DNA from: a virus
Virus record (IMG/VR): IMGVR_UViG_3300007541_006356
Span: 1-61,619 of that record
Strand: one strand, 5' to 3'
Length of the DNA stretch: 61,619 nt
Shown one piece after another: positions 1 to 61,619 of the stretch (position 1 is the stretch's first letter; the number at the start of each line of letters is the position of its first letter). Under the pieces are notes generated by a model, which was given only the letters and a program-made list of their open reading frames with translations, was not told where the DNA came from and searched no databases. A program made the translations under genes and the position numbers.

Positions 1-1
1 A

Positions 2-1447
2 CCCGAAAAAAAAATAAAGGGTAAAGTTAAAAATGTAATTGAGTCTATAAAATTTGAAGGTAAGGTTTACGATGTAGAAACAAGTAAAGGTTTAATTGTG
101 TTGACCCCTCTTGATGATTATATTTTAGAGTCGGAACACAATAAAGAGTTCTTAAAAAAATACTCAAAATCGTTGGTTAAAGCTAGATTTGAAAAACCGG
201 GAAACTGGTTAACCCCTTCTAAAATATTCATATTGCACATAACTCCCATGGGTACTATTGTCGATATGAGACGTAGTTCAAACATATCACCAACCGAACT
301 TCCATTTGAAGTGGAAGATAAGGTAACCATGGGTGATTTATATGATTTTGAAAGAAATTCAGAATATGACTTATCAGTTAATGGGAAAATTAACGAATCA
401 CTTAAATTGGTCAAAGAACAAGATGAGGACGAAGAAGATGAAGACCGTGTTTTAGATCCTGAAAAATATGAATTTTTTAATTTTCCAACTGGGTGGGACG
501 ACGAGAGTATTGATGAGGTAATGTCAGAAATACCAAGTATATTCACTGTTGAAGCTTTATTTAGAATTTGGGGTAAAATGGGTTTTGATTTTTCACATTT
601 AAAACTTATAGACTTACCTGATACGACAGCGATTAGACTAATTCTATTGAAGAAGTACATGGAAAGTACCAATAACCCTATACCGGTTGAATTTACGTTC
701 AAATGTAGTCACTTGTCTGAATTATTTAAAGAATATAGAAATTATGACACAAGTTTTGTCAAAAAATTTCTTTGTAGTGAAGATCCTTTCGATAACGAAT
801 GGTGGTACACTTTTGACTATCAAGATGATATGTTGGATATGGTGGACGCCAAAAACATGGAAACAATATCTAAAATTTTAGGTGTTGAAAATTCAAATGA
901 AAAGGAAAGAAATACAATAATAACTAACATATTGGATGAAGATCCTACAGATGAATACGAAAGTGAGATTATTGACAGTAAGGGGGATATTATAGATGAG
1001 ATTAAAGACAAAATAGTTCGTTCATATAGTATCGAATATGAGGACGCGGTTAAAAGGAACATGTATGACCACGTTATTGATTCACTTAAGAGTCATTTAT
1101 GGGGTGGTGAATTAATTCGAAACAGTTACGATGGTAAATATTCATACACAATGAAGGGAGATTTACGTGATTTTATAAGTGTGGATGATTGGGATGATGA
1201 GGATTATTTCCAAAACCACCCAGACTATTTAGGATCTATTTCCGAAACAATACTGAATTGGTCAAGATCGTATGTAAACCCAAATGAAATCTTTCTTGAG
1301 ATATTTTTAAATGATAAAGTTTTTAAGGGTGACTCGTCTGATGGTATTGAAATTAGTTACATATATCTAGAAGGTACACATTATCCAAAATTAAATAGTA
1401 AATATTTCAATGACATGTTGTCAGATGATTTATACGAACTAACTTGA
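2..1447 (+). CDS. Acidic protein of unknown function, 5'-truncated by the window edge
   Basis: The reading frame is open from the first bases of the window, so the gene starts upstream; the first possible initiators (GTG near 98) have no reason to be real. The visible 482 codons encode an acidic, Asp/Glu-rich protein with a run of acidic residues around 415-450 and many aromatic residues in the C-terminal half. No catalytic motif or known family was recognised. It ends in a 9 bp tail-to-tail overlap with the dCTP deaminase gene on the other strand, so transcription from both sides converges here. A cytoplasmic early or virion protein are equally possible. Confidence 0.75.
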   Translation, partial: PEKKIKGKVKNVIESIKFEGKVYDVETSKGLIVLTPLDDYILESEHNKEFLKKYSKSLVKARFEKPGNWLTPSKIFILHITPMGTIVDMRRSSNISPTELPFEVEDKVTMGDLYDFERNSEYDLSVNGKINESLKLVKEQDEDEEDEDRVLDPEKYEFFNFPTGWDDESIDEVMSEIPSIFTVEALFRIWGKMGFDFSHLKLIDLPDTTAIRLILLKKYMESTNNPIPVEFTFKCSHLSELFKEYRNYDTSFVKKFLCSEDPFDNEWWYTFDYQDDMLDMVDAKNMETISKILGVENSNEKERNTIITNILDEDPTDEYESEIIDSKGDIIDEIKDKIVRSYSIEYEDAVKRNMYDHVIDSLKSHLWGGELIRNSYDGKYSYTMKGDLRDFISVDDWDDEDYFQNHPDYLGSISETILNWSRSYVNPNEIFLEIFLNDKVFKGDSSDGIEISYIYLEGTHYPKLNSKYFNDMLSDDLYELT

Positions 1448-1960
1448 AAAATCCTGATACAGTAAACTTGGTTGTATTCCAAAATTATTCTGATATTTAC
1501 CACTATTGTAGGGTAGGTATTCACCTTCTATTGTGTGAAAGTATATTTGACAAATTTCCACTTCGGGATAAATAATTAACGGTTGGACAACAAATATCTC
1601 CAACGTCCAATAACCATTAAAACCTACATCTCCAAATCCTGCGGTCACATGGACAAACATACCTAAACGACCTATACTACTTCTACCCTCCAGCATTGGG
1701 ACATAGGTGTCAGTTTTTGTATGTTCTACCGTCCTACCCAAATAGAGTTTACCAGGTTCCAAAAGTAAACCACTTTCAGGTATGATGAGTTCCTTGGTTG
1801 GATTTAATTTTTTCATATCCAAAGGTGACTCATCATACACCAAAAGTTTATTGTGTAACCTCAAATTATAACTGTTTGGGTTAAGTTGTTTTGAGTTATA
1901 GGGTGTAATTTGTATATCACACCCCAAACGTTTTTCAATTTCTAAACCACTTAAAATCAT
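1439..1960 (-). CDS. dcd: dCTP deaminase (Dcd family)
   Basis: It deaminates dCTP to dUTP (or to dUMP if bifunctional), feeding thymidylate synthesis; a dUTPase is encoded at 47 kb. The 173-residue protein shows the family signature: EGRSSIGRLG at residues 91-100, then HVTAGF, GYWTLE with the expected catalytic Glu at 121, and the C-terminal GKYQ...YQDF lid. These match the trimeric dUTPase-like fold of Dcd. The ATG at 1960 is preferred over a TTG two codons earlier because it gives the usual MILS start and follows the upstream peptidase stop by 2 bp, implying co-transcription. Whether it is mono- or bifunctional cannot be told by eye. Confidence 0.93.
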   Translation of the reverse strand: MILSGLEIEKRLGCDIQITPYNSKQLNPNSYNLRLHNKLLVYDESPLDMKKLNPTKELIIPESGLLLEPGKLYLGRTVEHTKTDTYVPMLEGRSSIGRLGMFVHVTAGFGDVGFNGYWTLEIFVVQPLIIYPEVEICQIYFHTIEGEYLPYNSGKYQNNFGIQPSLLYQDFSS

Positions 1961-1962
1961 AA

Positions 1963-2787
1963 TCAATAATAACGTAGTTGTTGTCGTTCAACTTTATAGG
2001 TGTATTTGTTTTCACCCAATTCGTCAATCACCTTAACACCAAGATTTATCGCGTTTTGAACGTCTTCCAAAATTACGTACTCACGTTTACTATGCCAACC
2101 ATAATAACCCGCAGCGAAGTTAAGACAACTAAAGTCAAACTTCTCCTTCAAAATCATAGTGTCAGTGTAAGGGTGGTGTTTCCATTTATCAATGCCGTGT
2201 TCCAATATCAAATCTTTACACTTATTAATAAATTCACCATTTTCCTCGTAAAGTTTTAACCCCATAAGTGTTTGGCTCATAGTGTCATTTTCTGTTGAGT
2301 CAAATTGTATCGCGTAACCCACGTTTTTAAAGAATTCGGGATTAGCGTTACGACTACCGTGACAACCAGTTTCTTCAGCGACAGGAAAGAAAGCTTTTAT
2401 ATTGTCAAACCTATCTAAAAGTTCCAAACAAATAAATACCCCTGCTTTGTCGTCACCACCTATACCAGTTCTATTTCCATTACTGTCTATCGCGACAAAT
2501 GATAATTTTTCTTCCTTTTTTGTGTTAGGTAACATCATTTCTTCCACAGTATACTCCTCAATGGGGTGTACCGAGTCTAAATGTGCTACGACACATGGAT
2601 AAAATTCACATTCACCTTTAGTGACATAAATTGAACCCAAGTCGTCAAATTCATATTTGTACCCACGTTCGTCAAGTTGATTACAAATGTGTTCTATCAA
2701 CATTTGTTCTTGCCATGTGTACGTGGGTACTGACAATAAATTTTTTAACCTATGATAACTATCAATTTCTAACATATACTTTTTCAT
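1963..2787 (-). CDS. Zinc metallopeptidase of the M20/M28/M42 type (PepT-like)
   Basis: Predicted cytoplasmic aminopeptidase or dipeptidase using two metal ions. The ligand set of this clan is complete: AHLD (His69, Asp71), GGDDKAG (bridging Asp112 or 113), AEETG (Glu138 general base, Glu139 ligand), FDST (Asp163) and GWHSKRE (His232). At 274 residues it is shorter than PepT (about 400), so the dimerisation or lid domain is probably reduced. It lies 46 bp downstream of the ClpC-like gene and 2 bp upstream of dcd, in one leftward unit. Such peptidases are uncommon in phages; trimming of peptides released by a Clp protease is a plausible but unproven role. Substrate is unknown. Confidence 0.8.
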   Translation of the reverse strand: MKKYMLEIDSYHRLKNLLSVPTYTWQEQMLIEHICNQLDERGYKYEFDDLGSIYVTKGECEFYPCVVAHLDSVHPIEEYTVEEMMLPNTKKEEKLSFVAIDSNGNRTGIGGDDKAGVFICLELLDRFDNIKAFFPVAEETGCHGSRNANPEFFKNVGYAIQFDSTENDTMSQTLMGLKLYEENGEFINKCKDLILEHGIDKWKHHPYTDTMILKEKFDFSCLNFAAGYYGWHSKREYVILEDVQNAINLGVKVIDELGENKYTYKVERQQLRYY

Positions 2788-2833
2788 TAAGTGGTAAAAT
2801 TACAACTTTTAAACCACATAACCAAATATTTTT

Positions 2834-4855
2834 TTAAGAAATTTTCATCTTTTCGGTTTTTTTATTGTAACTCATAGTATATTCCTGATTTTCTATGACG
2901 GTACCTCTTAGTATCTCTTCTGAAATGAAATCTTCAATTTCAGACTGTATAGATCGTTTCATTGGTCTCGCACCGAATTTATCGTTGTAACCAATTTCTA
3001 CAATGTGAGATGTGATTGAAGGTCCGAATTTGAATAGGTAGTTTTTACTTTTAAGTCTATTTGTTAACAAATCCAATTCAACTTTTACTATTTCTTTTAA
3101 GTCTTCTTCGTTAAGTCGTTTAAAGAAAATTATATCATCCAAACGGTTTATAAATTCTGGGTTAAAGGTGTCTTTTAACGCTTTTGATATCATAGATCTA
3201 GCGTGTTCTTCAGAAGCTTGACTTTTCGCTTTAGTAGAGAATCCAACACCATTTCCAAAGTCTTCTAACTGTCGTACACCAATATTAGATGTCATAATAA
3301 TAAGTGTGTTTTTAAAACTTACTTTTCTTCCCGACGCGTCAGTAATGTACCCATCATCTAAAATCTGTAACATAACATTAAAAATGTCTTTGTGTGCTTT
3401 TTCAATCTCATCGAATAGTACCAAAGAATATGGGTTATTTTTTACTTTCTCTGTAACTTGCCCACCCTCATTATACCCCACGTATCCTGGAGGTGAACCT
3501 ATTAGTCTGGATATTGAATGTTTCTCTTGGTATTCTGACATATCTATACGAATCATAGAATCTTCACTACCAAATACTTCTTTAGATAAACGTTTCGCTA
3601 AATGTGTCTTACCCACCCCAGTTGGACCCAAAAATATAAAAGATCCTATAGGTTTTGATGTGTCACGGATACCTACACTATTACGTCTAATCGCTTTAGA
3701 TATTTTTTCAATCGCTTCACTTTGGCCTATAACCTTTTCCGATAATTTGTTTTCTAGATTGAGGAGTTGTTTCTTTTCGTCTTTATTTAACCTGTTTAGT
3801 GGTATTTTGGTAGACTTAGATACTACGTCATATACATCATCTTCTGACACTTCTGGTCTCTGAATTTCCAAATCTTCTTCCCACTTGTGTTTTAGAGCTT
3901 CCAATCTATTCACTAATTTTCTTTCAGTATCCCTAATTTCTGCCGCTTTTTCATAGTCTTGACTTTCAACTACTCTACGTTTTTCTATTTTAATTTCTGA
4001 AATTTCTTTCTTTAGATCCTCAATAACTTTAGGGTATTTAATTTCCAATTGAACTTTAGCTCCGACTTCATCCATAATATCGATAGCTTTGTCGGGAAAT
4101 TCTCTGTTGGTAATATATCTTTCAGCTAACATTACACACAGATTCAAACTCTCATCAGTGTATTTAACTTTGTGGTGATGTTCGTATTTACCTTTAATGT
4201 TATTTAATATTTGTAGAGTTTGTTCTGGGGTTGTTGGTTCAACAAATACTTTTTGGAATCTTCTGTCTAACGCACCGTCCTTTTCTATTTTCTCTCTATA
4301 CTCATCCAAAGTTGTAGCACCAACACATTGTACCTCACCTCTAGCTAAAGCTGGTTTGAATATGTTAGCGACATCTAAAGAACCACTAGAATTTCCAGTC
4401 CCAACAACAGTATGTATTTCATCAATAAAAACAATTATGTCTTTATTTTCACGTAATTCGTCCAAAATAGCTTTCATCCGTTCCTCAAACTGACCTCTAT
4501 ATTTTGTTCCAGCGACCAAAGATGTTAAATCCAATGAAATGATTCTTTTTTCCAATAAATTTCTTGGACACTCACCTTCATGAATCATCATAGCTAAACC
4601 CTCAACTATCGCGGTTTTACCACAACCTGGTTCACCAATTAATATAGGGTTGTTTTTCTTCCGTCTAGACAAAGTTTGAGCTATCCTTTTTATTTCCTCA
4701 CTTCTACCAATTACAGGATCTAATTCCCCTAAATCAGCTAACAATGTTAAATCCCTCGAAAAGTTATCCAACACTGGAGTTTTACTAACTGGTTTAGTCT
4801 CTCTGTCTCGTTTTCTTTTTGGCCCATTGTCTGGGGTTTCATCAATATTTGACAT
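2834..4855 (-). CDS. clpC: ClpC-like AAA+ unfoldase lacking the N-terminal domain
   Basis: Hsp100 protein unfoldase with two AAA+ modules. D1: GEPGCGKT Walker A at 74-81 and FIDE Walker B at 143-146. A UVR-type segment ([12 protein letters not shown], 298-309) lies in the linker as in ClpC. D2: GPTGVGKT at 410-417, FDEIEKAH at 481-488, TSN at 522-524 and a C-terminal GARPMKR sensor 2. A VGF tripeptide at 537-539 sits where ClpC/ClpA carry the ClpP-docking loop. At 673 residues it is about 140 shorter than host ClpC: the Clp-N substrate/adaptor domain is replaced by a short basic tail. Divergent from dnaK with a shared 206 bp control region, and first gene of a unit with the peptidase and dcd. 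No clpP was seen in the window, so a host ClpP is the likely partner. Confidence 0.93.
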
Positions 4856-4878
4856 AATTCTTTTAATATTTTAATAGA

Positions 4879-4907
4879 AATGTAATTTATTTGAATGTAA
4901 ACGTCAA
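4879..4907 (-). promoter_or_regulatory. Predicted sigma70-type promoter of the clpC-peptidase-dcd unit
   Basis: On the minus strand TTGACG (4907-4902) is followed after exactly 17 bp by TACATT (4884-4879), about 24 bases before the clpC ATG. The same architecture occurs upstream of dnaK, the exonuclease gene and a glycosyltransferase gene. No TATTTAT late motif is present, which fits early or middle expression. Confidence 0.5.
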
Positions 4908-4920
4908 TACAAATTATTAA

Positions 4921-4965
4921 TGACATTTTGTCATACGTTAATTATGGTAAACTGACATTTTGTCA
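4921..4965. promoter_or_regulatory. Two identical 13 bp dyad sites between clpC and dnaK (candidate operators)
   Basis: TGACATTTTGTCA occurs twice, at 4921-4933 and 4953-4965, starting 32 bp apart (about three helical turns). Each is an inverted repeat with arms TGACA/TGTCA; the second extends to CTGACA/TGTCAG. They lie upstream of the -35 boxes of both divergent promoters, so an activator or shared regulator binding as two dimers on one face of the helix is suggested. The binding protein is unknown, and the site does not look like CIRCE. Confidence 0.55.
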
Positions 4966-5017
4966 GATTATTTACTTTGGTACGGTATTCGTTAATATGG
5001 TGGTCAAAATAAATAAT

Positions 5018-5046
5018 TTGACTTTACACAATAAAATCAGTAAAAT
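5018..5046 (+). promoter_or_regulatory. Predicted sigma70-type promoter of dnaK
   Basis: TTGACT (5018-5023), a 17 bp spacer, then TAAAAT (5041-5046). The start point would fall near 5053, giving a leader of about 9 bases before the dnaK ATG. There is no Shine-Dalgarno sequence in the A-rich leader. Confidence 0.5.
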
Positions 5047-5061
5047 TAAAAACAAAAAACT

Positions 5062-6921
5062 ATGGGAAAAATAATTGGAATTGACCTCGGAACTACAAAT
5101 TCATGTGTAGCGGTAATTGAGGGTAACGAAACTAAAGTTATTGTTAATTCGGAAGGTAAACGAACCACACCGTCAATCGTATCTTATAGGGATGACGAAA
5201 GATTGGTTGGTGATACAGCTAAACGACAAATGGTAGTAAATTCCGAAAATACAGTATATTCAGTTAAAAGATTTATTGGATCTAAATTTAGTGAAATTAA
5301 AAATGAAGCTAAAAAAGTAACTTATACTGTCGTGGAAAACAAAAATGGGACAGTTGGTGTTAAAATTAACGACAGAGTATTTACACCACAAGAAATATCC
5401 GCGACTGTACTTCAAAACATTAAAAAAGCTGCTGAAGATTATTTAGGTCAAGAGGTTACTGGTGCGGTAATTACTGTACCAGCGTATTTCAACGATGAAC
5501 AACGACAAGCTACAAAAGAAGCTGGGGAAATCGCAGGTTTAAAGGTTGAGAGGATTATAAATGAACCTACCGCCGCCGCTTTAGCTTACGGTATGGATAA
5601 AAAAGATACCGATATGAAAATAGTAGTTTACGACTTGGGTGGTGGTACATTTGACGTATCTATACTAGAGTTGGGTGATGGTATTTTTGAAGTATTGTCA
5701 ACAAACGGTGACACCCACTTAGGTGGTGATAATTTTGACGAAGTTATTATTGATTGGATTGTTGATAACGCTAAAAAAGATATTGGAATTGACATTTCAA
5801 AAGATACTCAAGCTATGCAAAGAGTGAGAGAAGCAGCTGAAAAAGCTAAATGTGAATTGTCATCGTCACAACAAACAGACATTAATTTACCATACATTAC
5901 GATGACTGATTCAGGTCCTCAACACATTGTCACTAAATTAACGAGAAGTGAATTTGATAAATTAACTTCAGACTTGATTGACAGAACTTTAGAACCTTGT
6001 AGAAAAGCGATTAAAGACGCTGGAATTAAAAAAGAAGAAATTGATGAGGTTATTTTGGTTGGTGGATCTACACGTATTCCAGCGGTACAAAGAGCGGTTG
6101 AGGAATTTTTCGGTAAAAAACCATCCAAAGGTGTGAATCCAGATGAAGTAGTAGCGTTGGGTGCTGCGATACAAGGTGGTGTTATCGCTGGTGATGTGAC
6201 TGATGTTCTATTATTGGATGTTACCCCACTATCTTTGGGTATCGAGACTATGGGTGGTGTCATGACCCGTCTAATCGATTCAAACACGACAATACCAGTA
6301 TCTAAAAGTCAGGTATTCTCAACCGCGATGGATAACCAACCAGCGGTAGACATCCACGTATTACAGGGTGAAAGACCGATGGCGACGGATAACAGAACTT
6401 TGGGTAGATTTCAATTGACTGATTTACCACCAGCACCTAGAGGTGTACCCCAAATCGAAGTTACATTCGATATTGATGTTAATGGTATCATTAGTGTTTC
6501 AGCTAAAGACAAGGGTACTGGTAAAATTCAAAATATAAAAATAGAATCTGGTAGTTCTTTAAGTGAAGAAGAAATTAAAAGAATGAAAGATGAAGCTGAA
6601 AAATACGCGACCGAAGATAACAAACGAAAAGAAAAGGTTGAAAAATTAAATTCAGCTAACAGTTTAGTTTTCCAAACTGAAAAACAAATTAACGAGTTAT
6701 CAGATAAATTAGAAGATACCGATAAAAGTAGACTTGAAAATTGTCTAACAGAGTTAAAAGAAGTCATCCAAAATGAAGATTTGGAGGGTGTTGACGATTT
6801 AACTAATAAGTTAGAAAAGATTTGGGTTGAGGTGTCGACTAAGTTGTACGAAAATAACACGAATGTAGATGAGGGCGAAGCCTCACGAGACGCGGAGGAC
6901 GTAAAGTTCGAAGAAGTGTAA
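5062..6921 (+). CDS. dnaK: Molecular chaperone DnaK (Hsp70)
   Basis: ATP-dependent chaperone that binds unfolded segments with J-domain and GrpE partners (neither was seen here, so host partners are presumed). Nearly full length at 619 residues (typical about 635). The ATPase domain starts with [10 protein letters not shown], followed by the phosphate-2 loop [10 protein letters not shown] and the GGSTRIP adenosine motif. The linker [15 protein letters not shown] and substrate-binding beta domain ([27 protein letters not shown]) are intact. The helical lid is present and the end ...DVKFEEV keeps the EEV-type tail. Close similarity to Bacteroidota DnaK in the lid region (FQTEKQ) suggests capture from such a host. 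Likely helps fold the many large virion proteins. Complete dnaK genes are rare in phages. Confidence 0.97.
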
Positions 6922-6924
6922 AAC

Positions 6925-6957
6925 AAAAAACCCCTTGATTTTTCAGGGGTTTTTTTT
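6925..6957 (+). terminator. Rho-independent terminator after dnaK
   Basis: An A-run, CCCCT, a 9-base loop, AGGGG and a T8 tail form a classic hairpin directly behind the dnaK stop, separating dnaK from the KTSC gene. Confidence 0.85.
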
Positions 6958-6976
6958 ATGGTTAAAAAAAAAGATT

Positions 6977-7219
6977 ATGGCGATAACAAAAGAGACTATA
7001 GATGGAACTAAGATTAAAAACGATTACCTATCATCTAACCTTAAAAGTTCAGAGTATGATACAAAAACTAAAGAACTCATAGTTGAATTTAAAAATGGTG
7101 TAAAATATTCATACTCTGATGTACCAATGGATGAGTTCACAAAGATGAGAATGGCGGAGAGTCAAGGATCTTATTTTTCTAAAAACATATCTAAAACTTA
7201 CACATTTAAGAAACTATAA
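6977..7219 (+). CDS. KTSC-domain small protein
   Basis: An 80-residue protein matching the KTSC domain (named for its Lys-Thr-Ser-Cys-type motif; fused in places to tRNA synthetases and nucleases and common in phages). Seen here: SSNLKSSEYD, then LIVEFKNGVKYSYSDVP and the C-terminal GSYFSKNI...Y. Function of the domain is not established; nucleic acid binding has been proposed. The ATG at 6977 is chosen because the longer frame would begin inside the dnaK terminator hairpin. It lies just upstream of a late-type promoter for the next gene. Confidence 0.8.
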   Translation: MAITKETIDGTKIKNDYLSSNLKSSEYDTKTKELIVEFKNGVKYSYSDVPMDEFTKMRMAESQGSYFSKNISKTYTFKKL

Positions 7220-7230
7220 TACCTAAGATA

Positions 7231-7237
7231 TATTTAT
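7231..7237 (+). promoter_or_regulatory. TATTTAT late-type promoter
   Basis: TATTTAT lies only 5 bases before the ATG at 7243. If it acts as a -10-like element, the mRNA would start at or beside the ATG, that is, leaderless. Confidence 0.6.
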
Positions 7238-7242
7238 TGGGT

Positions 7243-7974
7243 ATGAAAGCTAGTGAAATAATTAAAAGTTTCTCATTAAAAAATGAACTTAACCCCACAC
7301 TGTGGGACTATTCCGATACAGATAATCCAGTACTTAAAGATGAGGTACGTAAAACATTGTTGGACATTTCTAATAATTTTATAGATTTTGTCGGAGTCGA
7401 TGTTGATATTGATGATGTCACAATGACAGGATCTTTATCTAATTATAATTGGTCTGACTATTCAGATGTTGATTTACACATTTTAGTGGATATTAAGAAT
7501 TCTGAGATGAGTGACGTATTGAAAGAATTATTTTCAGCTAAACAATCCGTGTGGAACTCAATACATGATGTGACAATAAAAGGATATGACGTTGAAATTT
7601 ATGTTCAAGATTCCAATGAACCACATTATTCGACTGGGGTGTATTCTGTAATGTACGATGAGTGGTTAGAAAAACCCTTAAAGACTGATACTGTTTTAGA
7701 TGAGAAAAAAATAATGGACAAATCGAGCAGGTGGATGTCCATCATTGATAATATACAACAACAGTCATTCTTTAAACCATCTGACGACATTTTGAATAGT
7801 ATTGATAAAGTGAAAGATAAATTAAAAAAATTTAGACGTGCTGGTTTAGAAACTGAAGGTGAATTTTCTTATGAAAATTTAGCTTTTAAATTCCTAAGAA
7901 GGAATGGATATTTGAAAAAATTATCTGACCTGAAAAACAATATATTAGATAGTACATTATCTTTAGACCAGTAA
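7243..7974 (+). CDS. Nucleotidyltransferase-fold (Pol beta-type) protein
   Basis: A 243-residue protein with the Pol beta-superfamily signature: TGSLSNYNWSDYSDVDLHIL, where GS is followed at the usual distance by D-x-D, and a third acidic position in YDVEIYV (Glu instead of Asp). The N-terminal half is thus a minimal nucleotidyltransferase-like domain and the C-terminal half is helical. Related phage proteins are known only as putative nucleotidyltransferases; substrate is unknown. The ATG at 7243 is preferred to a TTG two codons upstream. It is under a TATTTAT motif, so it is probably expressed late and may be packaged or virion-associated. Confidence 0.65.
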   Translation: MKASEIIKSFSLKNELNPTLWDYSDTDNPVLKDEVRKTLLDISNNFIDFVGVDVDIDDVTMTGSLSNYNWSDYSDVDLHILVDIKNSEMSDVLKELFSAKQSVWNSIHDVTIKGYDVEIYVQDSNEPHYSTGVYSVMYDEWLEKPLKTDTVLDEKKIMDKSSRWMSIIDNIQQQSFFKPSDDILNSIDKVKDKLKKFRRAGLETEGEFSYENLAFKFLRRNGYLKKLSDLKNNILDSTLSLDQ

Positions 7975-7999
7975 TTTTATTTTTTACTTTATTAAGAAG

Positions 8000-8006
8000 T
8001 ATTTAT
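8000..8006 (+). promoter_or_regulatory. TATTTAT late-type promoter
   Basis: TATTTAT lies 16 bases upstream of the ATG at 8023, in the short AT-rich gap after the nucleotidyltransferase-like gene. Confidence 0.6.
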
Positions 8007-8022
8007 TGAATAAAGTACAAAT

Positions 8023-8418
8023 ATGCCACAAGGAGGGAGTTTCCCAAATATACCCGATACACCGATAGGTGGAGCTGAATTAGTAGCTTTAAAATCAATA
8101 CCATCATCACAAGGTGGTGTTAGTGATTGGTCGTGTTCTAAAATTATATCGACAGGTGCTTCGGGTAGTTTTTCATACGTATATTCCGCAGGTACACCAG
8201 AGGTAACCATATCAATAGGTTCAACCGGTAACTCATTGGATATGATAGTCGAACCCACTAGAGTAGTATCAGCTTCTGGTGTGTTATTTTTATGCAATAA
8301 ATGTAACTGTGACAGTCCAATGACGGGTACAGTAGCTTATATAAACACCGGTTATTACAGTAGTGCAAATACAGCGTTTTCACCAACAATTATTGGTGGT
8401 GGAGGATTAAATAATTAA
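8023..8418 (+). CDS. Small Gly/Ser/Thr-rich probable virion protein
   Basis: 131 residues, rich in Gly, Ser, Thr and Ile, with a beta-strand-like pattern, no signal peptide and no catalytic motif. A Cys cluster (CNKCNCDS) sits near residues 90-97. The composition resembles other small proteins of this window at 17.5 and 54.8 kb, which look like fibre or decoration proteins. It has its own TATTTAT motif, supporting late expression. No named family was recognised; a structural role is an inference from composition and promoter class. Confidence 0.6.
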   Translation: MPQGGSFPNIPDTPIGGAELVALKSIPSSQGGVSDWSCSKIISTGASGSFSYVYSAGTPEVTISIGSTGNSLDMIVEPTRVVSASGVLFLCNKCNCDSPMTGTVAYINTGYYSSANTAFSPTIIGGGGLNN

Positions 8419-8440
8419 TAGAAAATTAAAACTAATAGAT

Positions 8441-9661
8441 ATGTCAGATTTAAGACCAATTGGTTCAGAAAAACTTCAAGGTGAAGCTAAATTAAAAAGA
8501 ATTATGGAAATAGCTACCTATGGGGATGTGAAAAAAAATACGGAGTACCATACCCAAACAAATTCTTTCATAAAAGAAGCAGCTAATGGTGTTACTTACG
8601 CTATAGTCAAAGAAAAAGATGGATACTATGTTAAGTCTGGTATCAATGAGAGTTCTTTAGATTATGTCGATGGTTTACATAACAAAAACAAAAATAGGTT
8701 CAAAAGTTATTCTTCTGCTATGAGAAGACTAAATCTCATATTGAAACCAATAAATGAACAGTATAATAATGGTTTTGCTGACCCTTTATTTGAACAAGAA
8801 GAGACAGATGATGAAAAATTTGTTTTAAAAGTAGACGACGCGGAAGGTGGTGATGAAGAAATGGATCTAGATATGGATATGGACTTAGGTGGTGATGAAG
8901 AAATGGATCTAGATATGGATATGGACTTAGGTGGTGATGAAGAAATAGACTTAGGTACAGATACTGACTTAGGTGACGAATCAGACGCTGACGAGGGTAG
9001 ACCAACAATGAGATCTATACAAAAACTTACTGGTAAACTGGGTCAAAGATTAAGAGCTTTAGAAGATGATATGAAATCTGAAGATATTAAGTATGTTTTA
9101 AATTCAATAATATCAGCTGTCAATTTAGATAACCTTGACGAAGAAGACTTGGATGATGTTCTTTCTAGATTAGAACCAGAAGATGATTATGGTTTTGAGG
9201 ACACTTTCTCAGATGAAGAAGAATCTGACATGGGTGGTGAAGAAGAAGCTTTAGATATGGATTTCGGTGGTGAAGAAGAAGCTTTAGATATGGATTTCGG
9301 TGATGAAGAAGAAGCTTTAGATATGGATTTCGGTGATGAGGAAAGTGTGGACGAATTGTCAGAATCAATCAACCAAAAAGTGGAAAAAACATTAAAAAAA
9401 TACTTTAAGGAAAGTAACCACGAAAAAACAATTAACGAATCAAAAGCTAAAGAATACTTAAAAGAAACTAAAGAACTAAATAAAAAATTCACACAAATAA
9501 AAAAGTACTCAAACACTAATAAACAAAAATTTGTAGCTGAAAATTTAGTTAGAAAAAATAAGTCTTTAAATTTGATTGGTACAACTAAAAATGGTACTTT
9601 AGTGTTTGAAAACACTAATATTAAAGTTGGTGTGGACACAAAAGGTAACATTAAAAAATAA
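8441..9661 (+). CDS. Acidic protein with tandem Asp/Glu repeats (possible head core or internal protein)
   Basis: 406 residues. The N-terminal domain (about 1-115) is mixed alpha/beta and not recognised. Next comes a first acidic repeat block (units GGDEEMDLDMDMDL), a helical segment around 185-230, a second block (units GGEEEALDMDF), and a basic, helical C-terminal region (about 300-406) rich in Lys. The alternation of very acidic and Lys-rich parts resembles scaffold or internal head proteins of T4-like phages. It overlaps the next gene by one base (TAATG), showing coupling. Function is inferred only. Confidence 0.6.
   Translation: MSDLRPIGSEKLQGEAKLKRIMEIATYGDVKKNTEYHTQTNSFIKEAANGVTYAIVKEKDGYYVKSGINESSLDYVDGLHNKNKNRFKSYSSAMRRLNLILKPINEQYNNGFADPLFEQEETDDEKFVLKVDDAEGGDEEMDLDMDMDLGGDEEMDLDMDMDLGGDEEIDLGTDTDLGDESDADEGRPTMRSIQKLTGKLGQRLRALEDDMKSEDIKYVLNSIISAVNLDNLDEEDLDDVLSRLEPEDDYGFEDTFSDEEESDMGGEEEALDMDFGGEEEALDMDFGDEEEALDMDFGDEESVDELSESINQKVEKTLKKYFKESNHEKTINESKAKEYLKETKELNKKFTQIKKYSNTNKQKFVAENLVRKNKSLNLIGTTKNGTLVFENTNIKVGVDTKGNIKK
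8846..8974 (+). repeat. 42 bp tandem repeat (about three units) in the acidic protein gene
   Basis: Units start at 8846, 8888 and 8930. The first two are identical over 42 bp (14 codons, GGDEEMDLDMDMDL); the third keeps its first part and then diverges. In frame, so copy number can change without breaking the gene. Confidence 0.9.
9233..9331 (+). repeat. 33 bp tandem repeat (three units) in the acidic protein gene
   Basis: Units start at 9233, 9266 and 9299. Each encodes G-(G/D)-E-E-E-A-L-D-M-D-F and they are nearly identical at DNA level; a fourth degenerate start follows. Confidence 0.9.
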
Positions 9662-10068
9662 TGTATCTAATCTTTGTCAATGAATTAGGTCCTAATTATA
9701 AGGGTGAAAATGTATATGAATTCATATTTTCAGACAAAGTGGACGAACTATGGGGTGAAGATTGGGATTCTGTACCAGCTCATGGTAACCCTGGACCACC
9801 TGAAATGGATTACATCAAAAGTGTTGGTGTACTAAATAAAAGTAAAATAAAAATGGAACTAGTCCAAAATTCTGATTATTTTGGTATGGAACACGCGTTA
9901 GATAGAGTCATAGCTTTAGGTTGGGAAGTTTTTCAAGACGATGATTTTTCTAACGATGAACGGTTAGTTTTTCATTTTGGTGACACACAAGAAGAAGTTA
10001 TGAATAAACTATACGCCAGAGACTTGGTATTAGAATTTGAAAAGAATTTTTTAAATGTTAAGAAATAA
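9661..10068 (+). CDS. Conserved-looking protein of unknown function
   Basis: 135 residues, soluble, acidic, without signal peptide. It begins with a beta-strand-like MYLIFVNELG and contains a Gly/Pro-rich loop (HGNPGPPE) near 50. No family was recognised. Its ATG overlaps the preceding stop by one base and its end overlaps the next start by 14 bp, so it is translated within the 8.4-12.5 kb cluster of probable core or virion genes. No separate promoter is visible. Confidence 0.7.
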   Translation: MYLIFVNELGPNYKGENVYEFIFSDKVDELWGEDWDSVPAHGNPGPPEMDYIKSVGVLNKSKIKMELVQNSDYFGMEHALDRVIALGWEVFQDDDFSNDERLVFHFGDTQEEVMNKLYARDLVLEFEKNFLNVKK

Positions 10069-11134
10069 AATTATCGTTAGTTTAATGAAAGAAGGGTTTT
10101 CGTATAAAACCCTTTCGTCATTTTCAGATAAACAATTAAAAGTTTTATCTGAAAAAGTCACATACCTCCCAAAAGGTACTGATCCAGAAAAAGCTGAGGA
10201 TACCGCAAATAAAATGGGAGGACCTGTCATTGTCGCTGATGAAAAAGATATTGAAACTGACGCTATGGGTAATCCAGACGTAGAGATAGATGACAAAGAT
10301 CTTCTAAGGGACAGAAAAGAATTAGAAGAAAAATCAGTTTCCAAATCTCAACATGGTTTGATGGGTGCTGCTTATTCAGTCAAAAAAGGTGATAAAAAGT
10401 TGTCTGACATACCTAAATCCTACAGGGACAAGGTTAAAAAATTAGTTGACGATATGTCACTTAAAGATTTGAAAGACTTCGCTAAAACTAAAGAAAAAGG
10501 TTTACCTGAAAAAGTTGACGAGATGTTGGAGTCGTGGATTACAACTTTGGTTGAACGTGATAAAAAAATGGTAAAGAAAAAAGATATTTTAACATTGTCT
10601 GAACAACCACAACCAACAATCGCACCACCAAAAACTACGCCAAAAACAACACCTAGACCTGGCAAACCTTTTGATAGGCCAAAAACAACACCTAAACCTA
10701 AAGCTAAAATATTTAGTTCGATAGAACAAGAAATATCTTACGAATTGTTAGAGTCATACATATCTGATATGGATGGTTATGTTCTAAGATTTAGTGAGAA
10801 AAACCCAACCGAAATTAGGTTTAATATTTTTAACGTAGATGGTGATATGTGGGGTGTGAATATCGGTGATGACGGTGTGATTATGGTGGAAGGTACTCCA
10901 ATTAGAAGAAAGTCTGATTTATTTGGGGTGTTAAATGTTGGAATGGGTGGTGAACTATATGAACAACCACAACCAACAATCGCACCACCAAAAACTACGC
11001 CAAAAACAACACCTAGACCTGGCAAACCTTTTGATAGGCCAAAAACAACACCTAAACCTAAAGCTGGTAAAAATAGTATACCAACGTGGTTTAAATTTTC
11101 ATCTATAAACAACAGAAAAACTAGAAAAAAATGA
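10055..11134 (+). CDS. Multi-domain protein with DUF3008-like segment and duplicated Pro/Thr linkers
   Basis: 359 residues. The first 13 residues end in LMKE-G, a possible capsid-targeting peptide and prohead-protease site. A segment at about 105-165 (HGLMGAAYSVKKGD ... FAKTKEKGLPEKV) resembles the small DUF3008-type phage domain. A Pro/Thr/Lys-rich linker follows, then an 85-residue alpha/beta domain, and then the same linker again, encoded by a perfect 106 bp DNA repeat. The C-terminus is basic. The protein is likely virion-associated or internal, by context; function unknown. Confidence 0.65.
   Translation: MLRNKIIVSLMKEGFSYKTLSSFSDKQLKVLSEKVTYLPKGTDPEKAEDTANKMGGPVIVADEKDIETDAMGNPDVEIDDKDLLRDRKELEEKSVSKSQHGLMGAAYSVKKGDKKLSDIPKSYRDKVKKLVDDMSLKDLKDFAKTKEKGLPEKVDEMLESWITTLVERDKKMVKKKDILTLSEQPQPTIAPPKTTPKTTPRPGKPFDRPKTTPKPKAKIFSSIEQEISYELLESYISDMDGYVLRFSEKNPTEIRFNIFNVDGDMWGVNIGDDGVIMVEGTPIRRKSDLFGVLNVGMGGELYEQPQPTIAPPKTTPKTTPRPGKPFDRPKTTPKPKAGKNSIPTWFKFSSINNRKTRKK
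10600..10705 (+). repeat. Perfect 106 bp direct repeat, copy 1
   Basis: Identical base for base to 10960-11065, exactly 360 bp away and in the same reading frame. It encodes a Pro/Thr/Lys-rich linker (start EQPQPTIAPPKTTPK). Confidence 0.97.
10960..11065 (+). repeat. Perfect 106 bp direct repeat, copy 2
   Basis: Second copy of the repeat at 10600-10705. The lack of any silent difference indicates a very recent duplication or ongoing gene conversion. Confidence 0.97.
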
Positions 11135-12486
11135 GTTCTATTAAAAAATTAATATCAAAAGCACTTAAAGAAGCTCCAATAGATTATGAAGGACCTGAAA
11201 GAATGTCGGGTGACATTGAAAGAAAACTTAGGAGTCGTGAACATCCTTTGGGTGGGAACCCTGGGTTTCCCGATATAGATAGAAGTGGTATACCAGATAA
11301 TTTTGAAGAATTAATCGCGTCTAAAAGATTTAGGGATGTGGTTGAAAAAGTTAAAGCAGCGACAGGTTTGGAACGTATAGATCCAATGACTTTCATGTCT
11401 ATACAACCTATGTTTATGCGAGCTGTATCAGAAGTGATTAGTATCGAGAGAGAACACAAAGAAGAATTGGAAAAGTTAGCTGTAGAATTGGTAGTTTCGG
11501 AGTTGGGTGTACCGGAAGGTGATTTACAGTTTGACGCTAAACTGGAAAAACCTAATATGGAAGGGATGTCCAGAGAACCACAAAAACCTAAAAAGAACCA
11601 AGATTTCGAGAATCCACAAGAGGAAATGGAAGCAGCAGAAAGATTGGAAAAGTTTGACTTAGAAAGGCAAAAAAGAAGATTTATCAACTCACTAATTCAA
11701 GGATCATCCAAAAAAGCTCTGTACCTATATTACATGGTTGAAGAAAGGTTAAATGAGTTAGACCCTCGTTTACTGAATTTATATTCTTTGGTGATGTCAG
11801 TGAACGATTTACTATACTGGGTAATTCCTAACTTAGACCAAATGATGTCCATGCCAGGTGGAGGAGAAGAATCAATGGGTGGTCGTGAAGAATTAAATTT
11901 GGAAACAGACCCCCCAACGATTATCGCTAGAGGTATGATGTTCCCAATATTAGTTCATGAGTTATTTAAAGGTGTTATGGACTACGTTTCAGCTCATGGA
12001 TTACCTTCAGATCCTGAAACCGCGGAAGCTGTTGTCGGTATGGAAGATACTTTACCAGCTGAAGTTTGGGACTTGAGATTAGGTCCAGTAATATGGGAAA
12101 AATTTACTGAAGCGTACCCTAGTGAATTATTTGATTCGGATAAAAGAACAATTCAAAATTACTTGTACTTTAAAATTGTCAGTTTAGAACCAGAAGAATT
12201 TTTTAATTTGACTAGAGAGATGTTGTCGGGCACCCAAAAAGGTAAAGACATGGTAAAGGAAATAGTAGATGGTATTATTAGGGAACTCCAACGTGAAGAG
12301 TATGAGGATGTCATGGGTGGAGACGATGAAGGTGGTGAACTTGAGGTTACTGGACCTGACGAACCGATTACTCCTCAACCACGACAAACATCTGAATTAG
12401 ATTTGGATTCTATCTTGGATAAGATATCGAGAAGTGGGATAGACTCACTAACACCAGACGAAAGAAGATTCTTGGATAGTATATAA
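11131..12486 (+). CDS. Probable head-associated protein of unknown function, upstream of terminase
   Basis: 451 residues, mainly helical. The N-terminus (MSSIKKLISKALKE-A) is an amphipathic helix ending in a prohead-protease-like LKE|A site. A Pro/Lys/Asn-rich linker lies around 150-180; the central helical domain has hydrophobic stretches but no clear membrane span. An acidic tail ends in SILDKISRSGIDSLTPDERR, a short helix-turn motif also seen at the C-termini of some Bacteroidota rhomboid-type proteins. It overlaps the preceding gene by 4 bp (ATGA). It is followed by a terminator and then by the terminase gene. Role inferred from position only. Confidence 0.65.
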   Translation: MSSIKKLISKALKEAPIDYEGPERMSGDIERKLRSREHPLGGNPGFPDIDRSGIPDNFEELIASKRFRDVVEKVKAATGLERIDPMTFMSIQPMFMRAVSEVISIEREHKEELEKLAVELVVSELGVPEGDLQFDAKLEKPNMEGMSREPQKPKKNQDFENPQEEMEAAERLEKFDLERQKRRFINSLIQGSSKKALYLYYMVEERLNELDPRLLNLYSLVMSVNDLLYWVIPNLDQMMSMPGGGEESMGGREELNLETDPPTIIARGMMFPILVHELFKGVMDYVSAHGLPSDPETAEAVVGMEDTLPAEVWDLRLGPVIWEKFTEAYPSELFDSDKRTIQNYLYFKIVSLEPEEFFNLTREMLSGTQKGKDMVKEIVDGIIRELQREEYEDVMGGDDEGGELEVTGPDEPITPQPRQTSELDLDSILDKISRSGIDSLTPDERRFLDSI

Positions 12487-12487
12487 C

Positions 12488-12516
12488 AAAAAGACCCCAA
12501 TTAGGGGTCTTTTTTC
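12488..12516 (+). terminator. Rho-independent terminator
   Basis: AAAAAGACCCC, a 5-base loop and GGGGTCTTTTTT form a long perfect hairpin behind the 11.1-12.5 kb gene and before the terminase promoter. Confidence 0.9.
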
Positions 12517-12534
12517 TTTTTATAGGTGTTACCG

Positions 12535-12541
12535 TATTTAT
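12535..12541 (+). promoter_or_regulatory. TATTTAT late-type promoter of the terminase gene
   Basis: TATTTAT ends 5 bases before the terminase ATG at 12547, implying a leaderless or near-leaderless transcript. Confidence 0.65.
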
Positions 12542-12546
12542 AATAT

Positions 12547-14283
12547 ATGGATCAACAACACATATTAGAATACGCGAAATGTTTACAAGACACAAATTAC
12601 GCGATTAAATCATATTTAGAAACTTACGACAATACTCAGAGTAAGTATGTCCCTTTTGAGTTGTTCCCCGAACAAGAAGTGATGTTGAATAACTTTGATA
12701 ACTACGGTGAAAACATCATAAAGAAATATAGACAAGCTGGTGTATCTACCGCGACCGCAGCTTGGGTATCAAAAAAATTACAATTCGCGTCCAAAAAGAA
12801 ACCAGAAAAAGTACTGATTCTCGCCAACAAATTGGATACCGCACAAGAATTTGCTAACAAAATACGTGGTTTCCTAACTCAGTGGCCTGATTGGATGAAT
12901 GTGGGGTTTTCTAAAGAAAAAGATTCACAACGTCATTTTAAATTAAATAATGGTTGTGAGGTCAAAGCGGTCGCGACATCAGTCGACGCTCTTAGAGGTT
13001 ATACACCAACAATATTGATATTTGATGAAGCCGCATATATTGAAGCGGGTGACGATTTATGGGCAGCTTGTATGGCGTCTCTATCAACTGGTGGTCAGGT
13101 AATCGTCATTTCAACACCTAATGGTTACGACAAGATTTATTATGAAGTTTATGATCAAGCTATAAACGGTATTAATAATTTTAAAATATCAGAACTCACG
13201 TGGTACAATGACCCTAGATTCACAAAAGATTTAGTTTGGGTTAAAACTAAAGATATAGTTCACTATATGTTGAATCGTGAAGACTATGACGACAGTAGTA
13301 ATTTATTAGAATATGATTCGAGTAAATTTAACGAACTTATACGTAATGGGTATAAACCATTTTCTTCTTGGTTTGAAACCATGTCTAAAAAATTAAAATT
13401 TGATAGGCGTAAAATATCCCAAGAATTGGAAAGTGCGTTCTTGGGTTCTGGGGATAACGTAATACCGATAGACACTATTGAAACGATAAAACAAACTATG
13501 GTTGAAGATCCGAAGGAAAAATACGCTAGTGGTCAAATGTGGATTTGGGAAGAAGCGGTACCAGGTCACAAATACATTATGGGTGTGGACGTATCTAGAG
13601 GTGATTCTGAAGACTTCACATCAATAGTCGTTGTGGATTTCGACGAGAGAAAACAAGTCGCGGAATACTTAGGTAAAATTCCACCTGATTTAGCTGCGGA
13701 TTTAGCTTTTAAATGGGGGACAATGTACAACGCGTATATTGTTGTGGATATTACTGGAGGTATGGGTGTCGCGACATCTAGAAAATTACAAGAATTGGGT
13801 TATAAACATTTATATGTGGAAGGAGCTAATACCGCTGATAAATGGAAATACGACCCAAAATTAATGGATAAAATACCTGGAATTAATTTTAACACTAAGA
13901 GAACACAAATAGTGTCTTCGTTTGAAGAAGCTCTGAGACATGGTTTTATAATAAAATCATCTAGATTATTAAATGAAATGTATACGTTTGTTTTCATAAA
14001 CGGTAAACCTGACCACATGAAAGGTAAACATGACGACCTTATAATGGCTACCGCTATGGCTATTTATGTGGGGGAAAACTCATTTTCCCAATTACAAAAA
14101 GCAGACAACTTGACTCGAGCTATGTTGGATAGTTGGGTTAAGACAGAACACGAATCCCAAGGTAGACCAGTTACGTTAAAACCAACACCAAACAGTTCAG
14201 TATTGACACCACATATAAATCATAACGCTACCCAACAACAAGTCTATAGAGAGTATTCTTGGTTATTTGGGGTTAGAAGATAA
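12547..14283 (+). CDS. terL: Terminase large subunit (T4 gp17-like)
   Basis: DNA-packaging motor ATPase and headful nuclease that docks on the portal. The 578-residue length fits the family. The ATPase domain has a KYRQAGVST P-loop-like Walker A at 60-68, Walker B ILIFDEA at 156-162 and a coupling ISTPNG at 189-194. The RNase H-like nuclease domain has its first Asp in MGVDVSRGD (348), the second in VVDITGG (401) and the final acidic pair in GKHDDLIMA. It is preceded by a terminator and its own late promoter, and followed by the portal gene as in T4-like phages (sheath and tube genes, which lie between them in T4, are absent here). The small subunit was not identified. Confidence 0.95.
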   Translation: MDQQHILEYAKCLQDTNYAIKSYLETYDNTQSKYVPFELFPEQEVMLNNFDNYGENIIKKYRQAGVSTATAAWVSKKLQFASKKKPEKVLILANKLDTAQEFANKIRGFLTQWPDWMNVGFSKEKDSQRHFKLNNGCEVKAVATSVDALRGYTPTILIFDEAAYIEAGDDLWAACMASLSTGGQVIVISTPNGYDKIYYEVYDQAINGINNFKISELTWYNDPRFTKDLVWVKTKDIVHYMLNREDYDDSSNLLEYDSSKFNELIRNGYKPFSSWFETMSKKLKFDRRKISQELESAFLGSGDNVIPIDTIETIKQTMVEDPKEKYASGQMWIWEEAVPGHKYIMGVDVSRGDSEDFTSIVVVDFDERKQVAEYLGKIPPDLAADLAFKWGTMYNAYIVVDITGGMGVATSRKLQELGYKHLYVEGANTADKWKYDPKLMDKIPGINFNTKRTQIVSSFEEALRHGFIIKSSRLLNEMYTFVFINGKPDHMKGKHDDLIMATAMAIYVGENSFSQLQKADNLTRAMLDSWVKTEHESQGRPVTLKPTPNSSVLTPHINHNATQQQVYREYSWLFGVRR

Positions 14284-14294
14284 TTAATATTCAC

Positions 14295-14301
14295 TATTTA
14301 T
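14295..14301 (+). promoter_or_regulatory. TATTTAT late-type promoter of the portal gene
   Basis: TATTTAT lies 22 bases upstream of the portal ATG at 14324. Confidence 0.6.
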
Positions 14302-14323
14302 TCAAGACTAATATATTTAATAT

Positions 14324-16189
14324 ATGGCAAAAAATTTGACAGTATATCAAAGGTTAAGTAGATTATTTGGTCCTGAAGGTCCTAAAACTCAACAACCGAC
14401 CTACCAACAATTTAAATTGAGTGGTAAGGAAATTTTAAAAACCCAATCAAAGGTTGAGTTTGAAAAACAACAATTACAAGCACAGCAAACTTTATATTTA
14501 GCTAAACAATGGCAAAAAATAGATAATGAGTTATATACTCAGTCGATATACTATGAACCAACTAGATTAGCTTCTTACTATGATTACGAGTCTATGGAGT
14601 TTACACCCGAGATTTCAGCAGCTTTGGACATTTACGCTGAAGAGTCAACTACACCTTCTGAAGATGGTTACACGTTGACTATATATTCTGAATCAACACG
14701 TATAAAGTCCATATTAGCTGACCTATTTAATAATATCTTAGACATCACTACAAATTTACCAATGTGGACTAGAAACACTTGTAAGTATGGTGATAATTTT
14801 GTTTACTTAAAAATCGATCCAGAAAAAGGTATAATAGGTTGTTACCAATTACCTAACATTGAAGTGGAACGTGTTGAGAGTGGTAATTACCCAAATGTCT
14901 ACGGTAATGATGAAAACAAAGAACGAAAACTAAAATTTATTTGGAAAGAGAAGAACTTAGAGTTTAATTCATGGGAAATGGCTCACTTTAGACTTTTAGG
15001 TGATGATAGGAGACTACCTTATGGTACATCTATGTTAGAAAAAGCTAGACGAACATGGAAACAATTACTATTGTCTGAAGACGCGATGTTAGTTTATAGG
15101 ACATCTCGTGCACCGGAAAGAAGAGTATTTAAAATATTTGTTGGTAACATGGACGATAAAGATGTGGAAGCTTATGTACAACGTGTCGCTAACAAATTTA
15201 AACGTGACCCGGTGGTTGACCCAACTAATGGAAATGTGGATTTAAGATACAATCAAATGGCTGTAGATCAAGACTTTTTTATTCCAGTGAGAGATCCAGC
15301 AGCACCAAACCCAATTGAAACATTACCTGGTGCAACAAATTTATCTGAAATCGCTGACATAGAATATATACAAAAGAAACTGTTAGCGGCACTTAGAATA
15401 CCTAAAGCGTTTTTAGGTTTTGAAGATGTGGTCGGTGAAGGTAAAAATTTGGCCCTGTTGGACATAAGATTCGCTAGAACTATCAACCGTATACAGAAGT
15501 CTATGATTCAGGAATTGAATAAAATAGCTATTATTCATCTTTACATTTTAGGTTTCGAAGAAGAATTGGACAATTTTTCTTTAGGTTTAACTAACCCATC
15601 TACACAAGCTGATTTATTAAAAATAGAACAATGGTCAACTAAAATAGCACTTTATAAAGACGCGGTAGGTGACCCTGGAACTGGTATCGCTCCAGTGTCT
15701 AGTACATGGGCTAAAAAACACATATTAGGTTTCAGTGATGATGACATTAAATTAGATTTACAACAACAAAGATTTGAAAAAGCGATAGCTCAAGAATTGG
15801 AAAAGACTGGTGAAATAATTAAGAAAACAGGAGTATTCAACACTATCGACAAATTATACGGTGATATTGAAAAAACTGAGGAAGAAGGTGGTGAAACTTC
15901 TGGTGAAGGGGATGATGAGACCGCGACAGGTGCTGAAGGTTTAGGTTTTGATTTTGGTGGCGGTGAGACTGAACCTACCCCCGATTTGGGAGGTATAGGT
16001 GGTGAAACAACACCTGAACCCACTGGTGAAACTGAACCAGCAGCTGAATCGTATAAAATAGAAAAAGATTTACCTCTAATATTGGAACACAAAGGTATAT
16101 TTTTACCAAACATAGATAAAAAAGTTAAAGACACTAATATTGAAATTGGGAAACTAAACAAACAAATAGACGATTTACTCAATGAATGA
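14324..16189 (+). CDS. Portal protein (T4 gp20-like)
   Basis: Forms the dodecameric portal at the special capsid vertex, through which DNA is packaged. Length of 621 residues fits myoviral portals. Recognisable stretches are the N-terminal clip-proximal LASYYDYESMEFTPEISAAL, the region MWTRNTCKYGDNFVYL, and a helical stem ending near ADLLKIEQW. After about residue 510 an acidic, Gly/Glu/Thr-rich tail is followed by a short helical end, which is longer than in T4. It sits between terminase and the prohead genes, as expected for gp20. No frameshift or missing part is visible. Confidence 0.92.
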   Translation: MAKNLTVYQRLSRLFGPEGPKTQQPTYQQFKLSGKEILKTQSKVEFEKQQLQAQQTLYLAKQWQKIDNELYTQSIYYEPTRLASYYDYESMEFTPEISAALDIYAEESTTPSEDGYTLTIYSESTRIKSILADLFNNILDITTNLPMWTRNTCKYGDNFVYLKIDPEKGIIGCYQLPNIEVERVESGNYPNVYGNDENKERKLKFIWKEKNLEFNSWEMAHFRLLGDDRRLPYGTSMLEKARRTWKQLLLSEDAMLVYRTSRAPERRVFKIFVGNMDDKDVEAYVQRVANKFKRDPVVDPTNGNVDLRYNQMAVDQDFFIPVRDPAAPNPIETLPGATNLSEIADIEYIQKKLLAALRIPKAFLGFEDVVGEGKNLALLDIRFARTINRIQKSMIQELNKIAIIHLYILGFEEELDNFSLGLTNPSTQADLLKIEQWSTKIALYKDAVGDPGTGIAPVSSTWAKKHILGFSDDDIKLDLQQQRFEKAIAQELEKTGEIIKKTGVFNTIDKLYGDIEKTEEEGGETSGEGDDETATGAEGLGFDFGGGETEPTPDLGGIGGETTPEPTGETEPAAESYKIEKDLPLILEHKGIFLPNIDKKVKDTNIEIGKLNKQIDDLLNE

Positions 16190-16200
16190 TATTTATTTAT
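16190..16200 (+). promoter_or_regulatory. Double TATTTAT late-type motif
   Basis: Two overlapping copies, 16190-16196 and 16194-16200, lie 14 bases upstream of the ATG at 16215, immediately after the portal stop. Confidence 0.6.
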
Positions 16201-16214
16201 AAATCATTTTTATT

Positions 16215-16958
16215 ATGAAACCATTTGGATACTACAAGAAAGGGATAGACTCTATTTTAGAAAACACCTATACAAACAAGAAACTATTTAAAGAAAATTT
16301 TCACGTTGTTATGGGTGCTATGAAACTCTCTAAAGATTTTAGAGAATTTTTCACACTTTACAATGACATAGAATCTTCACCAAATGTTGAAAAGTATTCT
16401 GAACAGTATTTAAATGAAACTATCGACTATTTAAGACCTAAAATAGAAAATATTAGAAAAACTTGTAAAATTCTTGACAAAGTTTTTGAATCAAGGGAAT
16501 CAATTATTGACCGTAAAGATAATGTATTTTATGACAATTTAGATTATCTAATTTTTAAAACTGGGTCTAAATCATTAGATAAAAGAATTGAATCTAAACA
16601 TACATTAATAGAATCAATTAAGAATAGAAAAACAATCTCTAGTTTAGGTACTAAAGTATCACCTAACATCCTATCGTATACGTTGTCTGAAAATTTCAAT
16701 AAAGAATATTCTTCACTATCAGACAATGAAAAGAAACTAATAAGTGAAGTCATCACTATGGATTCTAATACAATTAATGAAGAAATAAAATCGGAAAAAA
16801 AGTCTTTATTGACTAAGTTAAATATTTTAATAAGTGAGAATAAAGAAAATTCACTAATTGAAAAATTAGTTGAAACTAAAAATCGTGTACTAGAGTCCAA
16901 AAATGACAAATTAACACTTATAAAACTAAAACAACTGAGTGAAGATTTGAATTCTTAA
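16215..16958 (+). CDS. Helical, Lys/Glu-rich protein in the prohead-core position
   Basis: 247 residues, almost wholly helical with heptad-like spacing in the C-terminal half, no hydrophobic segment. The first 16 residues end in SILE-N, a weak prohead-protease-like site. It sits between portal and prohead protease, where T4 carries the small core proteins gp67 and gp68, so a scaffold-core role is plausible. No sequence family was recognised, and the function is inferred from position and composition. Confidence 0.65.
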   Translation: MKPFGYYKKGIDSILENTYTNKKLFKENFHVVMGAMKLSKDFREFFTLYNDIESSPNVEKYSEQYLNETIDYLRPKIENIRKTCKILDKVFESRESIIDRKDNVFYDNLDYLIFKTGSKSLDKRIESKHTLIESIKNRKTISSLGTKVSPNILSYTLSENFNKEYSSLSDNEKKLISEVITMDSNTINEEIKSEKKSLLTKLNILISENKENSLIEKLVETKNRVLESKNDKLTLIKLKQLSEDLNS

Positions 16959-16998
16959 CATTTCATGTTTATACTTTTAACAAAGGTATAAAAAAAAT

Positions 16999-17427
16999 AT
17001 GAAAACAGGAAAAAAAATTCCCTTAAATGTGGATTCTAAATTTAAATCACATTTTGGGACAGTTGATTCCAAAAATTTAAAATCAATATATATTCAATTT
17101 TCTACATGGGTTGAACCCATAAATGAGTCTTCTTGTTGGGATTGTGTAGTTAAAAGTTTTGAAAAATCTATAAAGACAAATGTAAACAAATATTTGGATT
17201 TAAAAAAATTTAAACCAAAAACAATTGTTGATTTAGATTTAAGGAGTAGTGGAATTGAAACAAATAAAAGATCATTTTTAAAGTGTGAAATAACTTTATT
17301 CACAAACACCGATTTAAATTTAAAAAGTCCGTTATTGATTGGTGATTTAAATGAAATGACTAATAAGTTAATTGATTGTGAAAAACATAAAAGTGAACAT
17401 TTTAATTTCTTTTCCACTAAATCTTAA
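16999..17427 (+). CDS. Small protein of unknown function in the head module
   Basis: 142 residues, basic, with alternating hydrophobic residues suggesting a compact alpha/beta fold (IYIQFSTWVEP; IVDLDLRSSG; LKCEITLFT). No motif recognised. It begins 40 bp after the preceding gene without its own TATTTAT motif, so it is probably co-transcribed with it. A virion or assembly role is likely from position only. Confidence 0.7.
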   Translation: MKTGKKIPLNVDSKFKSHFGTVDSKNLKSIYIQFSTWVEPINESSCWDCVVKSFEKSIKTNVNKYLDLKKFKPKTIVDLDLRSSGIETNKRSFLKCEITLFTNTDLNLKSPLLIGDLNEMTNKLIDCEKHKSEHFNFFSTKS

Positions 17428-17456
17428 CTAACTTAGTTTTTTTCTTAACCCATTAA

Positions 17457-17463
17457 TATTTAT
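17457..17463 (+). promoter_or_regulatory. TATTTAT late-type promoter
   Basis: TATTTAT lies 32 bases upstream of the ATG at 17496. Confidence 0.55.
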
Positions 17464-17495
17464 TATGTAGAATAACAAATTAAAAAAATATAGAA

Positions 17496-18011
17496 ATGGG
17501 TTTTATTGACAATTCTAACAGTGGTATTGGTGGTACCGCAACACCTAACACACTTTACGCTTCAGCTGTATCCGAAAACCAGTTAAGTATTTATAACTAC
17601 AATAATGTATATTTCCATTATAGTTTATCTGGTGGTTCAGAAGGCGGTGTATTAACTTTATCTCAACAAGGTTGTTACCACAACGGTCAACCCATGTGGA
17701 CGTTTGAGGATGGTGTTTACAGTAGTGGATCTTTAGGTGTAAGTGACCCTTGTGGTTCCAAATCACACCAATTAAGATATGGTGGTATGGGAAGTCAAGG
17801 TAGCTGGGAGTTGTTAACTCATGGTTACATACATTCGTTTACGACTAATAACTCACTTAACATGTTCCTCACTCAAAGTTCGGGTACCACTGGTTGGAAT
17901 TCGTACAGTGCATCTACCGATAATTACCCATATGGTAGATTTAGATTAGGTTCAGATGTTTATTCAGCAACCACAATAACAGCTATAACCACGACAGGTA
18001 CAATATTATAA
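17496..18011 (+). CDS. Gly/Ser-rich probable virion surface protein
   Basis: 171 residues, rich in Gly, Ser, Thr, Tyr and Asn with a beta-rich pattern; no transmembrane segment or signal peptide. It has its own late motif upstream and a strong terminator downstream, so it is a single-gene unit placed inside the head module between the core genes and the prohead protease. Composition and independent strong expression signals fit a capsid decoration or fibre protein. No family was recognised. Confidence 0.65.
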   Translation: MGFIDNSNSGIGGTATPNTLYASAVSENQLSIYNYNNVYFHYSLSGGSEGGVLTLSQQGCYHNGQPMWTFEDGVYSSGSLGVSDPCGSKSHQLRYGGMGSQGSWELLTHGYIHSFTTNNSLNMFLTQSSGTTGWNSYSASTDNYPYGRFRLGSDVYSATTITAITTTGTIL

Positions 18012-18028
18012 TAATTCATTGAAATTAT

Positions 18029-18056
18029 AAAGCCCTCACTACTGAGGGCTTTTTTT
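18029..18056 (+). terminator. Rho-independent terminator
   Basis: AAAGCCCTCA, a 4-base loop and TGAGGGCTTT followed by T-rich sequence, 17 bp behind the stop at 18011. Confidence 0.92.
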
Positions 18057-18069
18057 ATGCTTGACTTAA

Positions 18070-18076
18070 TATTTAT
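18070..18076 (+). promoter_or_regulatory. TATTTAT late-type promoter of the prohead protease gene
   Basis: TATTTAT lies 14 bases upstream of the ATG at 18091, directly after the terminator. Confidence 0.62.
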
Positions 18077-18090
18077 CTAAAAAATATAAT

Positions 18091-18786
18091 ATGAAAATAC
18101 TTGCACCAGGTGAAGTTGGTCGTGGAATTCTTATTGAGTATGACGCTGGATATGTGTCACCAAGTGAGAATTCAAAAATCATAAAAGAAATATCTGACCC
18201 AGATTTCGACAAGGAGGTTGAAATGTACTGTGTACTGCAAAAGTATGACACACCCAATAGGAATGGTAGAATATACCCTGAAAAAATACTAAAACGTGAA
18301 GTTCAGAAATATCAGGACATGATACGTAGAGGTAGTTCAATTTCTGAATTAAATCACCCCGAATCTTCACTTATTGATTTGGAACGAACCTCACACATTA
18401 TAACTGAAACTTTTTGGGATGGTATTAGACTTATAGGTCGGTTAAAACTATTAACGACACCTGGATACCATAAAAGTGGTGTTGTTTCTAGTATGGGTGA
18501 TATAGCAGCTAATCTATTAAGACAAGGTGTAACGTTAGGTATTTCGTCTAGAGGTGTAGGTTCACTTAAAAAGAATGGTCAATATAATGAGGTTCAAGAT
18601 GATTTTGAATTAATATGTTTTGATTTAGTTTCATCACCATCGACACCAGGTTCGTACCTATTTAAAAACTTAGATGATGTGGATAAATATGATGAAGTGT
18701 TAGAAAACCACATAAGGACTAACGACACTACGATGGATAAAGCTTCAAACTTAATGAAAAGATTGGACAATTTTTTAAGTAGATAA
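18091..18786 (+). CDS. Prohead maturation serine protease (T4 gp21-like, family U9/S80)
   Basis: Cleaves scaffold, internal proteins and the capsid protein N-terminus after Glu during head maturation. The 231-residue protein has the expected His/Ser/Asp set: His89 in SELNHPESS, Ser152 or Ser153 in LGISSRGVGS, and Asp178 in CFDLVSSPS. Lying directly upstream of scaffold and capsid genes is the T4 order. In T4 the cleavage consensus is (I/L)-x-E followed by a small residue; matching sites occur in the capsid protein and in several N-termini in this window. Confidence 0.93.
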   Translation: MKILAPGEVGRGILIEYDAGYVSPSENSKIIKEISDPDFDKEVEMYCVLQKYDTPNRNGRIYPEKILKREVQKYQDMIRRGSSISELNHPESSLIDLERTSHIITETFWDGIRLIGRLKLLTTPGYHKSGVVSSMGDIAANLLRQGVTLGISSRGVGSLKKNGQYNEVQDDFELICFDLVSSPSTPGSYLFKNLDDVDKYDEVLENHIRTNDTTMDKASNLMKRLDNFLSR

Positions 18787-18840
18787 ATAAAAAATTATAC
18801 TTAAGAATAAAATAAAAATGGTTTTTTATAAAATCAAATA

Positions 18841-18847
18841 TATTTAT
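18841..18847 (+). promoter_or_regulatory. TATTTAT late-type promoter of the scaffold-capsid unit
   Basis: TATTTAT lies 22 bases upstream of the scaffold ATG at 18870. The capsid gene has no motif of its own directly upstream and probably depends on this one. Confidence 0.62.
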
Positions 18848-18869
18848 TAAGAAAATCACAATAAAAAGT

Positions 18870-20123
18870 ATGTCAAAACTAATAGAAAAAGCGTTGCTCG
18901 AAGCTGAACAGTTGGAAGAAACTATGAAAGCTAACGCAAAAGAAATACTTTCTTCAACCATGAAGGAAGAAATTCAAGATTTAGTAAAAGAATCGTTATC
19001 TGAAGAGTACGATTATATTGAAGAGCAGGATGAAGATGAAGAAGGAATTGAATCCGAAATCGAAGCTGAAGATTTTGAAGATTTTGAAGGTCTTGAGGAC
19101 CTTGAAGACTTCGAAGATGAAGGTTTAGAGTTGGGGATGGAATTCGACGTAGAGGACGAGACTGAAGAATTTGATTCTGACGAACTGCCACCTCTCGATT
19201 TAACTGACGCTTCTGATGAAGAAGTAATAAAGGTATTCAAAGCTATGGGAGACGAAGACGGTATCATCATTAAACAAAGTGGTGATGAAATTCATTTGTC
19301 AGACGGTGAGGATGAGTACTTAATAAAATTACAAGAAAACATGAAAAGAAAAGAAGAAATGTCTGAAATGGAAGGCATGGAAGAAACTATGTACGAAATC
19401 GAAATGGATGAGGAAGGCATGGAAGATGAGGAAGTCATGTACGAAATCGAGATGGAAGAAGGTCAAGGTTATGATGACCGAGAAGATGAAAGACTAGGCA
19501 TGAAACACGGTAAAATGTCATCTAAAGATTTAAAATCAATGAAATCTAGAAGAGATGATGCTCGTTTTGAAGATCGAGAAATGGGTGAAGCTGCACGTCA
19601 AAACAATTTAGGTCAAAGAATGAGAACTGGAAACAGAACTAATTCTTATAATAAAGAATCAAGAAAACACGCTGGTATTCGTTTACCAGAAAGTGAAATG
19701 TCTCGTAATTACAAACTCCTTAAAGAAGAAGTGGAGTCACTTAAAACTAAAAATGGTGAGTACAAAAAAGCACTTGTAACATTTAAAGAAAAATTAAATG
19801 AAGTGGGTATTTTTAACTCTAACTTAGCTTACGCGACAAGACTTTTCACCGAACACTCAACAACTAAACAAGAGAAAGTTAACATTCTTAGAAGATTTGA
19901 CAATGTTAAATCATTGAAAGAGTCTAAAGAGTTGTACAAAGTGATTAAGGAGGAATTATCTCAGAATGTTTCTTCTACTAATTCAAAGAAAAATATTTCA
20001 GAAGCGGTAGAAAGAAAAATAACTAATTCTCCGACTAGTGGATCTAAAACAAAACTAATGGAAACCAAAGTTTACGAAAATCCACAGTTTACGAGAATAA
20101 AAGACTTAATGTCTAAAATTTAA
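18870..20123 (+). CDS. Prohead core scaffold protein (T4 gp22-like position)
   Basis: 417 residues. The N-terminal helix MSKLIEKALLE-A ends in a prohead-protease-like LLE|A site. Residues about 45-200 are very acidic (Glu/Asp runs, with repeated MYEIEMDE-type units); the C-terminal 200 residues are helical and basic with coiled-coil character, ending FTRIKDLMSKI. Very acidic, helical, and placed directly between prohead protease and major capsid protein, it is the expected scaffold that is degraded after assembly. The assignment rests on position and composition, not on clear sequence identity to T4 gp22. Confidence 0.78.
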   Translation: MSKLIEKALLEAEQLEETMKANAKEILSSTMKEEIQDLVKESLSEEYDYIEEQDEDEEGIESEIEAEDFEDFEGLEDLEDFEDEGLELGMEFDVEDETEEFDSDELPPLDLTDASDEEVIKVFKAMGDEDGIIIKQSGDEIHLSDGEDEYLIKLQENMKRKEEMSEMEGMEETMYEIEMDEEGMEDEEVMYEIEMEEGQGYDDREDERLGMKHGKMSSKDLKSMKSRRDDARFEDREMGEAARQNNLGQRMRTGNRTNSYNKESRKHAGIRLPESEMSRNYKLLKEEVESLKTKNGEYKKALVTFKEKLNEVGIFNSNLAYATRLFTEHSTTKQEKVNILRRFDNVKSLKESKELYKVIKEELSQNVSSTNSKKNISEAVERKITNSPTSGSKTKLMETKVYENPQFTRIKDLMSKI

Positions 20124-20152
20124 TAAACGTTTTTCTAAAAAATCTTAAAAAA

Positions 20153-21988
20153 ATGGGAGCATTATTAGAATCAGGTATGGTAGGTAACATCGGTCTTAAG
20201 CACCTTAAAGTTATCAAAGAAGATACCATCAATAAATGGAACAAGCTTGGGTTCCTAGAAGGCCTAAAAGGTCACAGCAGAGAGAACATCGCTCAGTTGT
20301 ATGAAAACCAAGCAACACACCTAATAAACGAAGCTACGTCATCTGACGCTTCTGGTTCATTCGAAACAGTTGTATTCCCTATCATTCGTAGAGTTTTCTC
20401 TAAATTGTTAGCGAACGACATCGTTTCTGTACAAGCTATGAACTTACCTATCGGTAAATTGTTCTACTTCGTACCTAAAGTGTCATCAAGACAATCTAAC
20501 GGTCAACATTGGGCACCGTTTGGAGCACCTGGTGCTGACGCGTCACAAATTCCAAACTCACCGTTCACTGCAACCACAATTAACTTGTACGATAACTTCT
20601 ATGTAAGTAATGAACCACTTAGTGCGACTGACGGTCTTTATGACATCTCAAAAGGTCGTTATTCAGCTGCTACAGCGACTAACCTACCTGTACAGGTATG
20701 GAACGCAAATGCTAGAACATTAAGTGACGCTACAGCATCTGACACCGCGTTAACCAACTTAACCTCATCAACTAACTGTAACAATACTGTTATCGTTCAA
20801 TTGTCAGGTTTCTCAAGTGCGGGTAACGGTAAATTGATTGGTCCTGTGGGTAACGCTATGGATACTGAAGAGTTCTTAGCTTCATTGACACTAACCACAA
20901 CAGCTGCTACAACTTGTAAATCAGGTTCTACGTTCTATTCAGCAAATGACAACGTATTGTTTAGAGTTGTAACTCAAAAGTACGGTGAAGGAATAGTTCA
21001 AGGTCTAAACAATAGAACACAAACTAGTTTCCCACCAAACCCAGGTGGTTCATATGACAACATTTGTGACGCTAACGGTTACATCTACTTGGAAATCGAT
21101 TTGACTTGTCCAGCTTGTATTAAGTGTGATTCGGTTGATGGTTATGTTTGTTCATATTACAGTTCAGCAGCATTCGAAAATAACACATTAACACCGTTCA
21201 CTGCAACTTGGAGAATCTACGAAGACTTAGAATTTGAAGAAGAAATGGGTGAGGTATCATTCGACCTTGAGTCAGTTACCGTATCTGTTACTGAAAGAAA
21301 ACTAAGAGCACAGTGGTCACCAGAATTAGCACAAGACGTTTCAGCGTTCCATAACATTGACGCAGAAGCTGAATTAACAGCTTTGTTGTCTGAGGAAGTT
21401 GCTGCTGAAATTGACCGTGAAATTCTAAGAGACCTTAGAAAAGGTGCAGCATGGAACCTAAGATGGGATTACAATGGTTGGAAGAGATTCCAGTCTGGTC
21501 AAGCTCCTTACACACAGAAGGATTGGAACCAAACTCTAATCACTGCGATTAACCAAATCTCAGCTCAAATCCACAAATCAACCTTAAGAGGTGGTGCTAA
21601 CTGGATTGTTGTTTCTTCAGAAGTATCAGCAATCTTTGACGACTTGGAATACTTCCACGTATCAAACGCAGCACCTGAACAAGATCAATACAACATGGGT
21701 ATTGAGAAGATAGGTACATTGTCTGGTAGATACACAATTTACCGTGACCCTTACTTCCCACCAAACCAAATCTTGATTGGTCATAAAGGTACATCACTGT
21801 TGGATACTGGTTACGTTTACGCACCATACGTACCGTTACAGTTAACACCAACAATGTACAACCCATTCAACTTTACACCTATCAAAGGTATCATGACTAG
21901 ATACGCTAAGAAGATGGTGAATAACAGGTTCTATGGTAGAATCACTGTTGATGGTGTACGTACATTTGACATCAAAGAGTTAAGATAA
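20153..21988 (+). CDS. Major capsid protein (T4 gp23-like)
   Basis: Forms the icosahedral shell. At 611 residues it is longer than T4 gp23 (521). The N-terminal region includes ENIAQLYENQATHLINE, and LINE|A at 57-61 fits the prohead-protease consensus, giving a mature N-terminus at Ala61 (T4 cuts after Glu65). FPIIRRVFSKLLANDIVSVQ and the C-terminal QLTPTMYNPFNFTPIKGI are typical of the family. An insertion at about 185-355 contains several Cys (SCPACIKC-like cluster near 320) and may form a surface domain. The gene uses C-ending codons far more than its neighbours, as expected for very high expression. A terminator follows. Confidence 0.95.
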   Translation: MGALLESGMVGNIGLKHLKVIKEDTINKWNKLGFLEGLKGHSRENIAQLYENQATHLINEATSSDASGSFETVVFPIIRRVFSKLLANDIVSVQAMNLPIGKLFYFVPKVSSRQSNGQHWAPFGAPGADASQIPNSPFTATTINLYDNFYVSNEPLSATDGLYDISKGRYSAATATNLPVQVWNANARTLSDATASDTALTNLTSSTNCNNTVIVQLSGFSSAGNGKLIGPVGNAMDTEEFLASLTLTTTAATTCKSGSTFYSANDNVLFRVVTQKYGEGIVQGLNNRTQTSFPPNPGGSYDNICDANGYIYLEIDLTCPACIKCDSVDGYVCSYYSSAAFENNTLTPFTATWRIYEDLEFEEEMGEVSFDLESVTVSVTERKLRAQWSPELAQDVSAFHNIDAEAELTALLSEEVAAEIDREILRDLRKGAAWNLRWDYNGWKRFQSGQAPYTQKDWNQTLITAINQISAQIHKSTLRGGANWIVVSSEVSAIFDDLEYFHVSNAAPEQDQYNMGIEKIGTLSGRYTIYRDPYFPPNQILIGHKGTSLLDTGYVYAPYVPLQLTPTMYNPFNFTPIKGIMTRYAKKMVNNRFYGRITVDGVRTFDIKELR

Positions 21989-22013
21989 TCTAAGATTATA
22001 ACTCAATAACAGT

Positions 22014-22041
22014 AAAAGGTCAGAGAAATCTGACCTTTTTT
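22014..22041 (+). terminator. Rho-independent terminator after the capsid gene
   Basis: AAAAGGTCAGA, a short GAAA-type loop and TCTGACCTTTTTT form a strong hairpin 25 bp after the capsid stop. Confidence 0.92.
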
Positions 22042-22081
22042 ATTTGAATATTATTAGTTGTTTTTAATTTTATGTCTCATA

Positions 22082-22088
22082 TATTTAT
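22082..22088 (+). promoter_or_regulatory. TATTTAT late-type promoter of the HNH/GNAT gene
   Basis: TATTTAT lies 18 bases upstream of the ATG at 22107. Confidence 0.58.
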
Positions 22089-22106
22089 ATGTAAACATTC
22101 GAAACT

Positions 22107-23516
22107 ATGGGTAGGAAAATTGTCATACCAGAAAATGAAGTTAAAGAAATTATTAAATTATACGTTGAGGATAAGATCGGTACACCAACATTAAGTGAAA
22201 AATTTGGTTACGGTAAATCAATAATAAATAGGACATTAAGAGAAAATGGTGTAATTGTTGACACACCCGGTAGAAGATTTTTAGGGGGTAAAAAAGTATC
22301 TGACGCTAAATATTACGTAAATAATAAAATCGAAATATTGGAAAGACATAAAAATTGGTCAACCGAAAATAAAGAAAAACTAAAAAACTACCATAAAGAG
22401 TGGAGAAATAACAATAGGGAAAAGATTAATGAGTATAAACGTAATTACGAAAAAAATAAAAAAAGTACAGATCCCACCTATAAATTAAGTTGTAACATTC
22501 GTACCGCGATATATACCGCATTAAAGGAAGGTAATGTAAATAAAAATTCTAAAACTTTTAACATGCTACCCTACGACTTATCTGAATTGATGGGTCACTT
22601 AGAAACACAGTTCACAAGTGGTATGAGTTGGTCTAATTATGGTGAATGGCACGTTGACCACATAATCCCCATTTCTTCATTCAACTTTAATGATTACGAA
22701 GAATTTGAATCCTGTTGGTCACTATCAAATTTACAACCATTGTGGGGTAGTGAAAACATAAGTAAAAATAATAAAATAATCGCTCACCAATATAAGATAA
22801 GGAAACAAAAACAGGAAGAAGAAAAGAATACGTTACCATTTGATCCAAATGAAGTGGTACTTAGAAACAGTACATTAAGAGAAATTAGTCGAAATGAATG
22901 TGAAAAAATTATTAATGAATATGAATGGTTAGGTTATTTACCTAAATATACGAAATACCATTTTGGGTTATATTTCAACGTTGACGGTAAAGAGTATTTA
23001 GGGGGTGTCGTAGCTTTCCAATCCGAATATGGTGATAATATAGGGGTGTGGGATAAATATGGTTTTACACACAAAATAATACAATTAAGTCGTGGTGTAT
23101 GTTTGTGGTGGACACCAAAAAATACAGCGTCATACATGATATCTAAAACACTTAAATGGTTAACCACTAATACAGAATATGAAGTAGTGTCCGCGACAGT
23201 AGATTCTAAAGCTGGTGAGATAGGGACAATTTATCAATCTTTGGGTTGGCATTATGTTGGTTGTATGGGCGGTAACATATTAAAAAATGGGAAAGAAAGA
23301 ATTAGATACGGTTATAAGATAAATGGGAAAATATACAATCAACGACACATTAGATCTATGATTGGTACAGCTAAGAAAGAAACTGTGTTGGAACATTTTC
23401 CTGATGTGGAAATTGTAAATTTAGGTAGGAAAAAAAGGTACTTTAAATTTATAAAAAATCATGACATACATTTAGAAAAAATAAAATCATTATTAAAACC
23501 TTATGAAAAAAGGTAA
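22107..23516 (+). CDS. HTH-HNH endonuclease fused to a Mom-like GNAT domain
   Basis: 469 residues with three parts. Residues 8-50 form a helix-turn-helix (GTPTLSEKFGYGKSIINRTL). Residues about 125-225 hold an HNH-type nuclease with WHVDHIIPIS (His182, Asp184, His185) and SLSNLQPLW...N..K, as in phage homing endonucleases. Residues about 255-400 resemble the acetyltransferase-like fold of phage Mu Mom, a DNA adenine modifier: GLY...YLGGVVAF, LSRGVCLWWTP, then VSATVDSKAGEIGTIYQSLGWHYVG. Lying alone behind the capsid gene is a typical free-standing homing endonuclease position. The GNAT part might modify DNA or protect the cut site; that is inference. It has its own promoter motif. Confidence 0.75.
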   Translation: MGRKIVIPENEVKEIIKLYVEDKIGTPTLSEKFGYGKSIINRTLRENGVIVDTPGRRFLGGKKVSDAKYYVNNKIEILERHKNWSTENKEKLKNYHKEWRNNNREKINEYKRNYEKNKKSTDPTYKLSCNIRTAIYTALKEGNVNKNSKTFNMLPYDLSELMGHLETQFTSGMSWSNYGEWHVDHIIPISSFNFNDYEEFESCWSLSNLQPLWGSENISKNNKIIAHQYKIRKQKQEEEKNTLPFDPNEVVLRNSTLREISRNECEKIINEYEWLGYLPKYTKYHFGLYFNVDGKEYLGGVVAFQSEYGDNIGVWDKYGFTHKIIQLSRGVCLWWTPKNTASYMISKTLKWLTTNTEYEVVSATVDSKAGEIGTIYQSLGWHYVGCMGGNILKNGKERIRYGYKINGKIYNQRHIRSMIGTAKKETVLEHFPDVEIVNLGRKKRYFKFIKNHDIHLEKIKSLLKPYEKR

Positions 23517-23533
23517 ATTCACCTTAATGTAGA

Positions 23534-23540
23534 TATTTAT
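23534..23540 (+). promoter_or_regulatory. TATTTAT late-type promoter
   Basis: TATTTAT lies 13 bases upstream of the ATG at 23554. Confidence 0.58.
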
Positions 23541-23553
23541 ATAAAAAAATATT

Positions 23554-23829
23554 ATGAAAGATTTTATGATGAAAATGTTAAGTAGTAATGGTAAAGTCTC
23601 AAGTAAGAGATTTGTAACATTTACATGTTTATTGTTTATGTTAATCGGGTATACTTGTAATTTGTTTTTTAATTTTGACATAAAGGACTCACTGTTTGAA
23701 TCACTACAATGGATAGTGATGGCGGGTCTTGGTTTTACCGCGTCAGAAAAGTTCGTACCATCCAAAAATCCACCACAAATGGATTACCACGTTGAAGATG
23801 AATATCCACACGATAAAGAAGATATCTAA
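23554..23829 (+). CDS. Small two-helix membrane protein (possible holin)
   Basis: 91 residues. A basic N-terminus (MKDFMMKMLSSNGKVSSKR) is followed by a hydrophobic span at about 20-41 and a second, weaker one at about 48-65, with a charged acidic C-terminal tail. This is the size and layout of class II holins, and late expression (TATTTAT upstream, terminator downstream) fits. No lysin gene was recognised nearby, so the holin call rests on topology only; another small inner-membrane protein is possible. Confidence 0.6.
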   Translation: MKDFMMKMLSSNGKVSSKRFVTFTCLLFMLIGYTCNLFFNFDIKDSLFESLQWIVMAGLGFTASEKFVPSKNPPQMDYHVEDEYPHDKEDI

Positions 23830-23833
23830 CAAT

Positions 23834-23860
23834 AAAAAAACCCCTAATTGGGGTTTTTTT
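23834..23860. terminator. Bidirectional terminator between convergent genes
   Basis: A7-CCCC, loop TAATT, GGGG-T7 is symmetric. It lies between the rightward membrane protein gene (stop 23829) and the leftward gene ending at 23879, and can serve both. Confidence 0.9.
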
Positions 23861-23878
23861 ATTTATGGTTAATCTTTG

Positions 23879-24418
23879 TTACGCTTTACTAGATCCTTTA
23901 CCTTTAGGCCAATCTTGTTTAGCTCTTTTAGCGAAATACAATTCACTCATTTTTTCTCTATTCTTTTTAGGGACTTTTTTACCTTCTTCTTGGTATTTGT
24001 CATTTTCACTTTTTAATCTTTTAATTTCCTTGTCTATTTGGGAAATGGTCATATCTGAATATTCTCCAGTTGACTCAACTTCGGTTTCACTCTCCCATTT
24101 TTCAAATATACCCATACCATCTTCAGTAGCGTCTGGGTCGTCAACCAAATCCAACTCTAAATCTTCTTTTTCCTCTAAATCTCTATATTTATCGGTCGGT
24201 TTTATTATAGCGTCACTTAGACCCATACCCATACCACCAGTATTACCGAAACCTAAAGACGATGAACCACTCATCATCTCTTTTATTATTCGTTCAATAC
24301 TTTCAACTAATTGACTTTCAGAAACGACAATAGTTTTCTTTTTTGATGATTTAGATTCAGTAATGACTCTATTGACTATTTTTTCTAAATCGTTTTCCGT
24401 TAATTTAATTTTTTTCAT
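23879..24418 (-). CDS. Probable virion or core protein with N-terminal targeting-like helix
   Basis: 179 residues. The N-terminus MKKIKLTENDLEKIVNRVITE-S is an amphipathic helix ending in an ITE|S prohead-protease-like site; a related helix (SESQLVESIERIIKE) follows. The middle is Gly-rich, then acidic, and the C-terminus is basic and helical. The ATG overlaps the upstream stop by 4 bp, and a TATTTAT motif lies inside the end of that upstream gene. No family was recognised; a packaged or head-associated role is inferred from the N-terminus. Confidence 0.65.
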   Translation of the reverse strand: MKKIKLTENDLEKIVNRVITESKSSKKKTIVVSESQLVESIERIIKEMMSGSSSLGFGNTGGMGMGLSDAIIKPTDKYRDLEEKEDLELDLVDDPDATEDGMGIFEKWESETEVESTGEYSDMTISQIDKEIKRLKSENDKYQEEGKKVPKKNREKMSELYFAKRAKQDWPKGKGSSKA

Positions 24419-25902
24419 ATTCTACTTACTACTTGGAATTTAGTTATTCTTTTATAAATATTAACTTTTTGGTTGGAGGTCACTTTTATATCAATAAAAT
24501 ATTCATTAGGTATCATATCACCAGTGTCAACTAAAAAGTAGTTATGGTTAAATGTTCTGTTCACTGGTGACCATGGTATTGTCTCGACTTCGGTCGTACC
24601 TTGTCTAACGTACATTCTATACTCGATACCGTCTATCACCACTTGTTGATTAACAGTGTATGGAACCCTTACGGATACAAAAACCTTTCTAATTTCACCA
24701 TTAACCACCTTTTCGTCTTGTTTAATTCCGTCAATAGAATATCCGTATTCTTTTGGTGTTTGGTCTAATGGACCTATTTGGTAATAGCTATTGGGGTCTA
24801 GTAGTGTAAATTCATTTGTTATATTACTTAGTGTGTTACTGTTGATTGATAAGTTAGACCACTGATCTGTAAAGATTGAGGGTGTACCATAAGTGTCACC
24901 AGTAATTTTAAACTCCACGTAATACACACCACACGTTAAATTTGACGCTGTCATAGACGTGTAAACAACATCATCACAATCATATATTGTGACTAACGGT
25001 AAACTATCTAAATTTGTTGGTACACCCAAAGTGTTTGTATATAAAAACAATCTATTGGTCTTGTTCAAATAAAACCTATTCCTGTCATCACCAATATAAT
25101 CATCATAACTTGTCAATAAGTAGGGTTCGTAAAATGTTTGAGTGTGTCTCGTGAAAAACCCTACGGAATATGTGTCAGTTAACCCAGTGATGTTTTCCAA
25201 CGTACCCGTAAACGCGATACCGTATGTGTAATTAATATTTGACGTATTACCACTTAACCTCTCGTTAATTTCATTTGTCATATCAAATGAAATATTTTCA
25301 TTTCCTTGGTCGAAACTCTGAGAGTCAATTACGGTAAATGTTAATGGGTCGGTATTGTCATAAACACCAGGGTTTGACCAATTTTCTAACGTACTACCTG
25401 AAAACCAATTTGACGGTCTTGTTGAAAACGTATTATCGTAATCTGGTTCGAAAAGGTACGGTATCTGAATGTAATCGTAACCAACACCTTCATCCCATTC
25501 AACATCAGTGACTTTAAATAAAATTAAATCAAATGAACTAGCTCTTCTATTACCATTTACCATCTTGTCGTTTAACAAAGCTAAATCGAAAGATGACGTA
25601 TTTGTCATTTTAAGGGTATGTGATGTACCCGTACCACCCGAAAGGTTAATACACCCACTATTAACTTTATTTTGTAAATCTGATAGGTTTAAATCAAAAA
25701 TAAATCTGGAAAAGTTCCCACCATCATTAGAAGTGTAACCAGTAGATCCGTTACAAGTGTCACCACTTAATCCAGTGTATGTACATGGGTTAGGATTAAC
25801 ACCACCGTAAAATAGTTCAGTCACTGGGTTTCTACCTGTATTTACAGTTTTTCTAGAAACTATAGTGTTATTTTTTGAAAAATATGATTTTAAATAAGAC
25901 AT
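24415..25902 (-). CDS. Large beta-rich tail or baseplate-associated structural protein
   Basis: 495 residues, rich in Asn, Thr, Ser, Tyr and Gly, with beta-strand spacing throughout and no membrane segment. The C-terminal third has Ig-like sandwich-type strands (VFVSVRVPYTVNQQ; YRMYVRQGT; EYFIDIKVTSN). It may act as a fibre connector or baseplate arm. It lies downstream of the hub-like baseplate gene in the leftward tail module and has its own late motif. No specific family was recognised, so the structural call depends on composition and context. Confidence 0.65.
   Translation of the reverse strand: MSYLKSYFSKNNTIVSRKTVNTGRNPVTELFYGGVNPNPCTYTGLSGDTCNGSTGYTSNDGGNFSRFIFDLNLSDLQNKVNSGCINLSGGTGTSHTLKMTNTSSFDLALLNDKMVNGNRRASSFDLILFKVTDVEWDEGVGYDYIQIPYLFEPDYDNTFSTRPSNWFSGSTLENWSNPGVYDNTDPLTFTVIDSQSFDQGNENISFDMTNEINERLSGNTSNINYTYGIAFTGTLENITGLTDTYSVGFFTRHTQTFYEPYLLTSYDDYIGDDRNRFYLNKTNRLFLYTNTLGVPTNLDSLPLVTIYDCDDVVYTSMTASNLTCGVYYVEFKITGDTYGTPSIFTDQWSNLSINSNTLSNITNEFTLLDPNSYYQIGPLDQTPKEYGYSIDGIKQDEKVVNGEIRKVFVSVRVPYTVNQQVVIDGIEYRMYVRQGTTEVETIPWSPVNRTFNHNYFLVDTGDMIPNEYFIDIKVTSNQKVNIYKRITKFQVVSRI
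24454..24460 (-). promoter_or_regulatory. TATTTAT late-type promoter inside the upstream gene
   Basis: On the minus strand TATTTAT lies 35 bases upstream of the ATG at 24418, within the 3' end of the neighbouring coding region. Confidence 0.5.
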
Positions 25903-25919
25903 ATACGTACCATTTAAAT

Positions 25920-25926
25920 ATAAATA
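25920..25926 (-). promoter_or_regulatory. TATTTAT late-type promoter
   Basis: Minus-strand TATTTAT, 17 bases upstream of the ATG at 25902, directly behind the previous stop. Confidence 0.58.
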
Positions 25927-27720
25927 TCAATTAATACGTATATTTTGATTTAATACTGTGTTAGAGAAGTCATTTAATTTCGATAATATTTCGTTTGTTG
26001 TAGTCACTCCATCAGTACCGACCCTAATTGGTGGTGCACCTGGTACTGGGTGAGTGTGTGAAACGACAAAATTCACTAATAATGTTAAAAATTCTTTTAA
26101 CTTATCACCCCTAACCATCGGTTCAGTCTTACTAATAATATCATCTACTAATTTGTATTGATTAATACCATAATTACTGTCTAATGTAATTTGTCCAAGA
26201 TCATTAGAATCGTGTGAAAATAATATTATTTTCTCACCCGAACCAACAACAAATCCTTGTTGTTTACCCCTCTCAACGTTAAATTCCTTTCTCGTGACAT
26301 TTTCTACGGTAACAGGTACTTTATTTTTTTCAGTACTAAAAGATAAACCAAAACCATCCCTATTAATATCGCTACCCAATAATTTTATTGATTTCACAAA
26401 ATTAAAGACAGTATTACAAATATCGTTGTAATTAGTTTCAGTTACACCTGGAAATAATTGAATGGAGGTATTTTTATCTATTCGTTTAAAAAATCTCCTT
26501 AAATTAGGACCAGGTCTAAAATAAAATGGATGTGAAGTTGATTGTAATTTTTGTAACAAACCTTCATTATTAACTGGGTTAAAATTAATGTTTCTCGGAA
26601 ACGTTTCACCATTTACTGGTTTTAGTAATTGGTTCCAATTATTACTGTTAAAATATTCAATTGTTTCCTTTATATTTTTTTTAATGTTTACCACACTAGT
26701 GTTGAACGAAATGTTCATAACATTTTCAACCAGTTCTTGATTGATTTCCGTATCTAAATTTAAGGTGTTAGTGTCAAATATTTGTTGTTGACCATTAAAA
26801 CTTCTGTTCGGTAATTTAGATATGTTTACATTACCGACTATATTTTCATTAGGATTTAAATGTAAATCTTGTGGTGATACCAAATCATATTCTATTAGTA
26901 TATAAACTAACACGTTTTCAGGTGTATTTTCCACAGTTTCTTGTATTTCCGAAACTGTCACAGTATCAGGAAATGTTGACAACTGTAAAAACGTTAGTTT
27001 ATTATTCGCTTTAGGTTGTGACGGAATTTGAGGTTTGGGTGACTCAATAAATTTACCAGATCTAATTAATATTTGTGGATAATCCGTTGGGTTATTAGGG
27101 GTGTCAGGTTGATTGGAATTATCCTGTGGTCTGTCAGATGGTTGTGGTAATTTATAAGACATCCCTAAAACAATGTCAGCGTTTTTTCTACCAACTATAG
27201 ACACGTCATTTGGGTTGGGGAAACTACCGACAGTATCTGGGTTATCTATTGGGTTAGCTGAAGGTGTTATTCTCGTACCCAATGACGTATGTAGTCTTCC
27301 GTTCCTAAAATCTTCAGAGAATATTTTATGGGGTTGACTTATTAGTGGACCTATATACTCCTTATTTTGTGTCCTATTATCGGGGTTATAATATATAACC
27401 TTAATAGCTTCACCACGTTTGGGAATTACATTCACATTTATAGGTAAAAATGGGGTAAAAACATAAGGATCATTTTTTGACCATTTTTTCCACAACCCAT
27501 TCTTTTCCGCTAATTCAGTCTCTCTTTCAACTTCACCCACCGGGTCAACTAACCTACCATTGTCATTACTTATCGATGTGTCTTCGGTAGCTCTAATTCT
27601 ACCAGCTAATAGAGGATCATTATTATCAACACATACACCAAAGAATATAATAGGATTAAAATCTACACTACTGTCTCTAGTGGGAACCAATGGGTTTCCA
27701 CCATTTTTGCCGTTAATCAT
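25927..27720 (-). CDS. Baseplate hub-like protein with N-terminal OB-fold (gp5-type)
   Basis: 597 residues. The N-terminal domain resembles the OB-fold of T4 gp5-type hub or spike proteins: GVCVDNNDPLLAGRIRA and later PKRGEAIKVIYY...EYIGP. A long Asn/Pro-rich central part follows. The C-terminal region has FVVGSGEKIILFSHD and MVRGDKLKEFLTLLVNFVVSHTHPVPG, a pattern common at the ends of myoviral baseplate spike or hub proteins. No lysozyme domain is seen, unlike T4 gp5. The ATG at 27720 is chosen over an upstream GTG; it overlaps the end of the 58-codon gene by 8 bp. Confidence 0.72.
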   Translation of the reverse strand: MINGKNGGNPLVPTRDSSVDFNPIIFFGVCVDNNDPLLAGRIRATEDTSISNDNGRLVDPVGEVERETELAEKNGLWKKWSKNDPYVFTPFLPINVNVIPKRGEAIKVIYYNPDNRTQNKEYIGPLISQPHKIFSEDFRNGRLHTSLGTRITPSANPIDNPDTVGSFPNPNDVSIVGRKNADIVLGMSYKLPQPSDRPQDNSNQPDTPNNPTDYPQILIRSGKFIESPKPQIPSQPKANNKLTFLQLSTFPDTVTVSEIQETVENTPENVLVYILIEYDLVSPQDLHLNPNENIVGNVNISKLPNRSFNGQQQIFDTNTLNLDTEINQELVENVMNISFNTSVVNIKKNIKETIEYFNSNNWNQLLKPVNGETFPRNINFNPVNNEGLLQKLQSTSHPFYFRPGPNLRRFFKRIDKNTSIQLFPGVTETNYNDICNTVFNFVKSIKLLGSDINRDGFGLSFSTEKNKVPVTVENVTRKEFNVERGKQQGFVVGSGEKIILFSHDSNDLGQITLDSNYGINQYKLVDDIISKTEPMVRGDKLKEFLTLLVNFVVSHTHPVPGAPPIRVGTDGVTTTNEILSKLNDFSNTVLNQNIRIN

Positions 27721-27889
27721 CACCCATACGTTTTTTCATTTCTTTATTTAACCTATTATAATCCTCCTCAACCGTATCTAAGTACATAGTTAAGTCAATA
27801 ATAAGTTGTTTGGTTTTATCAAACTCATCCTTCAAAAAAACCATTTTATCTAATATTTTTTTATTTGGCGTATTTTCTAAATTTTCCAT
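27713..27889 (-). CDS. 58-residue helical protein between baseplate genes
   Basis: A complete small frame with ATG at 27889 and TAA at 27713. It fills the gap between two tail genes: 3 bp after the upstream stop, and overlapping the next start by 8 bp. The protein (MENLENTPNKK ... KKRMGDD) is charged and wholly helical with heptad-like Leu/Ile/Val spacing, so it is probably a small coiled-coil. No family recognised. The tight fit in the operon is the main evidence that it is real; a small tail chaperone or baseplate component is possible. Confidence 0.7.
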   Translation of the reverse strand: MENLENTPNKKILDKMVFLKDEFDKTKQLIIDLTMYLDTVEEDYNRLNKEMKKRMGDD

Positions 27890-27892
27890 TTG

Positions 27893-29986
27893 TTAAACAT
27901 TAACCCCAATACCTTTAATAGGGGGAACTACTGTCGCTCCAGGTGGTCCTGCCGCGACACTAGGGAAAGTTGTGATGTGTGTCACACCATTTTTAGTGTT
28001 TTCTTCATCTATAGCTTGTATTTGAGCGTACATGGATAATAACCACAAATTAGGTGACCCATCTGGCATATCCCCAGTTGGGATACCCAAAGATTCTAAC
28101 TTACCAATCATACTTTGAAATGTCCTTACTGAGTTGTTACCACTTCTTCCCGCCGCAGCAAATAATAAAAATTGTGGTGGTGGTGGGAAAGGGACATCTA
28201 AACCTACAGCGTCAATTAACCTGAGAACTATATCAAATATTTCTTTACAGTCTTTAGCGTCTTGTAATTCTTCAATAAAGGGTAACAAAAGTGATATTAA
28301 TGATAATATTAGAGCTGTTTGTTTACCTAATTTTGTCTTCAAAAATACTTTAGCTAATTCAGTGAGTATCACCATTAGGTATTGTTTCATCACGTTAAAT
28401 AATTCTTTAGTAATTTCAGACAACAATTCTCGTAGTACCCTAACAAAAAATCTTTTAAATATTTTAGCGAATTCTTGAGCGTTGGACGCTAATAAAGCGT
28501 CTTCATTGAGTAATTTAGCGATAATTGTTACGGGTAAAATAACTTTACTTGACATTAACGCTAACATCATGATTTGTGGTAGGTTAAGTATTACTCCCTC
28601 AACAAAATTAATATTAAAATTCCAGTTTAATTCTTTGAACGCGGGATTAGGTGAATTAGCTACCGACCCTTCCACACCGTACTGTAATATTAAATCGAAA
28701 GCTTTATAACCATCACCACCTTCAATTAATGACGAAATTATTTCATCAGCCCCTTCTTCAAATATCCCATTATCTAGTGGAATTTCTATGTTATCACAAC
28801 TTTCAAATTTAATTACACCCTTTTGTCGTTTGATTGATTCTTCATACAAAATCCTATCTTCTTGTACTGAAAAAGAATAAAACGAATCGTCATCAAATAA
28901 TTCAGCTAAGTGACTAATGGTCTCAGTACTAACTACACCTAAATCAATACCATTACAAGACTCTACAATTTTGTTCATGGTTTTGATTAGTTTGTTAATA
29001 CCCAAAACGTCAGCTAAATTAATTCCCTCATTTCTAGACGATATACTTAAACCAGAAAGAATTTCCAATAACGCACCCAACAAATTATGTAACTCAAACA
29101 CATCAATTTTATCAAAGTAGTCTTGGAGTAGTTCAGCGAATGTAAACTTAGTTCCGTTACCTACAAATGAAGGATCATTTACTGTGTATATGTTTGAGTT
29201 TGGTGATTTATAGTGTGGGCTGATAATTAAAGACTGAGTTAATTCATCATACTCCACGGTAAATAATATCAAATTACTCGCACCATAAATTGGGTATTGT
29301 TGTCCTGGGTTTTGTAATATAAAATACAAATACCTATTCATTGAAAATGGTATTCCACCCGGTGTATCAATCGAGCCCTCAGACTCGTAATAATATTTAC
29401 CTACACCGACATTGGGTTCAACCATTAACTGTTTGAAGAAATCGAACTGATCGATTCTAATCACAATATCAGTTGTTAAACCATCTCCAACAACTGGAAC
29501 CTCTGATTCTAAATCACAATTAAAAGCTCTTAAAATTTCTTCAATTAAAATATTTTTTAACTTAGGTATTGTATTTCGTATCGCACGTCTTAATACGTCT
29601 TTTATAATTCTACCGTATTCGTCGTCGACATTGTTCTTTAACCAAGCGTCAGTTTTAGTTTTTTTTTCAGTAACCCACTGATTAACCGCACCAGGTTGGT
29701 TATCATCTTCAGATCTTCTACGTTTTTTTCGTGATGATCTAAAACCTTTTTCTTCTGAGGGTTCAGATTTTGGATTTTTCTGACTTCTAGATTTTAACGT
29801 TTTAATTAGACCCAAAAGAAAAGGGATAGGGTTGTCGGTTAAATCACCAAAATCTCTGAACGCTTGTTTCCAAGAGTCCAGATTTTGCCTTTCTCTTCTG
29901 ACTTGGGAATCAAACTCCAATGTCGTGAGTATGGAGTTTACCTTACCAAAGATTTCTTTTCTCTGATTTTGATTATCTAAACCCAT
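27893..29986 (-). CDS. Large tail/baseplate protein of unknown function
   Basis: 697 residues. A charged N-terminal part has a very basic patch (SSRKKRRRS) near residue 85-95. A mixed alpha/beta middle region follows. A long hydrophobic helical stretch spans about 470-580 (LPQIMMLALMSSKVILPVTI; LILSLISLLLPFIEEL), then a Pro/Gly-rich C-terminus. The hydrophobic helices could be membrane-active or packed inside the tail, as in some baseplate or tape-measure-like proteins. It starts 12 bp after the preceding gene and is followed by the small coiled-coil gene and the hub-like gene. No family was recognised. Confidence 0.62.
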   Translation of the reverse strand: MGLDNQNQRKEIFGKVNSILTTLEFDSQVRRERQNLDSWKQAFRDFGDLTDNPIPFLLGLIKTLKSRSQKNPKSEPSEEKGFRSSRKKRRRSEDDNQPGAVNQWVTEKKTKTDAWLKNNVDDEYGRIIKDVLRRAIRNTIPKLKNILIEEILRAFNCDLESEVPVVGDGLTTDIVIRIDQFDFFKQLMVEPNVGVGKYYYESEGSIDTPGGIPFSMNRYLYFILQNPGQQYPIYGASNLILFTVEYDELTQSLIISPHYKSPNSNIYTVNDPSFVGNGTKFTFAELLQDYFDKIDVFELHNLLGALLEILSGLSISSRNEGINLADVLGINKLIKTMNKIVESCNGIDLGVVSTETISHLAELFDDDSFYSFSVQEDRILYEESIKRQKGVIKFESCDNIEIPLDNGIFEEGADEIISSLIEGGDGYKAFDLILQYGVEGSVANSPNPAFKELNWNFNINFVEGVILNLPQIMMLALMSSKVILPVTIIAKLLNEDALLASNAQEFAKIFKRFFVRVLRELLSEITKELFNVMKQYLMVILTELAKVFLKTKLGKQTALILSLISLLLPFIEELQDAKDCKEIFDIVLRLIDAVGLDVPFPPPPQFLLFAAAGRSGNNSVRTFQSMIGKLESLGIPTGDMPDGSPNLWLLSMYAQIQAIDEENTKNGVTHITTFPSVAAGPPGATVVPPIKGIGVNV

Positions 29987-29997
29987 GAATTAAAAAA

Positions 29998-30345
29998 TTA
30001 TTCGTTGTTTTTAGCTTGATTAAGTAATTGATTCAATTGTTCTTTCATATCGTCGTCTAAAGAACCAACTTTAACATCACCACTAACATTTTTCTGTAAT
30101 ATAGATGATTGTATTTTTGAAAGTTGTATTTTCTTTTCAATCGCGGAATCAATTATCTTTTGTTGTTCTTTAAGAACAGGTCCGATTAACGCCATATCTG
30201 TCGCTTCTTTCAAAAACATCATCATTTTATTTTGAATACGTATAGCGGTAGTTCTTTGTTCAACAGTTTCGTTGTAGATTTCTTGTAGTAACCCCAACAA
30301 ACTTTCTTGAGTCAAATTAATATCTTTCTTTTTAGGTCTTGGCAT
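29998..30345 (-). CDS. Small helical protein at the head of the tail operon
   Basis: 115 residues, helical throughout with coiled-coil spacing; basic N-terminus (MPRPKKKD) and acidic/Gln-rich end. First gene of the leftward 30.3-24 kb tail unit, directly under a TATTTAT motif located 4 bases from its ATG. No family recognised. A small structural or chaperone protein of the baseplate is likely from position. Confidence 0.65.
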   Translation of the reverse strand: MPRPKKKDINLTQESLLGLLQEIYNETVEQRTTAIRIQNKMMMFLKEATDMALIGPVLKEQQKIIDSAIEKKIQLSKIQSSILQKNVSGDVKVGSLDDDMKEQLNQLLNQAKNNE

Positions 30346-30349
30346 ACTA

Positions 30350-30356
30350 ATAAATA
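30350..30356 (-). promoter_or_regulatory. TATTTAT late-type promoter of the tail/baseplate operon
   Basis: On the minus strand TATTTAT ends 4 bases before the ATG at 30345, in the gap behind the sigma factor gene. A transcript starting from it would be leaderless or start just inside the gene. Confidence 0.62.
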
Positions 30357-30362
30357 TTACGG

Positions 30363-31091
30363 TTATGTGTTTCTAAAATCGTCAGATAATATCTGATAAA
30401 TTTCTTTGTAACGTTTTAGTGATAACCTAATTTCTTTAGTGGTTAACCCAGTCATTTCCCTAAGACTATATAATATCACATTCTTGTTGAATTTATTACC
30501 CTCACCCGCGACAAAATAAGTCTCAAAATTTTCAAATAAATCAACTAATGATAACCCCACTTTTCTTTCATTATCATTTAGTTTATTATCCACCATAAAT
30601 TGTTTGATATTTTCGGTTAATAAAGTCAACAACATACTAACATCCACCTCAGTATCGTCTAACTCGTAAGTGTAAACATCACTAAATTTAACACTAGATA
30701 ATTCTATACCCTCCTCAATTGAGGGTGCGATATCCTCATAACTAATCTTTCTATTCCTATCCCTTTGATCTTTCATTATTTGACCCATCAAATAGTTTTT
30801 GCATATTGTACCAAAATAGGAATACGCTTTTTTGTTTTCTTCTGGGTCAAATTTTTCAGCTTTGGTAATTAAAAATGAAAGAGTATCTGAATGTATATCT
30901 CTATAGTCCATATCACGTCTATAAAGTTTATACCTTCTAATGATACTCTCAATCATTTTATTCAAAGGAAACCTTAGAAAATCGTTATAAATTAAATTTC
31001 TTTCTTCATAGGTAGTTGCGGTCAGAAAACATCTAACCGCGTTTTCTTCCGTGGGGCCAAAGTAATTTTTATCTTTAGACTTCCTTGGCAT
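30363..31091 (-). CDS. Late-gene RNA polymerase sigma factor (T4 gp55-like)
   Basis: 242 residues. The central part matches the sigma region 2 pattern of gp55-type factors: LNKMIESIIRRYKLYRRDMDYRDI, then KAEKFDPEENKKAYSYFGTICKNYLMGQIMK, where the aromatic/Gly core and basic helix bind the RNA polymerase clamp and the -10-like late promoter. The C-terminal part (TGLTTKEIRLSLKRYKEIY) looks like a small helical region 4-like remnant. T4 gp55 directs polymerase to TATAAATA; the TATTTAT motifs of this window are its likely target. The gene is last in the leftward run from 49.8 kb and lies directly upstream of a late-promoter-driven operon. Confidence 0.85.
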   Translation of the reverse strand: MPRKSKDKNYFGPTEENAVRCFLTATTYEERNLIYNDFLRFPLNKMIESIIRRYKLYRRDMDYRDIHSDTLSFLITKAEKFDPEENKKAYSYFGTICKNYLMGQIMKDQRDRNRKISYEDIAPSIEEGIELSSVKFSDVYTYELDDTEVDVSMLLTLLTENIKQFMVDNKLNDNERKVGLSLVDLFENFETYFVAGEGNKFNKNVILYSLREMTGLTTKEIRLSLKRYKEIYQILSDDFRNT

Positions 31092-31094
31092 TTA

Positions 31095-31892
31095 TTAATT
31101 GTTTTCATAACTTATTTCTCTATCAAAAGTGAAAAAATATTCTTTTTTAGCTGTTTCAACCCAAAATGGTGCTTCATCCAAACTTAATTTTTGTGTTGGG
31201 TGATTTTTATAATTCCAAAACAACGACCATTCTCTCATATTTGTATGTTTATACCCTATCTTTGGGATTGTCATAATTTGTAAATCATTATATGTAGCAC
31301 GTAATAAGAACTCATAAGAAAACGCTAATTTAATGCTTGGCTTGAACATACCAATCTCCTCAAATTTTTCTTTCCGATATATAGCACCAGACGTTTGATA
31401 GTTTTGATAGTTTAAAAGTGTGTTGTTATCCAAATAACCTAACTTCTCGGAGAACTTCATAGCCCAAAGTGATTCATTGGTGAAACCTAAAAATGAATTT
31501 TCAGTATTAACTTCAACCACTAATGGCAAAAATATATCGATGTCAGTGTAAGATTCTTGATATCTATCAAAGTTTTTAAACCAATTACGAGAATACTCGT
31601 CATCGAATTCCAAAATAGAAAACCAAGTAGTGTCACAATTCTCCACACCTAAATTAACTTGTGAACAAAAATCAGATTTACCATCATTTTTAATTTTTGT
31701 AATCTTTAGGTTTGTTGGGAACTCATAATCACTTAAAAATCCAACAACATCACTATCATTTGTGTGTACAATTACCACACTATCTACTTTCCTTTCTTGA
31801 TTGTCGATACTCTTTACCGCTCTATCAAAATACTCTTTAAAATCCCCACTTACATCATTAATTGGGATTATAACTGCAATATCTTTACTCAT
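31095..31892 (-). CDS. Glycosyltransferase, GT2-like (GT-A fold)
   Basis: 265 residues. The N-terminus (IAVIIPINDV...VKSIDNQ) is a nucleotide-sugar binding strand and helix as in GT2 enzymes, and FDDEY near residue 97-101 stands where the metal-binding D-x-D lies. The C-terminal part includes a YRKEKFEEIG segment common in GT2 acceptor domains. No membrane anchor. It is the last of the glycosyltransferase genes in the leftward island, 3 bp upstream of the sigma factor gene. Donor and acceptor unknown. Confidence 0.72.
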   Translation of the reverse strand: MSKDIAVIIPINDVSGDFKEYFDRAVKSIDNQERKVDSVVIVHTNDSDVVGFLSDYEFPTNLKITKIKNDGKSDFCSQVNLGVENCDTTWFSILEFDDEYSRNWFKNFDRYQESYTDIDIFLPLVVEVNTENSFLGFTNESLWAMKFSEKLGYLDNNTLLNYQNYQTSGAIYRKEKFEEIGMFKPSIKLAFSYEFLLRATYNDLQIMTIPKIGYKHTNMREWSLFWNYKNHPTQKLSLDEAPFWVETAKKEYFFTFDREISYENN

Positions 31893-31896
31893 ATTA

Positions 31897-32961
31897 TTAT
31901 TCGTTTTCTACACCGACTGGGGTTAATTTTTCTAAGTTAATTTTGGTTTCTCTAATTTTTCTATCAAAAATAGATTTAAACGTGTTCTCCACGGATGATA
32001 TGAATGATTCTTTTTCATATCCTTCAACAGTTTTAGCCATCGACTCATATAGTTCTTGTGGGATTTCATCCTCCAACCATTTGTTAATGTAAGAACCCAA
32101 AACGTCAACTACTTTGTTAAACTCATATGTCCAAACACCGTTATTTTCTGTCATCCATTCGGGTTGTAGGTTAGGTACCTTCCCAATTACTGGAACACCA
32201 CATTTCATAGACTCCAATGGGAATGTCCCAAAACCAGAAATATCATCCACCCAAACAGAAGCACAAGAGTCAGAAAGACTTTCAGCGAAAGATTCTCTAG
32301 ACATGTTTCTCAAATCTCTAAATGATATCCACTTATATTGGGGGAATTTGAGATAAAATGACTTAATGATTTTCATAGTATCTCTTGGTTCTCTAGTGTG
32401 GATTGAAATGATTGGTGATTGTGGTTTACTTGTCGGTTTGAAATAATTTGGGATATAGAGTTGTATTTCAGACACATCAACGGTAGGCATTAAAGATTTA
32501 ATCATCTCTGTTTGACCTTTAGTTGTGGTTATCACTCTATGTACACCAAATACAGGCCAAGTTGTACCAGGTGGTAATGTTTCCAAAATGTAATCGTATG
32601 ATTGACATAGAATCATTTTTTCACAAGGCATCGATTTAATCTGTTCCAACACGTGACCAAATATTTCTGGTACAATTACCAAGTCTGACAATTCTACATT
32701 TATTTGTTTAGATTCTATCGATACGTGAGGTACTGAAGATAATTCACTACCCAACCATGATTCAACACCCATATAATCATTTTTTTCATGCATAATATAA
32801 GCGTTATACCCTAAATCATTAAGGGTTTTAACTAATTCATAATTGTACGCTATTGAAGCTTTTTGGACACCTTTAGTATCCATAGTTAAAAGAAATATTC
32901 TAGATTTTTTACTATTTAGTTTATCTAGTGTCTCCTGTAGTTTAAAAACCTGTTCTGTCAT
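31897..32961 (-). CDS. Glycosyltransferase, GT-B fold (GT4-like)
   Basis: 354 residues with two Rossmann-like halves. The C-terminal half carries GFGTFPLESMKCGVPVIG, the typical E-x7-E region of GT4-type transferases that holds the donor nucleotide. The N-terminal half is less conserved. It is spaced 4 bp from the following GT2-like gene and 2 bp from the preceding small gene, hence co-transcribed. Donor unknown; acceptor could be a virion or host surface glycan. Confidence 0.75.
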   Translation of the reverse strand: MTEQVFKLQETLDKLNSKKSRIFLLTMDTKGVQKASIAYNYELVKTLNDLGYNAYIMHEKNDYMGVESWLGSELSSVPHVSIESKQINVELSDLVIVPEIFGHVLEQIKSMPCEKMILCQSYDYILETLPPGTTWPVFGVHRVITTTKGQTEMIKSLMPTVDVSEIQLYIPNYFKPTSKPQSPIISIHTREPRDTMKIIKSFYLKFPQYKWISFRDLRNMSRESFAESLSDSCASVWVDDISGFGTFPLESMKCGVPVIGKVPNLQPEWMTENNGVWTYEFNKVVDVLGSYINKWLEDEIPQELYESMAKTVEGYEKESFISSVENTFKSIFDRKIRETKINLEKLTPVGVENE

Positions 32962-32963
32962 AA

Positions 32964-33266
32964 TTATTTACATTTTTTTAATATTTCATACTCGATAAGA
33001 GTGTTCATCGCTAATCTAAAAGGTAATGTGGTCGCGTCCATTCCCGCGGTACCAAGTTTATCATCAACTTCTTCAGCGTAACCCAACAAGACTTCTATCA
33101 TTATTTTAAAAAATTCGAATTTGGGTAGATTTATCTCCATACCTAAATTAATGTCGGTAGATTCGTCAATTTTGTTAACAATCTCTATTTGTTCTACAAA
33201 TTTATCAACGTCTAAATACATGTATTCACCGTTTATTGGTAATTGTTGGTCAGTTAGTTCATTCAT
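32964..33266 (-). CDS. Small acidic protein of unknown function
   Basis: 100 residues, acidic, helical in its second half (FFKIMIEVLLGYAEEVDD). No motif recognised. Start overlaps the preceding gene end by 8 bp; the stop is 2 bp before the next ATG, so it is part of the leftward operon. Could be a small regulator or partner of adjacent enzymes; nothing in the sequence decides. Confidence 0.65.
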   Translation of the reverse strand: MNELTDQQLPINGEYMYLDVDKFVEQIEIVNKIDESTDINLGMEINLPKFEFFKIMIEVLLGYAEEVDDKLGTAGMDATTLPFRLAMNTLIEYEILKKCK

Positions 33267-33807
33267 TTGATTTGAAAATTGAAAGTTCGAATACTTCTCT
33301 TATTTTTTTTACTTTGAAAGTAGAGTTACCTCTACAGTTTACGGTAATTAATACTTTTTCTTTTAGTTTATTTTTAATAATATCTGAATCGTTAGTGACG
33401 ATAACATCAAAATCATTCCAAACATTTGGTTTATCGTCTTTAGTTATAAACCTAATGTTTTTAACTTGTGACCCGTATTTAGCTAAAAACCAAAGTGTTG
33501 CGGGTATACCTCTACCTACTTCATCACTCATTAATGTAACATTTAAATGTTTATTTTCCATTAGAAAATTATTTAAGTGAATAAATGAGTTATTTTCAGA
33601 TTCTTTAGCGTGACCAAAAGTCTCCATAGGTGCTTCTTCGTACAAAAATTTTAAGTATTGTTTAGTAGTTTTAAACCCTAATTTTTTCTTAACATTTTTG
33701 TCCGTCAACTCACCATCAATTTCAGATTCATAATATTTTTGATGTACCTCTTTAATTTTACCTAAAAGGTCTCTAAATATACCGTTTATTGATATAGCTA
33801 CGTTCAT
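33259..33807 (-). CDS. Protein with HAD-like features lacking the nucleophile
   Basis: 182 residues from the ATG at 33807; the frame extends 14 codons further up but that would run into the phoH gene. The start MNVAISINGIFRDLLGKI resembles the HAD phosphatase motif I (D-x-D-G-x-x-x-D) but with Ser and Asn in place of the two key Asp residues. Late motifs may be VIVTND and LITVNCRGN. Related phage proteins appear to be inactive or divergent HAD-like folds. The family call is tentative, and a phosphatase activity is unlikely if motif I is read correctly. Confidence 0.55.
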   Translation of the reverse strand: MNVAISINGIFRDLLGKIKEVHQKYYESEIDGELTDKNVKKKLGFKTTKQYLKFLYEEAPMETFGHAKESENNSFIHLNNFLMENKHLNVTLMSDEVGRGIPATLWFLAKYGSQVKNIRFITKDDKPNVWNDFDVIVTNDSDIIKNKLKEKVLITVNCRGNSTFKVKKIREVFELSIFKSNE

Positions 33808-33829
33808 GAATAATAAAATAGAATATTTA

Positions 33830-34567
33830 TTATGATTGTAAAGAATCAAAAACTTTTTCTATTTTAGTAATTAGTGGGTTTCTAACCACATCATCACTGG
33901 TCAACTGAACACAACCAATTTCTTCGATATTTTTAAAATTTTCCATTAAAAATTTTAAACCATTAGCACCTTTAGAATCTTGTTGTTTTTCATCACCTAA
34001 AAATATCATTTTAGAGTCAGAACCTAAACGTGTCATAATTGTCCTAATATTTTCCACAGAAATGTTTTGGGACTCATCCACAATTATTATGGAATTGTCA
34101 ATATTTATACCTCTCATATACGCGATTGGCATTTCTTCAATTATTTTCAATTCACGTAATTTAGCTGTAATTGTTTGTCCAACTATTTTCTCAAAATTGT
34201 GCACAAATGAAAACATAAAAGGTTCCATTTTTTCTCTCACCCCACCTTTTAAAAATCCAATCTCTTCATTCTTAAGTGTGGTTACTGATTTTACAATTAT
34301 TATTTTTTTGTACTTACTGTAATTCTTAACCAATCTTAAAGCTTCCGCACAAGCTAAGTATGTTTTTCCACAACCAGCGGGACCTGAACAAATAACAATT
34401 TCTTTAGATTTTATGTTATTTACTAGTTCTTTTTGATTGTCGGTTTTACACTTAACATTGACTGTCATTGTGCCGAGAAACTTCTCTTCCTCGGTGTTGG
34501 ATTTGTTGATATATTCCAGAACTTCTAATTCTATGTCTGGATCAATCTTTTTTTTCCGTCTACTCAT
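33830..34567 (-). CDS. phoH: PhoH-like ATPase
   Basis: 245 residues. P-loop NTPase of the PhoH family, common in T4-like phages and related to the helicase-like half of bacterial PhoH. Walker A GPAGCGKT at 62-69; conserved KSVTTLKNEEIGFLKG at 93-108, close to the family RPxVEAGExLGFLPG block; Walker B IIIVDESQN at 160-168; and MTRLGSDSKMIFLGDEKQ downstream. Role in the phage is unknown; RNA-related and phosphate-stress functions have been proposed for the family. It lies within the glycan island on the same strand. Confidence 0.92.
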   Translation of the reverse strand: MSRRKKKIDPDIELEVLEYINKSNTEEEKFLGTMTVNVKCKTDNQKELVNNIKSKEIVICSGPAGCGKTYLACAEALRLVKNYSKYKKIIIVKSVTTLKNEEIGFLKGGVREKMEPFMFSFVHNFEKIVGQTITAKLRELKIIEEMPIAYMRGINIDNSIIIVDESQNISVENIRTIMTRLGSDSKMIFLGDEKQQDSKGANGLKFLMENFKNIEEIGCVQLTSDDVVRNPLITKIEKVFDSLQS

Positions 34568-34611
34568 TATTATTTATTTGATGTTTATTAATTTAAAAAA
34601 AATTACAACAT

Positions 34612-35592
34612 TTATTTATTGTAATAATTTAACCAAAATTCTACCATTTCGTCTAACATGGTTTCGAAAGTATAATCAGGTTTCCAATTAGTTTTCCTCA
34701 CCAATTTAGAACAGTCACCTTTTAAATCGTGTAATTCTTCTGGTCTAAAATGTTTTTCATCCACAACAACATAATCATTGTAGTTTAAATCTAACTTACT
34801 AAAAACGTGTTCACACAACTCTCTAACCGAATGTGAAATACCTGTAGAACAGACAAAATCATCGGGTTCATCTAGTTGTAAGATTTGCCACATAGCTTTC
34901 ACATAATCTTTAGCGTGACCCCAGTCCCGTGTAGCGTTTAAATTGCCCAATTTTAGTTCGGTAGACAAACCTAATTTTATTTTTACCGCTTCCTTACAGA
35001 CTTTGTTTGTCACAAAATTAGTACCCCGTCTAGGTGATTCGTGGTTAAATAGAATACCATTAGAGATGAATAACCCATAAGAGTTTCTATAATTACGACA
35101 AATATTGTAACTAAATACTTTGGCACACCCATATGGTGATACTGGGTTTAAAGGTGTTGTTTCTCGTTGATACCCATCACTATCAATCGTATTGCCAAAC
35201 ATTTCAGAAGATGATGCTTGATATAATTTAGAGTTCGGTGATACCATTCTAATCGATTCTAAAAGATTTAAAGTACCCAATCCTGTCGCTTGTACAGTAT
35301 AAATTGGTTGATCAAAACTAACCCTAACATGTGATTGTGCTGCTAAATTATATATTTCGTCTGGTTGTACCTTTTGTAAAACCCTAACTAATGAAGCCAT
35401 ATCTGTAAGGTCAGCATATTCTAAATTTATTTTATTAAAAATATGATCAATTCTAACTGATTGCGTTTCAGATACAGAATTTCTTTTAACCGTACCCCAT
35501 ACTTCATAACCTTTCTCTAAAAGGAATTCAGCTAAGTAAGAACCATCCTGTCCGTTGATTCCTGTTATTAATGCAACTTTATTTTTAACCAT
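34612..35592 (-). CDS. gmd: GDP-mannose 4,6-dehydratase
   Basis: Converts GDP-D-mannose to GDP-4-keto-6-deoxy-D-mannose with NADP. The 326-residue protein has the extended SDR signature: GINGQDGSYL at 11-20 (NADP loop), AQSHV, SSSEMFG (128-133 region) and the catalytic YGCAK (Tyr154, Lys158), followed by NHESPRRG and RDWGHAKDYV, which are diagnostic of Gmd. Its start overlaps the methyltransferase gene end by 8 bp. With the ColD-like and ColC-like genes immediately upstream it would form a short deoxysugar pathway. Length is near the normal 345-370. Confidence 0.95.
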   Translation of the reverse strand: MVKNKVALITGINGQDGSYLAEFLLEKGYEVWGTVKRNSVSETQSVRIDHIFNKINLEYADLTDMASLVRVLQKVQPDEIYNLAAQSHVRVSFDQPIYTVQATGLGTLNLLESIRMVSPNSKLYQASSSEMFGNTIDSDGYQRETTPLNPVSPYGCAKVFSYNICRNYRNSYGLFISNGILFNHESPRRGTNFVTNKVCKEAVKIKLGLSTELKLGNLNATRDWGHAKDYVKAMWQILQLDEPDDFVCSTGISHSVRELCEHVFSKLDLNYNDYVVVDEKHFRPEELHDLKGDCSKLVRKTNWKPDYTFETMLDEMVEFWLNYYNK

Positions 35593-36232
35593 CTTTACGT
35601 TTTAATAAAATTCCGTAATCCACAAATCTACCATCCTTAATCCTATCAAACTCTGGGAAAATTTCTGTTACCAGTGACTCGTAATCGTGTTCTCTAATAT
35701 TCTCTATTAAAAAAATGTATTTACTAGACAGTTTTTTCATGTTATATAAAAACTTCTTAGCTTTATCTAAAGATAGATGTATTGTTACAGCTTGAGTGTA
35801 TACAAATTCATATGTCCCCATAGATTCGAAATCACCATCTACCATGTCTTTTACAATAATTCTTTTAGCGAAGTCGTATTTATCTAATTCATAATACTTA
35901 TAACCTAAATCTATTTGTGATTTTGAATAATCACAACCGTTAATTTCGATATTAGGGTTTATTTTACTTATATTAATTAAATGGTGTACACAACCACACC
36001 CACATTCAAAAACACTGTTAACCCCTAATTTATGTACTTGGTGATAAATTTCCTTCCAATTATCGTGTAGGTTATCTTTGAATTCTATTATCCCATCTAC
36101 TTCATCGAAGTCATTAATAATCATATCATGATTATATTGTTTTTGTAAAATATTAATCATTTCTACTTCATAATGTTTTTGGGTATAAGTTTCCCAATTA
36201 AAGTCGTCTTTAGTTTTCATGTTTGTATTCAA
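35585..36232 (-). CDS. SAM-dependent methyltransferase (class I)
   Basis: 215 residues. The SAM-binding glycine loop VFECGCGCVHHL stands at about 95-106, followed by the acidic end of strand 2 in INGCDYSKSQI and a motif II-like FVYTQAVTIHL. Located between the ColD-like dehydratase and Gmd genes and overlapping both, so it is likely to methylate the sugar nucleotide or finished glycan. Two starts are possible (36232 or a Met four codons later); both overlap the upstream gene. Acceptor unknown. Confidence 0.78.
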   Translation of the reverse strand: MNTNMKTKDDFNWETYTQKHYEVEMINILQKQYNHDMIINDFDEVDGIIEFKDNLHDNWKEIYHQVHKLGVNSVFECGCGCVHHLINISKINPNIEINGCDYSKSQIDLGYKYYELDKYDFAKRIIVKDMVDGDFESMGTYEFVYTQAVTIHLSLDKAKKFLYNMKKLSSKYIFLIENIREHDYESLVTEIFPEFDRIKDGRFVDYGILLKRKDG

Positions 36233-37370
36233 AATTTAAAATTGTTGTTATTGTATTTATATCTGTTTCGGAAAGGTTTTGGTGGTTAGGGACATAAAAA
36301 CCCTGTTTATCGATTAATTCACAATTCGGTAAATCATTTTGTGTTTTACCCCACATTGGTTTATTAGCCATATTACCGGCTATTAACGGTCTAACCTCAA
36401 TACCACTTTCTTGTAAAACTTTAACCAAACGTTCTCTTTCGGGGTGTATTATTGGGATAGCGAAACTAGATATGTAATCACCATCACGTTCCCCCAATTT
36501 TAACTCATTAGCAACCATTAGGTCCCTATATTTAAAAAAGTTTTTTCTTCTTTTTTCCGAATAATCATCCAATCTATTAATGACCTTAAGACCTATAAAC
36601 GCCTGTAGGTCAGTTGACCTCAAGTTCATACCAGGAACATAAAAATTATATAATGAGTCAAAATCGGAACATCCATATTTTTCCCTAAGTTCATTCTGTT
36701 TCCATTCAGGTAAATCTCTATCCCAACCATGACTTCTCATCATTAATAATAGGTGGTAAAAGTCTTCATCATTTGTGTTAATAAAACCACCCTCAATAGT
36801 TGATAGGTGGTGCCCGAAATACATCGAAAAGAATGAAGCAAAACCAAATGAACCTAAGTATTGACCTTGGTATTTGGACCCCATACTTTCACATACATCT
36901 TCCAACAATAACACACCATATTCTTCACACAAACGAATAACTTCATCCATATGTGGTACTAAACCTAATGGTGAAACTAAAATCATAACCGATGGGTTAT
37001 GTTCCTTAAACAATTCTTCTAAATGGTTTAAATCACAAGATAAATCCTCTAAGTTACAATCACACATGATAGTTTCATAACCTAACAACATAGGTGAACT
37101 AACATCCGTAGCCCAACTTAAAGCTGGAACCACAATTTTTCCATTCTTTAATTTTCCTGATTGTTTTAACGCTGCAAGTGTCAATAAGATTGATGATGAA
37201 CCTGAATTCACAAATATGGAATATTTAGTACCAATCTTTTCAGACCACTTCTTTTCTAACTCCCAAGTCAATTCACCTTTTGTGAGTCTTGGTATTTCAT
37301 CCTGAGATAACCATTCAATTAAACTATTGATGTCGTCTCGGTTGATTGTGTCGCTTACTAGTTTTATCAT
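36210..37370 (-). CDS. colD: GDP-4-keto-6-deoxymannose 3-dehydratase (ColD-like, PLP-dependent)
   Basis: 386 residues of the DegT/DnrJ/EryC1 aminotransferase fold. In normal members a Lys binds PLP just before the EGG motif; here the segment is MYFGHHLSTIEGG with His187-His188, no Lys. A His at this point is the mark of ColD, which uses PLP/PMP and glutamate to remove the C3 hydroxyl of GDP-4-keto-6-deoxymannose on the way to GDP-L-colitose. Other family blocks are intact: VNSGSSSILLTL, LLLEDVCESMG and the C-terminal YVPNHQNLSE. Flanked by ColC-like and Gmd genes, overlapping each neighbour. ColD is much better supported than perosamine synthase, which keeps the Lys. Confidence 0.88.
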   Translation of the reverse strand: MIKLVSDTINRDDINSLIEWLSQDEIPRLTKGELTWELEKKWSEKIGTKYSIFVNSGSSSILLTLAALKQSGKLKNGKIVVPALSWATDVSSPMLLGYETIMCDCNLEDLSCDLNHLEELFKEHNPSVMILVSPLGLVPHMDEVIRLCEEYGVLLLEDVCESMGSKYQGQYLGSFGFASFFSMYFGHHLSTIEGGFINTNDEDFYHLLLMMRSHGWDRDLPEWKQNELREKYGCSDFDSLYNFYVPGMNLRSTDLQAFIGLKVINRLDDYSEKRRKNFFKYRDLMVANELKLGERDGDYISSFAIPIIHPERERLVKVLQESGIEVRPLIAGNMANKPMWGKTQNDLPNCELIDKQGFYVPNHQNLSETDINTITTILNFEYKHEN

Positions 37371-38269
37371 ACCTTATAAGTTTTATAATACTCTCTTATA
37401 CCATCCTCTAAATTTATAAAATTGTAGTTAGGTATAAGTCTTTCGAACTTTTCTATACTTAAATCCTTTCTCATCTGACCGTTTGGTTTGGTTTTATCGT
37501 ATCTAATCTCTAAATGCTCTGAATCTGTAGCTTTTAGTGCTATTTTAGCGATATCATTTATAGAAATATTTTCTTTAGTGGCTATATTAAAAGATTCTTT
37601 TATGTCTTTTTCTATTACTATTTTAATTATTTTAGCCATATCACTAGCGTGCATAAATTGTCTTAAGGGTGATCCGTCACCATATAACATTATATGATTT
37701 TCATTATTAAGATTTGCTAGATATATTTTTTTAATTAAAGCTGTCACAAAATGACTTTTATTTTCATCATCTTTGTCAGATTCACCGTATAAATTACAGG
37801 GTGACATATACATATATTCAGTACCATACTCCTCATTACATGAATCTATTTGGACAGCTAAAGCTCTTTTAGCCATACCGTATGAAAAATTAGTTTTTGT
37901 TGGTGGTCCTAGATGCAGGTCTTCCTCCTTCATAGGGTATGTTTCTACCACATCAGGGAATATACAACTACTAAGAATACCTATAAATTTTTTAACTCCA
38001 TATTGTTGTGCGTATTTAACCATAAAAGTATTCATCAGTATATTTTGTTCAAAATACTCAGAAGGGTGATGTATATTATCAAATATACCACCAACTCTAG
38101 CGGCTAAATGAACCACACAATCTGGCTCATGTGTTTCATACATTTTTTTAACTTCCGATTGGATTGTTAAGTCATAATCTTTTGATGACAAATAAACAGC
38201 ATTTGGTAATATATTTTTTAAGTAATTACCTACCAACCCACTACCACCAGTTACAATTATTTTTGGCAT
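37367..38269 (-). CDS. colC: GDP-L-colitose synthase / GDP-L-fucose synthase-like epimerase-reductase
   Basis: 300 residues, extended SDR. GGSGLVGNYL NADP loop at 8-17; SSCIFP with Ser101 and Cys102; YGMAK with Tyr130 and Lys134; SHFV with His173; and the substrate block GDGSPLRQFMHASDMA. In GDP-fucose synthase the Cys and His pair perform the epimerisation and Tyr/Lys the 4-keto reduction; ColC is the homologue acting on the 3-deoxy compound. Because a ColD-like enzyme overlaps this gene by 4 bp, colitose synthesis is the favoured reading, but GDP-L-fucose could also be made directly from the Gmd product. Confidence 0.85.
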   Translation of the reverse strand: MPKIIVTGGSGLVGNYLKNILPNAVYLSSKDYDLTIQSEVKKMYETHEPDCVVHLAARVGGIFDNIHHPSEYFEQNILMNTFMVKYAQQYGVKKFIGILSSCIFPDVVETYPMKEEDLHLGPPTKTNFSYGMAKRALAVQIDSCNEEYGTEYMYMSPCNLYGESDKDDENKSHFVTALIKKIYLANLNNENHIMLYGDGSPLRQFMHASDMAKIIKIVIEKDIKESFNIATKENISINDIAKIALKATDSEHLEIRYDKTKPNGQMRKDLSIEKFERLIPNYNFINLEDGIREYYKTYKV

Positions 38270-38271
38270 AA

Positions 38272-39543
38272 TTAAAAAATTTTAAAATAGTCAAAATTTT
38301 CTTCGTCTTCAAAAAAATCTAAAACCTGTTTAACACACTGGTCTGTGTTGAAATATTGCCATTGTCCCCATCTCCCTAAACCATATAATTTATACTTTTT
38401 ACAGTAATCTAAAATATTACGTATTGCTTGTTTATACGTTTTGGTTGGTAACGGATATGAGTAAATGTTCTCATGTTCATATAATGGTGTCCCCGCTTTC
38501 CATTTTTTATCATTTTCTAACCATCTTTTTCTATTAATATCTGTCATAACCCCCCCCAGTTTACTATATGGTGCAAAGTTGCAAATGTAAAATTCACGGT
38601 GTTGTTCAACATCTAAGTTAGGGATATATTTCCAATGAGCTTTATGTGTGTAAGGTTCTCTTTCCCAAAGAGATATAACGTTACTCAAGTATTCTAAATT
38701 TTCAAACTCTTTTGGAAAATCAAAGTTGTTTAATTCTATGTTTAATTTTGTCCACGGGGATGTGTTAATAATTTTTTTAGTATAATATTCATCATTTATA
38801 CACCACACTTCATTTTCATTATCATAAGTTAATTTTTTCACATCTACGTTTGTTACAATATAATCGGTAACATTCTTTTTAATTGCGTCTAATATGGATT
38901 GGAACCCACCGTATTTAGGGTAAAAAAATGATTTATGACTTACTACTTGTTCGGTAAAATTAGAATTTCTTTCTATAATTGATTTTAAAACCAATTTAAT
39001 ATCTGTTTCAGGTATTTTCACCAACCAATCTGTATTTAATTTTGAAATATCCATGCACCATAATTTTTTATTATATGGTATCATGTAGTTATCCGCGATT
39101 TTATCCCCAAGATAATTTCTAATCCAAGATTCAAAATTTTCATACTTTATGTCCTTACTTGCTGCCGTTAAATAAGAATATAAGTATTCAACTTGTAAAT
39201 CATTAGGTAGTTGCCATAAATTTAATTCTATTGGGAATTCTACTTCATTACCTTCTAAATCGATTATTACTTTTGTGTCATACTTATTAAAATCTTCTTT
39301 AGGGATGTGGTCAAATATCCATTCTAACACTTCAGGATATTTTGAGTGTAGAACATGTCCACCCCCAATATCTAAATAATGTCCGTCTATATTTACCGTT
39401 CTACAAAGACCACCTATTTCTTTTTCGGACTCCAATATTAAAAAGTTTTCATTACCTTTTTGTTGTAATCTTCTACCTGCGGATACTCCGGTGAAACCGC
39501 CTCCAATTATTATATAATCAAATATATTTTGTGATTTTTTCAT
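38272..39543 (-). CDS. FAD-dependent oxidoreductase related to UDP-galactopyranose mutase
   Basis: 423 residues from the ATG at 39543 (the frame extends 13 codons further into the upstream gene). N-terminal FAD loop IIGGGFTGVSAGRRL, then ESEKEIGGLCRT and GGGHVLHSKYPEV, as in the amine-oxidase/UGM superfamily; MIPYNKKLWCMDISKL resembles the Y-N-x-K-x-W segment of UGM homologues, and GLGRWGQWQYFNTDQ the C-terminal FAD motif. A role in making a furanose or oxidised sugar for the island's glycan is likely. The exact substrate cannot be read from the sequence. Confidence 0.75.
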   Translation of the reverse strand: MKKSQNIFDYIIIGGGFTGVSAGRRLQQKGNENFLILESEKEIGGLCRTVNIDGHYLDIGGGHVLHSKYPEVLEWIFDHIPKEDFNKYDTKVIIDLEGNEVEFPIELNLWQLPNDLQVEYLYSYLTAASKDIKYENFESWIRNYLGDKIADNYMIPYNKKLWCMDISKLNTDWLVKIPETDIKLVLKSIIERNSNFTEQVVSHKSFFYPKYGGFQSILDAIKKNVTDYIVTNVDVKKLTYDNENEVWCINDEYYTKKIINTSPWTKLNIELNNFDFPKEFENLEYLSNVISLWEREPYTHKAHWKYIPNLDVEQHREFYICNFAPYSKLGGVMTDINRKRWLENDKKWKAGTPLYEHENIYSYPLPTKTYKQAIRNILDYCKKYKLYGLGRWGQWQYFNTDQCVKQVLDFFEDEENFDYFKIF

Positions 39544-40375
39544 AAATTTCTTCAGTTGTTGGTATGTGTTTAATAAAATCAAATTTTACTTTTGAAAAGT
39601 TAATACAATCCGCATAAAAAGATGGATCTCCTCCGTGTTTTTCCATAAGTTTTGTGTTATCGATTATTGTAATATTAATATTATTATGACCAAAAATCAA
39701 GCAAGGATAAACACCTCCGGTCATAGTACTCATAACATTTTTACAGTTTGTATTTCTAACTATTGAACACCAATCTCTATAGTTTTTTATAAATGTTATA
39801 TTTTCACCGTCACACCATTTTTCAGTTTCTTTACCGAACACAAAAGTTTTTATATTGTTTTCATTTAATTTATTTATTAAATCGTACCAAAATTCGTCAG
39901 TCATATTTTTTTCCGTCCAAGCGGCTCTTTTCCTTATTACTAAACATATAAAAGGTGAGTTTAAATCATATTCTCTCAAATCACTCCAATCTACATCAGT
40001 AATTAAATTTTTATCTCTTTCCCAATTTTGATAGAATGGTACATAAGGAATTAATCTTTTCTCTTTAGGCCCACTAGCCATTTGTAAAAATAAACCATTA
40101 TCTAATAAATCAATTGATTCTATATTACCATGATTTAAAATTTGATATTCTTGGTAACTAATCACGTTATCAAATATTTTAGTATAAAGACATTTTCTTT
40201 CTTCAATAGTTACCACACAATCTGATTTATTTATTTTACCTTCTTGTAATAACATAATTAGGTAAAGTCTAGTTATTACTAACTCAGTTGCAATTTCGGT
40301 CACACTTAAAGGGTCGTGTGCGTCACTTGTGGAATCTCCTTTGTATTTATCTTTTGCGACTATAATATATTTCAT
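39518..40375 (-). CDS. Probable glycosyltransferase (GT-B/GT9-like) of uncertain family
   Basis: 285 residues. Segments FICLVIRKRAAW, TFVFGKETEKW and MTGGVYPCLIFGHN have the order and look of the donor-binding half of GT-B transferases such as heptosyltransferases, but the key motifs are weak. The start overlaps the carbamoyltransferase stop by 4 bp and the end overlaps the UGM-like gene, placing it firmly in the glycan operon. Treat as hypothetical with a likely sugar-related role. Confidence 0.55.
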   Translation of the reverse strand: MKYIIVAKDKYKGDSTSDAHDPLSVTEIATELVITRLYLIMLLQEGKINKSDCVVTIEERKCLYTKIFDNVISYQEYQILNHGNIESIDLLDNGLFLQMASGPKEKRLIPYVPFYQNWERDKNLITDVDWSDLREYDLNSPFICLVIRKRAAWTEKNMTDEFWYDLINKLNENNIKTFVFGKETEKWCDGENITFIKNYRDWCSIVRNTNCKNVMSTMTGGVYPCLIFGHNNINITIIDNTKLMEKHGGDPSFYADCINFSKVKFDFIKHIPTTEEIYEKITKYI

Positions 40376-41952
40376 TTATTTTTAAATATTTTATTTTTTA
40401 TGACTAAAAAGTCTAATTCAGTATTTTCTAAAACGTAAAATGCATCTTCATATCTAGTTAAGATTGGTAACCCTTTTATATTAAATGAAGTATTCAAAAT
40501 TATAGGGATGTGGCCCAATTCATCAAGTTTATTCAAAATTTCGTTAAATAAATTGTGGGTTTTACTCGTGGTTGTTTGTAGTCTCGTTGTGTTATCTTCA
40601 TGTACAATTGATTTAACCCTATCCGTATATTCAGATTTAATCATCGGAGCATAACTCATGTAGTTAGATTCTTTAGGGTTTTCAAAATATTTTTCAATAT
40701 CTTGTAATCTACAAACAGGCGCAAATGGTCTAAACCATTCTCTAAATTTAACTTTAGCGTTTAATATATCTTTCATGTTAGGAAAAGATGGGTCACAAAT
40801 GATACTACGATTACCCAGAGCTCTTGGACCAACTTCTGAATGACCATTAACTAAACCTAATATTTTTCCTTGTTTTAAATACTGAACAATTTTATCAACC
40901 GTCAAATCTTCATTTGGGTATTCGGATAAAAATTTATCATACAATTCCGCATCAAGTATTTCAATTCCACTGTAACATATTTCTTGAGTTCCTAAATTTG
41001 GGAACATCGTTAAAAACATACCATAAGACAAACCACAATCATTAGGGTTTGACGGTACATATAATTCTAAATTTAATTTTTTTAAATACTCGTGAAGTTT
41101 TTGATTATATAAAACGTTTAAAGCACAACCACCAACTAAAACAACATTAGTTTTATATTCATTAACAAATGGAATAACTAACTCATTCATTTTACGTTCA
41201 AAAACGTATTGTGAAGTTGTGGATACGTCAAAAGAATCTTGGCCCGATAAAACATTTTTTTCACATTTAATACCTAAAGATGAACATAAACTTTCTAAAT
41301 TTTTGTTAACATAATAGCTTTCAAAATGCTCAATCCATTCATTTCTAACTTTCCCATAAGCACAAAGACCCATTACTTTCCCAGCGTTAGTTAAAGAGTG
41401 TTCGGTTTTATGTTCAGGACTAATTTCCGAAATTAACCAACCAATCGCAGAATATGGATTACCAAAATCATAATTTTGACAATTTAATTCATTAATTTTA
41501 TCACCTTCCCCTAAATAAGCTCTTGTAGTATAAACTAAGTTAAAGTCCCAACCACCACCATCAACGGAAAAAATTAAAGATTTTTTAAATTTTGAAGTAT
41601 AATATCCTGAAGCTGCATGAGAAAAGTGATGTTTCATTAATACAAATTCAGCGTTAGGAAAAAAACTTTTTATTAAGTTTTTATCATCATCATTAAGTTC
41701 TAAATATAAAATTAATTTTATGTTAGTGTTATTTAAATTGTTTTTTATATGTGTTAGGAATTGAATTCTTTCATTTTGATTTGAACCCATTAAATCCCAC
41801 CCGTCAAATCTTGAAGAAAACATTGCATATCTTTTTTTTACAAATCTTTCATATTCGTAAACTCTTATAGTATTATTTTTATCTATGAATGTTATTGATG
41901 CATCGTGTGATCCATAAATTGAAATGACTTCGTTTGGGTTATAATTTTGCAT
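40372..41952 (-). CDS. O-carbamoyltransferase (NodU/CmcH/TobZ family)
   Basis: Transfers a carbamoyl group from carbamoyl phosphate via carbamoyl-adenylate to a hydroxyl, often on a sugar. The 526-residue protein has GSHDASI at 14-20, KHHFSHAASGY (metal-binding His108, His109, His112), SVDGGGWD (129-136), VVLVGGCALNVLYN, then GHSEVGPRALGNRSI and FREWFRPFAPV in the YrdC-like C-terminal domain. All expected family blocks are present. Within the glycan island it would carbamoylate a sugar residue. Cys or His losses are not apparent. Confidence 0.9.
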   Translation of the reverse strand: MQNYNPNEVISIYGSHDASITFIDKNNTIRVYEYERFVKKRYAMFSSRFDGWDLMGSNQNERIQFLTHIKNNLNNTNIKLILYLELNDDDKNLIKSFFPNAEFVLMKHHFSHAASGYYTSKFKKSLIFSVDGGGWDFNLVYTTRAYLGEGDKINELNCQNYDFGNPYSAIGWLISEISPEHKTEHSLTNAGKVMGLCAYGKVRNEWIEHFESYYVNKNLESLCSSLGIKCEKNVLSGQDSFDVSTTSQYVFERKMNELVIPFVNEYKTNVVLVGGCALNVLYNQKLHEYLKKLNLELYVPSNPNDCGLSYGMFLTMFPNLGTQEICYSGIEILDAELYDKFLSEYPNEDLTVDKIVQYLKQGKILGLVNGHSEVGPRALGNRSIICDPSFPNMKDILNAKVKFREWFRPFAPVCRLQDIEKYFENPKESNYMSYAPMIKSEYTDRVKSIVHEDNTTRLQTTTSKTHNLFNEILNKLDELGHIPIILNTSFNIKGLPILTRYEDAFYVLENTELDFLVIKNKIFKNK

Positions 41953-42011
41953 TTGTTATATTTTTTTTTGGTGTATAAAAATTAATAAAATAAAAAATGA
42001 AGATTAAGTTT

Positions 42012-42785
42012 TTATAATACAATCCATTTTTCACAATAAATGTCGTCAGTTACAAATCCGTTTTTTGACGGACCAAACCATTTTTTTGGTGCAATTACTA
42101 TTTTGTTTTTATTTTTATTTAAGCATGACCCCCACCAAGAAAAAGAAGAGTTTGCAATAATATTATTTCTACATAAAGACATTAAATACAAATCTTCATA
42201 ATCTTCATTACCCTCAACAAAAACTACATTTTTTAAATGTTTGAAATTTTCCTTGCACCATTCAATATCGTCAGAAAATATGAAAAAAGTTTTATCTTTA
42301 CCAATGTATGAAACAGCCTTATCGTAATAATTCATATCTTGTGTTGGGTGATGTTCTAATAATTTTAGATAATCACCTCGCCTAACATGTATAGCACAAG
42401 TTTCTGTTTTTAAATTATCCCCATATCGTTCCTTTAGACCACATATAGTCTTATCATCGATAAAGAATTCTAATATCTTATCTTTATTGTTTTTAAAATA
42501 TTTTTCGGATTGGAAATACCCGTGTAAAATCGTGTCCGACATAAAGTTGGGTATTGGTGAATAATGAAAATATGGTTCATAATAAATTTGATTTATGACC
42601 ATATCTTCATTAAGTGATACGTTTTTTAATATGTTTTTGGTGTAATTTGAAAGGGGATTATGGACAATTTGTATATTATTTGGGTTAACAACAAAATCAA
42701 CTCCCAAATCTAAAGATTTTGAGTACGCGGCCGCAATTTGAAATAAATAATTACCTAAACCACCTTGTAAATAACAACTAATCAT
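42012..42785 (-). CDS. GT11 fucosyltransferase-family glycosyltransferase
   Basis: 257 residues. Matches alpha-1,2-fucosyltransferases of family GT11: N-terminal GGLGNYLFQIA, the HVRRGDY motif at 133-139 that binds the GDP-sugar, IFSDDIEWCKE, and NSSFSWWGS near the C-terminus. GT11 enzymes use GDP-L-fucose, and characterised colitosyltransferases of O-antigen clusters belong to the same family, so GDP-colitose from the neighbouring genes is a likely donor. Followed after a 59 bp gap without clear signals by the carbamoyltransferase gene. Confidence 0.9.
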   Translation of the reverse strand: MISCYLQGGLGNYLFQIAAAYSKSLDLGVDFVVNPNNIQIVHNPLSNYTKNILKNVSLNEDMVINQIYYEPYFHYSPIPNFMSDTILHGYFQSEKYFKNNKDKILEFFIDDKTICGLKERYGDNLKTETCAIHVRRGDYLKLLEHHPTQDMNYYDKAVSYIGKDKTFFIFSDDIEWCKENFKHLKNVVFVEGNEDYEDLYLMSLCRNNIIANSSFSWWGSCLNKNKNKIVIAPKKWFGPSKNGFVTDDIYCEKWIVL

Positions 42786-42790
42786 TCTAA

Positions 42791-43603
42791 TTATAGTGTT
42801 TTAGTGAATTGATAAACAAATTCATCGGGTAATAAATAATTTTTAGCTAAATTAAAATTACTTTTAATGTGACTTAATTTTGAATTATACATTTCTTCAT
42901 TACAACCATCCAATATTTTTTCCAAATCTTCTAAATTGTCAAAAATCAACATACCATCAGTGTTAAAAAAATCACCTATGGATGGACATCCCCAATAAAT
43001 TGGGATTGTACCAGTCATAAAACAGTCAATTAATTTTTCAGTAAACCAATAATCTCTTTTACAATTTTCAATAACAACAGAAAACCTATATTCTTTTAAA
43101 CCTTCTAATTTAAATTCAATAGGTGAATATCCTCTCCCAAAAACATCCATTTTGTTCCCAAATTTTTGAATAACTTTGTGTCTTAATTTATGACCATCAG
43201 TAAATGATTTACTTGATGATATTGTTGAGACATTTTTACTTTTTTCGTAAATTTTTTGGTTATCTTCAGGTATCCAACAACATCCAAACGGGACAAACTT
43301 TGTATTAAACCCCTTATCTAATAAAGTTTTTTCATGGGTCAATATATAGTCAAATTTCATTAAATTGTTTTTAATGTAATCATAGTGGTGAGGTGCAACA
43401 CACACTGGTTCAATTAACCATGCAATTTTATTTTTACTTGGTGGTAAATTTGATGTTAAAAAATTATCTGTGACAACTAAATTATCGTTATAACTAACAT
43501 TTAACCTATCCCATATAAAGGTCTCTGATTTTTGGAAATCAGAACAATATCCTAATACTGAATGTGAAAACGTATTGTCGATTATTTTTAATTTATCTTT
43601 CAT
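42791..43603 (-). CDS. GT10 alpha-1,3-fucosyltransferase-like glycosyltransferase
   Basis: 270 residues. The C-terminal half has the GT10 hallmark around 172-205: YRFSVVIENCKRDYW, then FTEKLIDCFMTGTIPIYWG, which in this family forms the GDP-fucose pocket (E-N, T-E-K, G-T-x-P-x-Y-x-G). The N-terminal half is poorly conserved, as usual. Spaced 5 bp from the GT11 gene and overlapping the GT2 gene by 4 bp. With GT11 it gives two GDP-deoxyhexose-type transferases side by side; donor may be GDP-colitose or GDP-fucose. Confidence 0.85.
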   Translation of the reverse strand: MKDKLKIIDNTFSHSVLGYCSDFQKSETFIWDRLNVSYNDNLVVTDNFLTSNLPPSKNKIAWLIEPVCVAPHHYDYIKNNLMKFDYILTHEKTLLDKGFNTKFVPFGCCWIPEDNQKIYEKSKNVSTISSSKSFTDGHKLRHKVIQKFGNKMDVFGRGYSPIEFKLEGLKEYRFSVVIENCKRDYWFTEKLIDCFMTGTIPIYWGCPSIGDFFNTDGMLIFDNLEDLEKILDGCNEEMYNSKLSHIKSNFNLAKNYLLPDEFVYQFTKTL

Positions 43604-44319
43604 TTTATTAATTTCTCATATGGTTTATATGCCCGTATAATGTGATTCATTCTTTGAACTTCGTGTATATTTACTTTGTGTTCATTAAGAGGGTTACTTT
43701 CGTTATATATGTAATTTATATCATACATAAATTTATAATGTTCGGGACCACACATTTCAACCATAGGGAACATGAATGCCAAATCACAAGCAATTTTCCA
43801 ATTGTTACCCTCACTATCTTTTAAGTCTTCTGGTTTTATATTCCTCCATAAAAATACCTTCCAAGTTCTAAGGTGGGATAGTGTAAAAGGTTTCTGTCTA
43901 ATACCCTCAAATGTTGTGTGGGGTTGTGAAAAACCAGGTCTCCCATCGTGGTACCTAAAACTACCATTTGCTAACCAAACATCACCACTATTGTACGTGT
44001 CAACAACTCTTTGGAAAACGTTTGAGTCGGGCAACCAATCATCACCATCAACTTCGACACAGATATCTTCATCATCAATGTCAAATTCACCCCTAATTAC
44101 TTGGTCATAATTTCCTGATTGGTACATTTTAGATTTGTTTTCAATTAAAATAAACCTATCGTCATCTTTAATAATTTTTTTTATTTTACTAATTGTGTTG
44201 TCAGTGGACATGTCATCGGTTATGTAACATTTGAAATTTTTATAGGTTTGAGTCATAATACTGTTTAAACATTTTTCAATATAAGACTCACAATTGTAAG
44301 TTGTTGTTAATACTACCAT
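43600..44319 (-). CDS. Glycosyltransferase family 2
   Basis: 239 residues. Clear GT-A GT2 pattern: VVLTTTYNCESYIEKCLNSI at 2-21, DDMSTDNT (35-42), and the D-x-D metal site in CVEVDGDDW near 86-94. The C-terminal part contains WKIACDLAFMFPMVEMC, a typical acceptor-side block. Overlaps the GT10 gene by 4 bp. Acceptor and sugar unknown. Confidence 0.87.
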   Translation of the reverse strand: MVVLTTTYNCESYIEKCLNSIMTQTYKNFKCYITDDMSTDNTISKIKKIIKDDDRFILIENKSKMYQSGNYDQVIRGEFDIDDEDICVEVDGDDWLPDSNVFQRVVDTYNSGDVWLANGSFRYHDGRPGFSQPHTTFEGIRQKPFTLSHLRTWKVFLWRNIKPEDLKDSEGNNWKIACDLAFMFPMVEMCGPEHYKFMYDINYIYNESNPLNEHKVNIHEVQRMNHIIRAYKPYEKLIK

Positions 44320-44322
44320 TTT

Positions 44323-45975
44323 TTAAATTGTTTTAAAAATTACCTCAATTATCTCACACATAATGTTATTAGATTTAAATTTTCCAATATCATTCGGTGG
44401 TTCATTATAACTCACATCAATTATTTCACCACTATTATCCACGTTATATATCCAACCTGGTTTACCACATAACCACCCTTCTATTGTTGTTCTACCCAAC
44501 AATATCCCAGCGGTTTCATGACATTCTTTAATGTATTCTTCAACTTTCCATGTTGGTGGGAAATATCTAACATGTGAATTATTTAACTGGGGTATATCGA
44601 TTCTTTTCTTGCCGACAACCCATAATTCTTTATTGTCATTTTTAGTTTTTTCCACCAAATCAATAATACTTTTTTCACGTAAATAGTCAATTGTTCCAAC
44701 AAATAACACTCTTTTTTTATCACTTTTAGGTTGTGGATAATTTTTAAATCTATCGGTATCAAAAGGGTTATAAATTACAGATGTTTTTTCTTTAGGAATA
44801 TTGAATCTATCTACAATATATTCTTGAATTTCAGGTCTAATACAAATGTAATGTGATATCCTATCAGAAATTACAGGTTCCTCCAACTCTATAACTTCAG
44901 AGTGAATCGTACATATCGACGGTATATTAGGGTATAGATTTAGAAAATACTCAGTTACTGGTTTGTGATTTAAGTGTAAAATATCAAATTTAACATCTGA
45001 AACACGATATAATTGTCCTTGAGGTATTCTAACTGGACCATTAGGTGAATTTACCATTATATTACCATCACTTCGTTTAAAACCTGGTGGTTCGTCAAAA
45101 CTAAATGTTTCAATACCCAATGATTTAACTTTTTTAACCATCTCACCACCAATATTTGAACATATTGTGACGTTGTGACCTAATTTCTTATATCCTCTAG
45201 CTAATTCATAAACGTACAATTCAGAACCAGTATAATCATTGAAATTCAAACAACCAATAAGTATGTTTAGACTATCAGAATCATCAATCACCCTATTAAT
45301 TTTAATAGGTAAATGTTCTTTATATTTTTCAGCAAAAATTTTTCTATTTTCCTCCCATTGTTCGTTTGTTTGACCTATAGATAAGTGAGTTAGTTTGATG
45401 TCAGTACACACGGATACTTTCACATCTTTTAAGTAATTTCTTAAACAAAAATCAACCTCATAAAAATGAAATCCTTTTACATTTTCATCAAAATATTCTT
45501 TTATGTTGTTTTTATTTATCGTGAAAAATAAACCATCAACAAGAATAACATTATCTAATTTAGATCCTTTGTCTTTGGAATATCTACTTAACCAACGTTT
45601 ACCTTCGTGTTCGTGGTAAACCGCTCCATGCATTTTACCAAAATCTTCCCACCACTTTCCACTATCCGACAAATAACGTGTCCCAGCTACACCCAAAATA
45701 CCTAAATCACTGTTTCGTTTAAAATGGCCGAGTAATTTTTTACCCCAATTTTTTGTATCAAATTTTAAGTCATCGTGACAAAATAAAACAATATCGTTAG
45801 ACGAAGATTCTAAACCTTCATTATATATCTCAGTTAAAGATTTACCGTTTGGGTTTTCAAAGGGAATAATTTCAATGTGGTGTAAACCAGAAGTCTCCCT
45901 AATAATTTCAATATAGTTAGGATCTAACTTTCTAGTTGAGAAAATTACTGTTAGATTATTTTCCATATTTTTCAA
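44323..45975 (-). CDS. Two-domain glycosyltransferase: GT2-like N-terminus fused to GT4-like C-terminus
   Basis: 550 residues. Residues 1-220 form a GT-A-like domain with NDIVLFCHDDLKF (acidic D-D site near 68-70) and FHFYEVDFCLR. Residues about 235-550 form a GT-B GT4-like domain with TGSELYVYELARGYKKLGH, SVIYNPFDTDRF, VLFVGTIDYLREKS and a C-terminal E-rich donor site (GRTTIEGWLCGKPG). Such fusions can add two consecutive sugars. Two starts, Met1 or Met4 (45966), are possible; both overlap the rmlB gene end. Confidence 0.82.
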   Translation of the reverse strand: MKNMENNLTVIFSTRKLDPNYIEIIRETSGLHHIEIIPFENPNGKSLTEIYNEGLESSSNDIVLFCHDDLKFDTKNWGKKLLGHFKRNSDLGILGVAGTRYLSDSGKWWEDFGKMHGAVYHEHEGKRWLSRYSKDKGSKLDNVILVDGLFFTINKNNIKEYFDENVKGFHFYEVDFCLRNYLKDVKVSVCTDIKLTHLSIGQTNEQWEENRKIFAEKYKEHLPIKINRVIDDSDSLNILIGCLNFNDYTGSELYVYELARGYKKLGHNVTICSNIGGEMVKKVKSLGIETFSFDEPPGFKRSDGNIMVNSPNGPVRIPQGQLYRVSDVKFDILHLNHKPVTEYFLNLYPNIPSICTIHSEVIELEEPVISDRISHYICIRPEIQEYIVDRFNIPKEKTSVIYNPFDTDRFKNYPQPKSDKKRVLFVGTIDYLREKSIIDLVEKTKNDNKELWVVGKKRIDIPQLNNSHVRYFPPTWKVEEYIKECHETAGILLGRTTIEGWLCGKPGWIYNVDNSGEIIDVSYNEPPNDIGKFKSNNIMCEIIEVIFKTI

Positions 45976-46930
45976 TGTAATGTTGTATTGTTGTTTTTAA
46001 ATTTTCTTTAAAGTTTTTACTTGGTGACCACATTAGTTCTTTTGTTAATTTATCATGATTTACTGAATACCTAAAATCATGACCTGGTCTATCAGTCACG
46101 AAGTCTTTAAGATTACATGAGTTTTCGTTCCCAGTTATCTCATCAAAAATTTCACAAATCAAATCAATGATTTCCAAGTTTTCCAATTCATTATCACCAC
46201 CTATATTGTATTTTTGTCGTGGTTTACCATATCTAAAAACCTTATCTATAGCGTCACAATGGTCTAAAACGTACAACCAATCTCTAATGTTGGTACCTTC
46301 ACCGTAAACTGGTATGGGTTTACGTTTAACTAAATTACGTACCACAGTTGGGATTAATTTTTCGTCGTGTTGATTTGGTCCAAAATTGTTTGAACAATTT
46401 GTTATCACATAGTTTAACCCGTAAGTGTTACCATAAGATTCAACAAAATGATCTGAAGACGCTTTTGACGCGGAGTATGGTGATCTTGGTTTATATAACG
46501 ATTCCTCAGTTGAGGAACTCTCATAAGGTGTTAATGATCCGTAAACCTCATCTGTAGATACGTGATGGAATCTTTTTACATTATGTTTTATAACTAAATT
46601 TAATAAATTAACCGTACCCATCACATTGGTTTCTAAAAACAGGTTGGGATTATCGATGGAATTGTCAACGTGTGACTCAGCGGCTAAATGAATGATACCA
46701 TCTAAATTATCTAAATTTAGTAACCCATCTAATCTATCAAGGTATCTTATGTCTTGTATAACATTAGTTAGATTTGGGTGATGTAAATAACCACCCAAAT
46801 TACAAATTTTACCAGCGTAAGTTAATGAGTCCATATTAATTATCTTCAATGTGGGATATTTGTCCAACATATATTTAATTAAGTTAGAACCGATGAACCC
46901 AAAACCACCAGTTACTAAAATTCTTTCCAT
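45956..46930 (-). CDS. rmlB: dTDP-glucose 4,6-dehydratase (RmlB)
   Basis: Makes dTDP-4-keto-6-deoxyglucose, an intermediate for dTDP-rhamnose and other 6-deoxysugars. The 324-residue extended SDR has GGFGFIGSN at 8-16, AAESHVDNSI, HVSTDEVYG with the Thr-Asp-Glu triad that marks RmlB, YSASKASSD with catalytic Tyr and Lys, and NCSNNFGPNQ. No RmlA, RmlC or RmlD gene is visible in the window, so host enzymes, genes elsewhere in the phage, or a different end product are needed. Slightly short of the usual 350-360 residues. Confidence 0.93.
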   Translation of the reverse strand: MERILVTGGFGFIGSNLIKYMLDKYPTLKIINMDSLTYAGKICNLGGYLHHPNLTNVIQDIRYLDRLDGLLNLDNLDGIIHLAAESHVDNSIDNPNLFLETNVMGTVNLLNLVIKHNVKRFHHVSTDEVYGSLTPYESSSTEESLYKPRSPYSASKASSDHFVESYGNTYGLNYVITNCSNNFGPNQHDEKLIPTVVRNLVKRKPIPVYGEGTNIRDWLYVLDHCDAIDKVFRYGKPRQKYNIGGDNELENLEIIDLICEIFDEITGNENSCNLKDFVTDRPGHDFRYSVNHDKLTKELMWSPSKNFKENLKTTIQHYIEKYGK

Positions 46931-46933
46931 GAT

Positions 46934-47545
46934 TTAATTTTTACCAGTCGAACCAAAACCACCCTCACCACGTGAGGTATCATTTAATTTATCAGTTTTT
47001 TTGAAATTAATCCATTTAGGTTTTAACACATAAGACACGACACCTTGTGCTACTCTATCACCCCGTTTAATTGTGTAAACCTCATTTGAGAGATTAACTA
47101 AAATAACTTTTACTTCACCCCTGTAGTTAGAATCAACAGTACCAGGTGTGTTTAATACCGTAATACCGTGTTTTGCCGCTAAACCACTTCGGGGTCTAAC
47201 TTGTAATTCGTATTCTGGGTGGATTTGGAAATATAAACCTGTGGGGACTAAAACCCTCTCCAATGGTTTAAGTTGAATGTCGTCACTTATATTAGCTCTT
47301 AAATCAAATCCAGAATCTTCTTCGTGGTTATAAATAGGATCATCTAAATCGGATAAGTTTATGAATTTTATTTCAATTTTTTGAACCATTGAATTAAAGT
47401 TTTCTTCCGATGTTTTTTCAAGTTTATCTAAGTCTAAACCCATAGACTTTACAACCCCACTTACATTATTGTCTAACTTATTAGACATCATTTTTTGGAT
47501 TTCTTTAATAGTGTTTTCCATACCACCTATAAAATTATTCTCCAT
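46934..47545 (-). CDS. dut: dUTP pyrophosphatase (trimeric dUTPase) with N-terminal extension
   Basis: Hydrolyses dUTP to dUMP, protecting DNA from uracil and supplying dTMP synthesis. All five motifs are present: DSGFDLRA, the second Asp region, RPRSGLAAKHG, GTVDSNYRGEV, and RGEGGFGSTG at the C-terminus. The core starts near residue 57; an N-terminal helical extension of about 55 residues (KEIQKMMSNKL...) is not part of the enzyme fold. Start may be Met1 or Met9. Overlaps the exonuclease gene end by 11 bp. Works together with the dCTP deaminase at 1.4 kb. Confidence 0.95.
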   Translation of the reverse strand: MENNFIGGMENTIKEIQKMMSNKLDNNVSGVVKSMGLDLDKLEKTSEENFNSMVQKIEIKFINLSDLDDPIYNHEEDSGFDLRANISDDIQLKPLERVLVPTGLYFQIHPEYELQVRPRSGLAAKHGITVLNTPGTVDSNYRGEVKVILVNLSNEVYTIKRGDRVAQGVVSYVLKPKWINFKKTDKLNDTSRGEGGFGSTGKN

Positions 47546-48242
47546 ATATCTCTTTTATTTTTTTAACCAAATTAATTGTGGATTCGACATCACCTACACA
47601 GTATTCTTCTATTTTTTTAATGTCACCATCATTGTAGAAATATTTATGTAGATTTTCACCCTTAACTTCACCCATTTTTGGATTTTTTAACCCCATTGAA
47701 GCTGTCACCAATTGTAACGAAGATAACCCCTTAAATGAGTTAAAATTCCACAGTTCTTTAGTGTCAATCACATTAGCGTCCCATGGTTTGGTGTTGAAGT
47801 CCGGAATTATCTTAGGTACCGATATGCCATTAATTAACATTCTTTTAGCGATATATGGTAAATCAAATGTTTTTATGTTATGACCACACAATGTAAAACC
47901 TAATTTATCTACTCTGTCGAGTAGGGTTTTTGTTTTTTCTAAGATTTCTATTTCATCACCAATGTAAGATTCAAATTTGTTTTCACCTTTAGGTGTGACA
48001 AAACCAACCGACACACACACAATTCTACCAAATTCAGGTAATAACCCACTTCGTTTTTCAAATACCTCACTTGGTGTTAGTGTAGAATCCTCGGGGTAAT
48101 GTCTACTAAAATAGTCATACCCACTTAACTCCCAAACATCATATAGTTCTGGGTAATCTCGTTTGAAACACTGTGTGTTTTTACAAATACCCACAGTTTC
48201 AATATCTAAAAATAGAATTTTATTGATTTCGTTCTTAATCAT
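47535..48242 (-). CDS. 3'-5' exonuclease, DEDD superfamily (PolB-exonuclease-like)
   Basis: 235 residues from the ATG at 48242. Exo I LFLDIET (Asp12, Glu14), Exo II CGHNIKTFDLPYI, and Exo III around EEYCVGDVEST are arranged as in the Bacteroidota-type predicted exonucleases related to the PolB proofreading domain. The ATG at 48242 is preferred over one 14 codons earlier because a strong promoter (-10 at 48261-48256) lies between them. Likely DNA repair or host DNA degradation. First gene of the unit running into dut and the glycan island. Confidence 0.82.
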   Translation of the reverse strand: MIKNEINKILFLDIETVGICKNTQCFKRDYPELYDVWELSGYDYFSRHYPEDSTLTPSEVFEKRSGLLPEFGRIVCVSVGFVTPKGENKFESYIGDEIEILEKTKTLLDRVDKLGFTLCGHNIKTFDLPYIAKRMLINGISVPKIIPDFNTKPWDANVIDTKELWNFNSFKGLSSLQLVTASMGLKNPKMGEVKGENLHKYFYNDGDIKKIEEYCVGDVESTINLVKKIKEIYGE

Positions 48243-48255
48243 GTCTTTTTCTTTA

Positions 48256-48284
48256 ATTGTAAAAAAAAATAGGTTATCTGTCAA
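48256..48284 (-). promoter_or_regulatory. Strong sigma70-type promoter of the exonuclease-dut-glycan unit
   Basis: Minus strand: TTGACA (48284-48279), 17 bp, TACAAT (48261-48256). The start point would be near 48249, only about 7 bases before the ATG at 48242. It also decides the start codon of the exonuclease. Confidence 0.65.
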
Positions 48285-48299
48285 ACCGATTTATTTTAA

Positions 48300-48527
48300 T
48301 CAATAATATTGTGGTGTAATTCCTGGATGTATGACCTCTTCAATTGGTGCTTTAATAACTGAAACAACTTCAGAATCTCTAGCGTCATCGGATAGGTATT
48401 TACTCATTCTTTGGTGAGCTTCAAATACAGATTCAGATTCTATAATGTATTTGAATTTTTTTACTTTAGGGTTACCTTGATTGTCGACTGAACCCATGTC
48501 GAAAGCTACTGTTACTTGATAATACAT
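48300..48527 (-). CDS. Small protein resembling DUF4494
   Basis: 75 residues with three strands and a helix: MYYQVTVAFD, KKFKYIIESESVFEAHQRM, and VVSVIKAPIEEVI. This order resembles the DUF4494 family found mainly in Bacteroidota, whose members have the same strand, long loop, SxxEAExR helix and xVxxxKxxxI end. Similarity is weak. It lies 12 bp downstream of a glycosyltransferase gene. Function unknown. Confidence 0.6.
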   Translation of the reverse strand: MYYQVTVAFDMGSVDNQGNPKVKKFKYIIESESVFEAHQRMSKYLSDDARDSEVVSVIKAPIEEVIHPGITPQYY

Positions 48528-48539
48528 AATTTTTAATTT

Positions 48540-49775
48540 TTAAGATTTTCTAATTAATTCTCGATATATTTCCGCTCTATTTTTGGTTACAACATCAATG
48601 TGGTAAAGTGGTGATACGGTTTCGTAAAGTTTTTCACCCAAATCTTCAATCAACGAAGGATTTTCAATTAATCGTTTTATCGATCTGTACCAATCTTTAT
48701 GATTCTTAGAAGTGTCAACCAATATTGAATTACCTTTAGAGTTAATTGAACCACCAGACTCAAAAGCGTTCACACAGTCTATTTTGTAAGGACCAAAATT
48801 TTGTGCTATTAACGCTTTTTTATGGAATCCAGCTTCAATTACTTTGAGTTGTGATTTTACTTTATTGAATATGTGTTCCTTTAATGGAGCTAAAGAAATG
48901 TCAAAATAGTTATAATTTGAAGCGTAAGTCGTAATTGGTTTTGTCCAAACCCTTCTATATGGTAAATTTTCTTCACCGTCATACTCACCCTTTTCAAATC
49001 TCTCTAAAAACTTTTTATAATCTCCACCAACAATGTTATAGTTGTCCGTGAATATTTTTTCATACATGTACCAAACCGATTCATGTGGTTTAATTGGTCT
49101 TTGTTTCTGTTCGTTAGTTTGTGGATTTATTTCGGTGACCGAACCCCTTAAATCGTACCCACATAAAACAAATTGAAATTTATCTTTATGTGTAGTGTTT
49201 AACACATTAGAAACACCATTTAATATCTCCAAATCTTTTAAATGGGATGAACCACCCAACCAACCAATTCTAACCAATTCAGATTTTGGTTTGTTAATTT
49301 GGAATTGTTTTTCTCTTGGATTTATAGCGTTAGGTAATACAAATACGTTCTTGTTCAATTTAGAAATTTCGTCAGCGAAAACTGTCGTAGTTGTTGTCAC
49401 ATTTTGAGCTTCCTTAACACTATTTTTAATCAACTCATCCAATTTATTTTGTTTCACAATCGCATGAGCTGGATGGTCGACAGTAGGTAGCCAATAATCA
49501 TCAAGATCCATAATGGATGGTATACCTAATTTTTTTAGACGTTCTATAGCCCGTGAAGATCTAGCGAAGTCTGGACCCAAACTTCTGTGGTAATGAATTA
49601 AATCATATTGTTTAAGGAACTCATCGTCTTCTAATTTTGGGTTATAATCGATGTCAACCCAAAATTCGTCTGGGTACATTTTTTGTAGATTTAGGTGAGG
49701 ATCTACTGACCTAAATTTACTAACCCCAGTCCTATCACTAGGTACAACAAGTATTTTATATTTATTATTTTTCAT
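48540..49775 (-). CDS. Glycosyltransferase, GT4-like (GT-B fold)
   Basis: 411 residues from the ATG at 49775. N-terminal half: YKILVVPSDRTGVSKFRSVDP and YDLIHYHRSL; an Asp-rich MDLDDYW acceptor-side loop; the donor half has RIGWLGGSSHLKDLEIL and FDISLAPLKEHIFNKVKSQLKVIEAGFHKKALIAQ, where K-S-x-L-K-x-x-E-A is the usual GT4 nucleotide site. The longer frame to 49793 is rejected because it would begin inside the predicted promoter. Separate from the main island by two small genes but with the same direction. Confidence 0.82.
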   Translation of the reverse strand: MKNNKYKILVVPSDRTGVSKFRSVDPHLNLQKMYPDEFWVDIDYNPKLEDDEFLKQYDLIHYHRSLGPDFARSSRAIERLKKLGIPSIMDLDDYWLPTVDHPAHAIVKQNKLDELIKNSVKEAQNVTTTTTVFADEISKLNKNVFVLPNAINPREKQFQINKPKSELVRIGWLGGSSHLKDLEILNGVSNVLNTTHKDKFQFVLCGYDLRGSVTEINPQTNEQKQRPIKPHESVWYMYEKIFTDNYNIVGGDYKKFLERFEKGEYDGEENLPYRRVWTKPITTYASNYNYFDISLAPLKEHIFNKVKSQLKVIEAGFHKKALIAQNFGPYKIDCVNAFESGGSINSKGNSILVDTSKNHKDWYRSIKRLIENPSLIEDLGEKLYETVSPLYHIDVVTKNRAEIYRELIRKS

Positions 49776-49781
49776 GACTAA

Positions 49782-49810
49782 AGAATAAGTCATAGAAAAA
49801 TAAAAGTCAA
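49782..49810 (-). promoter_or_regulatory. Sigma70-type promoter of the GT4 gene
   Basis: Minus strand: TTGACT (49810-49805), 17 bp, TATTCT (49787-49782). The expected start point falls at about 49775, the A of the ATG, so the mRNA would be leaderless. Confidence 0.58.
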
Positions 49811-49817
49811 AGGATTT

Positions 49818-50432
49818 CTATTTTAATTCTCGTGTACCGACAATTTTACCCTCCAAAACCGTGTTACCAATAACTATTTTAATAGTCTCGTTAGTTTGTT
49901 TGGTTTCACTAATAAGTTTGTTTAATTTAGATTCCAATAACTCATCCAATGATTCATTTAGGGCTTCTTTAAACATTTTTTTAAGTGATGTTTCGGTTAG
50001 TTTTTGTGTTTTTTTTGGTTGTTCTGTTTGACTTGTTTGAGTTTTTGTGACCTGTTTGTTACCCCCACTAGTTAAACCCATTTTTCTCATTTTTTCAGAT
50101 ACTTGATCTACAAAATTTTCAGACAAAACAGAATTGTTAAACGCTATTTCAGGTATTGGATTTTCAATCATTATTTTTTTGATTTCGTCAGGAAGTTTAG
50201 AATTCAAAATACCTTCCTCAGTAAGTTTGGGTTTACTGATGTTGTTTGATGACGCTGTTTTTTCAACACTATCTAAATTATAATTGTTGGAAATGGGTGG
50301 TAACTCATTTGTGGTGGACTCATATAATTTTGATTTATCTACATTGCCTTTAGTGTAATTACCACCTTCAACAACATTCATAAGTTGTTTTGATTTTATC
50401 AATTTTTCGAAAAGTTCAGATTCACTGCCCAT
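49818..50432 (-). CDS. Low-complexity helical protein, probable structural or core component
   Basis: 204 residues, rich in Ser, Asn, Lys and Glu. Mostly disordered-looking up to about 130 (with a TQTSQTEQPKKTQK linker), then a C-terminal helix (LKKMFKEALNESLDELLESK) and a final beta-like stretch. No family recognised. Last gene of the leftward late unit starting at 52.5 kb; separated by 2 bp from the preceding gene. Role inferred from operon only. Confidence 0.65.
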   Translation of the reverse strand: MGSESELFEKLIKSKQLMNVVEGGNYTKGNVDKSKLYESTTNELPPISNNYNLDSVEKTASSNNISKPKLTEEGILNSKLPDEIKKIMIENPIPEIAFNNSVLSENFVDQVSEKMRKMGLTSGGNKQVTKTQTSQTEQPKKTQKLTETSLKKMFKEALNESLDELLESKLNKLISETKQTNETIKIVIGNTVLEGKIVGTRELK

Positions 50433-50434
50433 AA

Positions 50435-50821
50435 TTAAAATTTACTTTTTACGTCAACTCTATTCATTGACCTGTCCCCATTAGGGTTATATAGTGGTGG
50501 TTCGGTAAAAGTTTCACCCTGTATTGGTTTAAAGTATTTCATTTTATCTACCCTAAAAAGTCTCCAGTCGGGTAGTGGTATACCTTTTTCGTTAACTTTT
50601 AATGAGGGTCCTTCGGTTTGATAAGCTCTAACCACCGTATTATTTCGTTTAGACTTACCTAACGCTACTGGTTTTATAATTCTTTTTTCAGTACCTCTAG
50701 GTAATTTGTCATCATCCTCATATTTTAACTCACACACGTACTTATTTTTAATCGCGTCAACAATTTTAGACTGTTGTACTTGTTCAATAATAAGGTCTTT
50801 TATTGTGTTGTAAAGTTTCAT
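50435..50821 (-). CDS. WYL-like domain protein
   Basis: 128 residues. The N-terminal helix MKLYNTIKDLIIE-Q could be a targeting-type peptide. Residues 25-95 resemble a WYL domain: VCELKYEDD, EKRIIKPVALGKSKRNNTVV, RAYQTEG and WRLFRVDKM, following the usual R-x-I-x-P, A-Y and R-x-F-R-x-D-x-x pattern. WYL domains bind nucleic acids or small ligands in bacterial regulators; here there is no DNA-binding HTH. It sits in a unit of probable virion proteins and overlaps the preceding stop by one base. Confidence 0.6.
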   Translation of the reverse strand: MKLYNTIKDLIIEQVQQSKIVDAIKNKYVCELKYEDDDKLPRGTEKRIIKPVALGKSKRNNTVVRAYQTEGPSLKVNEKGIPLPDWRLFRVDKMKYFKPIQGETFTEPPLYNPNGDRSMNRVDVKSKF

Positions 50822-51168
50822 TATCTTGTTTGATCTACGGTAGGTTGGTATCCATTACCAGAGTCTAAATTACCCGCTGAGTATTCGTTATTTTTTGAGT
50901 ATAGGTTATTTTTTAAGTTACCCACTCTACCAGTGTTAGCTTCACCGTTACCCAGTTTATCCACTGAACTACCAATATTATCATCATATACACTTAAAAA
51001 TTGAGCATTACCTTTACCTTTAGTATCCCCATTAGCTACCGCGTTAGGGTGGTTAACACCGTAACCATCATTTGGTTTATACGTGTTTCTAACTAATAGT
51101 TTTTCTCTTTCCATTTCTGATGACTTGGTAAGTCCTTCACCAGGTTTTTTTTGATTAAAATCAGGCAT
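50821..51168 (-). CDS. Asn/Gly-rich probable virion protein
   Basis: 115 residues, rich in Asn, Gly, Lys and Ser, largely disordered-looking, with no hydrophobic core or motif. Begins 1 bp after the stop of the preceding gene and its TAA overlaps the next ATG by one base. Composition suggests a small internal or connector protein. No family was recognised. Confidence 0.62.
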   Translation of the reverse strand: MPDFNQKKPGEGLTKSSEMEREKLLVRNTYKPNDGYGVNHPNAVANGDTKGKGNAQFLSVYDDNIGSSVDKLGNGEANTGRVGNLKNNLYSKNNEYSAGNLDSGNGYQPTVDQTR

Positions 51169-51169
51169 A

Positions 51170-51634
51170 TTATATAACTTTTTTAATTATTTCATTTATT
51201 CGGGATATGTTTTCATATACCCCTCTATTATTAATTATTTCGTCAGAGTTTTTTTGCACTTTAGCTACCCTAACTTTAGTAGGATTTTTAGATTTATCTT
51301 TGGTGTGTTCTTTTTTAAATTGGTTTTCCATACCCGCGTTCATTTTACTTTTCTTAGTTTGATACACCGAACGTCTCCTTTCGTCTAATTTACCACTAAT
51401 CCATTCCAACAACTCATCACCACCAATTAATTTATAAACTTCGGGATTCATCCCGTTCTTCATTTCATGTTTTATTTTTTTAGCTTGTTGATAACCCACA
51501 CCTTTTTCGTCACAAAGTGATTTTAGTCTTTTGTAACCCGACATACTTTTGTCCGAATGTTTTAAATTATCATTTAATAACGATAACAATTCGGGTGGTA
51601 TTTTGTAAAAGTCGTTTTTTAGGTCTTTATTCAT
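51170..51634 (-). CDS. Basic helical protein of unknown function
   Basis: 154 residues, Lys-rich and helical, strongly basic in the middle (KKSKMNAGMENQFKKEHTKDKSK). A short helical domain at 1-90 (YKRLKSLCDEKGVGYQQAKKIKHEM) has a look of a small DNA- or RNA-binding fold. The start overlaps the preceding gene end by 8 bp. It may bind DNA in the capsid or act in assembly; this is inference. Confidence 0.62.
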   Translation of the reverse strand: MNKDLKNDFYKIPPELLSLLNDNLKHSDKSMSGYKRLKSLCDEKGVGYQQAKKIKHEMKNGMNPEVYKLIGGDELLEWISGKLDERRRSVYQTKKSKMNAGMENQFKKEHTKDKSKNPTKVRVAKVQKNSDEIINNRGVYENISRINEIIKKVI

Positions 51635-52490
51635 AACCTTTTAATTTTTCAATTATAGATTTTAATGGTATACCTTGTCTGTCTGCGTATTTTTTAAGTG
51701 ACTTTAATTTTTTCTCAAATATTTCATCACTTACTTCGTTTTTTTCAGAAATTTCTTTATCGTTATCTTTAGATTTTAAAATAATTTCCATCATTTTCAT
51801 TACTTCGTCATCCTCGAATAACCTTTTTTTTCTACCTTTTATCGCTCCACTAGTTTTAGTCCTGTCTTCAGCTTCACTATCATCAAACCCATATTGTTTT
51901 TTATATCTAGATTTAATTTCATTTTTACTCATAGTGTCAGTATCAATAATGTCGTCACCATCTGAGTCCATACCCAATACTTTAGTCATGTCTTCTTCAC
52001 CTACACGTTCTACTGATTCACCCCAGTACCTTTTATAAAAATAACCTCTACCCTGTTCACCACCTTGTCTGGTCGCTGGAACTACAGCGTCAGTAGTTTT
52101 TTTACTTGACACTGTTTTATTGTTCATATACCCTAAAGGTGTTTTACCACCTAAAACCGATCCATCATAGTCTACAAGTTCATCCAATTCTTCTTCTGTG
52201 TTACCATAATCGTTAACCCAATTATCCAATAATTTTTTAACTACTGTATTAGGGTAAGAATTACCTTTTTTCATTTGATCATTGTTAAACTTTTCTAGTG
52301 TGTTTAATAAAGCTTGTATTTGTGTTTTATTAACACCACTAACTGACACTTTATTTGTAGGTTGATCGGACATTTTTTTAGCGGTTTCTTTGTCTATTGA
52401 CACACCAAAAGAAATCTCAAAAGCACCATTTTTCAATTCACTAACATTAACGTATAGTGGTTTATTGTACACTTCACTTTTAAAAGCCAT
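51627..52490 (-). CDS. Probable structural protein of unknown function
   Basis: 287 residues. N-terminal beta-rich segment (LYVNVSELKNGAFEISFGVS), a Gly/Asp-rich middle containing DSDGDDIIDTDTM, which looks like a single Ca-binding-type acidic loop, and a basic helical C-terminus. First gene of the leftward 52.5-49.8 kb unit, 12 bases downstream of a double TATTTAT motif. No family recognised. Confidence 0.65.
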   Translation of the reverse strand: MAFKSEVYNKPLYVNVSELKNGAFEISFGVSIDKETAKKMSDQPTNKVSVSGVNKTQIQALLNTLEKFNNDQMKKGNSYPNTVVKKLLDNWVNDYGNTEEELDELVDYDGSVLGGKTPLGYMNNKTVSSKKTTDAVVPATRQGGEQGRGYFYKRYWGESVERVGEEDMTKVLGMDSDGDDIIDTDTMSKNEIKSRYKKQYGFDDSEAEDRTKTSGAIKGRKKRLFEDDEVMKMMEIILKSKDNDKEISEKNEVSDEIFEKKLKSLKKYADRQGIPLKSIIEKLKGYE

Positions 52491-52502
52491 AATTATCTCT
52501 TT

Positions 52503-52513
52503 ATAAATAAATA
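52503..52513 (-). promoter_or_regulatory. Double TATTTAT late-type motif, leftward
   Basis: Minus strand carries two overlapping copies (52513-52507 and 52509-52503), 12 bases upstream of the ATG at 52490. Back to back with the rightward motif at 52533. Confidence 0.62.
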
Positions 52514-52532
52514 TCTATAAGTGTGGTAACGA

Positions 52533-52539
52533 TATTTAT
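52533..52539 (+). promoter_or_regulatory. TATTTAT late-type promoter, rightward
   Basis: TATTTAT ends 5 bases before the ATG at 52545, so the transcript would begin at or near the start codon. Confidence 0.62.
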
Positions 52540-52544
52540 ATTTG

Positions 52545-54764
52545 ATGGGAACACAAAATTTAAACAATTATTATTTTAATCGATTGGACGTTAAGTTAAA
52601 TTACAGTTCTTATTATGATTTTTTTTTATCTTCGGATGAAAAAGATTTTAATAGAGAAGTTGTATATTCAAATAATTTAATAGGTTACGACAATGGTAAT
52701 GTTTTACCAGTACTTATAGACTTATCCCAAAGTGGTTGTTCAACACAACCAACAATATCCTGTGACGTACAAAGTGGTACACCACAAGTAATATTGAGTA
52801 AAAATTATTGGTCAGAATCTACATCCACATGTGATTGTCCATATACAGGCACATCATCAAATAATTCAGCATACACAATTTACAACATAAATTTAACTGG
52901 AATTGATAATGGTTTGTTTACTGGAATGACTTCGGGTGAAACTATAGAATTACACAGTACTATACCTATAGGTGATACTTTTTCACCAACAAAATACGAC
53001 AAAAGATTAAAGTTACATCAAGTTACCGCTTCAACATATAGTCCAAACAATATATCGTATTCTATTAGTTCAACAACTGATAGTTCTGGTTATTACCAAG
53101 AATTGAACGGTGGTTTTTATCAAGGTTTTTATAAACTTTATGGTTACCCTTATGAAATTTTACCCGATAGACCAACTTGTGGGTGGACAATGGAAACGTT
53201 GTTGAAGATACGTACAAGTGGTAATACGTCTGGTAATTGTTTTACAACCCTCGAAAACAATTGTGAATCTACACAAACACTGAATGACGTGTACCCAAAC
53301 AACTCTGGATTTTTTTATTATGTGGGTACGAGAGCTGAAAATAAGTTTTGGGCAGCTTTTAGTTCAGAAACAGGTTGTACAAGTTTTAGTGGTTATTGTT
53401 CGGAAACTGGTAATTCGGGTGACAGTTGTACGATAAATGTCAGTAGTGGTGTTACTGGTTATTCTAACACATACGAGTTAGATTGTTGTAACAACCCAAT
53501 CGAATCACACCCTTTAGGTCCTGTTAGTTTAAATATTAACACCGGTACAACACCTTGTGGTCAATCATATTCACCATTTACGTTACCAGTATCAGCTATA
53601 ACTGACACGTACTCTAATTCTTTTGGTGTTAGGTTAACACCCGACTTTAGGTTAGGGTATAGAACTTTAAGGTTTACTGGTTCTTGTGTAACCACTGGTA
53701 CTTCAATTGATTGTAATACTGGTGGAACATTTAACTGTGGTTACGCTATCGAAGAATATTATACCGATGTTATTTGTCCGTCTATAATCAACTCTGGTAC
53801 CTGTGAAAATACTTGGTTATCCGTGTCGGTGACATTTGAAAGGGATTTCTGTTTAAGTGGATGTAACGTACAAAACGAAGGTGGGTTGTATGATTTATTG
53901 AAAGTTCCCACAGTGTACAGATACCAAAGATACGCTTCTGATGATATCGTGAGGTGTAAAAACACATACCCATTAATACCAGAAGATGGTTATTATGATT
54001 TAGAGTGCAGTGGTTCTTCCAATGGTAACATATCTATGACTTCAAACACCACCTACGGTAAATGGTTAAATCAAAAATACCTAAGACAAGGTACATTAAC
54101 ATTCTACGTAAATGGTAGGCGTGTAGGTAAAGTGGAAAACTTTGAGGAAATTATTCCCAGACCTCTAAATACTCACAGAGATTTACAGGTGGGTGTACCT
54201 TACAACATTTCTTGGGGTGGTGGTTCTCAAGGGTTATATGAAAATATGACATATGGTACTAGTGGTTGTTCCCAAAACCCACCTTACCAACAAGATCCAA
54301 ATGATTTGGGTTTATTAATACAAGAAAATTTTGCGGGTTCTTGGTTGGGTGGTATATCCCAATTTAGATATTATATAAAACCATTACAATCGGATGAAAT
54401 TTACCACAATTTTTTAGTGAACAAAGATAGGTACTCGTTAATTGACTGTCAATTCACTAAAAACTGTACATCTAAAGGTTGTAATTCACCACAAACATTA
54501 TACTTAAGAGATGGTGATTCCTTGGATATTAAAATTATTTTTGGAACCAATTCGGATAACGTATACACAAATACTAATGGTAATAATGTGAGGATAAAAT
54601 CGATACAACAAGATAACGTCTCTTCTGTAACCATAAAGAAAAATGATAATGTGGTTAACACACCGTTTAATGTGTATAGTGATGACACGTTAGAGGTAAT
54701 TATTACTAAGATGGATAGTGATTTAAATTCTAATGTAACTTTAATTAGTAATTTAATTAAGTAG
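52545..54764 (+). CDS. Large Cys-rich tail fibre-like protein with a LamG/concanavalin-type region
   Basis: 739 residues, rich in Gly, Ser, Thr, Asn, Tyr and, unusually, Cys (clusters such as STCDCP, CCNN, CSGSS). The region at about 495-630 (TLTFYVNGRRVGKVENF, LGGISQFRYYIKPLQSDEI) resembles the last strands of a LamG/concanavalin-like lectin fold, common in phage adhesins. The C-terminal 90 residues form a separate beta domain. The ATG at 52545 is preferred over a TTG one codon earlier. Followed by two small fibre-like genes, suggesting a host-binding or baseplate-edge module. Confidence 0.72.
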   Translation: MGTQNLNNYYFNRLDVKLNYSSYYDFFLSSDEKDFNREVVYSNNLIGYDNGNVLPVLIDLSQSGCSTQPTISCDVQSGTPQVILSKNYWSESTSTCDCPYTGTSSNNSAYTIYNINLTGIDNGLFTGMTSGETIELHSTIPIGDTFSPTKYDKRLKLHQVTASTYSPNNISYSISSTTDSSGYYQELNGGFYQGFYKLYGYPYEILPDRPTCGWTMETLLKIRTSGNTSGNCFTTLENNCESTQTLNDVYPNNSGFFYYVGTRAENKFWAAFSSETGCTSFSGYCSETGNSGDSCTINVSSGVTGYSNTYELDCCNNPIESHPLGPVSLNINTGTTPCGQSYSPFTLPVSAITDTYSNSFGVRLTPDFRLGYRTLRFTGSCVTTGTSIDCNTGGTFNCGYAIEEYYTDVICPSIINSGTCENTWLSVSVTFERDFCLSGCNVQNEGGLYDLLKVPTVYRYQRYASDDIVRCKNTYPLIPEDGYYDLECSGSSNGNISMTSNTTYGKWLNQKYLRQGTLTFYVNGRRVGKVENFEEIIPRPLNTHRDLQVGVPYNISWGGGSQGLYENMTYGTSGCSQNPPYQQDPNDLGLLIQENFAGSWLGGISQFRYYIKPLQSDEIYHNFLVNKDRYSLIDCQFTKNCTSKGCNSPQTLYLRDGDSLDIKIIFGTNSDNVYTNTNGNNVRIKSIQQDNVSSVTIKKNDNVVNTPFNVYSDDTLEVIITKMDSDLNSNVTLISNLIK

Positions 54765-54808
54765 TTTATCTACTTTGGAAATAATTATATAGTAAACACA
54801 AATAAATT

Positions 54809-55165
54809 ATGCCGTCATTCATTCGACTTTTAACAGAAACACCAACAAATATTAATACACCACCATCTGGTTATACTTCATTATACGCTTCGAGTGGAAC
54901 AAGTAATGAAAATCAGTATCAATTATACATTAAAGACCCGTATGGTAATTCTTACCAAGTAGGTGGTTTCGCTAGTGGTGGTACGTTTTCCGCTATGACA
55001 ACATTTAATTCGGGAGCTACTTTTTACAATGGTGTTTATTTGGGTCAACCAGCTAGTGAAGGTACATGGAGAATATCCGCTGACACCACAAATAATAATT
55101 TAGTATTCCAACTATTTACCGGTGGAACTTACGTAACTAAAAATACCATTAGTGGGGTATCGTAA
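54809..55165 (+). CDS. Small fibre-like structural protein
   Basis: 118 residues, Gly/Ser/Thr/Asn-rich with beta-strand periodicity (YTSLYASSGTSNENQYQLYI, GGTFSAMTTFNSGATFYNG). Typical of small phage fibre or tail-tip proteins. 44 bp after the large fibre-like gene and 5 bp before the next, so probably co-transcribed. No family recognised. Confidence 0.62.
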   Translation: MPSFIRLLTETPTNINTPPSGYTSLYASSGTSNENQYQLYIKDPYGNSYQVGGFASGGTFSAMTTFNSGATFYNGVYLGQPASEGTWRISADTTNNNLVFQLFTGGTYVTKNTISGVS

Positions 55166-55170
55166 AAGAT

Positions 55171-55560
55171 ATGGAGTTTTTTATTAGAAAAAATTCATTA
55201 GAACCAATACTTAAAATGCAGTTGGTTCAAGACGGTAGAAATGATTTTAGTTCGTTCTATGACAAATTATCTAATTCTTCCATAAAATTCTCTATGCGTA
55301 ATGAAGAAACTGGTGTTTTTAAAATTTTAAATCAACCCGGTGGTATCGTACAAAAAACAAAAACAAGTGATAATTCACCCACAGAATACTACATCTACTA
55401 TAGATGGAGGAAAAAAGACGTTAACACAGTTGGCAGGTATCAGGGCATGTTTTCTATTTACTTATTTGATGATTGTACTGAGTTAAAGGTTCCAATTAGG
55501 GAGGATTTGTATATTAATATTACTGATTCATTCGGTCAAACTTCTTGTGATTGTGGGTAA
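55171..55560 (+). CDS. BppU-like N-terminal domain protein, probable baseplate/fibre component
   Basis: 129 residues. The order IKFSMRNEETGVFKI, YYIYYRWRKKDVNTVGRYQGMFSIYLFDD, then LKVPIREDLYINITDSFG resembles the Ig-like N-terminal domain of phage baseplate upper proteins (BppU/DUF2479), which carry a glycine-turn G-x-Y-x-G-x-F and end in E-x-L-x-I-x-I. It terminates with SCDCG. Similarity is moderate and judged by eye. Co-transcribed with its neighbours. Confidence 0.58.
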   Translation: MEFFIRKNSLEPILKMQLVQDGRNDFSSFYDKLSNSSIKFSMRNEETGVFKILNQPGGIVQKTKTSDNSPTEYYIYYRWRKKDVNTVGRYQGMFSIYLFDDCTELKVPIREDLYINITDSFGQTSCDCG

Positions 55561-55561
55561 C

Positions 55562-55969
55562 ATGAAATCATTAATCGAGAAAATATTAAAAGAAGAGGTT
55601 CATGATCTTTTAAAGAAGCATTTATTTAAATTATTAAATGAATGGTTATTGGATGAATGTGATCAAATTACATCTGAAAAATACCCAGATTACATATTTT
55701 TTAAAAGAAGAAGTGATGGAAAAATTGTTGCGGAGATGGATAAAAAATATAAAGATTTTTGGTTACATTATGATGAAATTTGGTCATTTTTTGAAAAGCA
55801 TTTTGACCTAAATTATGAGGAAATACAGGAGATTGCTCGTGACTGGCTGGAAGAGGATTTCAAACTGAAGGGGTATACACCAGCCCCTGACTACGGATCA
55901 GGAGGTTTTAGGTTGGAAGAGACTTTCAAACTGAGGGGATATACACCCCACCTGTGGTGGAAACATTGA
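55562..55969 (+). CDS. Small helical protein with 22-residue repeats running past its stop codon
   Basis: 135 residues from the ATG at 55562, directly after the preceding stop. N-terminus MKSLIEKILKE-E fits the capsid-targeting-like pattern. The body is helical with many Trp, Asp and Glu. The C-terminus holds two 22-codon repeats with core LE(E/D)xFKL(K/R)GYT starting at residues 96 and 118. The TGA at 55967-55969 interrupts repeat 2; repeat 3 continues in the same frame for 27 codons to a second TGA at 56051. The gene may be truncated by a nonsense change, or read through. Function unknown. Confidence 0.65.
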   Translation: MKSLIEKILKEEVHDLLKKHLFKLLNEWLLDECDQITSEKYPDYIFFKRRSDGKIVAEMDKKYKDFWLHYDEIWSFFEKHFDLNYEEIQEIARDWLEEDFKLKGYTPAPDYGSGGFRLEETFKLRGYTPHLWWKH

Positions 55970-56044
55970 CGCATTGTGCTGGAAGATGCTTTCAAACTGA
56001 GGGGATATACGTCAGGGACTATCGGTCAACAAATTTGGTTCACC
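55847..56044 (+). repeat. 66 bp tandem repeat, three units
   Basis: Units begin at 55847, 55913 and 55979, exactly 66 bp apart. Each has a conserved 33 bp half (core TTTCAAACTGAGGGGATATA, with small changes) and a variable second half. Units 1 and 2 are coding; unit 3 lies after the stop but keeps frame. The block is visibly richer in G and C than its surroundings. Confidence 0.92.
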
Positions 56045-56081
56045 ACTAAGTGATACTTTAAATATAAAATCCCAAGCTTAA

Positions 56082-56110
56082 TTGATTTTTTAGTTCATTT
56101 GTATTATTTT
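56082..56110 (+). promoter_or_regulatory. Possible sigma70-type promoter of DNA polymerase
   Basis: TTGATT (56082-56087), 17 bp, TATTTT (56105-56110), about 19 bases before the ATG at 56130. AT-richness makes chance matches likely, but spacing equals that of the other early-type promoters. The rest of the 160 bp gap (55970-56129) holds repeat unit 3 and no other gene. Confidence 0.35.
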
Positions 56111-56129
56111 TTTATAAAAAAATTGACAA

Positions 56130-58925
56130 ATGAATATACCGACACAAGAGCAAATAGAACAGTTTTTACACGGTTCTGACCCAGAAAAATACATAGTGGG
56201 GTTAGAATTCGGTTTTAGAAGTGGCAAAATATATAAAATCAAAGAATACCCAGATAAGGGAAAGGTTATTGAGGTTGATACCTTCACACCTTTTTGTTGG
56301 GTGGGTGATTTACGTTCTAAAAATTTTTACAGAGGAAACAAACAAGTTCAAAAAGAAGCTATCAGTAAACACGGTATCATTATAGAAAAGTTGGAAACTT
56401 ATGGTAATGATCGTTTAGAGAATGGGTTAACATATTTGGTTAAGACGACTAAAGATTATAATCATTTGGTTTCGTTTTTTAGGGAAGGCGGTCTTAATCC
56501 TTGGGGTGAAGATTCTAGAGATTTTATATTAATGTTACCACCGATAGAACAGTACTTAATACAAAAAGAAAAAAGATTATTCAAGGGTTTTGAGGATTAT
56601 AATGACGTACATCGTTTCGTTTTTGACTTGGAAACCACTAGTTTATCACCTAAAGATGGTAGGATATTCATGATTGGCATGAAAGACAATCGTGGGTTTG
56701 AAAAAGTCATTGAAGTTGAGGATAATGATTATAATGAAATATTAGCTATTACCGAATTTTTCGAAACAATAGATAAACTAAAACCGACAATAATTGGTGG
56801 TTACAACTCATCTAACTTCGACTGGGATTGGTTATTTGAACGTTCTCGTATTTTAGGTTTGGATATTTCGGAGTTTAAAACACTAAACCCTAACGAAAAA
56901 TTTAAAATGTCCAAAGGTACACTCAAGTTGGGTGCGGAAATGGAAGAATACAATAAAATTGAAATCTGGGGTTACAACTCTATAGATATCGCACACTCTG
57001 TTAGGAGAGCACAAACAATCAATTCAGACATAAAAAGTTGGGGTCTTAAATATATTACTAAATTCACTAATTCTGAAAAACCTAATCGTGTTTATGTTCA
57101 AGGGGATAAAATCGCTTCAACATATAAAGAAAATTTAGAATATTTTTTTAATCCCAAAACTGGTCAGTATCGTTTAGTTACAGATCCAAAAGTTAAAGAC
57201 ATAGAAACAAAATACCCAGGGGTGTATGAACGTGTCAACGGTAAATACATTGTTGAAAGATATCTATTGGATGATATTTGGGAAACTTTGGAGGTTGATG
57301 CTCAGTTTAACCAAGCGTCATTCCTTTTATCTTCTATGGTACCAACGTCATACGAGAGAGCGTCAACAATGGGTACCGCAACATTGTGGAAGATGTTGAT
57401 GTTAGCTTGGTCATACACTAACAATTTAGCTATACCCAAAAAAGACGAAAAAAGACCTTTTGTGGGTGGACTATCACGCTTGTTAAAAACGGGTTATTCG
57501 ACAAACGTGTTGAAGTTGGACTTTAGTTCACTTTACCCGTCAATACAATTAGTTCATGATGTTTTTCCAGAGTGTGATGTGACTGGTGCGATGAAATCTA
57601 TGTTAAAATATTTTAGAGACACACGTATTAAGTATAAAAATTTAACATCAGAATACAAAAACATAGATAAGAAAGTATCAGAAACTTATGGTAGGAAACA
57701 ACTACCTATTAAAATTTTTATTAACTCCATGTTCGGTTCACTATCCGCACCACAGGTATTTCCGTGGGGTGACATGAACAAAGGTGAAGAAGTTACATGT
57801 ACTGGTAGACAATATCTAAGACATATGATTAGATGGTTTATGGATAGGGGGTATGAACCTTTGGTGTTAGATACTGATGGTGTGAACTTTTCAGCTCCAA
57901 AGGGTGTAGAAAATATAGAATACGTTGGTAAAGGTAATAATGACTTAGTTGTTAAAGACAAGGTTTATGTAGGTACTGACGCACACGTAGCTGAATACAA
58001 TGATTTGTATATGGTAAATGAGATGGGTTTGGATACTGATGGTACTTGGCCAGCTTGTATTAATGTAGCCAGAAAAAACTACGCTCTTTTAACTGATAAA
58101 GGTAAAGTTAAACTAACTGGTAATTCAATCAAATCAAAAAAATTACAAGGATATGTAGAGGAATTTATAGATAAAGGTTTGACAATGTTACTTAACGGTG
58201 AGGGTCAGTCATTTATTGATTACTATTACGAGTACATCGAAAAAATTTACAATAAAGAAATACCATTAAGTAAAATCGCTAACAAATCAAACGTAAAACA
58301 AAGTGTTTCTGATTATAAGATTCGTAGTAAACAAACTTCAAAGTCTGGAAGTTTGATGTCTAAACAAGCTCACATGGAACTAATCATCCAAGAAGGACTT
58401 AAGGTGGATTTGGGTGACACGATTTACTATGTGAATAATGGTACCAGAAAATCACACGGTGACGTTCAAAACGTAAATAAACCAAAAAAGGGGTGGACAC
58501 AAGAACAACTTGATAGTTTCTTTGGGACTTATGGCGTTTACCCACCAGATTCATTAACAACTATGGTGAAACTAAATTGTTACCGTATCCCTAAAGAAGA
58601 TATTGAAAACAACCCTGGACTGACTGGTGACTATAACGTACCTAGATACATCAGTACTTTCAATAAAAGAATTGAACCTTTGTTGGTTTGTTTTAAACCT
58701 GAAATCAGAGACAATATTCTAATAGAAGATCCTAAAGACAGACAATATTTCACTAAATCACAATGTGAGTTAATAAATGGAATACCTAGAAAACCTGAAG
58801 ACCAAGATTCGTTAGGTGAAATATTAGACCTATCAGAAGATGAGGTTAACTTTTGGTCTAATGTAAAACAACAAAATGAAAATTATTTTATGGAAAGTTT
58901 AGGTATTTTTGATACCGTCAGATGA
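56130..58925 (+). CDS. DNA polymerase, family B (T4 gp43-like)
   Basis: Replicative polymerase with proofreading. 931 residues, close to T4 gp43 (898). Exo I VFDLETT (Asp166, Glu168), Exo II GGYNSSNFDWDW (223-234) and an Exo III-like region around YNSIDIAHS; polymerase motif A LKLDFSSLYPS (Asp464), motif B KIFINSMFGSLSAP (about 528-541) and motif C VLDTDGVNF (Asp581, Asp583), where the usual DTDS is DTDG. The C-terminus lacks an obvious clamp-binding tail motif. No TATTTAT motif upstream, fitting early or middle expression. The 3' end overlaps the convergent S74 fibre gene by 27 bp. Confidence 0.97.
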   Translation: MNIPTQEQIEQFLHGSDPEKYIVGLEFGFRSGKIYKIKEYPDKGKVIEVDTFTPFCWVGDLRSKNFYRGNKQVQKEAISKHGIIIEKLETYGNDRLENGLTYLVKTTKDYNHLVSFFREGGLNPWGEDSRDFILMLPPIEQYLIQKEKRLFKGFEDYNDVHRFVFDLETTSLSPKDGRIFMIGMKDNRGFEKVIEVEDNDYNEILAITEFFETIDKLKPTIIGGYNSSNFDWDWLFERSRILGLDISEFKTLNPNEKFKMSKGTLKLGAEMEEYNKIEIWGYNSIDIAHSVRRAQTINSDIKSWGLKYITKFTNSEKPNRVYVQGDKIASTYKENLEYFFNPKTGQYRLVTDPKVKDIETKYPGVYERVNGKYIVERYLLDDIWETLEVDAQFNQASFLLSSMVPTSYERASTMGTATLWKMLMLAWSYTNNLAIPKKDEKRPFVGGLSRLLKTGYSTNVLKLDFSSLYPSIQLVHDVFPECDVTGAMKSMLKYFRDTRIKYKNLTSEYKNIDKKVSETYGRKQLPIKIFINSMFGSLSAPQVFPWGDMNKGEEVTCTGRQYLRHMIRWFMDRGYEPLVLDTDGVNFSAPKGVENIEYVGKGNNDLVVKDKVYVGTDAHVAEYNDLYMVNEMGLDTDGTWPACINVARKNYALLTDKGKVKLTGNSIKSKKLQGYVEEFIDKGLTMLLNGEGQSFIDYYYEYIEKIYNKEIPLSKIANKSNVKQSVSDYKIRSKQTSKSGSLMSKQAHMELIIQEGLKVDLGDTIYYVNNGTRKSHGDVQNVNKPKKGWTQEQLDSFFGTYGVYPPDSLTTMVKLNCYRIPKEDIENNPGLTGDYNVPRYISTFNKRIEPLLVCFKPEIRDNILIEDPKDRQYFTKSQCELINGIPRKPEDQDSLGEILDLSEDEVNFWSNVKQQNENYFMESLGIFDTVR

Positions 58926-59831
58926 GACTATTAACCAACAATTTAAAGGATCATAGAATCTTAATTCCACTGAACTCTCTGGGGTTAACCTCAGAGAGTT
59001 CCAATTATTATCTATAAGACCAACGTCTGGTAATATCCTACAATCTGAAAGTGATTTAAGTGTGTATTTTTTAGAAACTTCACGATTCAAAACATAATCC
59101 CCATTTTCAGTTAACACAACAAACTCCTCATCGTCTTTTTTGGTACCATAAATTTTAAGATACTCAATCAACATTATGGATAGTTTTTTATATTTTACTG
59201 AGTCAGGTGACCCACCCTCATAGTTAACTAAGTCTACCAACCCTAAGTTGTGTACATCTTCAGCTATATACCCCCAGTCGTCAGTATGATTAGATTTCCA
59301 TTTGAAACTTTTAGGTGTCAAACTTAGGAGTTTGTTTAAGTTTTGGAATGAAACATCTTTGATACCGTATTTGTACCTTATTGATGACGTATCTTTTACC
59401 ACGTTCCCTAAACTATCAATACCCAAATCTGTCGCAGCGGCTGAAATTAGGTTTGACGTATTAATCTGTAAACAACTCGCGGTTATGGATATAGTAGCTG
59501 CGGTAGTGTCAACAGGAATTAAAGGTGGTTGTGAAATCGCTACAACAGTATTACCAGTAGTTTTACCCGAAAACGCTGTAACAGAAACCCCATATGTAGA
59601 TATTCTACCATCAGAATAAAAATTTGATACACCATCATTGTCTGACGCGTATTGTACTATAAATGTATATCCAGAATTACCACTATATGAAGGATCACTA
59701 CCATCGGTAACATATTGTGGTAAACCAACCCAAAATAATCCTTCAATGTTTGTGTTACCCGAAAATGTCGCAGTATCACCCGAAGGTTGTATTAACTGTC
59801 TACTATAATCAATTCTTGTTGAAAATGCCAT
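58899..59831 (-). CDS. Tail fibre protein with S74 intramolecular chaperone domain
   Basis: 310 residues. The N-terminal 150 residues are beta-rich, Gly/Ser/Thr-rich fibre sequence. The peptidase S74-type chaperone follows at about 150-225: SSIRYKYGIKDV (Ser/Lys self-cleavage region), LLSLTPKSFKWK, WGYIAEDVHNLGL and VKYKKLSIMLIEYLK. In most fibres this domain is C-terminal and removed after trimer folding; here 80 more residues follow it, including a strand-rich NGDYVLNREVSKKYTL part. It starts 1 bp after the neck gene ends. Host-recognition or short-fibre role. Confidence 0.82.
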   Translation of the reverse strand: MAFSTRIDYSRQLIQPSGDTATFSGNTNIEGLFWVGLPQYVTDGSDPSYSGNSGYTFIVQYASDNDGVSNFYSDGRISTYGVSVTAFSGKTTGNTVVAISQPPLIPVDTTAATISITASCLQINTSNLISAAATDLGIDSLGNVVKDTSSIRYKYGIKDVSFQNLNKLLSLTPKSFKWKSNHTDDWGYIAEDVHNLGLVDLVNYEGGSPDSVKYKKLSIMLIEYLKIYGTKKDDEEFVVLTENGDYVLNREVSKKYTLKSLSDCRILPDVGLIDNNWNSLRLTPESSVELRFYDPLNCWLIVSSDGIKNT

Positions 59832-59832
59832 A

Positions 59833-60963
59833 TTAAATTACATATAAACTACCAGGATTCATTGGTCTATAACCCAAAGCTTTATTTAAGTTTTCAGCTT
59901 CCAAAGCTTTTCTTTCTAACATTTTATCATTTCTAAGTCGTTCTAACCTTAATGTTAACTCCTCTATTAGTTTAGAGTACTCGTCTTTAGCTTCAGTCAA
60001 TAGAGAATCATACTCAAGTTGTAATTCAGCGTCTGGTGTTTTTAAATTACCACTAAACTTACCTCTCACTCTACCTAACATTTCTTTACACTTCGCGAAG
60101 AAATATCTCCTAACCCAAGATTGTGCGGGAGGATTTAATTGGTCAAAATTAATTTCATCCAACCTAACATCACTAGGTAGTAACACAATATCTTTGTTTT
60201 GAGCTAAACATTCATTTCTGTTTTCGGGTCCTACATCATAATACCAATAATAAACCCTATGTTGATTCGTTCTGATATTACCAAAATCAAATCTACCACC
60301 AGGTACGTTATACAAGTGTAGGTATTTAGGACCATTAACACCACCTGCACCAGCGGTTATCCTGTATGTCATGTCACCACCTATTATTCTGTTCTTTAGG
60401 TTTCTATCTTGCATTCTAAGTAAAATGTCAAAAGCGGGCATCATGTAGTAAGATCCTTGTATCCCCATTTGAGCAAATCCACCTGGACCTCCAACACCAA
60501 AACCACCAAAACCACCAAAAGCACCTAAAAATGGATCAATAAAAGATTCATTTAATTCCGCTCTAGTATACCAAAGAATTTCGTTTATTTCACGACCAGC
60601 TGGGATTTGATATATTTGTGTGTTAGCGGATAATGTTACATAGTCTTGTTTTAGTTGGTAAGGACCTCCCGCTTGGAGTCCCACGATTTTTGAATACGCG
60701 TAAGTAAATGACGTTTCGAATGATAAATCTCTTGTCATAAAAGCGTTTGTGAGTGATATAACATCTTGATCTTGACCGTACACTGAAGACCATTGATTTT
60801 CAATTAACCAATCTTGGATGTATTGTCCGTAATCCTGTACCGCAATCTCTAACGCGGTATCTAACATCTCGTCTTCCAATTCGACACTTCTTATTGGTGC
60901 ACCCAACAAGTGTTTTACCTGTGTAAATAATTTATCTCTTTTTTCTGGTTGAATAATAGACAT
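59833..60963 (-). CDS. Neck/head-completion protein (T4 gp13-like)
   Basis: 376 residues. N-terminal helical segment (LEDEMLDTALEIAVQDYGQY), a central beta-rich domain with a Gly/Phe-rich loop (GAFGGFGGFGVGG) near 145-160, and a C-terminal block WVRRYFFAKCKEMLGRVRGK followed by a long helix, the usual signature of T4-like neck protein gp13, which seals the portal after packaging. Under its own TATTTAT motif; followed by the S74 fibre gene 1 bp later. The gp14 partner is not in the window. Confidence 0.75.
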   Translation of the reverse strand: MSIIQPEKRDKLFTQVKHLLGAPIRSVELEDEMLDTALEIAVQDYGQYIQDWLIENQWSSVYGQDQDVISLTNAFMTRDLSFETSFTYAYSKIVGLQAGGPYQLKQDYVTLSANTQIYQIPAGREINEILWYTRAELNESFIDPFLGAFGGFGGFGVGGPGGFAQMGIQGSYYMMPAFDILLRMQDRNLKNRIIGGDMTYRITAGAGGVNGPKYLHLYNVPGGRFDFGNIRTNQHRVYYWYYDVGPENRNECLAQNKDIVLLPSDVRLDEINFDQLNPPAQSWVRRYFFAKCKEMLGRVRGKFSGNLKTPDAELQLEYDSLLTEAKDEYSKLIEELTLRLERLRNDKMLERKALEAENLNKALGYRPMNPGSLYVI

Positions 60964-60974
60964 AACTTTTTTAT

Positions 60975-60981
60975 ATAAATA
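60975..60981 (-). promoter_or_regulatory. TATTTAT late-type promoter of the neck-fibre unit
   Basis: Minus-strand TATTTAT, 11 bases upstream of the ATG at 60963, just behind a terminator. Confidence 0.62.
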
Positions 60982-60996
60982 CCTATTATATCAAAT

Positions 60997-61023
60997 AAAA
61001 AAGTGGTCAAATTTGACCACTTT
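60997..61023 (-). terminator. Hairpin terminator
   Basis: A perfect palindrome, AAAGTGGTCAAATTTGACCACTTT, with A/T runs on both sides lies 24 bp after the stop of the coiled-coil gene (61047). It separates that gene from the neck unit. Confidence 0.8.
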
Positions 61024-61046
61024 AATTTTTATGTTTAAAAATTTTG

Positions 61047-61439
61047 TTATTTGATAAAATTAACCACGGTTAAATCATCGTCATCTTCTTTTATTTTTCT
61101 TCTAACTATTCTTCTAATGTCAGATTCTTTTAATCCCAAACCTTTAAATGTACCGTACCCTTCAGATTTTTCATTTTTTCTTATGACTTCATCTTCCTCT
61201 TCGGTTTCAACTTCAGACAACTCCTCATCTTCCATTTCTTCAATTTGGTCAGACAACTCCCTCATCGTCGTTTTATATTTTTTAAGGTCACTGTTCTTTT
61301 TACCTAATTCTTTTAATTCTTTTCTAACTTTTTTTAGTTTTTCGTAAGCGTCCTTAAGTTCTTTTTTAGGATCTTCACCTTCTGAAATAATTTTATTTAC
61401 GATAGATTTTAATTTTTTCTCAAGTAATATGTTTTTCAT
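61047..61439 (-). CDS. Coiled-coil, acidic probable head core protein
   Basis: 130 residues. N-terminal amphipathic helix (MKNILLEKKLKSIVNKIISE-G) ending in an ISE|G prohead-protease-like site; then a long coiled coil (KELKDAYEKLKKVRKELKEL), an acidic stretch, and a C-terminal LKESDIRRIVRRKIKED helix that repeats the N-terminal motif of the protein at 24.4 kb. Single-gene unit between its own TATTTAT motif and a terminator. A packaged internal or core protein is likely; no family recognised. Confidence 0.68.
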   Translation of the reverse strand: MKNILLEKKLKSIVNKIISEGEDPKKELKDAYEKLKKVRKELKELGKKNSDLKKYKTTMRELSDQIEEMEDEELSEVETEEEDEVIRKNEKSEGYGTFKGLGLKESDIRRIVRRKIKEDDDDLTVVNFIK

Positions 61440-61455
61440 GGTTAAAACTTTTTAT

Positions 61456-61462
61456 ATAAATA
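61456..61462 (-). promoter_or_regulatory. TATTTAT late-type promoter
   Basis: Minus-strand TATTTAT, 16 bases upstream of the ATG at 61439. Confidence 0.6.
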
Positions 61463-61473
61463 TCACATAAAAC

Positions 61474-61503
61474 AAAAAACCCCTCTATAGGGGAGGGGTT
61501 TTT
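61474..61503 (-). terminator. Rho-independent terminator
   Basis: AAAAACCCCTC, a short loop and GAGGGGTTTTT form a strong, nearly symmetric hairpin that follows the truncated leftward gene ending at 61522. Confidence 0.88.
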
Positions 61504-61521
61504 AAATATCATTTAAAATTA

Positions 61522-61619
61522 TTAATCTGTATGTTCATTCAAAAATGAAATAAAGTTAGAAATACAATCAGATGCATAATCTTCCAAATCAAAAAAATCC
61601 TCATCAGACATTTCATCGT
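61522..61619 (-). CDS. C-terminal end of an acidic protein, cut by the window edge
   Basis: On the minus strand a frame is open from the window end to TAA at 61522-61524; the visible part begins DEMSDEDFFDLEDYASDC and ends FLNEHTD. It is acidic and helical. A strong terminator 18 bp downstream supports a real gene end. Too little is visible to say more; an internal Met (residue 3 of the visible part) could also be its start. Confidence 0.5.
   Translation of the reverse strand, partial: DEMSDEDFFDLEDYASDCISNFISFLNEHTD

Follow-up and report, generated by a model that had tools for sequence, protein, structure and literature searches.

The question raised by this locus is why a phage should encode, immediately 3' of its capsid gene, one protein chain that resembles a DNA-cutting enzyme in its first half and a DNA-modifying enzyme in its second. 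The locus lies in IMG/VR record IMGVR_UViG_3300007541_006356, of which positions 1 to 61,619 were analysed, a viral stretch of 61,619 nt hereafter called the window. The phage is T4-like, and the gene in question is a single unbroken open reading frame, for which full-length relatives with 51-70% identity were found at seven loci (L001, L085, L087, L089, L093, L095, and L096). The contigs carrying these loci are uncultured, partial genomes, and the analysis is sequence- and model-based throughout. The elements of the locus are:

20153..21988, + strand: major capsid protein gene (T4 gp23-like), the left neighbour, recognised by similarity to the immuto capsid
22014..22041, + strand: hairpin-T terminator that follows the capsid gene and marks where the insertion begins on the left, identified from the sequence
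22080-22089, + strand: late-promoter-like motif TATATTTATA, the sole exact copy in the window, 18-27 bp upstream of the ATG
22107..23516, + strand: HTH-HNH-Mom fusion gene, 469 aa
23554..23829, + strand: probable membrane-protein gene, 91 aa, the right neighbour, with its own late-promoter motif at 23532-23541

The capsid protein is ~41% identical to that of Flavobacterium phage immuto, which is annotated gp23. Because of this resemblance, and because one locus with a related fusion (Mom joined to GIY-YIG; see below) is found in a Bacteroidales MAG contig, the host of the window phage is probably a member of the Bacteroidota. The spacing between the capsid stop and the fusion gene is 118 bp, and hairpins comparable to the terminator are found 3' of the capsid gene in the other loci inspected. 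The position behind the capsid gene and the promoter motif of its own, both pointed out in a preliminary description of this DNA, are thus as described.

The sequence TATTTAT is present within 30 bp upstream of 14 of the 61 window genes, compared with 0.5 expected at random positions, and is at -25 in the fusion gene. The motif TATTTAT / TATATTTATA is the reverse complement of the T4 late motif TATAAATA and is likely the late promoter of this phage group. From the motif at -25, the fusion gene is probably expressed late, when a modification made before packaging makes sense. Many window genes, some of them structural, have TATTTAT / TATATTTATA at about 20-25 bp before them (e.g., at 22080-22089 and 23532-23541).

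The first half of the protein contains two features:

22131..22244, + strand: N-terminal three-helix HTH-like part, residues 9-46, from the AlphaFold secondary structure
22578..22772, + strand: HNH nuclease core, residues 158-222, from PHROG 1035, the invariant residues, and AlphaFold

The HTH-like part is a three-helix unit in the AlphaFold model with weak Foldseek matches to HTH domains, and it is followed by long helices in series (residues 61-141). PHROG 1035 'endonuclease VII' matches residues 80-241 (E 1.4e-17). The HNH motif, H182-x-D184-H185 ... N208 ... N217, is intact, and W181, H182, D184, H185, P188, N208, L209, W213, N217, and K220 are invariant across 28 aligned sequences. An N-terminal HTH and an HNH centre, as proposed in the preliminary description, are therefore both recovered. 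In the AlphaFold model, strands 181-185 and 209-213 and helix 214-234 follow the beta-beta-alpha order; Foldseek gave no significant nuclease match for them. The HNH domain was not matched in a Pfam search of the window protein, and PDB sequence searches, whether made with the entire protein or with a profile of its HNH part, gave nothing useful. Since no solved HNH nuclease was returned by Foldseek with the HNH half, this half is assigned by motif and family, and its identification as an HTH-HNH nuclease of the phage 'endonuclease VII/HNH' family is supported on these grounds. Identity with the DHHRN or T4 endonuclease VII type (F-CphI) was considered and rejected: that type has CX2-4C and CX2C zinc pairs and a conserved Arg and lacks the central Asn (PMC6083498), whereas in the window protein the Cys pairs are absent and the central Asn (N208) is present.

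The second half is occupied by one domain:

22857..23507, + strand: Mom domain, residues 251-467, from PF25680, alignments, and the Foldseek match to 8bv8

Mom is the enzyme by which phage Mu disguises its DNA from bacterial defences. The Mom pattern had been placed earlier at residues 255-400; the domain is a true Mom domain by family model and fold, but those limits are too short, as it runs to about residue 467. Two checks proposed at the time, a comparison with HMM families and a structure prediction, both point to Mom. PF25680 matches residues 256-467 over profile positions 3-201 of 202 with 66.1 bits (E 4.4e-18; curated cut-off 27.1 bits), PHROG 1384 'Mom-like DNA modification protein' matches with E 4e-18, and the top PDB match of the AlphaFold model (pLDDT 85.7) in Foldseek is 8bv8, phage Mu Mom (E 2.7e-10, TM 0.72 by target length). 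No NCBIfam model scored above its cut-off for the window protein, and PADLOC gave no match to it. A chance Mom match is rejected in view of the E value of 4e-18, the fold match, and the recurrence of the domain.

The identity between the window Mom domain and Mu Mom is ~20%. In an alignment of 19 rows, in which fusions are compared with nine stand-alone phage Mom proteins, that of Mu among them, R329, G373, Y376, and Y445 are invariant in all rows. D366 is conserved except for Asn in L096/L097 and Glu in CRP-902. The position of Mu H58 (241-aa numbering), an iron ligand in Mu Mom, is occupied by E273 in the window protein, and by Glu in all the fusions aligned and in stand-alone 'EYEWLG' relatives. 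The counterpart of Mu S124 is S342, likewise invariant (19/19); the S124A form of Mu Mom is called inactive in the title of PDB 8bv8. The C-terminal half is therefore predicted to be a complete, apparently intact Mom-family GNAT domain in which the key catalytic serine is kept.

The low identity to Mu Mom and the Glu at the HY motif (E273 for H58), which sets the EYEWLG subfamily apart, leave some room, given the versatility of GNAT chemistry, for a working Mom-type acyltransferase that acts on another substrate (another base, RNA, or protein) and brings a benefit other than anti-restriction. This is considered very unlikely, as the closest family models and the top fold match are Mom, and the R, S, D, and Y positions agree with Mu.

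One HNH-Mom gene, L096:3248-4630, has Asn (ATVNPSAG) where Mom otherwise has a conserved Asp, and a deletion shortens the loop that precedes its catalytic arginine; its Mom is perhaps inactive.

The two halves meet in a short region:

22779..22811, + strand: fusion junction region, residues ~225-235, reading '..KNNKIIAHQYKIRKQK', located by comparison with the ends of HNH-only and stand-alone Mom proteins

HNH-only proteins end in '..KSNKI(FND)' or '..RKSNKIFND'. Stand-alone Mom proteins begin with M-(K)AHQ(K/R)..R.., similar to what comes after the HNH half of the window protein. The fusion therefore links two proteins in their entirety, one HNH and one Mom-like.

When viral contigs were scanned with the Mom domain, 34 loci were recovered: 13 HNH-Mom, 20 in which Mom is followed by GIY-YIG, and one other (L118). 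Besides the window protein, seven distinct HNH-Mom and 17 Mom-GIY-YIG proteins were found, and the GIY-YIG partners are confirmed by Pfam and the NCBIfam group I intron endonuclease model. With eight distinct HNH-Mom proteins across independent contigs, an assembly chimera is rejected. At L118:3611-4618, which is not 3' of a capsid gene, the HNH is degenerate, with the DH pair lost, and the Mom domain is intact. Among 50,697 records of isolated phages, neither fusion was matched over most of its length. A narrower Mom alignment scanned against genome contigs gave two loci, and one Mom-GIY locus is in a Bacteroidales MAG contig.

A wider scan added about 35 distinct stand-alone Mom-like proteins of ~250-270 aa. 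The fusions group together as a single clade in the tree, next to the stand-alone Mom-like genes; within this clade, HNH-Mom is one group (100/99) and Mom-GIY another (87/96). By this topology, HNH-Mom arose once. An HNH remnant 5' of the Mom-GIY genes, hinted at by one match, was looked for and not found. The large stand-alone 'EYEWLG' family (L184-L227, L149) occurs in viral contigs and one Rhodobacteraceae MAG, and no nuclease of the kinds described here was found near these genes.

Although dS is often near saturation, dN/dS rises in nearly all pairs from Mom (mostly 0.06-0.25) through HNH to HTH (range 0.05-0.86). By this measure, Mom is the most constrained of the three parts and is under purifying selection.

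These results bear on the main structural rival, in which the Mom/GNAT domain has no catalytic role and serves the homing nuclease for DNA binding or targeting. A remote GNAT homologue (hhalign probability 93%, E 3.6e-7) does form the C-terminal part of phage REase-type homing endonucleases, a large family present in 410 phage records that includes the neighbouring gene in L001 and L085. However, none of the aligned fusions has lost the catalytic serine or any other invariant Mom residue, and the domain corresponds over its full length to a Mom-like gene that also stands alone. It is under tighter constraint than the nuclease half, and in L118 it has survived the decay of the HNH. The possibility that the domain is a known DNA-binding part of homing enzymes, raised in the preliminary description, is thus answered in two parts: the domain reproduces in full a Mom-like protein that is also encoded by a separate gene, but many REase-type homing endonucleases contain a GNAT domain that is remotely related to it, so that a targeting role, though quite unlikely, keeps some room.

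The surroundings of the fusions show where the gene sits and how it varies. All Mom-fusion loci but L118 (33 of 34) follow the capsid gene; most lie 30-150 bp after its stop, and the remainder come after another nuclease gene at that place. Among the 80 closest capsid relatives, 11 loci have at the same site an HTH-HNH protein of ~226-237 aa without Mom, and no match to Mom was found in these HNH-only records, which are partial genomes of up to 98 kb. The site between the capsid and membrane-protein genes is empty in L006, L020, and L039, where the capsid gene is followed by the terminator, the late-promoter motif, and then the homologue of the 91-aa gene. The exact edges of the insertion are approximate, because the capsids of these empty-site phages are only ~70-76% identical. 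REase-GNAT homing-type genes occur at the site in tandem with HNH-Mom (L001, L085) or Mom-GIY (L100, L102, L105), and in L109:2445-5644 two different Mom-GIY-YIG genes are in tandem 3' of one capsid gene.

Capsid and Mom distances are correlated overall (r 0.82), so that inheritance is in large part vertical or clade-bound, and the claim of turnover rests on the outlying capsid/Mom pairs. Mom fusions with 60-64% identity occur behind capsids with 94-96% identity; for example, the capsid C-termini of L110 and L111 are 95% identical and their Mom domains 62% identical. Because near-identical capsids can thus be followed by Mom fusions only ~60% identical, the site, as judged from these pairs, turns over like a homing-endonuclease hotspot. 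In T4, the homing gene segD adjoins capsid gene 23 (PMC2988022). The empty sites, the nuclease-only versions, and the turnover at one site agree with the earlier suggestion of a mobile, homing-type gene.

The same distribution weighs on the idea of a one-chain restriction-modification-like element, in which Mom would mark the phage's own DNA and the fused HNH would cut only unmodified rival or host DNA. A single protein does hold the cutting and modifying functions, nucleases of three types (HNH, GIY-YIG, and REase) show the association, and the same reasoning has been published for jumbo-phage REase-Mom fusions (PMC7824862). A restriction nuclease that lacks its modifier would be expected to kill its own carrier, yet intact HNH-only versions persist at the site in partial-genome records without a Mom match. 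Mom is also found without a nearby nuclease, and confinement to one locus fits homing rather than general defence. An obligate arrangement of this kind is therefore considered unlikely. The restriction-modification-like pair of the preliminary description is accordingly not upheld as an obligate cut-and-shield device, since intact HNH proteins lacking Mom are present among the recovered contigs, and Mom is found either with an HNH that is dead (L118) or with no HNH at all.

The explanation regarded as probable, if by no wide measure, is a homing nuclease that carries a DNA-hypermodifying, anti-restriction Mom enzyme as fused cargo. A free-standing homing-type HNH gene would have entered the interval that separates the capsid terminator from the next late promoter, and would have captured an entire Mom-like DNA-modification gene in frame. 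The fusion would be made late, together with the structural genes. When a relative without the element infects the same cell, the HTH-HNH half of the fusion would cut that relative's DNA at a site near the 3' end of the capsid gene, and repair of the cut allele would copy the element across. The Mom half may hypermodify adenines of the phage DNA before packaging and so protect it from host restriction. The modification would then be a cargo that pays for the mobile gene, and not an obligatory antidote to the nuclease. This reading is preferred because intact HNH exists without Mom (in partial genomes) and Mom exists without the nuclease (L118 and the stand-alone genes). Counting against it are E273 at the Mu H58 position, the Asn for the conserved Asp in L096/L097, and the return of no solved HNH nuclease by Foldseek. 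Its sequence basis covers the domains, the intact key residues, the site occupancy, the turnover, and the purifying selection; that the protein cuts DNA, where it homes, what chemical modification it makes, and what advantage this brings belong to the interpretation.

A variant of low probability is that the selfish gene cuts the rival capsid locus and marks the progeny with a Mom-type acyl modification that blocks its own cut. If true, this would be the first homing element with a built-in chemical self-recognition that is not based on SAM methylation.

The cargo interpretation may be set against known systems. The likeness to phage Mu Mom (PF25680; 8bv8) extends over the whole domain, the fold, and the R/S/D/Y positions, including the S124 equivalent. 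In contrast, Mu Mom is stand-alone and under Com control, whereas the window domain is fused behind HTH-HNH and has Glu at H58. Mom fused to REase nucleases has been predicted in jumbo phages and read as restriction-modification-like (PMC7824862). Those proteins likewise combine a Mom-type GNAT with a nuclease in one phage protein, but the nuclease of the window is HNH (GIY-YIG in relatives) and not of the REase fold, and here there is one mobile capsid-adjacent locus of which nuclease-only and Mom-only versions exist. The REase-type homing endonucleases (PHROG 3339/559; 'Hef-like', F-LimIII, 'nuclease/acetyltransferase') also join a homing nuclease to a GNAT-like C-terminus and occur in tandem with the fusions at the same capsid-adjacent site; they differ in nuclease fold, and their GNAT is remotely related, without a Pfam Mom match. 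Free-standing phage HNH and GIY-YIG homing endonucleases such as T4 mob and seg are similar in their nuclease motifs, essential-gene neighbours, and patchy occurrence, but a modification domain is not described for them in the available parts of the sources. Single-chain type IIG restriction-modification enzymes have cutting and modifying domains in one chain, with a SAM methyltransferase as the modifier; the fusion has GNAT/Mom instead, and its nuclease persists without the modifier. Homing genes with adjacent cargo genes ('HEG-islands') have been proposed (PMC10448857).

In the open papers searched, a set outside which most subscription journals fall, no report was found that joins Mom to a homing nuclease of the HNH or GIY-YIG type. 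A Mom-nuclease fusion has already been predicted as REase-Mom, and the HNH and GIY-YIG partners are new within the open literature searched. The locus links homing endonucleases, usually deemed purely selfish, with phage DNA hypermodification against host restriction. Since a Mom-like enzyme has joined both HNH and GIY-YIG at one locus, and a remote GNAT rides on REase-type enzymes, the comparison suggests that mobile nucleases carry, or use, DNA-modifying domains as a general trade. The nuclease-only, Mom-only, dead nuclease with Mom, and empty-site states provide natural controls for a simple test of whether homing genes spread anti-restriction enzymes.

Three further arrangements were seen in the scans. 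L208:2621-4009 encodes a Mom-like protein of 462 aa with a C-terminal extension (..VVAHPPCRLWGNLSH..). In a Bacteroidales MAG contig, L148:2409-3914 is a REase-homing-type GNAT joined to GIY-YIG, directly 5' of a Mom-GIY gene. In phage f2b1, an EYEWLG-motif Mom-like gene (L120:1354-2217) is located between the two ribonucleotide reductase subunit genes.
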